Positions 1-64,000 of a stretch of 64,000 nt of DNA are shown here, one piece after another. Source of the DNA: Apoderus coryli. Taxonomy: Eukaryota; Arthropoda; Insecta; Coleoptera; Attelabidae. A program made the position numbers and the translations under genes. The DNA is taken from contig OU452206.1 in the NCBI GenBank assembly GCA_911728435.2, forward strand, positions 6,974,297 through 7,038,296, read 5' to 3'. Positions within the stretch are counted from its first letter, which is position 1; every line of letters starts with the position of its first letter. The notes under the pieces are model-generated. The model was not told the DNA's origin and did no database searches. It worked only from the letters and a program-made list of their open reading frames with translations.

Positions 1-4
1 GCGA

Positions 5-275
5 TCACACACTTCTTTGGATATTGAATAAATTCTTCTTGAAGTGCCCAATACTTTTAGATTTCCAGATATCAATTGGCAAATCATTTACAATGCGAGT
101 GACGTTATAGGAATATAACCTCCTAAACAATTCTTTGGACTGAGTTAGTGGAGTCAGAGTTCGCTTAAATCTAATGTTAATATTGTGCACATCAGTGCGA
201 AACTTGATGTTTGCGAACAAGTATGGAGGCGTTTTGTTATGTAGAACGTCAAAATAAAGACACGCACTGTATGTA
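5..275 (-). pseudogene. C-terminal end of a non-LTR retrotransposon ORF2
   Basis: The minus strand reads into a typical LINE tail: a HNKTPPYL-like segment, then a FRTDVHNINIR block and an SYNVTRIVNDLP block ending in KKNL. This corresponds to the region after the reverse transcriptase in CR1/Jockey-type elements. The open frame starts inside the element with no initiator, so this is a 5'-truncated copy whose 3' UTR lies left of the window. Only family-level assignment is possible. Confidence 0.7.
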
Positions 276-707
276 ACAGTGAATATTTAGTCATATTATG
301 ATAATAAATGGTTAAAATTGCCAACGCTTATATAACAAACATTTGCTTTAAAATCAATTAAAAAAAAAATACTGATGCTTCAAAAAAATCAATTATAGAT
401 GATCACACAATATGAATGAATATGAATTAATTCAATAGAATACCTTAGAAATCAAATTCAAATTTGGGATAAGCGCTTAAGTTAACTTTAGCTTACAAAC
501 AACTAACAATACCCAAATTATACCATTTTCAAGTATTAAGTGTTATTATATTTATTTATAATATATTTTTAGCTCAGGTTAGGTATTTCATTCAAAAGTC
601 CATGAAACAGAACAATTCAAAGGTAAAACTTGTCAAAAAAATAATTTGCTTTGATTTCTATCTTAACAGGAAAATAAAATAAAAAGGAATCAAGGGTGAA
701 ACCCACT
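276..707. other. AT-rich stretch without a recognisable gene
   Basis: No coding pattern is visible. A possible AATAAA on the minus strand near 551 could serve the candidate exon at 708-951. Confidence 0.5.
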
Positions 708-1110
708 TTAGGTTGTTACCACACTTCCTGATGCTTCTTGTAGCGAAAACGGCCTCGCAGCTTCAGCAAATGGCAACATGAGAATAAAAGGAATATTACC
801 CAACGGCTTCTGAAGGTACTTGAATTGATATTGACTATACAGTCCCAACTTGGAAACTTCCAAATGATTGAATACCCCAGCTAGGGAATGTATTACGGTA
901 ACCAGTGCGGTCACGCCAAATAATGCAGTTTTCAACGGTAACGTTGCAACTCTCGATATAAAATAACAACTACACTCAACATAGTATTCTCTGGATAATA
1001 ATAGAATTGCATAATAATTACCTTATTATAAGGGCACAAACGATGAGAAAGATAGTTGTGGTCGAGAAGAGCATAATCCAACCAGTTGTATTCTCTTTCA
1101 CATGTGGAAC
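708..1110 (-). CDS. Possible terminal exons of a small membrane protein, unrecognised
   Basis: On the minus strand a candidate last exon (951-708) encodes about 80 residues with a hydrophobic helix (TALFGVTALVTVIHSLAGVF) and a 50-residue tail ending in GSVVTT and a TAA stop. It is preceded by an AG. Upstream, an exon-like frame ending at 1022 with an AAG|GTAATT donor encodes another hydrophobic helix (WIMLFSTTTIFLIVCALII). The phases of the two pieces agree across a 70-bp intron. Further upstream the frame carries stops, and T-rich DNA readily gives hydrophobic translations, so this may be a pseudogene or chance. No family is recognised. Confidence 0.27.
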
Positions 1111-1529
1111 GCAAGTCTCATGTCAAATGAAAAACACCATACAACAGCACAACCACCAAGATATATGTGCGTACTTAAACAGCAATGCAGAAATGAAACA
1201 GCTTTTCGATATTAGCCAGAAACACAAAGATAATAACACCCACCATAGGAATATACATAGGGGTATCAAAATTCATCAAAACATTCATGGATTACTCACA
1301 AATCACTCGGAAAACTATGAATACTAATTGCGAAATTCACAACGGACGACATTTTCAAAAAAGTAAACTAAAACCTGTGCGCATCCCGAGGGAGCAAGAT
1401 GAACAAGGTTATGATATCTATATCGATCAAATCGAGAAAATCAACATACAATCAATATTGAAAATCGTTCAGATGGAGAATAGGGAATGCAAACATAATC
1501 GTCATATATCTCTTCCCTGAACAGGATAT

Positions 1530-2080
1530 AAGTTCACACAACTGGCAACCCGTTAGTCAGCTGATCAAACACACACGTAGCATTGGTCAAATCTAACTGT
1601 AACCGGAGAGAGATTGTCCTCAAGGGCATGTGTTGGATGCTACCGGATGTTTAGTTTTAATAATTCACAGTGCATCTCAATCCACTAATAAAAAATATAT
1701 TCCACATATTGTGTAATATGAAAATCTAAAATAATATCATTCTATGGTATCTTAAATAAATAAATAAATAAATCTTCAGGGTATGCAACAAATAATACGC
1801 AAACGCAGAAATGTGCTAGCACCAACAGAAATAGTAAGAAGAAATAGGTTGAAGGCATTCATCTCTATACAATACATGAAAACGTGAGTTGTTCGTTATC
1901 AAGCGCAGACAATACTCAAATCACCTAAAACGTTAATCAAAATTAAAGAATATCGAACATGATATCTCTAAAAGATAATAAAATATTATGCAATCTGCAA
2001 TCCTTCGAAAGTGATTTTTCGTAAATAAAGTTTTCTTTAATTAAGTCAAATATCTCCTTAGGTATCGATTTCTTTAAAGT
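1530..2080. other. Intergenic AT-rich stretch
   Basis: No gene is seen. A short (TAAA)n microsatellite lies near 1753-1773. The stretch around 1530-1640 is less AT-rich than its surroundings but shows no recognisable motif. Confidence 0.5.
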
Positions 2081-2082
2081 TT

Positions 2083-2512
2083 ATCCAAAGTGTTGGTAGA
2101 AATACGGAGCTTATATTGCCCTAACTAGAACAAAATTATATATTAAGTCCAGTGGAGTTAGGGGGACAACTTAATAAAAATTATTGACAAACAAATGTAC
2201 GCCACTGACTGTAATTAAATTTCGATATTGTCTTGTATGTTGTTTCGTTTACGAGATAACGCCACTGGAGTAAATAATTTTAATCTAGTTAGGGCCATAA
2301 TATAAGCTCCATATATTTCTAGCAACAACTCTGCCAAATTTGAAAGAAATTGGTAAGAAGATATCTGACTTAATTTAGAAAACCGATATTTACAAAAAAT
2401 CCTTAACACCTTGTATCTTGGAAACCATACATTTCCAGACGTATGTTTATGGGAACTTTTTTCATAAAACGATCCCCTCAGACATTGCTGCGTTTTTCTG
2501 AAACACCCTGTA
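2083..2512. repeat. Dispersed repeat, copy 1 (ends in ACACCCTGTA)
   Basis: A block running from GCCCTAACTAGAACAAAATTAT through AACTTAATAAAAATTATTGACAAA recurs at about 5990-6350 and 63051-63296. The right-hand part (about 2330-2512) recurs inverted at 5836-5965 and in the same orientation at 52790-52930. It ends with GAAACACCCTGTA, the TA-flanked CAGGGTG terminus common to mariner/IS630-type elements. The 6 kb copy is followed by a DUF4817 transposase remnant, so I infer these are non-coding parts of such a transposon. Confidence 0.6.
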
Positions 2513-2999
2513 CAATGGTATAAAAAAATTGTGTGACGCTTTTTAAAAACAAGAGTTTAGCGATGTCTGAGCAGTCCTTTCTATTGCTAGCAGGATACAG
2601 AGACAACCATTTTATCATCTCTCACCACAGAATATGACCTACATAAACCTCTATGGCAAAAGTCGGGAGAGCCATTTAACAGTCGTATTTTACACAAGAT
2701 GAGTAGAACAGTTCCATACTAAATGCACTCCTCTCTAGTTTATGGGACATTGAATTGGCTATTCAACAACTCGTGTGACAGTTTATCTACAGAATACTTC
2801 TGATCTCATTATAAATGCATCTACTGGAAAATATCAGGAGTAGAATTAAATAAATGTTGGCGGATATGAATTAAAAAAAAATGCCCTGGGGTTATGCTTA
2901 AACGCTCCATAAACAGAAATAAAACGTTTAGTTAACAAAATTATAAATTAAAGTAAGTAAAATAAGCTACAAATAAATACATGCCAGCTTATTTTGTTT

Positions 3000-3545
3000 A
3001 ACAAAAACAATGAGGAACTGAGCCTTGCCTATAGGAGAAGTTTGCCTATATTGACCCGTTCCTAAATTGGACCACCACCATATTTGAATGAATAATCGCC
3101 ATGGTAGAGACATCCTCTTTGAATCAAAATATGTTTTTAACATTATACAAACAGTGAGTGTCAAATGTGTGGTCCAATATAGGCTACCATTTTTGTACTT
3201 TGTTCCAGAAAGTCTTCCAATAATAGAAAAGGCATAAAATATGGTAAATGTAGTTAGCGTATCTTTAACCTTCACATTTGGTTTTAAATAAAAATTATTT
3301 TCTCTTGTTGATTTAATGTATTTTTAAAATTTTACGTAGCTTTATGTAAGTGAAATAGATGGTCCAATATAGCAGCCCTGGTTCAATTTGGACTACCAGT
3401 TTCCTATAATAATGGACCACCTCCAAGGATTTCGGATTATATTTTTCTTCGAAAAACTCTGAGGAATTTTGTGTTTAAATTTGAAAGTGTTTTGATTTGT
3501 TTTCTTAAAGCTAGAGCGCTAGAACCGAAAGCTGGACCAATATAA
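3000..3545. repeat. Dispersed repeat with GGTCCAATAT motifs, copy 1
   Basis: The motif TTGGACCA and its complement recur several times within this block. The segment 3270-3545 matches the reverse complement of about 55340-55650 over most of its length. No coding capacity is seen. Confidence 0.6.
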
Positions 3546-3925
3546 TAGGCAATTTTACCCTAATAAACTTAATAGTGTTTTTGGTAAGACCAAAGAGTCT
3601 TTTAAAACACTTATCGCATATAGGTATGTGAACAAATATTATTAGTAACCAAACCACCATTCTTTGTTTGATTCTGGATTTCATTTTATCTGTTCTATAA
3701 ATAGGTCTTTCTTTTAGGTTGACCCTGTACTAACCCTATAATTTTATCTTTATTGTCAATTGATATAAAACAAAAGTTATAAGCAATCAAAAATAAACAA
3801 CTAACTATACCTCGTTTTTCCATTTTCTCTTCCATTTTCGCTTACATATAATTCAATCTGGTATGTCAATAAATCAGATATGTTACGTTAACATGGACCT
3901 AATACAATCTGAGCGCTCTAATTAC

Positions 3926-4193
3926 CTGGAAAATGGGCGTTATCGACAACCAATTCCTTCTATCGTCGGGCGCGGTAATTTCCAACACTTCAATGTTGGC
4001 GTCCATTTGCGCCGTTGGTATTGGATCCGACATGCCCCCTTTGATGCAGGCAACCTTCCGTTTATTGCCTTTGTCCGTTTGGCGGCAAGTGCAGGATGCG
4101 GGACACAAGGCATTACCGCCGGTGTTAGTTGTCGCCAACCACAACAGTAACATCAGCATCGGTAGGTGCAGACGCCTGCAGTATAAGAGCATC
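3926..4193 (-). CDS. First coding exon of a leucine-rich-repeat secreted or membrane protein
   Basis: The minus strand shows a polypyrimidine tract and TTTCAG acceptor, then G and ATG (4192). The coding exon ends in ATTTTCCAG before a GTAATT donor at 3925. The product starts with a signal peptide (about residues 1-28, core LPMLMLLLWLA), followed by an LRRNT cysteine cap of the form CPxxCxC..C with a VLEITAP stretch that looks like the first LRR beta-strand. The exon is GC-rich against its surroundings, as expected for constrained host coding sequence. It fits insect LRR or LRR-Ig surface proteins, but the member cannot be named. The remaining exons should lie downstream on the minus strand and are not identifiable here. 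Confidence 0.8.
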
Positions 4194-4770
4194 CTGAAAC
4201 AAAATGAAATGAAACTTTAATTAGAATTTTATTGGAATAGCCGGAACTTTCGTAGAATTCTATGCAGTTGTGTCCTAATTTCGATAATGTCTTTTTCAGG
4301 TATTCAACTTTGCAATTAGCATAACTTCACACTAACTTGAAATTATTTTATACAAGGTGCAACTTTGAGCAAAGTGTTATTTCCGTAGATAATGTTCTCA
4401 TTTGCGTGCGTTACCTATTTGGATGGTACAAAAAGGATCAACTGAATAAGTTGCATTAACATGGACTATTTTAATTATTTGGCTATGGTGTCGATGAATA
4501 AGTTTTGCAAAATCCGTTTTATACGAAACCTATTATAAAGATTATATTTTACTATACACTGTTCCAAGATAAGAATGGGATAGCATTGGAATCTTGGAAA
4601 CAGTAGGAGTAACAATGTCGGTTAAATTAGAGAAAAGTTCAGCAATTTAAACACCTTTTAAATGGTGTTTTCAAAAGTAAACCAACTTTAACCGTTTTCG
4701 AGAATTTTTCGAAAAATCGAATCGAATTTTAATATAAATATTAATATAAATATTAATATAAATAAAAGTT
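4194..4770. other. Upstream intron or intergenic AT-rich sequence of the LRR gene
   Basis: No exon is seen. The acceptor next to the LRR start codon implies a non-coding 5' exon somewhere at higher coordinates. A short tandem TTAATATAAATA repeat lies near 4730-4765. Confidence 0.4.
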
Positions 4771-5015
4771 TATAGACTTAAAATGTATAATAAAGATATG
4801 TGTCGTCTCATTGATTTATCATTTTGCGATTTTAGCTTCAATTTATTTCTGACATTATTTTTACACATAAGAAAAAATGAAAAGCACTTTCTCATTGTTA
4901 CTATTTGAGGAGAATCAGATAGCGTTTACAAATTTTCACTACGACGTTTCGTTTTTGAAAAACGCATCATCCACTTCGTTTTTTTAAATGGGTCCCTGGA
5001 TTTTTTCAATTTTCA
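4770..5015. repeat. Dispersed repeat, copies also at 58510-58555 and 60268-60430
   Basis: The AATGTATAATAAAGA segment followed by TGTGTCGTCTCA recurs near 58520. The following segment, including TTTTCACTACGACGTTTCG and TCCCTGGATTTTTT, matches the reverse complement of 60268-60430. The latter copy abuts a DUF4817-type transposase pseudogene, suggesting these are transposon flanks. Confidence 0.6.
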
Positions 5016-5031
5016 ATTCAAAAATAGGTGG

Positions 5032-5379
5032 TATATTACACGTAATGGTGCAAATAGGGTTTCAGTATTTTTAGCTGTTATTTAAACTTCTTCAAGAAAA
5101 ATCGCTATAATTTGGCACTTTACTGAATGAATGCAGGTTTAGCGAAGATTCTTTAGTCGCTACTAACAATTATTTATTATCTCAGTACAACATTTTAATC
5201 TGTACGCGGTTTTTTAAATTTTGTTGGCATTTTTGTGCTTTGTGAAATTATTAAAAAACTCCTTTCTCAGATGCAGGTTTTACGCAAAATAAGTGACAAA
5301 CTATGGCGATTTTTCCTGAATAATTTTACATAACAGCTAAAAACACTGAAAACTAGTTTAAACCATTACGTGTGATATA
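5032..5379. mobile_element. Fold-back (long inverted repeat) element, about 350 bp
   Basis: Arms of roughly 90 bp are imperfectly complementary: TATATTACACGTAATGG at the left end pairs with CCATTACGTGTGATATA at the right end. Inner blocks also pair (TTTTTAGCTGTTAT with ATAACAGCTAAAAA, and AGAAAAATCGC with GCGATTTTTC). There is no coding sequence. It looks like a MITE-type non-autonomous DNA element. Confidence 0.65.
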
Positions 5380-5564
5380 TAAAGCTGCTTCTACTGACTC
5401 CGGTGGAGTGTTCGCAATTTTTAAATCAAATAAAGAATGAAATTGACAGATATTTGATTACTGAAAGATTTTTAAAATTTCAAATTTCACTAGAGAATTT
5501 TCTGGCTTGTAATATTTTTTCAATATTAAATCGATGTTTTTCCCGTCACAGAAAAAAATAGTGT

Positions 5565-5673
5565 ATTATACACGGGAAAAATGTTAGATTTTAGCTCTCG
5601 GTTTTTTGTGTCCCGACGCGCAGCAACAACACGACCTCGAGCTAAAATCTAGTACTTTTTTCCCTTGTATAAT
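5565..5673. mobile_element. Small fold-back element
   Basis: Left arm 5565-5597 (ATTATACACGGGAAAAA followed by TTAGATTTTAGCTC) pairs with right arm 5639-5673 (GAGCTAAAATCTA followed by TTTTTTCCCTTGTATAAT). The intervening loop is CpG-rich relative to the surroundings. It is non-coding. Confidence 0.65.
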
Positions 5674-5835
5674 AAATAACTATTATTTCGAATATACAGT
5701 AACAACCCAATATCACGCGCAAATTCGATAAATTTGAAAGAAATGCTCTTTAACAGAAAAGTTTACAGGGTGGAGGTGTAGTAGATAAACATAATTGCAT
5801 ATACCTGATGATATATACTATCGTCACTACGAAAT

Positions 5836-6350
5836 TTTAATAAACAAGGTGTTTAAAAAAAACGCGGAAATATTTAAGGGGTGATTTTTCAGGTCATTTT
5901 ATGGAAAAAATTTCTTATAAACATACGTCTGGATATGCATTGTTTCCAAGATACAAGGTGTTAATGTTTTGTTGCTAGAGATTTATGTACATTTTTTTAT
6001 CAATAGTTTTTATTAAGTTACCCTCCTTACCACTGGACTTAATAATGTTGATCTAATTTGGGCCATATTTTTGCCATGCTTTTGCTCCGTATATGGCCCA
6101 AACTAGATCAACATTATATAATTTAATTAATTAATTACAACTTAATAAAAACTGTTGACAAAAAATGTACGCCACTGACTGTAATTTAGATTACAACGCA
6201 AACTACAACTTTTTTATCTCTTTGCTTTGCTTTGCATATGTTGCTTCGTTTACGAGATACAAATTTAAAACATTTTTCAACATACCAAGAATACCTATCT
6301 ATTATCGAATAATTCGACTAAAAATCAGTAACGTTGATGTTATTTGACTG
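5836..6350 (+). repeat. Dispersed transposon flank, copy 2
   Basis: 5836-5965 is an inverted copy of about 2400-2512, and 5990-6350 resembles 2083-2240 and 63051-63296. It leads directly into the DUF4817 transposase remnant at 6390-6545, so it is probably the 5' region of that element. Internal inverted copies of the ATGGCCC...GATCAACATTAT segment occur near 6045-6118. Confidence 0.6.
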
Positions 6351-6389
6351 GGCCAATCATTTTGAATCTGTCAAATTTGTTGAAGTCCC

Positions 6390-6545
6390 TTAACATGAAT
6401 CACCATACAAATATTGAGATGACCGATAGACACTTCATTTATGGACTCGCTGATGGCAATGCATTAAAAGCTAAGCAGTTTTACACTGAAAGGGTACTTT
6501 TGGCACTTTTTCCCGAAATAAAAAGGGTCGTAGATCAAAGTAGGT
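6390..6545 (+). pseudogene. N-terminal fragment of a DUF4817 (IS630/mariner-like) transposase
   Basis: The plus-strand translation TDRHFIYGLADGNALKAKQFYTER is close to the helix-turn-helix start of DUF4817-type transposases, where the usual pattern is a (D)IHFxYGxANGNAxEAxRLYxERYP-like block. Similarity fades after about 50 residues and the rest of the transposase is missing, so this is a truncated remnant. Confidence 0.6.
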
Positions 6546-6825
6546 CTAGTAGTTTGAAATTTTACACCCCAACTCAACATTTCATTCTGAACAACGTTTT
6601 TTAATGATATTTTCGCGTATCCTGTATGAAAAGGGTAGCTTACGGGGCGACAAAAGGTCATGTTACATTATATAACAAGCAATTCGTAGAATAATTATTA
6701 GTTGTTGTAATCTTTTATGTACATCTAGAACTAACAACTTACAAATAAATTAACTCTGCAACTGAGTAATATTATAAACAGCACAGTGATGTCTTTATAG
6801 AAAAGCACGCAGAGTATCTAATAAT

Positions 6826-6857
6826 CATTTATTGCCTAACATGTTAGGCAATAAATG
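6826..6857. repeat. Perfect 32-bp palindrome
   Basis: CATTTATTGCCTAACA is followed with no spacer by its exact reverse complement. It may be the fused termini of a small inverted-repeat element. Confidence 0.8.
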
Positions 6858-7019
6858 GCAGGTCTGGCCGAATTACAAGACAAAAATTACATAGTTTCAA
6901 CTAATAATAAATAATCCTAACAAACTAGAAAAATACCAGAATGCTTATTTCAGAAAATAAATACCTAGATGAACGAGTATCCATGGGCTATATAACAACA
7001 CTACAAGTCTCAACAACTA

Positions 7020-7285
7020 GTGGGAAATATTATTACGCACGGGTAAATGAAAAACAGCATTACAATGTACTACATTTTCAAATCATGATTGAACATATAA
7101 TAAAGGCATTTAAAGACAGTCGTAGAAAATAGTATATTGTGCAACGAACATGAAATGACATATATTTTCTACGAGTATGATCGTTTGCAGCATGAGCCGC
7201 AGGCAAGTGCTGCAAATCATACGAGTAGGAAATGGACATTTCATGTGAGTTTCACACTATACTTTTTCTACGACTGTTTTAATGC
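7020..7285. repeat. Fold-back repeat, also present right of the LINE at 11.9 kb
   Basis: 7020-7130 (from GGGAAATATTATTACGCACG to GACAGTCGTAGAAAA) recurs in direct orientation at 11938-12048. From 7113 the sequence folds back: 7113-7197 is imperfectly complementary to 7200-7285, with AAAGACAGTCGTAGAAAA facing TTTTCTACGACTGTTTT. It is non-coding and MITE-like. Confidence 0.65.
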
Positions 7286-7667
7286 TTTTGAATAAAGTTA
7301 ACATAATTTTTAGGAAAATATTTGTTTTTCGAAACTTACCCTTGTTAGCGTATAAGCCTAAATACGATAAATTAGGAGTATTAAATTGACTAGGTGGCGT
7401 TAAAATATATTCACTATCACTGTTTATGTGTTTTGAAATTAGCGAAATACTTAATTATAATTATTATTATAATAATAATAATAATAAAATAATTTATTGA
7501 GCAATACTGTAGAATTACAAGTTCAATTACATTTTTGGTTATCTTAAAACTACACAGCTCACACAAAAGGTAAGAGATTTGGCTTTAAGCCATTCTTCCA
7601 CTCTACCTATTACTAACAATTTTAAATGTAAATAATCGTCGATACAGTAAATTAATTCACTATAAAA

Positions 7668-10457
7668 TTACATTGCTAATCGTGACTTAATTTGAGTTTT
7701 GAAAGTTTCCAAAGGTAAGTCCAATAAATCAATTATTCTATTGAGAAGTTGAGGTGCCATATATGAGAAGCAGCCTTCAAATTTCGATGTTACATGTTGT
7801 GGAATTGTAAAAGTATTATGCCTTATGTTTACATTATGTACAGAAGATCTTCTATTAATTAATTCGTACAAGTAAGCGGGTGTCTGAGTATGATAAATCT
7901 TATGAAGCAACAACAAGAAAATGCAATCAAATCTTAAGTAAAATTTGGGCTCGTTAAGCCGATGTAAAAATGGAGTGATGTGAGATCTGTAAGGTACCGC
8001 ACTTGCATATCTTATGCACGCATTCTGAACTCGCTGGATCCTATTTTTGTTATAGTCAGTTAAAAAATGATAGTAAACCTGAGAACAGTAGTCAACGTGT
8101 GGATATACAAGTGCCTTAACTAGTCTTAACTTTGTTGTTTCACTGAGGGAGTGCTTCAATGAATATATTGATCTGAGTCTATACATTGCCCTTTTGTAAA
8201 CTGTGAGGCAGTGTTCGTTAAAGCTTAGTCTTGAATCAAACATTACACCGAGGTTTTTCGCTTTCTGCGCCCACTCTATAACAGTGTCATTGATTATAAT
8301 AGTATAATTTTGAGTAATTAGGTCCTCATGACGATCACTCCCCACACACATAGCAACCGTTTTAGAAGGGTTTATTCGAAGACCATTACTCTCACACCAG
8401 ACGGAAAAATTAAATAAGTCTTCGTTACATTTAGCAATCGCATCGGGTGCATTCATGACATGGAAAGGTATATAGAACTGAACGTCATCCGCATACATGT
8501 GCATATTTAAATGTTTTAAATTTGAGGCAACGTCAAAACAGTACACGGAAAACAAGAGCGGGCCCAAGATGCTGCCCTGAGGAACGCCGCGCTTCATCAC
8601 TCCCACGTCAGACCACCGTGTTGAACTAAGTTTCACCCTTTGATGGCGATCAAATAAATACCCCTTCAGCCAGTTCAACGAAACCGGATCAAAGCCCAAA
8701 TATTTCAGTTTGGAGAGAAGCAGATGGAAATTTACCAGGTCGAACGCTTTACTCTGGTCAAGAAGAATAAATGCTACACATTCAGATATGTCAAGCGCTC
8801 GAGCCAGGTCATCAGTAACTTTCAAGAGGGTCGTCGCAGTATTGTGCCTCTTGCGGAACCCGGATTGAAATGGCGGTAGAATGCTGTTTAAGTTTAAATA
8901 TTCTTGTATCTGTGCGCTAACAATACGTTCAAATATCTTCGACATCGTTGGCAATATGCTTATAGGCCTAAGATCATTGTATGAAGTGGGTGACTGAATT
9001 TTTGGAATTGGGATTACATTAGCGGATTTCCAAATTTGTGGAAACACGCCGGAATTAATAGAATCGTTAAAAATTGCTTTCAACACCTCACAACAGTGGC
9101 CAATTATTATTTTAAGCATTTTGACGTTAATATTATCCACACCGTATGCTTCAGACTTAATGCATCGAATATTATTCATAACATCGTCTGATGTTATATC
9201 ATGAAACTTAAAAGAGATATTATCATTATATAAGTTATTCTTGAAAAAATCTATAAAGTTATTCGGTACATCAGACGAGCCCGCAACATTTAGAAAATGG
9301 TTGTTTATATCATTAGCGTTTTGAAGAGATTCTGGTAGATGTGATGTCTGGTTACGTTTGGTATTGACACCCCATTGTGAGATATCGCGCCACAACTTTT
9401 TTGGATCAGTTCTATGGTTTAATGTATGTTGGATATATGCATTTTTCTCTGCTTTTATAGCATTTTTAATATAGTTTCGTAATTCAACATAATATTGCCT
9501 TGTGGCGGGAGTTTTCAGGTTTAGGTACCTTTTATAAGCTTTATGTTTCAATTTAATCATCTCTCTGATTGTATATGTAATATACGGCTGTAAGGGGCGT
9601 TTAGTGATATATGTCTTAATTGGCGCAAACCTGTCAAATAAGTTCAGAATACGGTCATTTAGTTGCTGGGTTCTCACGTTTAGATCATCCAAGGCATTAA
9701 GATCATTCCATGCAATGAGGTTTGCAGCCTCGTGAAAACTATCGGCATCAAAATTCGAGAAATCGCGATATATTAGAACTTTAGGCGATGCTTTATCGAC
9801 TTGCAGTAGTATGTTACAAAATATTAGCAAATGGTCCGTGTTGCAATACAGATCACAGACACCCGAAGAGGAGAAATTCAAACTACTACTAAGAAAAATA
9901 AGGTCAATTAATGATTCCGTGCTTTCGGTAACCCTTGTAGGTTCATCGATGATCTGACTAAGGTTGTAATTATTAAGAACTGAGTTCAATTTTGTGACTT
10001 CAGGCGATATGGCAGTTAAATAATTAATATTAAAATCGCCCATAACAAGCAATGTATGAGTTTCCAAAAACACGTTCTCCAATGGATCATACAACTCATA
10101 CACAGAATTTATGCTTAAGCTAGGTGGTCTATATATTATTCCTATGCCTAATTTATTGTGCTGAATACTTAGTATTAGCCAGAGTTGTTCAAGATGACCC
10201 TCAGCAGTATTAGAAAATACAGGTTTCACCTTTATGTTTGATTTAACATAGACGGCAAGGCCGCCGCCCCTTGTAGGTCGGTCAGCTCTGTGTAAATTAT
10301 AATTTTTGATAGATAAATATTTATCAGGATATTGACTACTCAGCCACGTCTCGGATAGCGCTAAAATATCATAACTTTCAGACAACAAAAAATTTTTTAT
10401 GACGGAAAAATTATTTACCAAAGATCGAATATTAATATGTCCAACTTTGATATTTAG
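7668..10457 (-). CDS. LINE ORF2: AP-type endonuclease plus reverse transcriptase
   Basis: Numbered from the TTG at 10421, the protein has an exonuclease-endonuclease-phosphatase domain at about residues 1-205 (SETWL 23-27, GGGLAVYVK, YRPPS, GDFN 128-131, DLIF, TDH 195-197). The reverse transcriptase follows at about 450-700 (RPISILP, GFRKRHNTA, LLDQSKAFD with catalytic Asp 555, GVPQGSILGPLLF 613-625, YADD 643-646). The C-terminal tail ends in KSRLAM. Catalytic residues of both enzymes are intact. The frame has no ATG near its start, and the endonuclease motif HINIRSL lies upstream of that TTG. The frame is open back through the end of ORF1, so translation most likely enters by -1 frameshifting at 10457-10463 or by reinitiation. 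Confidence 0.92.
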   Translation of the reverse strand, partial: LNIKVGHINIRSLVNNFSVIKNFLLSESYDILALSETWLSSQYPDKYLSIKNYNLHRADRPTRGGGLAVYVKSNIKVKPVFSNTAEGHLEQLWLILSIQHNKLGIGIIYRPPSLSINSVYELYDPLENVFLETHTLLVMGDFNINYLTAISPEVTKLNSVLNNYNLSQIIDEPTRVTESTESLIDLIFLSSSLNFSSSGVCDLYCNTDHLLIFCNILLQVDKASPKVLIYRDFSNFDADSFHEAANLIAWNDLNALDDLNVRTQQLNDRILNLFDRFAPIKTYITKRPLQPYITYTIREMIKLKHKAYKRYLNLKTPATRQYYVELRNYIKNAIKAEKNAYIQHTLNHRTDPKKLWRDISQWGVNTKRNQTSHLPESLQNANDINNHFLNVAGSSDVPNNFIDFFKNNLYNDNISFKFHDITSDDVMNNIRCIKSEAYGVDNINVKMLKIIIGHCCEVLKAIFNDSINSGVFPQIWKSANVIPIPKIQSPTSYNDLRPISILPTMSKIFERIVSAQIQEYLNLNSILPPFQSGFRKRHNTATTLLKVTDDLARALDISECVAFILLDQSKAFDLVNFHLLLSKLKYLGFDPVSLNWLKGYLFDRHQRVKLSSTRWSDVGVMKRGVPQGSILGPLLFSVYCFDVASNLKHLNMHMYADDVQFYIPFHVMNAPDAIAKCNEDLFNFSVWCESNGLRINPSKTVAMCVGSDRHEDLITQNYTIIINDTVIEWAQKAKNLGVMFDSRLSFNEHCLTVYKRAMYRLRSIYSLKHSLSETTKLRLVKALVYPHVDYCSQVYYHFLTDYNKNRIQRVQNACIRYASAVPYRSHITPFLHRLNEPKFYLRFDCIFLLLLHKIYHTQTPAYLYELINRRSSVHNVNIRHNTFTIPQHVTSKFEGCFSYMAPQLLNRIIDLLDLPLETFKTQIKSRLAM

Positions 10458-11428
10458 TTTTTTGATTTTACAATAGTAGGCACGCCACTCACATACTTAA
10501 TGTAAATATTCAGCTCACCCTTTGCTCTTCGCTCTTCAAGCTCGCCACGTACCTTTATATAATAGTCTCGCTGTAACTTTGTCTGATCCGTCGAAATAAA
10601 TACTCCCTTGTAATTTGCGGGAAGCTTCCTTTTGTTTTTCAGAACCTCGAAAACCTCAGCTTTAGCAGGCAAGATCACCCTGATTGGTGCTGGTTTCCCA
10701 TTTTTACCAATACCGATCCTCCTAATATTCAAGTTGTCGGATGATATGGCAGGACATACTACACTCAGAATCTCATCAACAGAACTCACATCCCCAGCAT
10801 GCTGATCAGTAGCATTAGGCATATTATATATTATTATGTTTCTTTCACGTTTCATTCGCTCATTAATTTCGTTGATCACTGATTCCCTTTCAGAAGTATG
10901 CACATCAGCGTTTCTCAACTTAGGATTGTCGATGCTGTTCATCATCAAATTCAACCTATCTTCAAGACTATCTACCTTTTCCCTCATTTCAGCAATTTGT
11001 TCTCTTGTATTATCACGGCTGAGTCTCGCCTCAGTTATGAAGTTTTGTATATCGTTCTTCTGCTCCAAAAGTATTTTATAGAAAAGTGTCATAACTTGTA
11101 CTACATCATTCATGTCGGCATTCTTCTTGGATAATACGCTATTGATCTGCACGGCGACCGGATCATCGACGTCAATGACCCGGTCCTGCTGCACAGATGA
11201 ACGAGGTGTGAAACCCAGACTCTGCCTTCCACTCGACCTTGCCTGGTGACAGCTCTTACATGCCCAGTCATGCTTCTTATTCTTCTTCACCTTGTTGTAA
11301 AGTTCGGCAAACTCAGCGTTAGTAAGGGTGGAACAACCCTTATGATACCATGTACGGCATTCACTACACTCAACTGATCGTGCCGTAGGTTTAACAACCA
11401 AATCACAAATGCCACAAAGAGATTCCAT
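10454..11428 (-). CDS. LINE ORF1: PHD-finger, coiled-coil, RNA-binding protein
   Basis: The protein is 324 residues from an ATG at 11428. A PHD-type zinc finger occupies the N-terminus with the Cys4-His-Cys3 ligand pattern C5, C8, C21, C24, H29, C32, C57, C60. A heptad-rich region at about 110-190 looks like a coiled coil. The C-terminal third (RNIIIYNMPNA ... NIRRIGIGKNGKPAPIRVIL ... FISTDQTKLQRDYY) resembles the RRM-plus-C-terminal-domain architecture of LINE ORF1 chaperones. PHD fingers are known in ORF1 proteins of CR1-like elements. Its likely role is binding the element RNA and assembling the ribonucleoprotein. Confidence 0.85.
   Translation of the reverse strand: MESLCGICDLVVKPTARSVECSECRTWYHKGCSTLTNAEFAELYNKVKKNKKHDWACKSCHQARSSGRQSLGFTPRSSVQQDRVIDVDDPVAVQINSVLSKKNADMNDVVQVMTLFYKILLEQKNDIQNFITEARLSRDNTREQIAEMREKVDSLEDRLNLMMNSIDNPKLRNADVHTSERESVINEINERMKRERNIIIYNMPNATDQHAGDVSSVDEILSVVCPAISSDNLNIRRIGIGKNGKPAPIRVILPAKAEVFEVLKNKRKLPANYKGVFISTDQTKLQRDYYIKVRGELEERRAKGELNIYIKYVSGVPTIVKSKN
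10457..10463 (-). promoter_or_regulatory. Candidate -1 programmed frameshift slippery site
   Basis: The ORF1 codons TCA AAA AAC TAA contain the heptamer A AAA AAC in the correct phase, directly before the ORF1 stop. Slipping back one base gives CTA AAT ATC AAA GTT GGA, which is exactly the ORF2 frame leading into the endonuclease. The X XXY YYZ pattern with A AAA AAC is a known efficient -1 slippery sequence in viruses and retroelements. A stimulatory downstream structure was not identified by eye. Confidence 0.6.
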
Positions 11429-11913
11429 AATGAAACAAGAATGTGCGTTTCAACTAAATCTACAAGACAAAATAAGAGCAGACACGGCACTGTCCACCTT
11501 GCTATATTGTATTTATTCTATTTGTTTATCACTAACTGATAGTGTATAGGTATCCAATGTTGTTGTTTTTTTTTTGCTATTTTATTTATCTTTCCCAATC
11601 CGAATTTAAACTTTATTATGAACAATTCACAGTTAAAAAACAATATTTACACAATTCCATTTACAAATTGTTATACAAAATACTTCAATGCATATACTTT
11701 GAAAAAATCGCGATTTAACTCAACGTATATTCACAAAAAATCCACGATTTATTGCGGAGAGAATTCTACACGATATATTCGCTTTGACGTTCAATCACAA
11801 AAAATTATTAATTATAAATACCAAAACTGTCAATTTGGTGTTTGTATTTTCGGCGTTGCTATGGTGATTTTTCATGCCCGCCGCTACTTTTGTCATTACC
11901 AGGAAATTTTATC

Positions 11914-12048
11914 CGTGCGTAATAATATTTCCCAAGTGGGAAATATTATTACGCACGTGTAAATGATAAACAGCATTACAATGTACTACATTGTCAAATC
12001 ATGACTGCACATATAATAAAGGCATTTAAAGACAGTCGTAGAAAAAAA
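11914..12048. repeat. Perfect inverted repeat followed by a direct copy of the 7.0 kb repeat
   Basis: 11914-11934 and 11937-11957 are exact 21-bp reverse complements separated by AG. The right arm then continues into a unit nearly identical to 7020-7130, so the LINE at 7.4-11.5 kb lies between two direct copies of this unit. Confidence 0.75.
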
Positions 12049-12549
12049 TATTTATAATTGACTATGTTTCTGGCTTTCACTAATCGAATCACATCAGTTG
12101 GTTGATCATAGTTCTCACCTCAGTTCTAGTATGCGATTTGTGTCAGTTTAGATTTCTTACATTTCTCTGACACACCACTTTACTTTATGTCAAATTCATT
12201 TGTCATTCTCATCACATCTTTTCGATGTATACTTGTTGATTAGTCTCTCAGTTCGCCATTTTGTGCAAAATAATGAAAATTTGACGAATATTGAATTAAA
12301 TTATCAATCAATTTGAATAATGCGAAGAAAGAAAAAGAAAAAATCATCCCATTTTACCGCTCATCAATTGAACAATCAATGTTTTATTAATTCAACTTAT
12401 TTTAATTGTTAATCAAATTTTTTTACAATGTGGTAAGTTGTGTGAACATATTCCAGCTTTAAAGTATAATTTCCTATTGTATTCTATTACTTTTAGATTC
12501 TTATAATTATGAGTAACTATTATTCAATTTTCGCTTTCTCACACTGCCT

Positions 12550-12715
12550 TATTTCGCCACTGATGAAAAAATTTTGAACTTTCGAAACATGTATGGTTTG
12601 GTTGTACCAATGATGATCTAGTGTAATTATACAGAGTTATATTGTGGAGTAGACGACTTTTATTTTGTTTCGTAACATTAGCACTCCTCGTCACAATGGA
12701 TTATTTTTCGAAAAA
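12550..12715 (+). repeat. Penelope-like terminal repeat remnant with hammerhead-like core
   Basis: 12550-12715 is homologous to the reverse complement of 58725-58870: both have CCACTGATGA, a GAAACATGT segment, GGAGTAGACG about 80 bases later, then a conserved CACTCCTC-like stretch and ATGGATTA. Hammerhead motifs in such terminal repeats are established for Penelope-like elements. No RT coding sequence is adjacent, so this is a solo or truncated copy by inference. Confidence 0.5.
12557..12597 (+). ncRNA. Degenerate hammerhead ribozyme-like motif
   Basis: CTGATGA (12560-12566), an AT-rich stem II region, GAAA (12584-12587), C-AT-G, then T-A before the cleavage position, and TGG complementary to the CCA preceding the core. 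Stem II pairs poorly, so activity is doubtful. Confidence 0.4.
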
Positions 12716-13089
12716 AAAAACAATACAGAAGTTTAATATAAATTTCCCTTGCATCTCCGCAGATCAGTCAGAAATCTTCCAGTGTTGCCATCGAAACAAT
12801 CTAGTTCTCCATGTAAATTAAATTTATTTGTCAACTTACAAGCTCTAGTTAATGGCGCACGTCGCTCATAGTTCGGTCGAAGATACAAGACTTCAAATAT
12901 ATCATTGTTGCGGGCATAGTATTGCGAAATATGAAATTGTATTTGATTCCAGAGCTCGAGAGAGTCAAAAACTTCATAATTTAAAAACCAAATATTAATA
13001 GGCGCAGTTCCTGCGCACAGATAAGTGATTGGACGCCGTAACCGACTAACAATAGTGCATTATCTCCATGATCCTTGAAATATACCTAC

Positions 13090-13620
13090 TTAAAAATTTT
13101 TTCTTTGGACACGTTCGATCCTGTCCTCATGAATTCGGTATATTGGTGACCATATGATAGACGCATATTCCAATTTGGACCTGATTAGAGAGAAATACAT
13201 CTCTAACCAACTAATTTTGTGAAAATTTGTTGTTGTTCTCATAACAAAGCCCAGAGAATGAAATGAACTTCTAATCAGGGCATCTATATGCTGATTGAAA
13301 GTTAGCTTACTATCAAACAGCACATCAAATGGTAGGAGATAATTCTAGCACAGAGCTATTAATAATGTAGTTAAAACGAATAGGAAACTGACTTTTCCAA
13401 AATGTCATCAACCTATTCAGACAAATTTAGTGATAATTTGTTGGTTATGCACCATCTCTCAACCATTGCTAGGTCAGCTTGCAGTTGCAGACAGCATTAT
13501 TTTCTGTTAACCTGCATAATTTAAAATCGTCTGCAAATAGCATAAGCTTACTCGTTATAATCAAGGAAGCCAGATTGCTACCCTGAGCTGCCCCACTAGT
13601 CGCAGAAAACCCTCTCTATC
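13090..13620 (-). pseudogene. LINE reverse-transcriptase fragment
   Basis: On the minus strand a degenerate SGVPQGS-like motif (about 13580-13600) and an LFADDFKL motif (about 13525-13545) precede a thumb-like region (LFDSKLTFNQHIDALI ... SLIRSKLEYASIIWSP ... RIERVQRKNF). The frame is broken by stops between these parts. This is a 5'- and 3'-truncated LINE copy. Confidence 0.75.
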
Positions 13621-14884
13621 TGATTTCATTATACTCAACGAATAGTATTAGTATTAAAATAATTCTTACTCAAATATCTCTCGTATTAAAAAATTTTGAC
13701 AATATCAATTTTCAGTTTGAAGTAAGTACCTATTGTAAAATTTTTGACATGCTATAGCGTGTACAATGCAATTCAGAATTCTTTAAACACATTTTTAAAG
13801 TTCTTTTATTAAACACAACGTTCATCTCTACTATTCAATAAAAATGAAACCTTTTAGCGAATATATAATCGATATTTTAGTCACGTACACTTCGAAATCG
13901 AAACGGCAATGACAGCCACATCACCAAATGAAGTTGGCAGACATGGCAATACAAAATGTATCCAATAAAACCTATAGATATGTCGATTGCAATCGCCCGC
14001 AGAGTAACGTGTTGAAACTCAGTAATGCATTACTAGCGGTTTTATCTAGTTTGAGAATAGCAAAACACACAATAAAATAAAAGTTGTGAAACAACTGTGT
14101 TGGTGTGTAAGAAAAAATCTTAAAAAATAAGGTCACTGCTGACCTAAAGTTGAGAGCTATGAGAGGGTCAAATTTATCTCTATTATTTGCGAAATAAAAT
14201 TATTTTTATAATTGCTGTTAGCTGAATTATATTTTTATCCTACTTTTGAAATAAATGAGATCCAAAATTTGTTTACCTAAAAATGACGGCATTGATACCC
14301 GGGAAAAATGGAAAGTCATTCATTGCGTGCATATATATTTGTATAAAAGTAATAAAAAATGATGAAAATTTAGGGCTAATAAATTTGTTGATTGGTTTCA
14401 TTTTTGACAAATAGTTTGATCTACAGAGTGGTGGTTACAAACAATGTGTTCGATAACTTGTCGCCCTAGAACCGTTTCTAGATATTGTCGTGTGAAATAA
14501 TTAGCAACAGCTTTTGGAATACGAGATCGTAATTATGAGCTTTCTTTCCAAAATTGTGGAAAATCTCGAAAAAATGCTAGCGGACCAAAGGAAGCAATTT
14601 TTTGATTATCCTATATATTTAAAGATGTTTTTCTTTCATTTCTTAAAATTACTATATAAGTCCCTTTGGATGATATTAAGTTTTAAAATCTAAAACAATG
14701 CGTTTGCGTCTAATTATTTTCGGGATTTAGTCAAGTTTTGATAAAAATACCTACATATGGATATAGTTCACTTTGTAAAAATTATTATAGCTGCTAGTTT
14801 AGTAAGTAGCCCCAGATTAAACTTTCACAAACTTTTAGTTTTTATTGCTTAGATTCTTACATTGTATTATAATCTCTAAATTAA
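13621..14884. other. AT-rich stretch, nothing recognised
   Basis: I found no gene, tail or paired termini here. Confidence 0.4.
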
Positions 14885-15048
14885 AATATCCTCATCTTCA
14901 TCATACACCATACGGGCTTCTTCTTTTGCATTTCCTGTTCTGGCAGCGGTGATATCATCATAGCATGGCATTTTCAGGTATTGTAATGAATTTCATCAAA
15001 TTTTGCACATTCTGCATTTTAACTTCTATTACATGACTAGTTTTGGGT
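14885..15048 (-). pseudogene. 3' remainder of a coding region split by the hAT insertion
   Basis: If the hAT at 15057-16832 and one 8-bp duplication are removed, the minus-strand frame from 16.8-17.1 kb continues for about 35 residues into this segment, then shifts by one base to an acidic end (MVYDEDEDILI and a TAG). That suggests the C-terminal part of the same old transposon or gene. The identity of this tail is unknown. Confidence 0.4.
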
Positions 15049-15199
15049 TGTGTGACCAGTGGCGGCTCGTGAGGTCTGAAAGAGGTGGGGTACAACAAGG
15101 TGGAAATAAGACAATAACTCCCAAAATTTTTCAAAATAAAGAATTAAAATGATAGGTTTTTTTAAGTAGTTAGATTAGCTAGATAATAACATTTTGCTA

Positions 15200-15640
15200 A
15201 ACTCACCATGACCATTAAAACTGTTTGTAATTGAAATCCGTCCTCTTAGATTTCTCAACAGCAAAGTGGTTGATGACTTGATCAATAAAATGTGAAAGGG
15301 ACTTCACAAGTTTTTTTCAGTAGATACCTTTGCTAATGCGCACAACCTTTCGTGGCCCATAGTGTTTCTAAAAAATGTTTTGATCTGTTTGAGGGTAGAG
15401 AAACATCTCTCGCTTTCTACAGTCGTCATAGGGACAATACACAAAACAGTCAGCATTTCCACAGGTTCACTAAATGTTGATGTTAAATTATTTTGGATAA
15501 ATATTTGTAACAGAGGCACAGTCCCACTGTGTTTCAGAAAATCGTCCCGTACGTATAATACTACTAGTTCAAATGCCCCACAGAATTTTATGCAGTCAAC
15601 TTAGACAGTATGTAACGATTGCTATCAACAGTTTTGTCAC
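15200..15640 (-). pseudogene. hAT transposase C-terminal (dimerisation) domain remnant
   Basis: The minus strand encodes VLCIVPMTTVESERCFSTLK, then RIKTFF-like KQIKTFFRNTMGHERLCALA, the hallmark hAT C-terminal block in which S-x-E-R-x-F-S and T-M-x-x-E-R-L are conserved. After a one-base shift near STEK the frame continues as KLVKSLSHFIDQVINHF, matching the usual downstream helix. The domain is preceded by FELVVLYVRDDF in frame. The frameshift and missing N-terminus mark it as dead. Confidence 0.8.
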
Positions 15641-15818
15641 AGTTAAAATAATAGACAGTTACTTCACCTCGCGTCGGCACGTCTGATGTACGTGGGTTCA
15701 AAGCAATTCCCGCGCTTATAGTTATAGTATAGTATCTTATAGTACTCGTATATAGGTATAGATATAGTACGAGTATAATAGTAGTAGCTGGGAATGCGAC
15801 GAGTCGATGCCGCTTTCA

Positions 15819-16680
15819 GCGTCTAGTGACGCTTCTTGTCTATAGTTAATATTCGATTGTTTTGTTGTTTTTAATAGAATCTCGATGTGCACTACTGAGT
15901 TGAGAACGAATGTCTGCCTTCCCCAACATGTTAAGTTCTAGCTCATTTTTCAAATGTTTTTGTGAAATACAATGCGATTTTACCTTTCGTCCAAATGTTT
16001 CAAATCGTTAACACCCTGTTTAATCCAGCAAAGATCGCCCGCACTCGCTGGTTTCCCGACTTGTGCTAAAATTTACAATTTATTTGTCGCCCCGCATCCA
16101 CATAACCACGAACACTTCTCATAAACAGTTTTGTTAAAGGTACGCTTGTATGTCCGTTTTTGTGTAACATTAACTTGCTCGATCCTCAAATGTTAATTTA
16201 ACATTATTTTCATTCATATATAACACTGAATTCATCTTTACTATTGTTCAAATCAAAACATTCACTTTATAATACTCAAAAAGCGCTCGCGAAAACAAAA
16301 ACAACACCACACGACTGATAAGTAGGGCAGCACCCCAGATATGACGTCACAAATGCGTTTAATTCCTACTCTTACTAGCGTAGCGATCCATTGCTGTATC
16401 TGTTTTCCGCACGCGATGGTAAAGAAAACAATAGAGGCACAAAAATGTTGTGCCTAGAGCATCGTAATATGTACCTACGTTCTGTTTCATTACCGTGAAT
16501 AGACGCGCTGCAAGAGTGATAATAGCATAGACAGACGGCCCTGTCTATGCTATTATCACTCTTGCAGCGCGTTTAGTGACGCTTCTTGTCTATAGTTAAT
16601 TGAGAACGAATGTCTGCCTTCCCCAACATGTTAAGTTCTAGCTCATTTTTCAAATGTTTTTGTGAAATACAATGCGATTG
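15819..16680. repeat. Partial direct duplication inside the hAT
   Basis: The block TAGTGACGCTTCTTGTCTATAG followed by GAGAACGAATGTCTGCCTTCC and on to ACAATGCGATT occurs at 15819-15980 and again, with an internal deletion, at 16569-16680. Confidence 0.75.
16504..16571. repeat. Perfect 31-bp inverted repeat with 6-bp spacer
   Basis: 16504-16534 and 16541-16571 are exact reverse complements (CGCGCTGCAAGAGTGATAAT plus AGCATAGACAG), spacer ACGGCC. Part of the same sequence (GAGAGTGATAATAGCATAA) appears once more at 16679-16697. Confidence 0.9.
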
Positions 16681-16840
16681 AGAGTGATAATAGCATAATA
16701 GCAAAATTTTATATGGAATTCTAACGAAATCACACTGGTCTGGTGCGAAGTATAAAATCTGAAATTATTTTGTCTACTTCATTTTTTAGGTAGGACACGT
16801 GCCCACGTGCCCTTATGGACCAACCGTCACTGTGTGTGAC

Positions 16841-17453
16841 AATGATTAAATTATCGGAAACATATTTGATACAGTTACCCTCATGGGTCCTGCAGAGTAA
16901 GCCTGTGATACACCTAGGGTCTCTTTTCACCACAGTAAAACAGCATTTAGTAAGTTTTGGAAAAAATAAATAAAAATTCTTAGGTGTAAAGAAAATTGTG
17001 AGTTTTGAATAATATTCAAAAGAAAATGGCTTTTCGAACCTCCTTATTTTCTATACGGCTTTGGCTATTTGCCTGTCCAATTCTTGGTTCTTATCTTGTC
17101 CAGTTCGCACAACAAAAGACTCCAAATGACCGCTACCTCCACTATTTTCATGCCCACTTACACTTTCCTTTTCACGTTTCTCGCTTTTCTGTTTCTTTGC
17201 CAATAAATAATTTTACTCTAGCTAGTTCCAGGCTGTGACTGACAATCACCATGAAGAGTTCAAGACCACTGCTGGTGCTGATATAATTAGTTTTACTTTT
17301 GTAGGTTTCCCAAAGGCTTTTTATTCTGTCCACTAGAGCTTGCAATTCTTTACCACATTTTTTACATACTGCTCTACAATCTAGTTTGCCCACAACTTTC
17401 TTTTTTATAAAATGCTGCCAAATACTAAATTCCTTTCTGCTCCGGCTTGTCAT
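16841..17453 (-). pseudogene. BED-finger hAT transposase N-terminus
   Basis: From the ATG at 17453 the protein carries a BED zinc finger at about residues 6-50 (FSIWQHF ... GKLDCRAVCKKCGKELQ) with a Cys-x2-Cys pair and tryptophans. After a frame change it continues as SGHLESFVVRTGQDKNQELDRQIAKAVY, the conserved linker of BED-type hAT transposases, and then as a stretch containing VVKRDPRCITGLLC. The reading is interrupted by stops and by the younger hAT at its 3' side. This is an older hAT that served as target. Confidence 0.65.
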
Positions 17454-17764
17454 GATTTCTGATAGAGAAAATGTTACTGCTATCTAAAGTAAGTGCGTAT
17501 CATTTATATAGCCGGTCGTTTTCTGCCAGTTATTACTAGTTTTGACAAAGCCGCTAACTTGCAATACTGTGCGCCGCGCTCCCGGAGGTACATATATATT
17601 CAAGTCCGTAGTATGACACATAGATGGCATTACTAGAATTTTTTCCATATGATTTTTATTTAGTTTTATTCATGCGATATTTGTATAAATATGACAGTAT
17701 TCTGACCATTGATTCGGGAGTTATAGCATTTTGTGTGAAGCAACTTTTGTTATTGAAAAAAAAA

Positions 17765-18829
17765 ATGGAAAAAAGTTAATTTCGAGTTTTGATCAAGCAT
17801 TGATTTTTGATGAAAAAAATACAGTGGAAACCAAACAATGGCTTGATAAACATTATGCGAGCTCTGCTCCATCGAGGCAAATGGTAGAGAAGTGGATTGC
17901 TGAATAGAATTTAAACGTGGTCGTACCAGCACAAATGATGCAGAGCGCAGTGGACGTGCAAATGAGGGTGTTATTCCATAAAAAGTAAAAAAAAAATCAC
18001 AAATTGATTATGAACGATCGCAAATTGAAGGTGCACGAGCTAGCTGACATTTTAAAGATATCAGATGGTAGTGTTTTTACCATTTTACACGAACATTTGG
18101 GTATGCGAAAGCTCTGTGCAAAGTGGGTGCCGCGTGAGCTCACAGTCGACCAAAAACAACGAATTGATGCTTCATAGGAGTGTTTGGCGCTGTTAAACCG
18201 CATTAAAATATAATTCTATCACCGATATGTGACAATGGATGAAACATGGCTTCACTATTACACACCATAATCCAAAAGACAATCAGCTGAGTGCACAGCA
18301 ATCGACGAACTGAATCCGAGCAAAGACTCAACAGTCGGCCGGAAAGGTGATGGCGGCTGTATTTTGGGATGCGAACGGAATAATATTCATTGACTACCTC
18401 CAAAAAGGAACCACCATCAACAGCGAATATTACTGTGCACTTTTGGATCGATTGAAGGGTGAAATCGCAAAGAAACGGCCACATTTGCAAAAGAAAAAAG
18501 TGTTGTTTCTCGAAAACAATGCACCATGTCATACATCGATGCAAACTATGGCAACGTTGAATGACTTAGGCTTTGAATTGCTTACCGACCGACCGTATTC
18601 TCCAGATTTAGCCCCCAGCGACTTTTTCCGGTTTTCAAATCTCAAGAGAATGCTTGCTGGAAAGAAATTTAAGTCCAATGCTGAAGTAATCGCTGAAACT
18701 GAGGCCTATTTTGATGAGAAAAAGAAATCGTACTATAAAAGTGGTATCGAAAAGTTGGAAAATCGCTACACTCGTTGTATTGCCCTCGAAGGCATGTTAA
18801 ATACTAAAATCGAGTTTTGTCAAAATTAA
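17765..18829 (+). pseudogene. irritans-type mariner transposase, inactivated
   Basis: From the ATG at 17765 the translation follows the irritans mariner family almost end to end: KNTVETKQWLDKHYA, then MRKLCAKWVPREL-like and YVTMDETWLHYYTP-like blocks, SAGKVMAAVFWDANGIIFID, and YSPDLAPSDFFRF. Several stops and frame changes break the first 600 bp, while 18347-18829 is open. Of the DD34D triad the first and third Asp are present; the second is Asn, in LENNAPCH where the family has D-N-A-P-C-H. Terminal repeats were not recognised. Confidence 0.85.
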
Positions 18830-19105
18830 TGACCTTATATATTTAGCCAGGGAATTTAAGCGTTCTTGTTCCATACTACAACGCTTGTTGGCCTCAATTA
18901 TTTTCAGCTTCGAGAATGATGTTTCGCCCGGTGCAACTGATACTGGCAAGGTAACCAGAATTTTTAATGTAATCCATTCATTTGGAAAAGTAGCCTCAAG
19001 TTCATTTTGGATTAAAAAATTAAGAATTGCCTCAGTGATTCTTAAATTCTCTCCATTAAATGAAACTATAGAAAGGAGTTCATCCCAGAGCTCTAATGTA
19101 TTCAC
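18800..19105 (-). pseudogene. C-terminal domain of a second hAT transposase
   Basis: The minus strand encodes ILNFLIQNELEATFPNEWI followed by ILVTLPVSVAPGETSFSKLK and CSMEQERLNSLA, the hAT dimerisation block (FPN, T-x-P-V-S-V-A, E-x-S-F-S-K-L-K, Q-E-R-L-x-x-L-A). It abuts the 3' end of the plus-strand mariner, which probably inserted into it. Confidence 0.75.
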
Positions 19106-19285
19106 ACCATCCTTGAGTCAATTATGTAAAACCCTACAATTTAATTTTGTATTTGTTTTTATTGAACCTTTTATTATGTTAATTTATGTATATTCTTTGG
19201 GTTTCGGTTCGTTTACAATTAAAAACTTTTTTTTATTATTATATGTTTTAAAACAACATTATGTTCATTCTTACTTTCTACTTAA

Positions 19286-19324
19286 ATACAACGTTTCAGC
19301 AATGTTTTTGCCTTCTTCAGGTAT
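19286..19324 (-). ncRNA. Hammerhead-like motif in a repeat
   Basis: On the minus strand: ATAC, CTGAAGA, a stem II with GCA facing TGC, GAAA, CGTT, then GTAT. ATAC and GTAT can pair as stem I. It is the same layout as the two 41 kb motifs but with different, still complementary, stem I bases. Confidence 0.35.
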
Positions 19325-19589
19325 ATACAATTTACAAACATACTATCATCTTAAATTACAAAAAATACAGGACGAAAACATAAGATATATTTACACATAA
19401 TATTGTAAAATAAATGTTCATCGTTTAGAACAATCAGTAGACATCAATGTCAATGTATGTTAACAATTTATTTTTGGAAGAAAGCCTAAGTTTCGACAAT
19501 GTGAAATAAGAGGAATTAGTTGTATTTTGTATTTATAAAAAACAGTAAGTTTACCAGAGTGCTGAGAAAAACTCCTATTTGACTCCACC

Positions 19590-20240
19590 TTTAACTCGTG
19601 TTATGATTTTTTGGAGATAGTTGTTTTTGGAAAGAAAGCTCACAATTGTACAGAGGACAAGCAAAGGTCATTAGCAAGATCTTTTAGAAATCTCCAACGT
19701 TGATCAGTTGCTTTGAAATGTGGATTGTATGTTCTTTGTAAATACGAGGCCACAGACATCAATCATGTTGACGAAAATGCTAATGATCCATGATTTGTTT
19801 TACGTTTTACTGTGTACTACCATAACATCTTATTCATGGTGTCAATGCCTCGTTTTTATTGAAATAATTTATAATTTCAGGCTTCGCAGCTGTAGTACCG
19901 TCTACTTGACATGTTGTGTGCATCGTTTATAATAGGATGACATACTTGTTCTTCTTGGGAACATATTGTTGCATCTTCGTTGAATGTAAAAATGGTTGAG
20001 TATATTGGTCTCTCTTTAGATGCATGCATATTAGGAACTGATGCGACGTAAAGCATACAAATCACTTGTAGTCAGCATCGCTATAAGCCACAAGAAGCTG
20101 CTGAGGTGTTACCACTCCAACAAACATAAAACAAACATCCATATCAATATAGGTGCACGGGTACCCACGCCGTCAAAAGAACGTGTTTTTGTTCCCAGTC
20201 ACAGAAAGGTTAACTCTAAGTGATCTCACTCATGCCATGC
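19590..20240 (-). pseudogene. piggyBac-like transposase remnant
   Basis: Minus-strand pieces in consistent order match the second half of piggyBac transposases: SVPNMHASKERPIYST followed by IFTFNEDATICS; then the STMHNMSS-type motif; then a GVDTMNKML-like motif followed by VKRKTN; then NMIDV-like residues and DQRWRFLKDLANDLC. Each piece lies in a different frame, so the copy is heavily decayed. It continues the run of DNA transposons from 15 kb. Confidence 0.65.
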
Positions 20241-20759
20241 TGTAACTGATACGTTGAAAACCTAACAAAAAAAAAAGTCATGGAGATTTCAGGTACAACG
20301 TGTTTATGTGGCATATATAAAACCTACCGAACCTCGGTATAAAAAAAATACCGAATCTTGTATCACATTCATTTTCTAATTTGTTTTAAACATAAAATCG
20401 TTACATTAAAAACACCTTAAATTGGAGAAAGAATTAAATCATTGATCATTAAATGAAAATATCCTTATAATTCACTTCCTACCGTAAGTTTTCGGCATAA
20501 ATAAATCTTCAGAATGCACTTGAGCAAAACAATGTTTTTATTTGCATTGTGCTTACTAACGTGTAGGATAAAAACCATCCCCCGTGTCGAAGATTTAGTA
20601 TCATCAGGCAGTGACCTACTTTAACTTGGCTGTAAATTTTCTTTAATATGGGAGTGGTTCAGTAATTGGTGAAGCTTTTACTGTTTGCATTGTGGACCAA
20701 CGTACTAAATTGGAAAATAAAAAATAAAAATTTGGTATGGGATCACATACGTGTTCTCT

Positions 20760-21840
20760 CAATGAGAGCTTATCAGTGGAGTAAGTACACATTTTAAACG
20801 AAGTTCATAGATAAATTTAGCGTTAACTACCAAAAGTCTGTTTAATAGTAGGTGACTGAAAACGTATACGTGGGCGGCATGAAAAGTTTCCGTGAATGAT
20901 TCCATTTTGTTTTTCAATATATTCCTGCCCAAGAGAAACACTATTTTTATAACGGTGCTTTAATCCATTATTAAAGTACGATTTACCAGGCTTTTCCAAT
21001 TACGCATTTACAAGATATGGATGACGTTCCCGTTGTCCTGAAACTTTGTATCTCCGACCATTTTTATGGGGTTACAAATGATAGTGACTGTTCTAAAAAG
21101 GTTGGGTAAATTGAACTTCAATTCGTTGATTTTAGCCATTTCAAGTACCGGCGTATATGGCCATTACGAGTAAGTTAAATGACGTAGTTTTTATATATTC
21201 CTTTTTAAAACGTTGCAATACCTCTGCGTAATATTGACCAGTGAAGCTTGTGTCCTTTTGAAAATAATGAATAACGCTACACAAAACAATTATTGTCATA
21301 ACCTTATTCGCCGACAAAATTGTTTTTGTTGTTGTATTGTTTTGTGGCCGTACCTCGTAGTTCAATTCAAACAAATAAGCCATAGCTATTTGAGAGGAAT
21401 CAGCTAGCGCTTTTTTGTAAGAAAAAAACTTTTCCTTCAATTCTTTGTTAAATCTGGTTAATATATCACTATTGTCAAAGATTAATGTACAATTAATCTT
21501 TGCTATTTTAGTCCCCACGAACGTTCTTTCGTTCGCCAAATAGTTAATGTGGATCACACTTGCGAATCCCAAAAACCGGTCACTGTGACAACCCCGCCGG
21601 TAGGACCGTTTTGGCCCTCTTTGGGGCTTTTTTGAAGGGAAAAAGTAGTGAACCCATCTTTCGTCCACAATTAGGTGCGTACAGCATATGAATAAGTGTC
21701 CACAGTCAGTAAACGTGGTACGTAGGCTGACAGGTTTTTGCATATCCAAGTGTTCGTGCCCCATGTTTTCCACAGGTTCTAATGCCAAGGCATTTATGGA
21801 ATTTTTTACACATTGAGTAGCAAGTAGGGATAGCAACCGA
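20760..21840 (-). pseudogene. Mellifera-like mariner remnant with internal duplication
   Basis: The minus-strand frame 21836-21141 (231 codons) first reads a mariner segment through a HINYL region to SSQIAMAYLFELNYE. It then restarts with an earlier mariner segment, ILSANKVMTIIVL through TGQYYAEVLQRFKKEY, where the family has SAGKVM and TGxYYAxLLxRFKEE. Past 21140 the second copy continues with MAKINELKF and then EYIEKQNG-like C-terminal residues. The catalytic region is degraded. It looks like two overlapping mariner pieces fused by recombination. Confidence 0.65.
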
Positions 21841-21969
21841 TAATGAAGGGTGCAGTGGCGACGCGTGACTTTCTAAAGTGTTACTAAAACCAGATGTGAA
21901 AAAGCTTACCTTTAAAAAAAAGATTATTTTGAACCTTTCAAATACAATTTTTTGCTTATTTTAGGTATT

Positions 21970-22191
21970 TTATTTAAACTTATAAGCTTGGTTAAGACAA
22001 CTTTCGATTATTGTTTTGAGAAACTGAATCAAATTGGCTACACATCTAACATAAAACGGAGAAATTTCATGTCTCCTCTTTAGAACTCTAAAACTATTTA
22101 AATCGTTGACTCCGCTACTGGTCCACGCATTTTTTCTATAGAAAACAGACGACACGGCCAACAATACAGTGTATTTTTCTTGCAACCACAT
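21970..22191 (-). pseudogene. hAT transposase N-terminal remnant
   Basis: The residues KNAWTSSGVNDLNSF resemble the WxxxGxNDW region just after the TTF-type zinc finger of ZMYM1-like hAT transposases, where it is followed by a helical segment. Everything else of the transposase is lost. Confidence 0.5.
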
Positions 22192-22316
22192 AACCCAGGG
22201 TTTTCACTACCTATGTCAAATAAATTTAAAATATCGAACTACTTTTTTGATTTTTAAATTATTTAAAATACCTAGGTGTTAGTTGGTCTTCCATTTCCAA
22301 TATATATACGCATTTT

Positions 22317-22508
22317 GTTTATAATAATCATAATAATGACTTTATTGGAATATATATATATATATATATCATATTACAACAGGCGAAGTTGAAGTTTAGC
22401 TTCCTATCTTAACCTAATTATTTTACCTGCGGCAATACATTGGAATTAATTGTACATTTGACCTGAACTCGCCCATGAATAAAGACATTTATTATTATTA
22501 TTATTATA
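22317..22508. mobile_element. Two LINE 3' ends, tail to tail, nested in the hAT
   Basis: 22425-22317 on the minus strand matches the 3' UTR of the LINE at 50.4-52.1 kb (TAGGTTAAG ... GCTAAACTTC...TTCGCC) and ends in a TTATTATGATTATTAT tail. 22440-22508 on the plus strand ends in AATAAAGACA and a (TTA)n tail. A (TA)n tract separates the matching blocks. Confidence 0.6.
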
Positions 22509-22823
22509 TACCTATAAGCAAAAATTTTTACAAAGTAACAAAAAATAAAGTGCTCTGGTCGTTCACAATTAATTAAAAAAGCAAAAAATAGACAGTTAGT
22601 TATAGATAAATATCTCAACTACGAAATGCATAATCCAGACAATATAGAGCGAACTATATCCGGGGATTTGGTTAATTTCATTGATTAATTACTGAATTAC
22701 TGTTGGTAAAAAAATAAATAAAATTATTTTACAGTTAGTAGTCATAAAATATTTATTTTCAAGATTTTTAACGGTTACCAATGGTAACAGTGGTTACATG
22801 GATGCTTCGCCACTGGAAGGGTG

Positions 22824-24165
22824 CCAAATATTTAACACATTTAGTTCGGACATTTATGCATATGCTTTAATTTATTTACGCAGAGTAATTTTACAATATT
22901 TAATTTTTGCAAATTCACCTAAATAAAGTCAAGGGTTGTCGAAATATTTACGGTTGAGAAGAACAAACCGCACTCCTAAAAAAATATTGAATTGAAAAAT
23001 TTGTAACCGTTCTATCAACCAATTACATTTTGTTATTTATTGTCATGTGACGGAATTCATCCAATCATTTCTATATTTAACTGAAAACTACTCTAGGGTA
23101 GTTTTCCATCACTATGACACCCTGATTGTTAAAAAAAACTTTGACCGACTCTTGATATTTCCATTGTCATAAAATTATCTCGTTTATTATCAACGCCATG
23201 GGGATATTATAGCTGAAAGTTTCCTTTGTTTTCAGATCGATTGCCTTGTTTGTCGTAAGAGTTAAACTTGTCGAAACAACATGGATAATTTAAGGGTGTT
23301 TCATATGAAACACATAATTATGTAATTACGTTTATGACTACACCATCGACCCTGTATACGTTTCTTTACATCAAAAACGGCCAACATAACATAATAAATA
23401 TAATATAATAAAAATAAATATATAAGAGTTAATAGTAAATAGAATTTGTCCAACAGATACAAAGCTATAAATGTTTAAATAAAAGGACTACTTTATTTTA
23501 ACACTCACATTATAATGTACACCAAAGTTGCTATTAAACTCTGACACATAAAAGCATCAAATCTTTTATTACAAAAAATTGAGTACTTTTACTGCTTCTT
23601 TTTGGCCGGCTTCGAAAATTGATTTCTAACAAAATTAATCTCCATCAGCATGTCATTTTTTAATTCTGTCTGCAAACGGGAAACATGCTTACAACATCTA
23701 GAAGCGGTCATAATATTTTAAAAAACGGCTGGTAAATAAGCTTTTCACTAGAGCAGAATATTTAGCAACGGGATTAAGCTTTTAATGAAACTTGACGTTC
23801 TAAAAACTTTTTTGAATATTTTTACATATTTATTAATAAGCAGGTGTACATATTTGCATTCAAATATTGAAAAGAATAAAGTTACCGCTAAAACCATTCC
23901 TCATAGCTAAAATTTATATTTCGGGTTGTTTGCTGCTCTTTCATGTTAAAATACGTCATAACTAATTTAGCAATTATTGTTGATACGAAAGATTGTGTCG
24001 TAAGAATTGGTATGTTTCAAATGATCTACGGAAAATGATGATAAACGCATTTGCGCATTGCGCTCAGGTAAAAAAAAAATGATTATTTTGAATGGAAATA
24101 GCTTGGAGGAATTACGCGGAGGCACTAATCAAGAATCTTCGTACAAATAACCCCACAATCACTTC
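22824..24165. other. AT-rich stretch, nothing recognised
   Basis: No coding sequence or paired termini are seen. Low-complexity AATATAATAATAAA sequence lies near 23390-23430. Confidence 0.4.
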
Positions 24166-24169
24166 GAAA

Positions 24170-25590
24170 ATATGAGCGGTCCCGAAATTCTTGTCTTGAA
24201 TCTGAAGTCAAATACGCAATAAATTATATGGAGAATGGTAGAAGTCCGGGTCATCACGAAGCAGAAGTTTTGAAACAAGTAAATGTCAAACATCTTACAT
24301 ATCTCTTCAACATAATATATGATTCTCGACAAATCCCCAAGGCCTGGAGTGGTGACACGCTTTTTGGATTTATCAAGGGACTTGGCACTAGAGAAGCTCT
24401 CTTCTCAATGAAATTGCTGGTTTAGAAATGCTATGACCAAAGGTATTTGTCTGCTTTATCGACTATCAAAAAGCTTTTGATAATGTAAAGCACGTGCCAC
24501 TGCTGGAAAGATTATAGGAGATCGGTTTAGATGATAAGGATGTTACAGTAATAAATGTATTGTATTGAAAACAAATGGCCGAAGTCCGTATTAATGGCGA
24601 GCTATCAAGGGAGACTGTTGCAATTTGAAAAGGAGTCCGTCAGGGATGTGTACTGTCATCTATTCTGTTTGTGTGGAAAAAATCTTTCAACTGGCATTAG
24701 AAAATAAAACTCGAGGTATCGAAGTCAATGGCGTCCCAGTTATTAATATCCGCTACGCAGATAATACCGCGATCCTGGCTTACTTGAACACCTCCAGTCA
24801 ATACTAAATAAAATCAATACTAAATAAAATGCGGTGAAAAGTTCGGACTACATATAAATATTACCAAAACAAAAATGATAATAGTCATATCAAGATCAAC
24901 GGAGAAAATATTGAACGTGTCGTCGCCAAATTTACCTATCTTGGAGCGTCTCTAAATGAAAAGTGGGAATGTGATGAAGAAAAATTGTTTTCAGCTCCAT
25001 TGTGCATATCAATTCAGTATTATGTTATGTATTTATGATATTCTGACTTAATCTGTACGTTGTTATGATTTGAATGCAAATAAATGTATTATTATTATTA
25101 TTAAGTGCATGGAAGAATTGGCCTCGCGAAAACAACCTCCATTAAACTTAAGAATATAATTCCTGGGCAAATAAAGCCAGAACGCTAAATCGGATCGAAG
25201 CTTTTGAGTTGTGGACACTCCGCCGGTTGCTGCGTATTCCCTGGACAACCCACACAACTAATAATGAAGTTCGACGAAGAGCTGATATAGAAAGACATCT
25301 AATGGACACTGTAAAAAAACGTAAAGTGTCATATCTGGGGGATATACTGAGAGGACCCCGCTACTGCATACCAAAGCTAGTACTGCAAGGAAAAATCGAG
25401 GGTAGAAGGGGACCAGGTCGAAAATAGCACTCTTAGCTTATATAAGACACTGGTGTGGTATACTAGACGCCGGCCGCAACCATTTTTAGAGAGGCTGATG
25501 AGGGCACTCTGGCTATTCTGTGACCATGAAATGGACAAATAATGATCGCCGACGTGCGGCATAGCACATGACACCCAACGAAGAAGAAGA
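24170..25590 (+). pseudogene. Degenerate LINE (endonuclease/RT type), 5'-truncated
   Basis: Pieces in order on the plus strand: an EVKYAINYMENGRSPGH block, LFNIIYDSRQIPKAW, GFIKGLGTREALF, KGVRQGCVLSSILF, IRYADNTAILAY (YADD changed to YADN), then the C-terminal MWTLRRLLRIPWT with SYLGDILRGPRY and KIEGRRGPGR. The GFRKGLGTREALF and RQGCVLSP-type motifs point to the family often annotated as insect endonuclease-reverse transcriptase, different from the CR1-like LINE at 7-11 kb. There are many stops. The copy ends near a GAAGAAGAAGA run at 25580. Confidence 0.75.
24985..25105 (+). mobile_element. LINE 3' UTR fragment nested in the degenerate LINE
   Basis: A non-coding insert ending in AATAAATG and a TTATTATTATTATTA tail interrupts the coding remnant between the RT and its C-terminal part. 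Confidence 0.5.
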
Positions 25591-25937
25591 TGAAAATATA
25601 CGTTTTGGGGTGCCATTATTACGAGGAAATCATTTTTGGGAAAATAGAGAATATTTGTTCCATATTTTGTTTTGTTGTGATCGTTGGTGTAGACGAATTA
25701 CTTGTAACAAATAAATAATGTTAAATTGACAAAAACTTATTTCCTGAACAAAGAAACGAACCTTAATAATAATGCATCGTAAATATATTATTATTATTTT
25801 TTAGGAAAATTAAACTCTGTCGCATCCACTAATTTATATTTTTAATCTCATTTTCTACTAGCAACATGTTTCAGTCCTAGCAAGGGTCATGTTCAGTTGA
25901 ATTACAATTACATAATATAACTAAAATAAAGAAACAC

Positions 25938-26033
25938 CAGTATAAACGCAGCTCACGAGAAAAGCTGTAGCCTTATTATCTTACCTCAGTAGAAATAAGG
26001 CTACAACGTTTCTTGTAAGCTGCGTTTATACTG
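25938..26033. repeat. Hairpin element, 40-bp arms
   Basis: 25938-25977 (CAGTATAAACGCAGCTCACG ... GCTGTAGCCTTATT) pairs with 25994-26033 (AATAAGGCTACA ... TAAGCTGCGTTTATACTG) with few mismatches and a 16-bp loop. It is non-coding. Confidence 0.8.
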
Positions 26034-26201
26034 ACATTCATAGCAATATGGACTAATTTCTCAGTATTATTTTTTTGATGTTTTATTTTTATTTTAATAA
26101 ATTTGTTCTTCTTTGGAGTTTTAGAAATATTATTTTAGGGATGTTGAAGTTGAAGGAAACATTTTGAACTCAAAGTCAAACCAAAAATATGTGTATGTAT
26201 A

Positions 26202-26575
26202 CAAGGTGTGTCTGAAATAGGTGGTCAAAATTCGCCACATTTTTGACACAAATGGACTAAAAGTCACAAGAAAAAAAAAGTTAGGTTATAATTAAGGCAA
26301 GGGTCCCTCCCGTTTACCCGGCTATGGTCATCCTTTTTTATTCAATTTCATGTCAGTTTACGACATTTATCTAGGTGAATAAATATGCTATTTGATTAAT
26401 TCGTCTTTATTCGTTTCGAAAATATTTCAAGAAAATCGTCCTCAGGCAGTCATTTTTAACACCCTGTATCTTTGTAAATAAGAACTTTTCAAAAAATTAC
26501 AGTTTAGGTTTTTTTCATGATTAGACGTCCCCAATTCGCTCACAAATTTTAATCACCTATTTTAGAAACACCTTG
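26202..26575. mobile_element. TA-flanked MITE of 374 bp
   Basis: CAAGGTGTGTCTGAAATAGGTG at the left end pairs with CACCTATTTTAGAAACACCTTG at the right end; both are flanked by TA. This is the mariner/IS630 target and terminus style seen elsewhere in the window. An internal ACACCCTGTA copy sits at about 26459. Confidence 0.7.
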
Positions 26576-26589
26576 TAAGTATATTGATT

Positions 26590-27760
26590 TCTTTTGGAAT
26601 AAAATACCTATTGTTTTAGACAACATACTCGAAAATGCTGAGGAAGCTCAACAAAATAATAAATTCTACGATAAAGGTAGAGTTTTTTGATATGAAAATA
26701 CCAAAAAGAATTGTTATCTAAAATAACAGAATCTGGAATCAAATGTCCAATTTGGATATATTAGGCTGCATTTAAGTTAGTAACTACGAGTATATAATAT
26801 ATTTGCCAAATTTGGCATTAACAAATAAAGCGCAAAAATTTTGAATGCATACAAGCAATTTATTGTACCTCAATTTTATTAATTAAAATTTAAAAATTGT
26901 ATTATTATCCGAGAGAAAAACAATTAAAACTAAGCTAGTTATTTGCCAGCTGAGTCATGCATCAACTGCAGCGCCAACCAATTCCTATATTATGTCTGTG
27001 ACCATCAAAACTATGTAGATTTTCTAAGTTAGCTTCTCCGCTTACAGGACAACAGACGGAATAGCAATATCTCGGCTTAAAAGACAGCCGAGATAATCCT
27101 GGTTTTACCAAAATGCGCAACTATCAATAATACTATTCAATCTCCAAGCGTTTCTTCAATCACGTCCCAATTTTATTATTATTTAATTTATCCATTTGGA
27201 TGATACACACTGTGTGTTATAAACTACATTCATATATATAAAACTTTTTATGATAGCAGACAGGGAAATACTGGAACGCAGAGGTGATAATTAACATTTT
27301 TAACAAACCTGCTCTTTTGGTAACAGATCTGCTAATGGTATAGAAGCGGCATGCATGCAATACGTATTCAAATTTTGTGTAAATGTTTTCTAAAAAAATT
27401 GGAGTAATATGCCGTGTTTTTGGTACAAAAAAGTGTTGACAAAAATAAATCATAAAAATCTGTCTGGCTTAGCGGCCATAAATATTTGCATTTTACAGAG
27501 GCGTTAAGTTATATAAATGTGAATTATCCAATATGTAATACCATATGGATAATTTACTTTGTTTTACTTTCCCGAACAGGGAATGTATTTTGCACGCGGA
27601 AAAAAAATTGAGATAAAAAGACGGATATAACCATTTTGAAGTTCCCTGAGACGATTAAGAGCATTTTCAGATGGAAGTCTGTCTATCCCCACAGATACAT
27701 ACACACGTATGAAACCATTAGTTTTTGGTTGAAATTGAGTGATATATCATTTTAAAGCAC
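26590..27760. other. Non-coding AT-rich stretch
   Basis: No gene is seen. Short hairpins occur at about 27070-27097 (ATCTCGGCT facing AGCCGAGAT) and at 27525-27555 around GAATTATCC and GGATAATT. Confidence 0.4.
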
Positions 27761-27762
27761 TT

Positions 27763-28917
27763 CCCAATAAACACATATAGGTAAATTAAACGTTGATTCA
27801 ACGTGTCAGTCGTTGATAATTGGTCTTAAGTTAGAAAAGTGACGGTTTATTTTAAGTTTAATTTTACACCGTTCAGTTTAAACGTTATAGACATGTGTTT
27901 TTATTATCTAAATACAACTACGTGCATTAATTATGTTTAATTAACGTTGTATATGTATTACAAATAAACCATAAAATAAAAACTTATGTTTTAGGTGTTT
28001 TTTAAACGCGTGTCAAACATTGTCAAAATTAAAAACGTTTGTAAAACGTTCTTTATTTAATTTATAATAAACCGGTATATATAGCTAAAATAACGTTAGA
28101 AAATATTCATTAGAAATGCATAATTTTTAGAGGCGACAATAAAAACGTTAAAATGACGTTTTTTAAGTATTTTATAATAATCCGAAAATTACAGTCAAGG
28201 TAACGTGTAAAATAAACCAAAAAGCCGTTTGTTTTTTTTTTGTGTTATTCAATATTTTTATATAAAATATTGTCAAAAAGAAATTACAAAAATTATACGA
28301 TACAACGTAAGTTTCGGCGACAGAAAGCGGCATAGTTCGTCGAAACTTGCATTATTGTGTCGTATAATTTTGTAAGTTATATTTGACCACAATATTTAAT
28401 ATTAAAAAACACCCAAATGTTTATATTTTTTGGTTTAACTATTTAACAAAAAGGGCATTATTTGTTCATCAAACTTCTGTATCAACTCAACAATGGAAAT
28501 CTGGTAGTTTTATTGATTTATTCCATACATTTTAACAACGTATATTTCACGTTACAAAAATATATAAAAGCAACTTTAAATAACCTGAAATCAATCGTTA
28601 TTTAAATGTCTCTAAAATGCGTAATTAATACGATTACACAAACGTTTTTTTAAAGCTAATAATTAACGTTTGTGTAATCGTATTATTAACGTATTTTAGA
28701 AACGTATAAATAACGTTTGATTTCACAGTTGAATATATATACATAAATACGTTCAATACACGTTTTTTAAAGCATTTAACCAACGTTTCGTTATTCGTGT
28801 TCTGTAACGTGAAAAACTGCGACATATCAAAGTCAAATGTACGTATCTAATGTACCTTTTTCTGGAAAGGTGTTTTGTAATGATAAACGTTAAATAAACG
28901 TATGTGTGTTTACTGGG
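27763..28917. mobile_element. ACGT-rich TIR element, about 1.15 kb
   Basis: It begins CCCAATAAACACATATA and ends TATGTGTGTTTACTGGG, imperfect inverted termini of about 30 bp that run into AACGTT on both sides. The interior holds over twenty ACGT cores, mostly as AACGTT or AACGTTT. Two internal hairpins are visible: 28288-28370 (AATTATACGATACAACG facing its complement) and 28628-28687 (TACGATTACACAAACGTT facing AACGTTTGTGTAATCGTA). It has no coding capacity. The superfamily and target duplication length are unclear. Confidence 0.7.
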
Positions 28918-29049
28918 TTTGTATCTGCTTTACAGCGATAGGTTTATTTTGATATTTGCCCTCATAATTCTCGAGAAAATTGCATTTAAAATTTCACCAA
29001 TTAGTAGTTGGAACCTATATTATTATAATTAAAATACAATATATCTATC

Positions 29050-29215
29050 CAGGTTTCTGTGGCATCGTTGGTAGGGCGTTCGCTTCGCATGTGGAAGGTC
29101 ATGGGTTGGAATCTCAGCTCTGGCAATACTTTTTTTTCTGATTTTTGAATAATGTAGTTAGTTTGTTACGTTAGTTTCTTGGTAATAATGAAAATAATAC
29201 AATAATAATAATAAT
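29050..29215 (+). mobile_element. tRNA(Ala)-derived SINE or tRNA pseudogene
   Basis: 29059-29126 resembles a tRNA: a D-arm/A-box-like TGGCATCGTTGGTAGGGCG, an anticodon loop TTCGCAT with CGC (Ala), and a B-box-like GGTTGGAATCTC. The acceptor stem does not pair well. An (T)8 run follows at 29130, and the unit ends in an (AAT)n run near 29198-29213, as many insect SINEs do. Confidence 0.55.
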
Positions 29216-29683
29216 AATTTAAAATTCTGTTTCGTTACGCAGGTCATATATTTTTGACTATATTATAACTTGTCGGCAAAGTTTTGGGGTGACACAACCG
29301 ATTTTTTTAGACTGAACTTTTATCAATATAGAGGTTGTGTCTATCCCAAACACATGTATAATTTTATATAGTTGATGAATCTTCAACTAGTAAATACAGT
29401 GCGCCGTTAACTTTTAGATGCCGCCCAGGAAACCTCTCATTCAAAATTTAGGGACAAGTCGTTTGTTTATAAATTGTATATTTGGAACTTAAGAGTGTAT
29501 TATTTACCCTACACTGCTCAGGCTGAAATGTGGGATCGGATGTAGCGGATGATGCTGTCCATTCTGTTGCTCATTTGCCCTTTCTCATCCTTTTTATCAG
29601 GATCAAAGTTAGTATAGTTTGTCTTGCCCGAACGCCACGCGAATTTTAAGCAAATTATTTTATATGTAGGTACATCGCATATA

Positions 29684-29874
29684 CAGGGTGCCCCAAAAAA
29701 ATTCTTCACCCTTTGGGGGTAGAATCTACGACCAAGAATAAGAGAAAAATCACTTATGTCACCCTATCTCGAAAATGATGCATTTTAGAGGGTAAGTTAA
29801 TAGAAACTTTTTTCCATACTTTTGGACGAGCTCTCACATCCTAAAGTCCTGCGTATATATCATGAAACACCCTG
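29684..29874. mobile_element. 191-bp MITE with CAGGGTG termini
   Basis: It begins CAGGGTGCCCC, ends GAAACACCCTG, and is flanked by TA on both sides. The terminal match is short, so its autonomous partner is unknown. Confidence 0.55.
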
Positions 29875-29879
29875 TATAT

Positions 29880-30900
29880 ATGTATATATACAAATTAAAA
29901 AAAAACGCATAAGAAAAATAAAATCCATGTATCTAAATACAAATGTGTTAAATATTTAAGTGACAATGATAAGCAAAGATACTCGTTTGTTCTACAATAT
30001 TCTGGCGCGCGTACGTCGATTCCATACCTCATACTGTAAGCGAGGCACATTCTACCAAATCAACACAGCGCTGCCTCGGACGAGGCACAGCAGACCAAAT
30101 CTGTACAGAGTCACCTAATTACAATTGTATAGCCAACGCGGTGTTGCCGGATGTATTTATTTACATCTGATCATAGGGGACATTTTAATATTCGTCACAA
30201 TATATACAGCCAGTCCTTTGTTATACACGTTTTGATGTTATATCGTTTGGATATTTTGTTGTAAAATAATTATTAAAATTTCGTTTTTTTTTATATCGGT
30301 AGTTAGAAGTTTATCTTTGGACCATAATAACAAAGTATTATTTGTTATTTGTTATTTTGAATTTAATTTTTGTTCTTTGTGAAGTAATTTAGGTAAGTAG
30401 TTTGTATTTATAACAGATAAATACGATTTTCTTTTTAAACAAGTATATTATTTGTTTAGCAGTTCACATTTATTTATCTAGATTATGATTTTAGAACCAA
30501 CGGATTTTAGGAATCTTAGAAATTAAAAATTTTATTAAATAAATATAATATGTATTTCCAAACTTTGTTTTTGATGACGTACCTAATATTTAAAAAAACA
30601 AACAAAATGGAACTGGAAATTGCGGCTTATTACTTGGGTATTTCGATAACAATTAAAGTTAAAATTAACAATTTAAACTGTAATGATTGAAAATATTCGC
30701 AATAACATTATATCAAAAAAATCAAAGCATTTATAGTAAATATATATTTAGAATAAACTTCGTCATACACTTTTTTTTTATTCCCGCAGTTTAGCCATCC
30801 ATTTTGATCATCTGCAGAATACACTAATATTATTTAACGAAAAGCGCATCGATACGTGATGCTTTCCTAAATAATATTTGCGGACCCTGTAGTACATTAC
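29880..30900. other. Non-coding AT-rich stretch
   Basis: No gene is seen. A locally GC-richer block at 30003-30130 contains two GAGGCACA copies about 40 bp apart. Confidence 0.4.
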
Positions 30901-30901
30901 A

Positions 30902-31243
30902 TTACAACATTCTTCTACTTGAAGTGCCTTCTCCATTCAATGAAGACCGGCAACAATTTTGGCAAATTCGTCTGTCTTGGGCTCGTCTTAGCAGGGAATT
31001 TGAATCTAAGCCTGTCCAATCCCTTATGTTTTTCAGGCAAGAGCACTGTCTACGTCCAGGACCACGTTTTCCCTCAATATTGCCCTTCATAATGAGTTGC
31101 AGAAATCTGTACTTGTCCTGTATCATGACATGGCCAAGGTAACCAGTCTTTCGCTTTTTATGGTCTGGAGAATTGTTCGATCCTTGTTCATCCGATGTAA
31201 GACCTCTTGATTGGTGATATTCTGCGATACACCCAAATCTCAA
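30902..31243 (-). pseudogene. LINE C-terminal fragment
   Basis: The minus strand encodes KKRKTGYLGHVMIQDKYRFL, then LIMKGNIEGKRGPGRR and LKNIRDWTG. This is the same C-terminal block as in the 24-25.6 kb LINE, so the two belong to one family. Only the last about 110 residues remain. Confidence 0.75.
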
Positions 31244-31249
31244 ATGCAG

Positions 31250-32760
31250 ATTTTGTTTCTGTAATCACCGGGCGCGTTACGTAATAGTAATGAGTGTATT
31301 AAAAAATCGATAATATAGTTTCTAATATTGTCGAGCTACTCACTTTTTAAATCGAAATATGTTGTGATAAAATATTGAACAATTTGACACTTGGAACTAT
31401 ATGGCAAGCTTGGTTATGGTAATGGCATCTAGGAAGTTAAATATTGGAAAATGAGTATCAGGTATAAGTCACTTTCATTTATAAGATTTTCAGATTAAAA
31501 GGTCCAATCCAATTTACTTTATTTTTTCGTACAAGCATATTGAATTGGAAGAAAACTGACATGAGTAATTACTGGTATTACGCAATGTACCTATGTAACC
31601 GTTTATTAACAGAGTCTGTATAGCAAAGTAAATGGAAACATTTTTGCTGATTACCTAGTAATTATATTATGACATATTTCACAATAAGCCCTTAGAAGCT
31701 TTTTTTATAAATCTTAATACAAACCTTTTTAAAAAAAATTAAATTTTCTTACTATCAACGTTAAATTTTCCTAGTTTGTCCATCATTATATTCATAATTT
31801 TTTGCCAATAAACACCTTGTTTAATATTCTGACAGAGAGCTTAATCATTTTAAATTTAAAATATGAAAACCAAATTTCTAATGTTTCGTTAAACCAAAGG
31901 TTAATTATTGTACAATGTGCTGTTTAACAAAAGTTGACCTACAAATTTATTTTACTATATTATGCAACTGCTCGCTAGCTTGTTTTCGTACTCGTATTTG
32001 AAATTAATAATATGAAAAACCTCTTTTCCTTGGCAGCAGAACAGCCAGGTACAGTACAACAAACGCTAGAAAAACAAAAATAAACAAAACCCGTTCTTTC
32101 TTTTGATATTTTACAATCCCGTTTTCTAATGCATTATGAACTCTGCTCAGCGATTTATATAAGAATGGGACCTGGGAAATAGAGAAATACCGACGACTGT
32201 TTAAATATTATTACAGCTATGCACGAGCTCGTGCTTGTTTGTTTCGAAAAAAGCAAACGAATTAGTAGCGAAGCGGAGTTGCCTAATAAAAGTTGATCGC
32301 ATTCGTTTATACGCATTAAGCACAGATTTTGTCTATGATTTTTAGCTCTCTATATCATATACTATGTAATATAATATGTACATTCAGGCTATTAGTTTCA
32401 TGAAACTTAGTTTTTTTTATTTTCAAAAATTAATAAATTATTATTTAATACAACAACAAAATATCGAATCGGTATAACACTGAAAAGTGTACAACAAAAG
32501 AGACCTCGTTGACTGAGATCGGTAGAGAGGCAATAAGGGCAACAAATAGGCGGGGACTCATAGTGACCCTTCTAGTCCTACTATATATTCGATGCTATTA
32601 GTTTCATGAAAAAATTCTGATCTCTCCATTATGATGTAGGTAATATTGTATGTATATGGAGGCTATTAGTTCCAGGATTTTTTGATCATTATATTGTCAC
32701 AATAAGATATCAAATATAAGAATATCAGTTTAATGGATAAAACAAGTAATCCCAAATTAT
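31250..32760. other. Non-coding stretch with a weak local repeat
   Basis: No gene is seen. GGCTATTAGTTTCATGAAA-like units recur near 32387, 32595 and 32660, and a 14-bp palindrome GCACGAGCTCGTGC lies at 32221-32234. Confidence 0.4.
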
Positions 32761-32761
32761 T

Positions 32762-33089
32762 AAGCGAGTAATTTATTAAAATCAAAAGAATATAATCAAT
32801 AAAATATCAACCCCTTCTCTATATTCTATATTTATTCTTAACTCAGTGGATCCCGCTTGCCTGAATCTTCGAATACTTTTATCATATAGCGGAGGCTCAA
32901 TCTAATTCTACCCGGCGCGGCGCCTGCATCATGTCACAAATATAATTAGATTGAGCCTCCGCTATGTGATAAAAGTACTCGAAGATTCAGGCAAGCGGGA
33001 TCCACTGACTTAAAAATAAATATGGAATATCGAGAAGGGGTTGATATTTTATTGATTATATTCTTTTGGTTTTAATAAATTACGCGCTT
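32762..33089. mobile_element. Large fold-back element with 150-bp near-perfect arms
   Basis: Arm 32762-32911 is almost exactly complementary to about 32943-33089, including TGGATCCCGCTTGCCTGAAT facing ATTCAGGCAAGCGGGATCCA and GAGGCTCAATCTAATT facing its complement. The loop (about 30 bp) contains CCCGGCGCGGCGCC. It is non-coding. The high arm identity implies a recent origin or gene conversion between arms. Confidence 0.85.
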
Positions 33090-33839
33090 GGCTTGCAGAG
33101 CTACTCGAGAATCGCCCACGTATATCACGCTCACAAAAGAGGATCTTATTGATTCTCCCTCGTAAACGAGTGACGGTCTGTATTTGAACTGCTTCTCTCA
33201 GTTAATAGTTACTTGATTAGATTTAGAAATTTATATTAAAATAAAATCGAAAGTCAAACATATTTTACCAACTATTATTTATTTAATTATTTAACCAATA
33301 TACAAAAATCAATTTAATAAAAAGGACAATTATAACATTTAAATATTTGTACTCCATAATAATCATCATCATCGACACTGATATTTTTCGTTAATTTTCA
33401 GTTTCAAAATTATAACTATCAATACTAATACTATAAACTCCTGTTGATAAACCGTAAAACTTAAAGACACTACTCAACGGGGAGATTAGTGCTTTTCGTT
33501 GCTTTTAAAACTCTGAGTGCACTTCGTCGAAGTTGGAGATTAGACCTAATAAAGAGAGTTTTGTGATATGAGAACCTGGCGGAGTTTTGGAGACATGTGC
33601 TCCAACTCGAGGGAGACTTCATGCTCTGAGCTGCCAAGTCTCCAACTCCACTCTCTTCAAACTTTACTATACAGAAGTGCAAAAAAAAAATCTCTGTAAC
33701 TTCCTGTTACACCAATATTTTCTGTCTGTTGCGTAGATACAATACCGATGTTAGAGACATGAAATTTAAAGAACTTTTATAAATTATTAATCAGCGAAAA
33801 ATACTTAGTTCGATGGGATGCAACATTTTTATTACAATA

Positions 33840-35210
33840 TGCCGGGTGTGACAATGTATGTATATATATTGTCTGTGTGTTTGTCTGTCTGTCTGTATCC
33901 ACGATAACTCAAAAATAACTTAACATATTTCAACTAAATTTGGTACACAAATACTACAGGATATGTCTAGGTGCTGATTAACTTTTAGAAAACATTAGGA
34001 TAGGCAAGGGGTTTAAAAACTCTTTAAACATTAAAAAATTCATACTTCTTAAACGTATCCGAAAAATTCAATAATTTTTCATTGGTTTAATAGAGCATAA
34101 CCTAACACATTCACTGTACAAAAAATATATCACATTGGCGTTCGAAAAGAGTGTAAAAAATTAAAAAAAAAATCCTGTCAAATCCAGACAAGTTATTTAC
34201 AGCTTTGATAGAATATAAGCTATAGAATGTGAGATAAAAAACTTGCATACATGGGCGTTCGTAAATAGTGGAAAAGGGGTCAAAATAAAAAAAATATATT
34301 TCCTATATAAATTTATTCAAAATATGGAATAATTTTTCATAGTTGTGATACAATATTATAACCCAAAAAATGTCACATAGAAGAATTGATTCATACAGGC
34401 GTTCACAAATAGTGTAAATAAGGGTCAAAAGTGAATACAAAATATTCCGCAAACATACCAGAAAAATTGTCTAATTATATAGATATTGTTAGAAACTATT
34501 TGAAATTAATAATACAACAACACACTTATACAACCATTAACATTTAATCATAATATCTTAATATTCACATGTAACGAAAATACAAATAAAAGCGGCCTGT
34601 TAACCCGAGCACAGAGAATATTAGAGTGCCGACGCATTTTTCCTATTCCATTGTTATCGGTTTCTTACTAGACAACCACATGCAAAAAGATAAAACCAGT
34701 TATCAGCATTTCTTGTCTGTACGTCGTCACTGAACATCCCTTAGACCGGCAGCGGCTTTCGTATGAACATAACAAAATAATAAATAATTGCCTATCGGCT
34801 GATTTCTAACAATATAGTTTTGATATAAGATAACTTACAAAATGCAGCATATAGGCGTCCGTTAGAAGTCTCAAAAAGGTCAGAAAAATCTATATCCACT
34901 ATAACTGAAAACTCACTTTGAACATAGGCAAGAGGTTTAAATTTTATAGTTCTTAAACGTATCCGAATTATTGAATAATTTTTCATTGATTTAATAGGAT
35001 CTAACATAAAAGGGCTTAAAAATGTAAACATATTTCCTAACAATAGCAGAAATATTGACTAGTTATTTATAGCTTTGATAGAATATAACGTATGAAATGT
35101 ATCATAAAAAACTTTTTCGAAATATGTAATAATTTAATTAAAAAATAAGAGCCTTACGAAAAAGGTAAACGACAAAAAGGTCACAGAAATATATATTACT
35201 ATTACATTTA
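33840..35210. repeat. Transposon-like region with a degenerate internal repeat
   Basis: A (TGTC)n-type microsatellite at 33870-33897 leads into CACGATAACTCAAAAATAAC. Similar units then recur, such as AATAATTTTTCATTG(G/A)TTTAATAG at about 34070 and 34975, and TATTTA(C/T)AGCTTTGATAGAATATAA at about 34195 and 35060. There is no coding sequence. The superfamily is not recognised. Confidence 0.5.
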
Positions 35211-35824
35211 ATCATGGAGAGCTGTTCGTGCCTCGAAGGCAACAGTTCCCCATTCAATAAATTTGTTCCCATATACTATTGATAATTTTTAATATAGGTT
35301 AGCACATAATGTACTAAAACCATAGGCGTAACCAGGATGTACCGTTGGGGGGATTACGACTAGTCGCCATACTACCCCGATGAGAGAGATCGAGATTGCC
35401 TCAAATGCGTTTTTAGGCTCTCAAAACTGAGTATATTTTAACAATAATTATTATTGGCAAAACCTCCTGGTCTCGTCTATGAGTGACACATTTCCTCTGA
35501 AAATGCTATAGGTAAGTTGTTAGATAGAAAAACTCCACATATTATGTTTTATTGCAAAACTGTCGGGTATGCCCAAAAAGACGAGTTTAATTAATATTCA
35601 AAAATTTAGGAACAAACACATCTGATAAAACATTCTCACACAAAATTGTGTCTGAACGATGATGAACTTTTCTTTTTGAACATTCTTCTATTTTAGACAC
35701 AATATTTCGCATAGCCCTATGCAGCATTAAAAGAGAAATATCCTGGATTTCTGTTCAAGTCAAGCCTTGAAATCAGGCACGATGGAAAAATTTCTTATAA
35801 TATGTTTTAAGGAAAACGCCGCAT
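35211..35824. other. Non-coding, with one transposon-like terminus
   Basis: CATAGGCGTAACCAGGATGTACCG near 35323 looks like a DNA-transposon end, but no partner end was found. Confidence 0.35.
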
Positions 35825-37770
35825 CTAATAATAATAATAAAGTTTATTTTTAATGCTGGCGACACTCACAAAATCTTATGTGTAACCAGCAAGACATCAC
35901 ATCACATAAATTAGAACATACAATAAACATTCATACTCTTTTAGATATAATAGTAATAATACGTAGAAATTATTAGAAAAAATTATAAATAACATAAATA
36001 ATGATTCTTTAAAAATCCCAAAACACAACATGACTTAACCATATCGGAAGTACATCCAAATGTCCAGGAAGAAAGAAATAGAAAAAGATTTAAGTATTAT
36101 CACTTCTCTAAATAAATCAAAACTCAAACTCAATTGACACTATTTTTGGTAACTTATTGAAGATTTTTGGGGCATTATATTAAACTTTTTAAACTGAGTG
36201 GTTCTGTGTCTCGGTATGCAATACAGCCTCGAAAACCGCGTGGTGCGATTATGTATGGTTACACCACGGTTGAGTTTTCTATAAAGATATCTCGGAAACC
36301 CGGTTCTGTCGACCTTGCAAATTAGGCAAGCCATATGCAATGTGAATCTGTCCTCCATATTTAACCAATTCGATAACCTGAAGTGTGCAGATTTACGATC
36401 AAACTTCCTTAAATCGTAAGCAAATCTGATACAGGCATTCTGTATTTTCTGCAAGGAATATTTATCCCTGACAGAGAGGCAAGGGAAGTATGAAGAGTAG
36501 TTAGTTTTCTCTCAAGTTTTTTTGAGACCATTACAAATGAAAATGCTTCGTCCAACATAAACGTGTTTCTTGTTTTATGCATAAGTTGAACTTTATACTG
36601 TAGCAAGCATAACCATTTATGTGATATTCGTTGCTGCCTAGTTTTTGGGCTTTCTGTTTGCAGATCGCTTTGAAATTCTTAAAAATACAGCTTGAGCAAT
36701 TTCAAAAGTTTGAGGAGTTCTGTCTGAAATAGGCCTAACTGCATAGTTCTTCTTCAGATGATGCCGCGCAAGGACAAAAGGCTCGTTATTTTTTAAGAGA
36801 TATTTAACAATAACAGCGACAGAATTTATTAACGTTTCGGCACTGTCAATACATTGCTATATAATTTGAAAAATATTTTTACAGCTAAATAGATATCTGA
36901 CTGAAACAGCATTTGATTCAAACATTAAACAAAAACAGCGCAATTGTGAAACTATGCTGAATCGTAAGGCTTTAGGCGCGTGGTTGAGGAGATTCTCCTC
37001 ACTGATTTAGAGACAGTGGTCGACGGCAGACGTTATCGAGAAGGAACGGGCAACAACGGTCTGAGCAATTGCAATTATTAAACCATTCTAAGATTTGTGA
37101 CAAATATAATTGTCCAGTTTATTTGAATAACCTGACATGGCAATAGTGTGGAATATGCCGAACTATAAAATAAATTTAAATGACAGACATAATATTATGT
37201 CGTATTCCGATATTTAAAGAAAATTATAATATCCTGTTGGTTTCGATAAAACACAAACTCTGATTGATTATTGTAGTCTAGTAATTCTGCAAGCATTGTT
37301 AGTGATGTCTGCAATATGGGAAAATATCGAAAAAGATCTATAAGCATCACTCACGGTTTAACAGAACTAAAATTGATTTAAAATTATTTGGATTTATTTA
37401 AAATAATACCGTCTCTCTCACACTGCAAAAATACAGCATCTAGCAAGGGATAAACCCTCATATAAATTTTCAGATCATCAGCAAGAAACTTAAAGTTGTT
37501 GTTTCAATAGAACTTGGGTAGTCATTCACCAAAATGTTGAACAACAGAGGTCCCAGATGTGATCCCCGAGGTACACCTGACGAAATATAAATAACAGAAG
37601 CTTTCAAATTGCCTATGCGTACGATTTGTGCTTGCTCAGACTGATAGCTAGCAATTAAGTTCAACAAAGACCCTAAACTGCTAAAGGCGACAAGTCTGTC
37701 CACCAGCAGAAACAGAAGATTTTCGCGAGTTAGAACCGTTTTCGATTTAAATTGGTTGTTTTCCATAATG
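35825..37770 (-). pseudogene. Degenerate LINE with RT and C-terminal parts
   Basis: On the minus strand, 37766-37470 encodes an RT segment with YISSGVPRGSHLGPLLFNI and an LLADDLKIY-like motif just downstream. 36606-36140 encodes the C-terminal region (MQKIQNACIRFAYDLRKF ... IHNRTTRFSRLYCIPRHRTTQFKKF). The copy ends in a (TTA)n tail at about 35840-35825. Between 36.65 and 37.3 kb no LINE sequence is recognisable. Confidence 0.75.
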
Positions 37771-39057
37771 TCAATGTTTTATCAGGTATAGTATAAGTAA
37801 AACTTGGTATTCAATTACTTGTATCATGTTTTAAAAGTACCTTTAAAATATTTAAGTCAAAAATATCAACCACAAAAGCAGAATAAATTATTAAAGTTGT
37901 GACGCACTTGTCGTATAACGGTAATAAATACATTTTTGTTTGTGTTTGTAAGAGAGTTTTACACGCATTGTCATAATTAAGTCATTCGTATGTACCTCAG
38001 CTACAACCTCATTAAATTCGTTTTAATTAAATTCTATACATAAGCCCATTCTGTGTACAAATTTAGTTTTATCCATACAATTACTCTGACACCTACTGTG
38101 AGACACTCCAAAAGCATTGATAAAACCCCCATGTCTGTTAAATACGTTGTAAAAGATATTTGCTATATAAAACATATTTTCTGAGGCAGTCAACCTTAAA
38201 ATTGAATTGTGAGTGTTATAGAGCTAGAGCCTATACTAGTGGAAAATAGAATTTTTTTGTTTAACCGGTAAGGATTTTACATTATTTATTCTTTATAAAT
38301 TATTTCATTTTGGACTTCTATACAATAATAGTAAACTTAAGTTTGTTTTTGTATGTCAATTTTTTGAAAGTTGTGTGAAGTGTGACAAACGATTATTTAT
38401 TTCAAATTTTGTAAATTTATCTAATTTGACAAAAAATATGGTTAGATATGCTACTATATCTTGGAAAATATAATTGAGACTTTCTACAAATTGTTTAAAC
38501 AATTGTTATAAAATGCAGTGAACAATACATGAGATGTATTTAAAATATTGACAAACGTGTGTACCACTTCACCAAAACACTTTTTTTAATTCTCGCGCGT
38601 TTCGCTAACAATGTTAGCATCCATAGGAGAGACCTGAAGCGGTTGTGTGCGCGGCGAGATTTAAAAACGTGTTTTCGCGAAGTGGAAAAACAACTTTTTC
38701 AATATTACTCTACGCTAAAGGTTCTACTAATCGGTTATAGGTCCTTTGAAGATAGAAAGGACTTCCACATCAAAAAAATAAATAAATAGAACATTTGCTT
38801 TAAATCATAAGCGTATTTTAGAAATTCAATAAAAAATAAAAATAATTTAAGAAGACTTAGTCGTAATGTTAATGTTTACACTCGGTATAAATTACATAAA
38901 TCAAGTTTGAATGTACTTATTGCTAGAAATAGAATTACGATTGTCAGAAAAACGTCAGAAAAAAATTAAAAGAATTTTTGAATTAAAAGAAAATAAAAAC
39001 TTCATATATTGAAATCATGATATTCGAACTAAAAATAAGAAGTACTTTCTTTACTAA
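37771..39057. other. AT-rich stretch with one short unassigned ORF
   Basis: A plus-strand frame at 38559-38789 encodes 76 residues with a basic stretch (HRRDLKRLCARRDLK) in a locally GC-richer block (38600-38690). No family is recognised and there is no supporting context. Confidence 0.3.
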
Positions 39058-40028
39058 TGGCCAATTGCACCGACCTTTTCAATGATTAGGCTTCTCTCGT
39101 TGCACGGTACGTCGAAATGTATTTAAGTGAGACTTAAATTAAGCCACGGTTTTTCCAGGCTTAAATATTTAAGGAAGCGTTTCTAACGTTTCCTGTGTTT
39201 TTGAAACAGTTTTTTTTTTGGAACTTTGTTTTCTATAGAGTGCATTATATTTTTAGTCCACTATAAAGCTCGTAAAATTTACAAAAAATAATGGATGTTT
39301 TTTTTATTTGGTAGAAAATATATTAATAGGATTACATTAAAATATTAACAAATAAAAATGTAATTAAGTTATCTGAATTATTTTCGGTTCTAAATTTAAG
39401 GAATATCCATCAAAAGAATTTTCAAAACCAAAAACAGTTTTTTCGTTAACAATGGTTATCAAAAAGTCATCAATTGGTTTTTTGATAGATGATGCGGCCC
39501 TCCTATTTTGTATATTTCACATGTCTTTTGCAGTATCTTTCCGAAGCTCCTTTTTTCTGTTATCATAGAATTTTTTCAGAGAATCGGATGACCGAGGAAT
39601 CCCTCTCGGAGATGCACTATTAAATTGTCCTCGAATTTTCTCCCAAGTCTCTCGTTTATCATGTATGGTAGTACCATCGGTCGTCTTATTTTCAATAAGA
39701 ATTTTATATTTAAAACTAGACTAAAAATTAAATTTTTTCCCGTTCTGTAAAGTTTGAACTTCGGTGTCTTTTAATTATATTAGGTATTTTGGTTTATGTC
39801 CATGTTTCTATATTTCAATTTACAAAAACGATACCTAGGTACTTTTATTTCTACTTTGTTTTTGTTTAAAACAATTTAACTGAAAGGAGGTTAGAAATTG
39901 TAATGCTGCCCAGATTATTTCAAACACTAAGTGGAGTGCGGTGCAATACTACAAAATTAAAGACAGACTTAAAATATAAGTCGGCCTTAGTTAAGCTTAC
40001 TTATAGTTAGAGTCGGTACAATTGGCCA
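39058..40028. mobile_element. PIF/Harbinger-type element with TAA target duplication
   Basis: The termini TGGCCAATTGCACCGAC and GTCGGTACAATTGGCCA are inverted, and both are flanked by TAA (39055-39057 and 40029-40031), the 3-bp duplication typical of Harbinger. Inside lies a Myb/SANT-like remnant, the usual second protein of these elements. No DDE transposase remains, so the 971-bp copy is non-autonomous. Confidence 0.85.
39440..39760 (-). pseudogene. Myb/SANT-like DNA-binding protein remnant
   Basis: The minus strand reads KILIENKTTDGTTIHDKRET followed by WEKIRGQFNS and DSLKKFYDNRKKELRKDTA. This matches the trihelix Myb/SANT-like domain (IENKxTDxxTxxxKxxxWxxIxxxFN ... LKxxYDNxKKxxRK) carried by Harbinger accessory ORFs. 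In-frame stops and a shift near the start show decay. Confidence 0.65.
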
Positions 40029-40401
40029 TAATTTGCCTAATAACGTCGCACATTACCGATTTATTTATACGTGTCCTAGATAATACACTTCGTGACAGTT
40101 GACATTATTTAATTAATTAATAATAAAGTAATCCATTCCAAAGAGGGGAATATTGTGTCTTTTTTTTGGCGAAATGTGTCTCACAAATTGTAGTTTGGAC
40201 TAGAACTCTGCAAATTTCTTTTTATTTGGTCGTGACCCTTCGACTACATCCTTGTATACGCCATTGATATAAAGCGAATTGAAGGCACAAGATGCTCTGT
40301 AGCCCAATAACATCAATCATCATCTATCGTCCTTCTAATAACTAAAGCAATTCATTTTTATTAAATACATTTCAATATAACGATTCCTTAATATTTTTTA
40401 G

Positions 40402-40672
40402 TAATCACCTACTCCAACATGAAAGAGTTAAGTAATGTGCATACTGTACTAGCTCTTTTCTATATTATAATTTGCCCGTTAATGCATGGTTGCATCGCTG
40501 TGGAGCAGAACTTTACTTCTTACGTAAAAATTTTATCGCATGACGAATCCACAAAGATGGTGCTACGAAATCAAACCCAAAGAGGAGCGAACGAGGGATC
40601 AAAGTTAGCGGAACATACGCGCGCCGTTCCACCCGACAACGGCTACGGGAATTATGGAGATTTGATATATAG
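40402..40672 (+). CDS. MBF2-like secreted protein, exon 1
   Basis: An acceptor-like TTTTTTAG precedes the exon, and ATG is at 40419. The exon encodes 84 codons plus two bases: a signal peptide (about residues 1-27, core TVLALFYIIICPLM), then a polar region with N-glycosylation-like sites and YGNYGDLIYR. It ends AG|GTTGGT. Its phase (2 bases) fits exon 2, which begins with the missing base. Joined, the three exons give about 168 residues without a stop. The C-terminal half (ITSVRVL ... GTDVQTFLRVASR ... MIEVYGF) resembles the MBF2 family of small insect secreted proteins, which end in an I-x-I/V-Y-G pattern. The family call is from memory of that pattern and moderately sure; the gene structure is firmer. 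Confidence 0.7.
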
Positions 40673-41201
40673 GTTGGTGGTAATTTTAGTTAAATTTGCG
40701 CTAAATTGTTTTGTAAAAGTCGTAATGTTAACTGCATACATGTATACCTAATTATTTAAATTGCTTCGCGAAGCACTTAGTTGGGGTATAGGAAATTCTA
40801 GGAGAAAACTTCTTCTCATTATTGTTTGCCACAAATTTATATTTTTTCAAGTTCAAATTGGCACTAATCAGAATCAAAATGACATTAGTCAAAATCAAAT
40901 TGACAACAATAATTTCAAATTGGCATTAATCAAAACCATAATGGCACTAATCACTTTCAAATTGACAATAAACAAAATCAAATTGGCACTAGTAAATTTT
41001 AGAGAACAACGTTCGTGGCAATATTGGCAAGATAACTACTATTGCTAATTGTACCAAATTTATTTCACATATACAGAGATTTAATCTTGTATTCTTTCTT
41101 GAACCTTGTTACAATTTTTTTTGTTTCTTTTTCTTGTGCTAAAGGTTCTGTTTTAAAACGGGAAAATTTTCTTTAAATTTTTGTTTATTTAATGTCTGTA
41201 G

Positions 41202-41237
41202 GTACTATGTTTCGGCTAGTATGCCTTCTTCAGGTAC
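41202..41237 (-). ncRNA. Hammerhead-like motif, left arm of the inverted repeat
   Basis: On the minus strand: GTAC, CTGAAGA, A-GGC facing GCC around ATACTA, GAAA, C-A-T-A, then GTAC. The two GTAC blocks are self-complementary and would form stem I. One extra base sits between the core and stem II, so activity is uncertain. Confidence 0.4.
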
Positions 41238-41409
41238 ATTTCATTTTCTAAAATTTTAAAACTAGATTTAAAATAAAACAAGTTATTGGTACATTTACAA
41301 GACATCACTAGAACATTCAGTGTAAATAGGTGATCTTAAACATAACAACATACAAATTACAGATATTCTTATTTATGTTTCATTTTTCTGTTATGTTTTA
41401 AAAAGAAAT

Positions 41410-41445
41410 GTACCTGAAGTAGGCATACTAGCCGAAACGTAGTAC
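41410..41445 (+). ncRNA. Hammerhead-like motif, right arm of the inverted repeat
   Basis: GTAC, CTGAAGT (core A9 changed to T), AGGC-ATACTA-GCC, GAAA, CGTA, GTAC. It is a diverged mirror of the left-arm motif and probably inactive because of the core change. Confidence 0.35.
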
Positions 41446-42060
41446 CTACAGACATGATTTAAAAAAAAATATCAAAGAAAATTTTCCCGTTTTAAAACAG
41501 AACCTTTATCCCAAGAAAAATAAACAAAAAAAAAAGAGATTTATTGCTGGTGCATTGGATATGCAAGATATAATTTTTTAAGAAAATTTGTTATTTAAAA
41601 TTCGTTAATTGTTTCAATAATTTAATTGTTTTCGCTAATTGTATGTTACAAGTGCCAATTTGAATTTGTTCATATCGTTTTGATTATTGTTAATTTGCTT
41701 TTGAAATTCAAGTTGTTAATTTGATTTTGACTAATGCATTTTGACTCTGATTAGCGCCAGTTTGGACTTGAAAAGGTATAGTTCCACATAGCAAAAGAGT
41801 TATTGTCTAACACTGCTGAGATATTTAAGGTTCAAGATATTATGCGAGGATGGGATGAAGTTTCCCGCCTAATATAGAGTTGATGCGAAATCTTTCATAT
41901 CGAATACCTATTTAGTATAAGTTTTATGGTTCATTAAAATAGACGGTTCAGTCGGTTGCTTATGTCGAAATGCAGTCATCAAATAATTCAAATGAATCTA
42001 GAAATGTATTCTAACGGTTACCTCGTTAGTCATAAGTAGCTATACAGAATTTTGTTATTC

Positions 42061-42483
42061 ATATTTACGATCAAGGGGAAGTTGCCCAGGAATGGGGATC
42101 AGCATGGTTACAATACAAGAAGTGGCAATAATATCTTATCTTACTGTATAAGCGATCTTCAATTTATATGGGTGGTTGATTATATAACAGTTTACCTGAC
42201 AATATTAAGAGCATACAGAGCTTGAATAAGTTTAAGAGGTCTATTAGGAAGTTGCTCTTCTCAGGAGTGTTCTACACGGTCGGAGAATATAAAAGCTATA
42301 TATTGTCCTTAACCTAAGTGTTTCTTGTACTCTGTGTGTCTCTTTATCATTTATTTTATTGTATAGGAACGTGATTTATTCTAGATTTATACTGTTGTGT
42401 TATTTACTTACCTACTTGATTTTGACAATTGTCTGTGCTATGTATATAGCGAGTTGAGACAATAAAGAGTAATATAATCTAAT
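42061..42483 (+). pseudogene. LINE C-terminal fragment
   Basis: Plus-strand pieces read a HGYNTRSGNNI block, an LPDNIKSIQSLNKFKRSIRK block and LLFSGVFYTVGEY. These match the C-terminus of the LINE family at 63.3-64 kb (NHTYSTRS, VPKQIRSFNYKLFK, CFYSVEEF). The copy ends in AATAAAGAGTAATATAATC. Confidence 0.65.
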
Positions 42484-43584
42484 CTATTTGTGTTTGGGAG
42501 AGTGCTAAGTTGAACCCATGCGTTTTTAATTGAAATGACTTTAGCTCTGTGATAGGGGTGGACACAACCCTCATATTCTTAAATAGCAGTAGATGCAAGT
42601 GAAACATCGTTTGAAAGCATCTTTTATCTGCTTTACAGCAATAGGTTACTTTTGATATTTTCCTCCATCATTCACAAGAAAATTTCGTTTAAAAGTTACA
42701 AATATGTATAGTACGGCGACTGATTTTGCAAGCATTTCATGTTAAATTTTTTGTAACCTATTAAAATAATTTAGTGGATGGGACAGCGTTTCATTTCTCA
42801 ATTTTCGTTTTGTTCTTTAGTGAGAATTTTAACCACTGATTTTGCAAACATTTTACGTTGCAATAATTATTGTAATGTACATAAGCTGCCTTTAAGTCAG
42901 ATGAGACAACCTGTATAAGAGTTATGAACTTCCATGCAGAAATATTTAAAGTACGTAAAAATACTCTATATTACCAACCCAGCTAATTCCTTTAATTTAA
43001 AAAAATTAAATGTTCATTTGTTTTTGTCTTAATTCCTTTTACGAACTCCAACAATCTCATTTAAGTTTATTAAAGTCATTTTTAGAATGCAGCTCAAGTG
43101 TTCTTTTCCATTATCCGAGTTTTCATTTTCAAACTCTCATTATTTCATTTTTCTAAATGAAGGATGAGCGAGGGATGTTTTCTTTGATTAAGAACTGCAA
43201 TGCCAAAAAGTTCAGAGGGATATAAGGCTTCATTTTAAAAGTGGTGCACTGCAGTTATTATATTTATATTAATTCAAATGAATATAAAAAAAAAATGTTT
43301 GATAGTACTTTTCAAATTTCAAACGTTAGTTGTTAGCATTTTATTTGTAGAATAGGCAAAGGCCTCTGGAAAATGTCGTGCAAAAGAGGCTATTTACCTC
43401 GTTATTTGAATTCCAGCGCTTTAAGGGCTCTGAAGACCATTTTGGTATAATGAGAAACCTTTAAAGGGTGTACCAAATACATAGGCTTGAGGATGTATAA
43501 CGAAGAGTAATGCAGAATAAATCTGATTAAAAGTTGCACTAGTTGAAAGTAGGATATCTTACAAAGACTTGGATGGATAAATCC
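42484..43584. other. Intronic AT-rich stretch, nothing recognised
   Basis: No exon or paired termini are seen. A long minus-strand open frame at 43402-43716 partly overlaps the LINE that follows and shows no family features. Confidence 0.4.
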
Positions 43585-45290
43585 GAGGGTAATTCTTTGT
43601 AAAAAATTCGTAAGCATTCTCCATGGATTTCGGGCGATACTATTCGCAGCATCAAATTGAAGTCTAAACTTTTGAAAAAATATAAGACATCCGAAGATCC
43701 TCAATTTTTGAATCATTTTACAGTTGTGCGTCCCAATATAAAAACTGACAAGAGGTCCTCTTACAGGGTGTACTTGCGTGATGCTGAGCGTATATTGAGT
43801 AGTGACTCTAACAAATTTTTGTCTTTTATCAATTCCAGAAGCAATTCTGGGCGATTGCCTGGTAGTATGACTTATGTGAATAAATTTGCGAAATTTTTAG
43901 CACATCACATCTTGCATATCAAACATTTATCGGATCGCGGGATTACTGAGACAGAGGTCTACGAAGCTTTGAGAAGGTTGAAAGCTAAATTTACATCGGG
44001 TCGTGATGGTATACCATCTTTTGTAATTAGGGATTGTGCCACTGTGTTTGCTAAACTATTGTGTACAATGTTTCTTTGCGATCGTGTAGTTTCGCCTCTG
44101 ATTGGAAGGCTTATAGAAGGCTCATAAGAAGGGAGATAAACATGATATATCAAATTATAGACCAATTTCCATATAGAGTCGTGTTTTTCAAAAGATTTTG
44201 AATTTGTGCTCCTTGATATTATTATGAACCATATTAGGCGTCAAGTTTCATCGGTACAACATGGCAAATTTCCCGGTTGTTTTGGGTCAACCAATTTATT
44301 AGTTTTAACACAGTTTTTAGCTGAGCGACTTGATAATGGGGGTCAGGTAGATGTAATCTACACTGATTTTTCTAATGCCTCTTTGATAGACTTGATCATG
44401 CGTAAATTGCTGCTTTTGAAGTCGTATCTGAAGAATAGATTTCAGTTTGTGGAATGTTGAGTATTTATATCTGCAAATTTTAGTCTCATCTGGTGTTCCC
44501 CAGGGCTCTGTCCTTGGACCATTGTTGTTCCTGTGTTTTATTGATGCTATATCTGGTGGCTTTACAAATAGTTTGTTATTATATGCTTACGATTTCAAAG
44601 TTTATTCTGTCTTGAATAGTACTGAAGATTGTTCTCATCTTCAGGACGATTTAAATGTTGTCTATGAGTGGTGTGCCTGTAATAATGTTTATCTGAATAT
44701 TGATAGATGTTTTAGAGATTCTTATATACGGAAAATTAACCCTGTAAAATTGTCATAATATTCTATAAATAATAGTCCGCTAACAACTTGTGATGAGTTT
44801 AAAGATTTAGGGGTTTGGTTTGATGGTAAACTGAGCTTTACTAATCATTACGATAATATAATTTCAGCGTCCTATAGATTTCTGGTTTATATAATACGTA
44901 ATACCAGAGAGTTTATGATACCTCAGCACTCAGTGTTCTTTTCAACGCATTTCTCAGATCTAAACTGGAATATACATCTGTTGTATGAAATTCTCTGCCA
45001 GACATATAACTAATACTGAACGCATCCAGCGTCGTTTTGCCAAGTTGCTGTGGTTTGGGGTAGATGAGGTTTATCCAACCATTGGGTTTCCTTATGATAT
45101 TCTGCTAAACCGATTTATTCTAGTATCATTAATTACTCTTAGAGAATATTCCGCTCTAGTTTTACTTTTTAAAATTATGAGTGGATTTCTTTACTGTCCA
45201 GAGTATTTAACACTGATTCCTTTTTGTGTCCCAAATTTACGGACACGTAATAACGGAATCGTATTTTCCTTTCCCGCGTACTAATTTGTT
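43585..45290 (+). pseudogene. Degenerate Jockey-like LINE (linker, RT, C-terminus)
   Basis: The plus strand starts in the endonuclease-RT linker (PWISGDTIRSIKLKSKLLKK ... YRVYLRDAERILSSDSNKFL ... RLPGSMTYVNK). It continues through RT parts (a KAKFTSGRDGIPSFVIRDC block, DVIYTDFSNAS, SSGVPQGSVLGPLLFLCFID, LLYAYDFKVY) and the thumb/C-terminal region (NTERIQRRFAKLLW ... NRFILVSLITLREY). YADD has become YAYD, and several frame changes occur. It lies inside intron 1 of the MBF2-like gene in the same orientation. Confidence 0.8.
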
Positions 45291-45411
45291 CTTGCATTCC
45301 CCTTTCTATTATATGTGCAATACTTCTTGTAAATCTGTATCCGAGCAAATTGATATTTTTCATGGAACTTCGTCCTGTATAATGAATATATTTCTTAGAA
45401 AATAAATTTAG

Positions 45412-45571
45412 TTGAGAGAGAGAGAGATGTTTTTGGCGACATCTAGCGTGAGCAGGCAATATGCTCGGTGAAACACAGTTCACAAACGATGGCCGGACAA
45501 GTATTAATAACTCCATTATATCCTATTGCCAACACTAGATGTCGCCAAAAACATCTCTCTCTCTCTCTCAA
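45412..45571. mobile_element. 160-bp hairpin element with 35-bp perfect arms
   Basis: 45412-45446 (TTGAGAGAGAGAGAGATG, then TTTTTGGCGACATCTAG) is an exact complement of 45535-45571 apart from one extra CT repeat. The 88-bp loop is non-coding. It sits between a LINE 3' end and the hammerhead ribozyme. Confidence 0.85.
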
Positions 45572-45603
45572 TCATTTCTCGTGCTAGTATAAGCTCTTCG
45601 TAA

Positions 45604-45711
45604 ATGTTGGAAATTTGGGTCATACTGCCTGCCGATCACCACTGATGAGTCGTGGATCGACGAAACGGCCGTCTGGTGAAAGCATGGTAGTGTGAAACAA
45701 ATTTCCAACAT
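45604..45711 (+). ncRNA. Canonical type I hammerhead ribozyme
   Basis: Stem I TCACCA (45636-45641) pairs with TGGTGA (45674-45679). The core CTGATGA is at 45642-45648. Stem II GTCG (45649-45652) pairs with CGAC (45658-45661) around loop TGGAT. GAAA is at 45662-45665, followed by a short stem III C-GGCC-G and TC, placing cleavage after GTC at 45673. All conserved hammerhead core positions are present. Stem I is extended: after an internal loop, TCATACT pairs with AGTGTGA, and the outermost 14 bp (45604-45617 and 45698-45711) are perfectly complementary. Internal loop I plus loop II is the arrangement natural hammerheads use for tertiary contact. The host element is unknown. Confidence 0.85.
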
Positions 45712-46406
45712 AACTGAAAGTCTTGTTGCTTTATGTATCAAGCAATTCGTAAATAAATTTCGTGTTAGATATTAAGAATATCTTTCCTGCCCTTTATTTA
45801 CTTATTTATCTGTTTGAGAAGTGTATATCTTAAATAAAAATCTCTATATCACGGGAAATATGTACAGCATCTATCATTTATATTACTGATATTTTCTGCC
45901 CTGATGCAAATTTTTGAATATTTGAAATAATAACAACAGCTAGCTGTCACAGATTAGAAGGTAGTTTTAAGTTATCGGCGAATTTAGGTTATAAATATAA
46001 TCTTAACTATCGACCGCACAACAATTTTTGCTGAGATAAAAAATTGTTTAATAAAATAATATATGGCGTTCCATTTAAAAATCTTGTTTGCCTAATGTCG
46101 GTACAGAATTTTTCAGACACCTTGTCTTAAATAATTGAAAAATGTAGTTAAAACAAAGAATTTCTTATATTATCCATTTTTTGTTTCTAATGTCTGTCGT
46201 TTCTGAGAAAATGCCCACACTGTACGTATATATCTGTTGTTTTAAGCTGACATTGATTTGCTTAATATCCCACATCTAGTCCCTTAAATCTAAGTGTTTA
46301 CCCAAAATAGGTCAGGGAACATTGCCATATTAGTTGTCTAAACATTGACATGTTGAAATACTAGTGGCACATAATTAAGCTGTATATTCCATAATTCAAT
46401 TTCTAG

Positions 46407-46524
46407 ATCGAGAGAGGATGACGATGCATTGATTTTACGTGAGGTGTTAGTGCTTCCAGCTTTAGCATCTGTGGAACAGGATGTCAAGTGGTACGCGTCT
46501 ACACGTGCATCAAGAATTACTTCA
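46407..46524 (+). CDS. MBF2-like secreted protein, exon 2
   Basis: The acceptor TTCAATTTCTAG precedes the exon, and the donor is TCA|GTAAGT. The 118-bp exon is one base plus 39 codons; the first base completes the Arg codon left open by exon 1. It encodes a conserved-looking, mildly acidic stretch (SREDDDALILREVLVLPAL) followed by DVKWYASTRASRITS. It is clearly less AT-rich than its flanks. It ends in phase 0, matching exon 3. Confidence 0.75.
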
Positions 46525-46661
46525 GTAAGTAATTTGAGGTTTCTTTTATTAACTTTTTTTTCTGGGTTCAATTTTTAAATTCAATAAGTGTAACTCATTT
46601 TCCATATTTTCCAAAAATTTGAATTCGGTATGTGGTCGAAGTGTTCGCTGTTCTTGAGAGA

Positions 46662-47690
46662 AATTTATTTATTTATTTATTGTAGTTCGAAATAAAATGA
46701 CATAATAAATCGGAAATAATTCCCGAAACAAAAATAATAGTAATAAGACTAATAATAAAAGAACTAAAAAGAGACCTAGGAACACAATTTAAAAAAGATG
46801 AAGTCCTAAGCCTGGCAGAAATAGACTTATATATCCATTTACATTATAAATCTTAATAATAAAAAATCTTAATAACATAAAAATTAATTAGTATTGAATT
46901 AAGTAGGTGCTAATGAAATTCCCTTTCTCTCTCACACATGAATTTATCAACATAGAACAATTGATCAGGTTTATGGGAGGTAATTATTCCGAAGCATGAG
47001 GTTTTTCTATCCTTTTCTGAATTTGATTGGATGAAATGATTTGAGGTAATCAGGAAGTTTATTTAAATGCCAGTAAACGTTATATGTAAAGCCTTGACGA
47101 AAAAGTGTAGTGTGATGAGCTGGCGGATAAATTAAGCCCTTGGGTCTCAAATTCAAAGCAATGTTATTACAATACCACCACCACGGGGATATGTGAAAAT
47201 CGATTTATAAGATGCTAAATGGAAGGATGCAGCCACTGACTAGGCGTGACTTTCAACAGAGGCTTGACATTCCAAAAATACATTGATAGAAGAACTAGAA
47301 AGGCGGCTATCGATGCACTACTGCCGTCGCTCTACCATAAAAGTAGACTTCCACTGTAAAATAGGGCACAGACGTGAGGACCTATCAAAGGAAACTGGAA
47401 GCAATAGGTTATCAGAATGGCAACATCGTACGTGAGGAACGGCAACATTCGACAGGATTTTGGTCTCAATTCCTTGATCAACAGCTCGTAGAATAAAAAC
47501 AGTGTCATGAAAACCCACTTCAGTGGGCATCGGTTTACTACTATTCCTAAACAAAACGAAAGAAATTCCAAGACTATTTAGCAAAGAGGAAAAACTGCAC
47601 ACACGAAGAGAGAGCGCAGATGAAAGATAGACATTCAGGATATAGTCCAAGGCCTTCTCAAAACCAACCGATGTGGTTCTGGACAACCTC
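46662..47690 (-). pseudogene. Probable LINE C-terminal copy
   Basis: The minus strand around 47170-46980 reads NLRPKGLIYPPAHHTTLFRQ followed by FTYNVYWHLNKLPDYLKSFH and KFRKG, a typical LINE end block, and the copy closes with a (TAAA)n tail at about 46664-46684. The open frame 47686-47318 upstream may be the corresponding RT region, but I cannot align it with confidence. Confidence 0.5.
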
Positions 47691-49877
47691 CCTAGTTTGA
47701 TTTCGCACAGTCACGTGTGGATTAAAGTTTGATTGAGTTTTAATTATCTCCTGAGGATGCCAATATTAATAACGACAGGCCTGTTGACATTTAAAAAAGT
47801 AGTGATGTGTCTTCCAGCTACTGATTTTTATGGCTATTAGGTCTTCACATGTACCTAGAAGAATTTCATTACAATATTATATCTATGACTAAAATGAATT
47901 GAATATCTCAATAAAATATTTGTATACCTTTGAGTTACAATAAATTGACCCATATAGTGGCAGTCTTACGTCCTCCTATGCCAATATCTACCTACTACGT
48001 TCTCTAAAATGACAACTACTTAAAGTTTACCCACTATATTCTTTACATAGGGACTCAATAAAATTTTAAAGGACATTGATTGAAATTCGATTCGCCTCAC
48101 AAACTACAGAGTTTTCTTTCTTGTCAGTTCCAGAAAATTAAAATAATTCAGTGAAACCTGACTTTTATAGAACTTTTGTTAAACCGTCTAAGCAGTTTCT
48201 ATTCTCAATTTTCTCTCTGTAAAGTAGACACGACAAAATACTGTCTATGGTCAATCCTAGGCAATTTTAAAAGACAGTAAACATTACGATTCTAATAGGA
48301 ATACGCAATATAAAGGAGAATTCAAGACAAATTTTTTTGTTTTGTCATAAGAAAGTATTGGCATTGTAAAAACGTCGTCGTGTCAAACTTCCTACTCATT
48401 TTCAGCAGCCCTAATCTAAGTAACTATAATAATTTATAATTAGTAGTACAATTATTACTATCCAGTAACTTTGTTTGTTTTTAAGTTTATTACTAATTCT
48501 AAGGCAAAAGAGAAGTGATATAAAATATAAACACAGCTCCACTTGTCTCGTGTTTACAGTTTTTATTTTGTTTCTAGGTATGAACACAATAATTTTTTTT
48601 TCACAATTTGTTGACCCCCCGTTTGACTTCCTAAAAATCGCAAAATGAACATGGCAGTGTTCCACATACAGAAATAAGTACATAGGATTGAATATTTTTT
48701 TGTCAATATTGTTCTATACTTCATAATTTTTGGACAGACTTTTATGATCCGAACAACACAGATTCCGAAAATATTAACAAAAACAAAAAAAAAATACTTT
48801 TACGCTTTGCACTAATATTTTTCATTTTGGAATACAGTTTTTGTTGCAACTTTATGGCAACTTTAGCTCTTTTCATTTAATTTACCCTAATTTGTATTGC
48901 TTAATAAGATACCACTATAAGCTATTGGGCAGGGTTCGACAAATTCTAATTTAAAGAAATATTAAAAATCAATTATTTTTACATAAAAATCGAAAAACAT
49001 CATGATTTATTTGATTTTTTTTTTCAATTTATATTATTAAAATGTAATGCTTTGTTCAAAATGATGACATTTTTATTCATCAGCACTTAATTTATTATTT
49101 CTGACTTTATGATTACTATAATTTGTCTAAACAAAACTAGGAATTGAAAAGCGTCCAAATTAGTATTTTGATATAAGATCTTCAATGAAAATTAAAAATA
49201 ATTTGTTTTTCTGTTGTTTTTTCAACTGTTTTGAGCGTTTTGTATATTTCTTAGGTATATTAGGTATATTATAAAATATAAATAATATTATAACAATAAG
49301 ACAGCTTGTGTGAATTAAACGCGGAAGATTTATCAAATTTATGGTTTGATTTTAAATATGATTTTTATTAAAAAAATCAGTTGATTTAAATATTGATTTT
49401 GATCAATTGATTTAAATCAGCCCATTGGGGTTTTTATTTAAAAATATTGACTTTCGACCGTTTTTTCTCATTTTCATGTTTGAAGTGATATTTTGCACAT
49501 CCTGTATTAATATTTACCAAAACAGTTCAAAGTTCTTATAAAATAACTATTTTTGATATCAGTTAATGAAGGTTTCCTTGTAATATGAAAATTTTATAAT
49601 GATTTTAGAGCCCGCAAATTTTACGTAGAATCCAACACTGTATTATATATACGATGTTTTATTTGAAATAAGCAAGTTGACACCTGCTTCCGGTATAACC
49701 GGAAGTGTCAATAACTTATAACTATTTTACCTCGTCTGCCCCCATCAAAATTCTCCTACGTACCTATAGTTTTTTATGTACAGATCGAATTGGTTCCCGG
49801 TGGGACACCCTGTATATGTATTAATTATTTTGAAGTCTAACACATTACTTGAAAAATGACTATTCTTTTTGTTACAG
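47691..49877. other. Intron 2 sequence without recognisable genes
   Basis: AT-rich. A hairpin at about 49688-49714 (TTGACAC and CTTCCGGT facing ACCGGAAGTGTCAA) and an ACACCCTGTATA terminus at about 49807 suggest a decayed MITE. Confidence 0.4.
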
Positions 49878-50012
49878 GTGCGTGTTCTAAATTTTGGTCG
49901 TGAGCGAGCCTACGCTCTTCGCATTGATGTAGCTGGAACAGATGTTCAAACATTTTTGCGTGTTGCATCCCGTTCCGATCCTAGAGTAATGATTGAGGTT
50001 TATGGATTTTAG
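49878..50012 (+). CDS. MBF2-like secreted protein, exon 3 with stop
   Basis: The acceptor TTTTTGTTACAG precedes the exon. In phase 0 it encodes 44 residues (VRVLNFGRERAYALRID ... TDVQTFLRVASRSDPRV ... MIEVYGF) and a TAG stop at 50010-50012. The alternating hydrophobic pattern and terminal VYG resemble the last beta-strands of MBF2-family proteins. GC content is high relative to the flanks. Confidence 0.78.
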   Translation: MRVLNFGRERAYALRIDVAGTDVQTFLRVASRSDPRVMIEVYGF

Positions 50013-50122
50013 ATTTTTTGTTGGATTTTATATGTTATTAATTACTGGGTAAAATATTTATGAACACAATAATTTATACTTAATTATTAATGACTATTCA
50101 TGTTATAGTTTAATTAGGTGAT

Positions 50123-50128
50123 AATAAA
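50123..50128 (+). terminator. Candidate poly(A) signal of the MBF2-like gene
   Basis: AATAAA lies about 110 bp after the stop codon on the coding strand, a normal distance for an insect 3' UTR. AT-rich sequence makes chance occurrences common. Confidence 0.45.
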
Positions 50129-50367
50129 TTTATATTAAGATCATCTTTCTCTCAAATTTATATTTTATAACCGGAATTTAAATTGCCTGAAATTAATATT
50201 AAAATTTTAAAGTTCTATTGATTCATGTAAAATCAATGACGATACAGCACAACACAATTAACATGCGAAAAAAATTCAACCCATCAGACAGTTCATAAAT
50301 ATGATGCCTTCACTAGTTATATTATTCGACGAACTTTCACATTGTTTACGTTGTTGTTGGTGTGCTG

Positions 50368-52141
50368 AAGCGGCCAGAACGCTATTCTTCCTGATGCGTG
50401 GAAGGAGGCCGTTGTTAATCCATTGTCGAAGGTTACGACGCCAGAAGCCTTTTCAGACTTAAGACCTATATGCATACTTCCAGTGTTGTCAAAGATTTTG
50501 GAAACAGCAGTTTACCGGCAGATTGTTCGGTATGTGGATTCACACAAAATTCTTCCGGATTGTCAAGCTGGGTTTCGCTCAGAATTCAGTACTTCTACGG
50601 CTCGTAACCAACTGACGGATGACATTGTTAGAGGAATTGATGATAAACTATTGACGTATCTTGTAACTTTAGATTTCTCGAAGGCTTTTGATACTATAAG
50701 TCATACTTTGTTGTCTGCCAAATTGAAGTTTTATGGTTTTCTGTTGGTGCTATGCAGTTTATTCAATTTTATCTATCCAATCGAACTCAACGTGTATACG
50801 TAAATGGTAATCGGTCATCCTTAAAAACTGTGAGTTCTGGAGTTCCTCAGGGATCAATTTTGGGGCCGCTTCTTTTCATATTGTACACGGCAGATATTCT
50901 TACATCTACAAAATTTTGGAAAGTCAATGCCTTTGCAGATGACACGCAGGTTTATTTATCCTTTATTAAAACCAATACTAATGAAACTATTAAAAATATA
51001 AATATGGATCTTCAATCCTTACAAAGCCTATCAGCAAAACATAATTTAAAACTTAATCCAGAGAAGTGTCATGTTATGCTTTTTGGTAATAAAAACTTGC
51101 GTGCTCTAATACCAGATGGGTGTATTAAGATAGGTGATGTCCCATTGAATCTGGTTTCCAATGTGAAAAATTTGGGTGTGGTGCGTGATCCCGATTTGAA
51201 ATTTAACCAACATGTTAATTATTTATTAAAGAAACGTTAAAGTTGTTGTTTTCATACAGACATGATTTCACGCCTTCTCTAAAAAAAATGCTGTCCGACT
51301 CGTTGATTCTCTCGAAGTTTAGTTACGCCGATACTCTGTTTACGGACCTTACCTCGATAAACAAAATCAAGCCAGATTACAGAGGGTACAGAACTTCTGC
51401 TGCCGGTTTGTTTATTGCTTGAGAAAATATGATCATATATCACATAAGATTAAAGAATTTAATTGGCTAAAGATATCTGAAAGACGGGAACTCAGTTTTT
51501 GCTCTTTATTATTAAAACAAAAATACCGAAAGTTCTGTTTGATAAGCTGAGCCCGCGTTCATCCATTCACAGCGTTAATGTAAGATCAAGAAATCTGCGA
51601 CATATACCTAGGCATAGAACAACCATGTTTAAGAAATGTTTCACTTATAACGCGGTAAAGTTGTATAACTCTTGTATTTCCCAACATGTACAATCCAGTT
51701 TAAACTAATTCAGAATAAAAATAAGAAATACTCGTATGTTGTTGAGCAAACGTCAGTAGCCTTTCAGGCTATTAAATAATATTTAATATTTCATTTATGT
51801 GTGTGTTTTCTCTTATATCCTAAGATTGGCTATATGTATTTATACATTATTAATGTTAATAATGATGATTTTTATCATATTTATATATTTTCTCCTTTAT
51901 AAGCATAATCATGTTAATTTACATCTTTTTTTTTTCCTTTGCAGCATATTGTTATTATTGTTTATTGTCTCGTTGTCGTATTCTTGTTAAACGAAACAAA
52001 TTAAAGTCCCTAAGTAGTGTAGAAGTGAATTGTCACGTGTAATTTGCAAATTAGGTTAAGTGCTTGGAGTAGCATATTGCTAAACTTCGCCTTGTTTGTA
52101 AATTTCTTCCAAATAAAAACGATTTATTATTATTATTATTA
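50368..52141 (+). pseudogene. 5'-truncated CR1/Jockey-like LINE
   Basis: The copy begins in RT (AILPDAWKEAVVNPLSKV, then SDLRPICILPVLSKILE). It continues through GFRSEFSTSTA, VTLDFSKAFDTISH (catalytic Asp kept), SSGVPQGSILGPLLFILY, NAFADDTQVYLS (Asp-Asp kept), KLNPEKCHVMLFG and NLGVVRDPDLKFNQHV. After 51240 the frame breaks repeatedly but the C-terminal IHSVNVRSRNLRHIPRHRTT is readable at 51560-51640. A 3' UTR and a (TTA)n tail at about 52124-52141 close it. It starts abruptly 350 bp after the MBF2-like gene. 22317-22425 holds a copy of its 3' end. Confidence 0.85.
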
Positions 52142-52514
52142 TATGTATATGCCTGTATAAGTTTAAGTATTTCAGTCTCATATTATGTTAATTTTAATTT
52201 GCATTTAATTAATATTTTCTATGTCCATTTAGTTTAGAATAATATCATATGTATGGTTAAAACATAGTGTGCTTATGCATAATTTAATAAATTTTCTCTA
52301 AAATGCCATATATATATGTATGTTGTTTGGTGTTCAAACATAATTTACGGTGAAATAGAAGGCATGTTCTCTAGGCAATCACAATATGACCACAATGAAC
52401 AAATTTATGCATCCGGAATGAAACATGAACGGCAGTTGATCAAATAGCTACGTTAGACAAAAATTGATTGTAGTCAAATAACGTGTTCATAGAAATAGGA
52501 TATTTTTAACAACA

Positions 52515-52760
52515 TTGGGAAATCCTTTGACAAGGTCCTTCCATAGTATAATAAATAAAACAGTATTCCATGTCTCCGGTTGCGAAGCGTCATGCGCATT
52601 TCGTCGCGCATGCCGTCATTATAGGAGAGAATGTGTCAATAATAGACGTAGGTGGATACCGTTCACTTCTGTGTTCAGTATAGAGTTCATTGTCGGCGTG
52701 TACATAAATAACAATTTATTATTTAGGAAAATTTTCGTTAACTATTATTTTCTATTATAG
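52515..52760 (+). other. CpG-rich block with an unassigned short ORF
   Basis: 52560-52720 has many CpGs in an AT-rich, CpG-poor surrounding, including GTCATGCGCATTTCGTCGCG. The open frame encodes 81 residues with a Cys/Arg-rich middle (SGCEASCAFRRACRHYRREC). It could be an exon, a promoter or a transposon piece; no family is recognised. Confidence 0.3.
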
Positions 52761-52789
52761 TAATACGTATTCAAATAGAATGATTCCCC

Positions 52790-53037
52790 TCCATATTTCT
52801 AGGAACATGCTTCCAAATTTCATAGAAATCGGTAAAGAGATATTTGACTTAAATATGGAAAAACCGTTATTTACAAAAAAAAAACACCCTGTATCTTGAA
52901 AACAATGCTTTTCCGGACGAACTATTCCAAAGTAATGACTAGAAATTCCTAAGTCAGACCGTCTACTTTCTATGTGACTTTTATTTTTAAAAACATATTG
53001 AGTTCCAAGTTAGGGATCCCATGGCCTAACTTGGAAC
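52790..53037. repeat. Repeat copy of 2330-2460, then a 13-bp perfect hairpin
   Basis: 52790-52930 matches the 2.3-2.5 kb repeat in direct orientation, including ACACCCTGTATCTTG. At 53002-53037 GTTCCAAGTTAGG faces CCTAACTTGGAAC around a 10-bp loop. Confidence 0.6.
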
Positions 53038-53039
53038 AC

Positions 53040-55339
53040 CACGAAAAAAAAAATATGTTCCTACTGGCGTGGCGTTTCCAAAGTTGCACAATAAATATGT
53101 TCCTTTAAACCTTACCGTTAAAATGGACCAGATATGAATTCGGTGCCATAAATAGACTTTCGGTTTTTTAAAGTCAAGGTTGCAAAAGGTCCCAAGTATG
53201 TAAGTAAGTAACTGTACTTAAAATTGTTCATTAAATATGACCTTCCTATGCTATGGCCATCGGGTCACGGTTTACCCTGTATATTGAAATAGTTCCGCTA
53301 AATCTCGACTTTTGACACCTTTGTAATTTGACTGACAATAGATAATTGTACTGTTATCTAATGCATACCGTTGAACAAGTAATGAAGGCTATTTAGGCGA
53401 TTTATGCTAATTCCTAATTAAAATTATACAGCTGTAGTAGGTACCACAAATTTAATAATAGCTGGAATGTTAGCTGAATATGTAATTATCATTTGGGATA
53501 ATGTGAAATAAACCAATTATTACCTACTAATTATCAAAGTTATTACTAAATAATTATAGGATGACTAATATAATATGTTCCTATGGAGGTCTGTGTTACC
53601 GATTTAAAGAATTGAATTATGTTTTCCTTTCACAGGGTTCACATTTAAAATAATATCAATAATAAACATAATGTTGCATATTATTAAAATTAGTTCGTTT
53701 TGACTCATTAAAATGAATACGAACAAATTAATGTTATATTATATTAATTCCAGACATAATAATTATTATTGTTATTCGTTTGTGAGTGTCAGTGATGGGA
53801 CATATATTTTTGGTTTTACTAATGATAATTATTGCCAAAGGGCAATATCCATTTACAGGAAAATCTATATAAACGGCTGTGTAAATAATTAGTCCATCAA
53901 TTAATCTAAAATAATTGACTACAAAAAAACTAATATACAATAATTATATGGAAAAAATTAAATGCTTGAATATAATTAACAAGTATAAAAAATAATAAAT
54001 ACCTAACAATTAATAAGAGCACGAACATATAGGCACTAGAGAAATACAATTATTATGTCTGTAATCTCCCACAAAGACGATACATGAACTCCGATTTCCC
54101 GACGTGCACGATTAAAAATCACACATGAAATAAATAGGACTCTAAAACAATGATTATAGCTGGTCCGACAATGAATGGAAGGGTATGCCTGGCAACCAAA
54201 CGAGAGACACCCTATCTTATATGAGAACCTACCTTTGCAAAGATTGCTTCTGGTTTCAAGATAACTTTCGCCAAAAGCTGTAGGTAAAGACACAGATTTA
54301 ATAGACTGTGTGAATCTGTGGCACAGATTTAATAATCTGGTCTATTAAATCTGTGCGTAAGCAAGCGAGCGCGCCTGTCTCAATTCTTTTTGAAACCACG
54401 CCTACCGAGAAAGTGCCAGCTCCGATAGTTTGGTTCATGCTAGGTATAAAGCGGTTGATTATAGTACGTGCAGAGGAATCTGTAGTGCGGATTATTATTT
54501 ATTATTTATATTCTTATTTTAAAAAAGATTTAGACCTATTTAAAATAAATAAATACATTTCTATAGGAAATAATATAAATTGTAAATCTAAAGAAAACGA
54601 GAATTATACTATAACAAATAATAATAATAATAATAATCTAGATGGGTCACTAATATTTGTCTCAATATAATTTAATCATAAAGTATACAGTTCAAAAATA
54701 ATTTTGAAGCCAATATTCTCTGTTATTGTGTAGTAAGCCAAAAACATATCTTGAATGTGATATGCTATTTTTGTTTGATGTGTAGGTATAGATATTTTTT
54801 TGTTACTAAAAATATTAATTAAGAAAGTGAATTTAGATTTTGTCCCCGCTATTTATTTAGAAAACTGGTGCTTGTAATTCAAGTTCAGTCGTGCTATTAG
54901 CCAGTGTAGTAGTTGTTTTGCCTTGTTCTCTAATATTATACACATCATTTTCGATAGCGAGGACAGATTCATTCACGTTCTTAATTTCTATACAAATATA
55001 TTTTTTACTAACAGTAAAAAAAAATAATAACATATTAATTTTAAGCTTCCACTGTTTTGTATTACATCATCAATATTTACAAAAAAAAAAAAAATCTATT
55101 GGTGCGGACAATCTTTTTTACAACACAACCCAAATTTGTAAATGCATTGGTGTGGGTAACATTAGTCTGTCGAATCGAGTTTGATTCACTTTTTAGCGTT
55201 TACTTACGCATTTGGTCAATTAAATCTGTATCTGTGGTAAAGACGCATGGTCTATCCTCCGAGAAGGATAACCATTGTCATTTCTACAAGCTAGGACTTC
55301 AGAAAGCGTCTCTGAACTTACTCTGCTGATCTTATATCG
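53040..55339. other. Non-coding stretch with one small hairpin
   Basis: No gene is seen. At 54291-54355 CACAGATTTAATAGAC faces its exact complement, with a further CACAGATTTAATA copy between the arms. Confidence 0.45.
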
Positions 55340-55650
55340 GTCTTATAGCAATATAGGGGAAGTTTTCGGTTTTAGCGCTCTAACTTTAGGAAAACAAATT
55401 TATACACAAAATACTTTAATATGTTGTCCACTTCTAATTATTTTCTCAGAATTTTTTGTTCAAGAATTTTTCATAGAAAAATATAATCCGAAACCCTTAA
55501 AGCTGGTCCATTATAAGAAAGTGGTTGCCAAAATTGAACCAGTGGGTTCCTATATTGGACCATATATTTCAGTTACGTAAAACTAAGTAAAATTTTAAAA
55601 ATACATTAAATGTACAAGAGAAATTAATTTGTATTTAAAACAAAATGTCA
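55340..55650. repeat. Dispersed GGTCCAATAT-type repeat, copy 2
   Basis: Reverse complement of about 3270-3545, including TTGGACCATATATTTCAGTTACG and the adjacent AAAATACATTAAAT segment. Confidence 0.65.
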
Positions 55651-55759
55651 CCATTAAGAATATGCTCCGCGCTCCCTAATTCATGTATTTTGATATAGGG
55701 ACATATCACTTAAACGGCTTAGGCTTGTCGCAAAATCAGAAGATATTACAACACAACAA

Positions 55760-56401
55760 GATCCATCCATTTTTTAGTGTTATGTTTTGAAGGTCGGCGT
55801 TGTAGAAAAACGTTTGGATTTTTGTTTGTTAGTTGGCAGTATGGAAAGAGGATTTCATAAGAAAATAATGTTTTTTGATGAATCCATTTTTTCGACCAAT
55901 GGTGTATTGTATTGACCCTAATCCGCATTTTCGATTACCACGTCAGTACTTTGCTCAAATAAATGTATTGTGCGCCATTTCTTATTACGGAATAATAGAG
56001 CCATACTTCTTCGACACTTCTTGTAATGCGAGTAGATATTTAGCTATGTGAATCAATTTCCTCGACGGTGAATTAGACAATCCTCCACTTTTGTACATTT
56101 ATCTTCAACAAGATGGATGGATTGCCAGCACATTATGCAGCAAAGATTAAATCATACGTTTCCAGACTGCTGGATTAGGGGACAAGGTCCAGTTCAGTGG
56201 CCTCCTAGGAGTCCAGATTTAACAGTAATGGATTTTTTCCTATGGGGCCGATTAAAACAAATTGTTCATCGCACAACTCTAATAAATGCCACTATTGATA
56301 ACTTAAAGGATGCGATTCAAAATCTTTACGTGAGGTTAGAAAGAGTTTTGATAAATTGTTCGTTTAAAGTCATGTTATCAACAGGATATTTGAGTAAATA
56401 A
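55760..56401 (+). pseudogene. DUF4817/IS630-like transposase pseudogene
   Basis: The plus strand carries three catalytic neighbourhoods in order: MFFDESIFSTNGV (first Asp), a YLQQDGW block (second Asp), and WPPRSPDLTVMDFFLWGRLK (third Asp) followed by a helical C-terminus. The last part, 56117-56401, is one open frame; the first two parts are separated by stops. The QQDG and PPRSPDLTxxDFFLWG motifs are characteristic of this transposase class. The N-terminal helix-turn-helix is missing. Confidence 0.75.
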
Positions 56402-58579
56402 ACTTTTACAACTTGTGCATTGTTAATTTGGAATTAATTGATGTAAAATAAATTTAATGATTACAAATAAATAAAATTAGGCCGATTTCTTCGAAAATGG
56501 GTATTAGAGACTGTCTTTTACTTTTGACCAACTTTTCCTATACTAATTTATTTTCATATTTTCTCGAATAAGTGCACTTTATTCTTGTAACATTGAAAGT
56601 TTTGTCATTTTTCTAACCACCCTGTATAAGAAATGTTAAATTTTTCTATTCCAATCTCTATAAGAATCAGCAAAACCTTTTATCAACAGTAATTTTTTCG
56701 ATAATATGAAAAATAAGAAAGTTTTTCCCCTTGGACACTTTTCCTGTGGACATACTGTATTTGTATCTTACACAATAGGATTCATAGATCCATTTCCTAT
56801 TTGTTATGCAACAATTTTGAACAAGGAAAATTATATATAATAGTTTATGATTTAATCATCTTGGGCCAAAATTACAAACTCATTTTAGCTGGCATATTTA
56901 GACTTTAACAATTCTGATGTGTATGTTCGCAAGTTTAATGGAAATTACAACTTTTACAACCAAATTACATTTAAACTTTCATCGCGCACGTAAGAGTTAT
57001 TTCGTATTTATTAAAATATCAAATAGAGTAAAGCAGGAAGTCAACATGTTGCATTTAACCTTCCAGTCGTGAATAAGGAAACTATAAAAACTGTATTTCT
57101 CGATATTGAAGCGGCTTTCAATTATGCACTGCATGAATCTATAGAATCAGTAATGACTTCTTAAATAAATAGTTGGATTGGTTGCGGTCTTATATAGAGC
57201 TCGTAATATAATCATAGTGTCCACAGCAAGAATTAGTTCAGTAAAAATTCATTTCAAAATATCTCCTAAATAGAAATATGTAGTAGTGCAATGTTATTGT
57301 TATTCTCTTGTTTTTATTGACTTTTTTTTTATTAAGGCTGATGATGAGAGTCGAAACATGATAAATGTATTACTAAAGCAGAAAATGGTGACTTTAGCGA
57401 AAACAGAGCATGTATTTTGCTACCCAACTTACTAGAATTAACCAAGCTGGCATTGGTTTACAATATTTAAAGTTCTAAAGACGTTGAGGTTATCAATCCA
57501 AAAGTATATTCAAGAAAGTGTTTAGATTACTACGCGTTAATGAAATTGGCAGTCAGAGTATAACTAAATACGAAATTTGAGCGATTGCGTTACTTGTTGA
57601 CGTAAAGGTGTGGATTATGGTAACGTTCATAACAATGTGACAACAACATTACCCATATCAAGCAACACCACTCATGTCTAAAACTATCGAACAACAAAAT
57701 TGCCACATGCCATATCAACTAACCCCGTTAATTCTTCAGCACTAACCGATATTATTCACTAAAAGTTTATTTTATTTTTCTAGACAATATGAATCATTTT
57801 TAACTAAATAAATAAAATTTGCTTTAGAATGGCTTTACCCTTGCCTTGTTAGGTTCAATTTATAGTAAATTTTAATGAGAATAACTATTAACAATCATTA
57901 ACCCCCTAACATTGTTAATTAATTTTCTCATTAAAACATTCATTTTTAGTCATTTCTATACATTAAAATTATCAATATTGATTAAAAATTCCTATCAAAT
58001 TGATTATTGTGAATGGATTTTTAAATTTTTAAAAAAATTTCAAAAATTGTTATTTCAGTCACAAAAACATTCGTTGTTATTAAATCCATAAATAAGGCAG
58101 TCTAATATATTATTATATACAGGGTGTCTCCAACTGTTGAACCGTTTTGCCGCTAGGGGGCGTTTCTTGATTTTGATCAAATTCCTTTTCGGTCTATACT
58201 TAACTTTTCTGTTTTTCTAGATAACTTGTCCCCGAAAAAACTTTTTAATTGCACTTTTTATATATAAGAATCTGACTTGTTTCTGTAACAAATATTATTT
58301 TTTGACAACCGTCCGGGATGTATCCACTTCCCAAACGCTTTTTCTTTGAGAAAGTAGGCCTAGGACTAGGCCGGGATGAATCACGTCTTTGTTGTCATTT
58401 CAAACAAATTGAATCTCTTCAATATTAGCAATTGCTCGAATTTTAATATAAATAAGAATTAAAATGTTTCCGTTAATATATAGTATGTTCTGTTCTGTTT
58501 AATTCAAATACGAATTAAAATGTATAATAAAGAAATGTGTCGTCTCACTGATTTATTATTCTACACGGTTGCCGAAAAA
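56402..58579. other. Non-coding stretch with terminus-like fragments
   Basis: No gene is seen. ACCACCCTGTATAAG at about 56617 and TATACAGGGTGTCTCC at about 58118 are mariner-style ends with no clear partners. A hairpin at 57871-57937 pairs TTAATGAGAATA with the TTTTCTCATTAA side. GCTGATGATGAGAGTCGAAA at about 57341 is a weak hammerhead-like string without a pairing stem I. Confidence 0.4.
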
Positions 58580-58693
58580 ATATTGTACGCAACACGCCCG
58601 AAAATAGTTTTTTTGGACTCACAGACTTCCACTAGGATTTTGTCTATTCGTCCAAAAAAAAAAAAACTATTTTCCGGGCTTGTTACGTAAATT
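58580..58693. mobile_element. Small fold-back element
   Basis: 58592-58617 (ACACGCCCGAAAATAG then TTTTTTTGGA) faces 58651-58683 (TCCA, an A run, CTATTTTCCGGGCTTGT). It is non-coding. Confidence 0.65.
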
Positions 58694-58724
58694 ATTATTT
58701 ATTTTTTTTTTTCTGAAGTATTTT

Positions 58725-58870
58725 CTGAAGTAATCCATCTTCGAGAGGAGTTGAATGTGTAAGACACAAATAAAACAACGTCTACTCCACCAAACTATTC
58801 ATATATTATTGTGCAATCAGCATGCAGCGCCAGACATGTTTCGGAAAACTAAGTTTCCATCATCAGTGGC
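58725..58870 (-). repeat. Penelope-like terminal repeat remnant, copy 2
   Basis: Inverted homologue of 12550-12715, sharing CCACTGATGA, GAAACATGT, GGAGTAGACG and ATGGATTAC in the same order. It contains the hammerhead-like motif annotated separately. Confidence 0.55.
58829..58870 (-). ncRNA. Near-canonical hammerhead ribozyme motif
   Basis: On the minus strand: GCCA, CTGATGA (58866-58860), stem II of GGAAA facing TTTCC with one unpaired base next to the core, GAAA (58842-58839), C-AT-G, TC, then TGGC. GCCA and TGGC form stem I and the cleavage triplet is GTC. Weaker than the 45.6 kb example because of the extra base and short stem I. Confidence 0.5.
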
Positions 58871-59463
58871 TCAAAATAAACAGTCACGCAGTCATTTTAG
58901 TTAAAGTCAAACAGTATGGCATGGATTATATAAACGTATACAAACAATTAGTGGAAATTATTGGAATAAAATCTTATAAAATTAAAATATAAAACATTTT
59001 CTTATTGAAAAAAGAAACTCAAAATAATTGTGTTGTCATAGTATATAAAATTTAGTCATTTTTATAGTTTCTTTTTGTATATCATGGTTTAGTTTAAAAT
59101 CTTTATGAAAAATAGAACTTTCGAGAAATGGCAAACAGATTAATATAAAAAGTTGTGTAAATCAAACTGGACAGTAGGTACGTGACAGGATAGCAAAGAT
59201 TGGACCAGGCTTGCTTGTATTTTATTTATTTTTTTACTTATTGTTACAATAAAATGTCCTTGTGCGTTTTTAAAAATATCCTATTTATCACTCTTATCGA
59301 ATTTACGAACAAGTTTGACAGTTGCCTACGTTTATAATATGAATAAAAGCAAAATATGTATAAAAATATGATTACAACTAGATATAATGTAATAATATTA
59401 TGCCTTATAAGGAAATGTAAAACTATATGTTCTAGAGGTGGAACTTTAAATTGAAATAAAACA

Positions 59464-60250
59464 CAAAGACATGAAATTGTCTTTATTTGAAAGATAATTT
59501 TTTGGCATTAATGTTTGAAAATAATTTTGGCCATGTGGCTGACGCGTACATGGCGTAATCTGGACGTCCAATTTTCACACACTCTTTGCAGTAAATCAAG
59601 CTGTATGTCGGCAGTAACGCAATGTTGGCTTTCAAGTTCTCAATTGTTTCTGGCTTAGCGAAGTAGACATGCGCTTTAGATATCCCCAAAGAAAATAATC
59701 TAATGTCGTCAAATCGCATAAACGAGGTGGTCAGTTAACAGGTTGATCAAATGTTTCTTACAACAAATTAATTGAATTGCTGGAACCACATATGTTTGCA
59801 ACATTAATGCTTGCCAATTGAGGCACGAAAAATTTAGTAATCATGTCTCTGTACTGCTTACCCTTGATTGTAACGTTATGACCATCAGCATTTTTGAAGA
59901 CATAAAGACCAGTAATTCCACCGGCCCATAAAGCGCCCAAACGGTGACTTTTTCTGGATGTAATGGTGTTTCAACAATGGCTTGTGCATTATCATCGCTC
60001 CAATTTTGTTTATTGACATAAACATTTAACAAAAGTTTGCTTCATCACTGAACAAAATTTACCGTTGAAATTATGGATCAATGCCATTGTTTTCTTCGGC
60101 CCATTCACCAAATGGACGGCTGCAGAAGTTAAATCTTGTAAGCACATAAACCAATCTTTACCCAACATTTTCCATGCAGTGGATGGCCACAAGTTTAAGT
60201 GTTAATCACGACGACGAATTGACACATTTGGACCTATTTTTGAATTGAAA
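59464..60250 (-). pseudogene. DUF4817/IS630-like transposase pseudogene
   Basis: Minus-strand pieces in order: a FSDEAN-type first catalytic block near 60050, NVYVNKQNWSDDNAQAIVET followed by PLHPEKVTVWAL, then WAGGITGLYVFKNADGHNVT and KGKQYRDMITKFFVPQL, and finally HVYFAKPETIENLKANI with a C-terminus ending KKLSFK. The NVYVNKQNxR, PLHPxKVTVWC and KPETIxxLKxNI motifs are diagnostic of the family. The part with the second and third Asp is missing and four frames are used. Confidence 0.75.
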
Positions 60251-60267
60251 ATAGCTCTAAATTTAAC

Positions 60268-60430
60268 AATAAAAAATCCAGGGCTGTATTTAAGAAAACA
60301 AAGTTGATGATGGTTTTTCAAAAACGAAACGTAGTAGTGAAAATTTGTAAAAGCTTTTTCTTCTCAAAAAGTAACAATGAGGAAGTGATTTTAATTTTTT
60401 TATATCTGTAAAAATAATGACAGAAATAAA
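60268..60430. repeat. Dispersed repeat, inverted copy of 4840-5015
   Basis: Shares TCCAGGGCTGTATTTAAG-like, GAAACGTAGTAGTGAAAA and AATAATGACAGAAATAAAT segments with the complement of the 4.8-5.0 kb repeat. Confidence 0.6.
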
Positions 60431-60834
60431 TAAAAACTCGGCAACGGCTAAAGCTAGTTAACTTTTGAAGACGCCGTTCAAGAGGTGTTTAAGTTGTACA
60501 TTTTTTCTCTAATTTAACCGCCATTGTAACACCTACCGTTGCCAGGATTCCAGTGTTATCCCATTTTTATCTTGGACAGAGTGTATTGTTCGCAGTTTGT
60601 TTTTATAGTCTACGCCCAGAAAATATGTAGAACGACGGCAGACGAAGTAAAACTCCATTTAATCCGAACTATCTTCAAGGGAGCTTTATTTTACCAGTTG
60701 CCTGTTACACAAAGTAACAAGACTTTCGTAGATGAACATAGCAAGCAAGCAAGCCGTATTGGCATTCTTTACTGTGCTGGAATGCATACATAATATTGCA
60801 TCATAGTAAAGAGTTACTATTCCAAGGCTGTTTA

Positions 60835-61240
60835 CATCCTGTTTTGCGTTAAGATCAGTTTCCAAAGGAACTTAACTTGTCAACTTCCAAAACAGTCTAC
60901 TTTTCACTCTTCCAATCCCATCTTCGATACGCCCTCCCATTCTGGGGTACATGCTGTGCAACGCAATTTGGGCGTATTTTTAGATTACAAAAAAGAGCTA
61001 TTCGATACTCTCTGAGATTGTACCATAGAGCACATTGCCAAGACTTCTTTAGAAAATTTAAAATACTAACACTACCTTCCTTATTCATATTGGAATCGGT
61101 CTGCTTAATCCACAAACACCTGTCAGATGTCTCTGAAAGACCATTCCATGACTATCTGCTTTGCAACGCCGAACATCAATTAATCAAAAGTTCGATTACA
61201 TATAATGCAAAAAAATGCACAACCATCTGCTAATGGAAAT
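60835..61240 (+). pseudogene. LINE C-terminal fragment
   Basis: The plus strand encodes SKTVYFSLFQSHLRYALPFW, then FRLQKRAIRYSLRLYHRAHC and FKILTLPSLFILESVCLIHK. This is the QKRAIR and HC.xxF block after the RT thumb, the same type as the LINE at the right window edge. The rest of the element is absent. Confidence 0.75.
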
Positions 61241-62904
61241 GAAATTGCTATCATCATCATTATATGTTTTGTTTGTTGATACCTATGTCTACAAATTATT
61301 TTTAATTTTTCGACAAATATGTTTATTTATTTATTTAACATTTGCAGAAATGTCAATGACATATAGAAAATAATATTTCATAAAAAAAGGTGCCAATGTG
61401 TATCCACGCTAAATGTCAAACTACCCAATCCAATTTCTAGTAAGGTGGATGTGCCAGATTAAATTAACTAAAGTTTGAATATATCATTTCACAGCATTAA
61501 ACAGACTATATAGCGTGCTTTGTTGTCTAAATGTTTCATTTAAATCAATATTACTTAATGGAGTAACTAACTCAATGTAATTTTCAGCTAACCATCTATA
61601 ATGGTATATTATTATTTGCAGTAATAAACGTATATAATTTGCATGTGAATAAAGAAATATATATACGTTTTTATGAAAAAGCTTGAACAACATGTAACTT
61701 TTTGTTATGATAATGGAATAGAGTTCAATAGTTTGAACTAATAAATAAACCACTGAATAATAATTAAGCTCCACACGCATATTTTAAAATATAAAAGCTT
61801 TTCCAAATACCTAAATTGGTTGTGATGTTAAAAACCCTGCGCTAATAATAAATGGAACGAACAATTTGGAGTTGGGGTGGGCTTTGTGATTTGTATATTT
61901 CTATAAAAATGGTTAAAACATTGTCGAAATAGCAAGTAACAGATATTTTGACAAACGCTTCACTTTCATTTATGTATTACAATAAATAATTGAGAATAGT
62001 GTTAGTATCTTAATTAATTATTAATTAAATTAATTTCTTTTGAATCACTTTGAACTTCCATGGTAAAATTAAGTTTCTCATGGCAACTCGTCAGATAAAT
62101 TAAAAACCTATCAAGTTCTATCAAGGTACCAGTCCCTAGGCCAAACATATTGTCTACATATCGATAAAATTATTTAATTTATTTGCAAAATCATTTGTTT
62201 TTAAATATGAATGTTTTTTTTTTTCATTATGTATATCGTTTACGTTTGAATACTCACAATAATGAAACACTGAGACAACTAATTAAACTTGAAATCATTC
62301 AATGTTTCGATCGACAGCATTATATGACAATACACAGTTTTTCGCATTTTTAGTTTCAAAAAGCTATACAAATAAAAGCATGTGCTAGCAGCATTTTTGT
62401 TGCAATTGTTGCGTAAAATGCATTGTTTGTTTGACAGTGGTTGGCAGTTTCCATTTAAACGAATTTTTCAACAGCAAAGGCATACAGAACAGGTAAATTT
62501 GTATACGACCACTTAAACCGAGCACTTTTGGAAAATTTGGTATTGAATTCACATATTGAATTCAAACGATTGCATTTATGAATTTAACTACATTAACTAG
62601 TGGGCTATATATAAATGGTAGAGGTGCCCTTTAATTTTTGTCGGCTCCACAATAAGTCGTTGACTACTTAAGTGTAATAAAATTTAAATGACAAACTTAA
62701 TCGGAAAACTCTTGTAGTTCTTTTACAAGGTACACCGGTACGGCCATTGTCTCCATTGGAATAGAGGCATATCCCTTGATATTTTTAACAAATATAAATG
62801 CAGTGTATATTATTTTAATTTATGTATTTATATTACGATATTTTATTGATAAAATCAAAAGTATCTTAGTGTCGTATTTAAAATTCCTTACCACACAATA
62901 TTGA
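61241..62904. other. AT-rich stretch, nothing recognised
   Basis: No gene or paired termini are seen. A (TTTA)n run lies near 61322-61338. Confidence 0.4.
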
Positions 62905-63050
62905 ACCTATAGTTATAGTATAGTATCTTATAGTATATATAGATATAGTATAACATAGTAGCGGGCCAGAATGTGGCTGGGATTGTGACGAGTCGATGCC
63001 GTGTTTAACGTCTACTGACCCTTCTTAACTTTAGTTATTATTCTATGGCG
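62905..63050. repeat. Copy of the hAT interior at 15.71-15.86 kb
   Basis: TATAGTTATAGTATAGTATC, GTGACGAGTCGATGCCG and CGTCTACTGACCCTTCTT-like segments match 15715-15860 in the same order and orientation. This is a fragment of the same non-autonomous hAT family. Confidence 0.65.
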
Positions 63051-63291
63051 TTGTTGCTAGAAATAGGGAGTCTATATGGCCCTAACTAGAACAAAATTAT
63101 TAAGTCCAGTGGGCAACTTAATAAAAATTATTGACAAAAAAAAGTATGCAACTAAAAATACAACTTTTTTATCTCTTGTATTTTTTTCATATGTTGCATC
63201 TTTTACGAGATAAAAATTTTAAGCAGTTTTTAACATACCAAGAATATTTGCGAATAATTCGACTAAAAATCAGTAACGTTGACATTATTTT

Positions 63292-63296
<5 letters not shown>
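63051..63296 (+). repeat. Dispersed transposon flank, copy 3
   Basis: Matches 5990-6350 and 2083-2240, including GGCCCTAACTAGAACAAAAT and ACCAAGAATA ... CGAATAATTCGACTAAAAAT. Confidence 0.65.
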
Positions 63297-63325
<29 letters not shown>

Positions 63326-64000
63326 TTTATTACAATATTCGAAAAATACAGTTTGTCAATATAAATACAACACAAATACAAATCACATAAAAATATATAC
63401 TACAACAATTAGGACAATACTGCACAACAAAACAACGCCATATTGCCAACAAGAACTCTACAACCAATCACTCTCAAGAAATTCCTCGACAGAGTAAAAA
63501 CAATGCTTTAACAAATATGTCTTTATTTTAGTTTTAAATAATTTGTAGTTAAACGACCGAATCTGCTTCGGTACCTTATTATAAAATTTGTAATTAAGAG
63601 AGTTATTTTTAGATTTTGTTAGTCTATATTTTGGAATGATCAACAAATCAGCCGACCGAGTACTGTAGGTATGATTACTAGAGTGAGGCCGCAGTGAATC
63701 CCGAATTGAATGGATCTCCAATAAGGTATGATAGATAAAAACACACGGCAATGACATTATACCGTGATTTACAAAATGCGGCTTGCAATGGTCAAGTGGC
63801 CCAACGCCAACCAGTATTCTGACCGCCCTCTTTTGCAATCTGAAAATTCTCAAGGTGTGCGAAGAACCACCCCAAAGCACGATGGCGTAAGTCAAGTGTG
63901 AATGGAAAACTCCAAAGTAAGCCGTTCTAAGGACATGAAAATTTAAGTAACACGCAAGCTGTCTAAGCAAAAATAGAGCACTGGACAACTTGCGACATAG
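63297..64000 (-). pseudogene. 3' part of a LINE entering from the right edge
   Basis: The minus-strand frame 63988-63458 is open for 176 codons and has no natural start, so it continues beyond the window. It contains TAYFGVFHSHLTYAIVLWGG, IFRLQKRAVRILVGVGPLDH, and a C-terminus with NHTYSTRSADLL, YNKVPKQIRSFN and CFYSVEEFLESDWL. A 3' UTR follows and the copy ends in a (GATA)n microsatellite at 63297-63325, the 3' tail. The open frame suggests a relatively young copy. Confidence 0.8.

Follow-up and report, generated by a model that had tools for sequence, protein, structure and literature searches.

Insertion structure of a hammerhead retrozyme in a beetle intron points to Penelope-like machinery

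A hammerhead ribozyme within an intron raises the question of whether it serves the host gene or was left there by a mobile element and, if the latter, which machinery brought it. The case considered here lies in a stretch of 64,000 nucleotides of the Apoderus coryli genome (contig OU452206.1, positions 6,974,297 to 7,038,296), referred to as the window; unless a locus is named, coordinates are those of the window. An initial annotation, made from the sequence alone, had described a canonical type I hammerhead at 45604-45711, and every feature that it listed was found in its place:

45604..45711, + strand: hammerhead hairpin with a 14-bp outer stem; the same 108 nt occur in locus L002
45636..45679, + strand: type I hammerhead core and inner stem I (Rfam RF00163, 33.8 bits)
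45642-45648, + strand: CTGATGA of the hammerhead core
45649-45652/45658-45661, + strand: stem II
45662-45665, + strand: GAAA
45665-45666/45671-45672, + strand: short stem III
45671-45673, + strand: GTC triplet, with the predicted cut between 45673 and 45674
45636-45641/45674-45679, + strand: inner stem I, with further pairing outside
45604-45617/45698-45711, + strand: perfect 14-bp outer stem

The conserved core, stems I to III, and the open stem I of the type I hammerhead (RF00163) are all present. When the entire window was compared with 4227 Rfam families, the covariance check that the annotation had proposed, the Hammerhead_1 model gave 33.8 bits, 0.2 bits under its gathering score of 34, with an E value of 1.2e-4. 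A strict hammerhead descriptor matched once in the window and had matches in 1 of 300 dinucleotide-shuffled windows; the motif is more than a chance match. The type I pattern had no matches in a collection of viral contigs or in one of prokaryote genome contigs. The 136-nt fold around the hammerhead has a z score of -8.06. In the minimum-free-energy fold, stem I is retained and the core is paired otherwise, at 8.7 kcal/mol below the hammerhead fold, and the lowest-energy folds of the window hairpin and of the predicted circle of an observed unit are both without the hammerhead core.

The motif had also been placed in an intron in the transcribed orientation, and this holds: it lies on the sense strand of intron 1, approximately 730 bp upstream of exon 2, with its core intact. 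The surrounding features are as follows:

40419..40672, + strand: host gene exon 1, coding part
46407..46524, + strand: host gene exon 2, so that intron 1 is 40673-46406
49878..50012, + strand: host gene exon 3, up to the stop codon
43603..45405, + strand: decayed non-LTR retrotransposon, with an RVT_1 match in the frame 44432-44755

Joined in frame, the three exons encode 168 aa, for which 10 homologs were identified (best E value, 5.5e-40); the eight with names are all from beetles, including Aromia, Anthonomus, Euwallacea, and Leptinotarsa. Judged from these homologs, the host gene is a real, conserved beetle gene. Its earlier designation as MBF2-like is without Pfam support, as no MBF2 match was found in the host protein or in the 8 of the 10 homologs scanned. 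The statement that no reverse transcriptase flanks the hammerhead was contradicted by the decayed LINE directly upstream, in which RVT_1 was matched at 44432-44755 (E value, 1.7e-7); Pfam gave no match in its frame 43603-44124. This LINE is the place into which the retrozyme described below was inserted (at the LINE's 3' end), not its carrier. A second non-LTR retrotransposon, whose first frame is PHD-like and whose second is open over 942 aa, lies at 7668-11449 on the minus strand; two other copies in the genome are identical to it over 501 bp. An Rfam match to mir-965 (25949-26022, minus strand) scored 33.4 bits, under the gathering score of 43.

The carrier of the hammerhead, which had been left unexplained, is almost certainly a copy of an animal non-LTR retrozyme, and the hammerhead not a host ribozyme. 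The insertion runs from 45414 to approximately 45757, incorporates the adjacent palindrome at 45414-45546, and consists of an inverted and a forward arm with 15 bases common at the junction:

45400..45409, no strand: left copy of the probable target-site duplication AAATAAATTT, followed by four extra bases, AGTT
45414..45546, - strand: inverted arm (unit position ~339 to 208), GAGAGAG end first
45532..45757, + strand: forward arm (unit position ~304 through 347/1 to 186)
45722..45748, + strand: 3' stem-loop CTTGTT...CAAG, then CAATTC, the 3' terminus of many genomic copies
45751..45760, no strand: right copy of the probable target-site duplication AAATAAATTT

In the 3.1-kb loci around 30 genome matches, the hammerhead block and the upstream palindrome mostly co-occur. 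At first glance, the inverted arm resembles a palindromic MITE. The right end can be placed only to within 9 bases, because the right copy of AAATAAATTT overlaps the retrozyme's own GTAAATAAA. The 3' stem-loop (45722..45748) also appears when an observed unit is folded in silico as a circle, and it is the probable start of reverse transcription. L002, which lies on a different contig, carries the same 108-nt hairpin without a change, in keeping with the recent arrival that the annotation had suggested. The kinship with retrozymes that it had raised also holds, as the hammerhead is carried by an animal-type retrozyme of approximately 345 nt.

The annotation had found no second copy. The genome comprises 428 Mb in 129 contigs, and searching it identified at least 47 matches to this element, including that of the window (best 40 of 1242 first-look candidates scored), here termed family 1, and at least 44 to a sister subfamily (best 40 of 1632 candidates scored). 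Forty-five of the family 1 matches share 94 to 100% identity, and the other two are partial, with the hairpin matching its own reverse at 71%. Tandem copies lie 345 bp apart (L006/L015), from which a unit of approximately 345 nt was deduced; an observed copy with a 347-nt unit served as the ruler for unit positions. In doubled retrozyme units, the GC content is 0.455 and 0.403 and the longest stop-free stretch is 82 and 63 aa; at 82 aa, the family 1 unit has no open reading frame for a reverse transcriptase with GIY-YIG. No LTR was noticed among the copies.

Family 1 was analyzed at 27 distinct loci, with L003, L015, and L026 excluded (L015 is the place of L006, while L026 in both flanks and L003 in one flank resemble L009 and L002). 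Copies are inverted at 20 of these loci, all in minus-then-plus order with the 3' ends outward, and one-directional at the other seven. Seventeen of the 20 inverted loci have AAGCAATTC at one outer end (unit position ~169-186) and CTCTCTC at the other (~326-343), two have AAGCAATTC at both ends, and one is different. These two end or start sites are approximately 155 nt apart, unlike the short tail of the Penelope-like elements (PLEs) and of the second retrozyme family described below. Flanks of 10 to 14 bp are shared at 13 of the 27 loci versus 6 of 702 mismatched flank pairs, and no shared flank of 10 bp was found at the remaining 14. At L021, the shared flank string is similar to sequence of the element itself.

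Thirteen one-directional stretches in family 1 are longer than the 347-nt unit (two by 1 and 4 nt only; the longest is 530 nt), which indicates a circular or multimeric template. Copies also read through the predicted hammerhead cut site, indicating that the template would be either circular or both multimeric and uncut. At L014, one inverted arm ends at unit position 103, the first base past the predicted cut; such an end, seen in a single case, would be expected of cDNA synthesis that ran off a cleaved, linear RNA. The use of cDNA ends at the cut site as a footprint of cleavage was dropped, as this one arm is too few.

Of 30 aligned copies, 8 have C-G and 22 have U-A at the third pair of stem II (45651/45659), none is mispaired there, and this pair distinguishes the sister subfamily from the first. 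The hammerhead structure thus seems to have been kept, although this is one compensated subfamily change that gives no rate, because the 30 copies were selected for their similarity to two queries. A comparison of conservation between the core and the rest in the first copies (29 rows) was set aside, as these rows were picked by likeness to the query.

As a control, we took the window's young LINE and searched with the 501 bp that close its second frame. This one family has at least 45 matches (best 40 of 266 candidates scored), and among the matches listed there were no inverted neighbors within 6 kb and one same-strand cluster. Searching with GIY-YIG gave at least 150 matches (best 150 of 1260 candidates scored); among those listed, 36 of 150 form 18 pairs of neighbors within 6 kb, all in minus-plus order. 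Both PLE frames scanned contain RVT_1 and GIY-YIG. In 14 PLE pairs, chosen for being pairs, the arms are 98.4 to 99.9% identical, flanks of 10 to 13 bp are shared in 12 of the 14 versus 1 of 182 mismatched pairs, and a tail of approximately 30 to 37 bases is present on one arm only in 12 of the 14 (by eye; L057 and L064 are ambiguous).

No terminal sequence common to family 1 and the PLEs was seen, and among the PLE loci L031 to L064, likeness to family 1 was found only in L052 and L061. These hold older retrozyme copies (L052, 5857-6201; L061, 599-907; 83 to 93% identity over pieces) at most approximately 1.1 kb from Penelope pairs, possibly through a shared target preference. A hammerhead-like motif of the PLEs was named by eye only and not reported by Rfam. 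In the window, a hammerhead-like motif lies at 58833-58866 on the minus strand, with stem I GCCA/TGGC and an extra T ahead of stem II, and a weaker one, with GTA instead of GTC, lies near 12560 on the plus strand. Rfam gave no hammerhead match for the former, alone or in the whole-window scan, or for the latter in the whole-window scan. Both match PLE-region loci over short stretches (e.g., L042 and L039 for the former; L055 and L039 for the latter) and are probably relics of Penelope elements.

A second hammerhead repeat, family 2, was reached through the PLE locus L058. It has at least 226 matches (best 39 of 1428 candidates scored), and its period is 519 bp in L058, 525 bp in most of the listed tandems, and 530 bp in one. 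The family 2 hammerhead scores poorly against Rfam (HH9, 20.6 bits; E value, ~1). Cluster counts are based on the 150 matches listed of the 226, so that short end pieces are missed; among these 150, there are 39 clusters, of which 21 are head-to-head and 18 one-strand, with no other order, and one-direction arrays comprise up to seven of the listed rows. Outer ends among the matches listed fall at unit positions 350-359 (n = 11) and 377-396 (n = 32), and all eight clusters with both ends among them carry one end of each type. Flanks of 12 to 15 bp are shared in all eight, while 10 bp or more was found in none of 56 mismatched pairs; with narrower flank windows, 10 bp or more was shared in 5 of the 8, and with wider ones in 8 of the 8. 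In one family 2 insertion, all five full units (one in one arm and four in the other) have a 530-bp period and three common differences from the unit of L058, with one difference among themselves.

L058 itself is a chimera, in which a family 2 concatemer of 863 bases (1.66 units) lies between a minus and a plus PLE arm, the whole inside a single 12-bp duplication, TAATACACCAGT. The PLE arms are 99.86% identical over their overlap, and the inner junctions have at most five shared bases. The simplest account would be that a Penelope reverse transcriptase jumped from its own RNA to the retrozyme RNA during one insertion. L058 is the one clear case: at L065, family 1 pieces flank a PLE piece and the outer flanks match at 11 of 12 positions (by eye), which is ambiguous between a second chimera and nesting. 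A hammerhead-like stretch was also seen by eye at L065:6620-6670, in the flank of this composite retrozyme/PLE insertion.

The retrozymes and the Penelope-like elements of this genome leave matching insertion scars, and this match points to the enzyme responsible for moving the retrozymes. The copies fit a Penelope-type insertion in being head-to-head, with two alternative ends and a short duplication; the fit is one of insertion mode, not of membership. On the strength of this structure, it is quite probable that Penelope-like machinery moves the retrozyme. Genomic copies of the ~345-nt noncoding repeat would be transcribed, the type I hammerhead would cut the RNA to unit length, and the host would close the unit-length RNA into a circle. 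A Penelope-like reverse transcriptase/GIY-YIG endonuclease would cut both target strands approximately 10 to 15 bp apart, and cDNA would be primed from both cut strands at fixed internal RNA sites, each cDNA perhaps making more than one turn of the circle. Head-to-head joining of the two cDNAs would give inverted copies whose outer ends correspond to the two start sites, and the host gene in the window would be an incidental target. What the genome shows directly is the family, the build and ends of its copies, the duplications, the matching structure of the PLEs, and one chimera; cleavage, circularization, and the enzyme are what we infer here, and the circular template, judged from the sequence of the copies, is likely but less secure. 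More generally, animal retrozymes would be parasites of PLEs, spreading by two-ended rolling-circle reverse transcription of a hammerhead-made circle after the Penelope protein has opened both target strands, with each insertion a head-to-head concatemer pair bounded by the two start sites of the RNA; we regard this as a likely reading.

The most serious alternative concerns the template, which might be uncut multimeric RNA from genomic tandems, with no circle formed and the hammerhead dispensable for the cycle. The one-direction arrays of family 2 would suit such a template, and hammerhead mutants of an anole Penelope element left insertion in vitro unchanged in the experiments drawn on here (PMC11167929). 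Against it stand the variants and period common to both arms of one family 2 insertion, which a uniform array would fit too; the compensated change in stem II, by which the hammerhead is seemingly kept; and the L014 arm ending at the predicted cut, a single case that may be due to chance. On balance, an uncut template appears rather unlikely.

Movement of the retrozyme by LINE (APE-type) machinery is less plausible still. Inversions at the 5' end of LINE-mediated insertions arise by twin priming, which would then explain the inverted copies; young LINEs are present (501 bp of the window copy recur unchanged in two others), and duplications of 10 to 15 bp are compatible with either machinery. 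However, the control LINE family had no inverted neighbors among the matches listed, whereas all 18 GIY-YIG pairs are inverted. Two alternative start sites, one per strand, are common to the PLEs and the two retrozyme families, and at L058 a retrozyme is fused between PLE arms. Together with the Penelope-like scars, these features make LINE machinery quite improbable. That the hammerhead is kept in the intron by selection to control the host pre-mRNA, a role discussed for RECK and C10orf118 in vertebrates, is highly improbable: its sense orientation, its position ~730 bp before exon 2, and its intact core would suit such a role, but the insertion around it has the typical retrozyme architecture and lies at the terminus of a decayed LINE, and the motif is not an isolated one, its 108 nt recurring unchanged on a second contig. 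A MITE-type DNA transposon carrying the hammerhead, which the 108-bp hairpin and adjacent palindrome would resemble through their inverted repeats, is a negligible prospect, being contradicted by the two different ends and variable inner junctions of the genome copies, as well as by the tandem units and the shared flanks of 10 to 14 bp.

For the window, the conclusion is a plain one: the intronic hammerhead is an insertion and not a host device. The machinery that moves animal retrozymes was left open in the reports cited here, which name Penelope-like elements as a strong candidate on the grounds that the two share hammerheads, form tandem copies, and occur together (PMC7229834, PMC11722881, as far as their excerpted text extends). 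The beetle genome adds physical evidence, namely, the same insertion structure in retrozymes and PLEs, one LINE family without it, and the L058 chimera. The insertion structures and this chimera make the question directly testable, in a beetle that offers two retrozyme families of near-identical copies together with long open Penelope frames as a test system. If it is true that Penelope-like machinery moves the retrozyme, the question of machinery would be answered, and the parasite reading, if true, would amount to target-primed reverse transcription on a circular template. Among literature titles and the beginnings of abstracts, no head-to-head retrozyme insertions or retrozyme/Penelope chimeras were found, with most subscription papers outside the search.

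As described in the excerpted text of Cervera and de la Pena (2020; PMC7229834), metazoan non-LTR retrozymes resemble family 1 in their type I hammerhead, in which a tetraloop caps a stem III of two base pairs, in a unit of 150 to 450 bp (345 to 347 bp in family 1), in a GC content below 50%, and in having no long reading frame. They also share tandem units, duplications of more than 4 bp, a self-paired RNA, and Penelope-like elements in the same genome. Unlike those retrozymes as described there, the copies found here are mostly head-to-head with two alternative ends, and the period of family 2 (519 to 530 bp) exceeds their range. The predicted lowest-energy circle found here hides the hammerhead core, which that source describes in plant circles but not in most circles of animals.

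In rotifer Penelope elements, the pLTRs are inverted, one of them may carry a 31-bp tail, and the duplications measure 8 to 10 bp (PMC3846280), and an anole Penelope-like protein cleaved and extended both strands in vitro, starting inside the RNA (PMC11167929); the beetle PLE pairs follow this known pattern, insofar as the excerpts of these two reports set it out. The retrozymes are like such GIY-YIG PLEs in their head-to-head insertions and short duplications (PMC11167929, PMC3846280), in the optional tail on one arm, and, in the proposed cycle, in an internal start of reverse transcription and extension of both target strands. They are unlike the PLEs in being noncoding and in having no terminal sequence seen in common with the PLE families of the genome. 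The intronic hammerheads of RECK and C10orf118 lie at the same place across mammals, and that of RECK also in birds (PMC3088659, in part). The window hammerhead is like these in lying in an intron of a host gene, but, unlike them as that source presents them, it is one copy of a mobile family.
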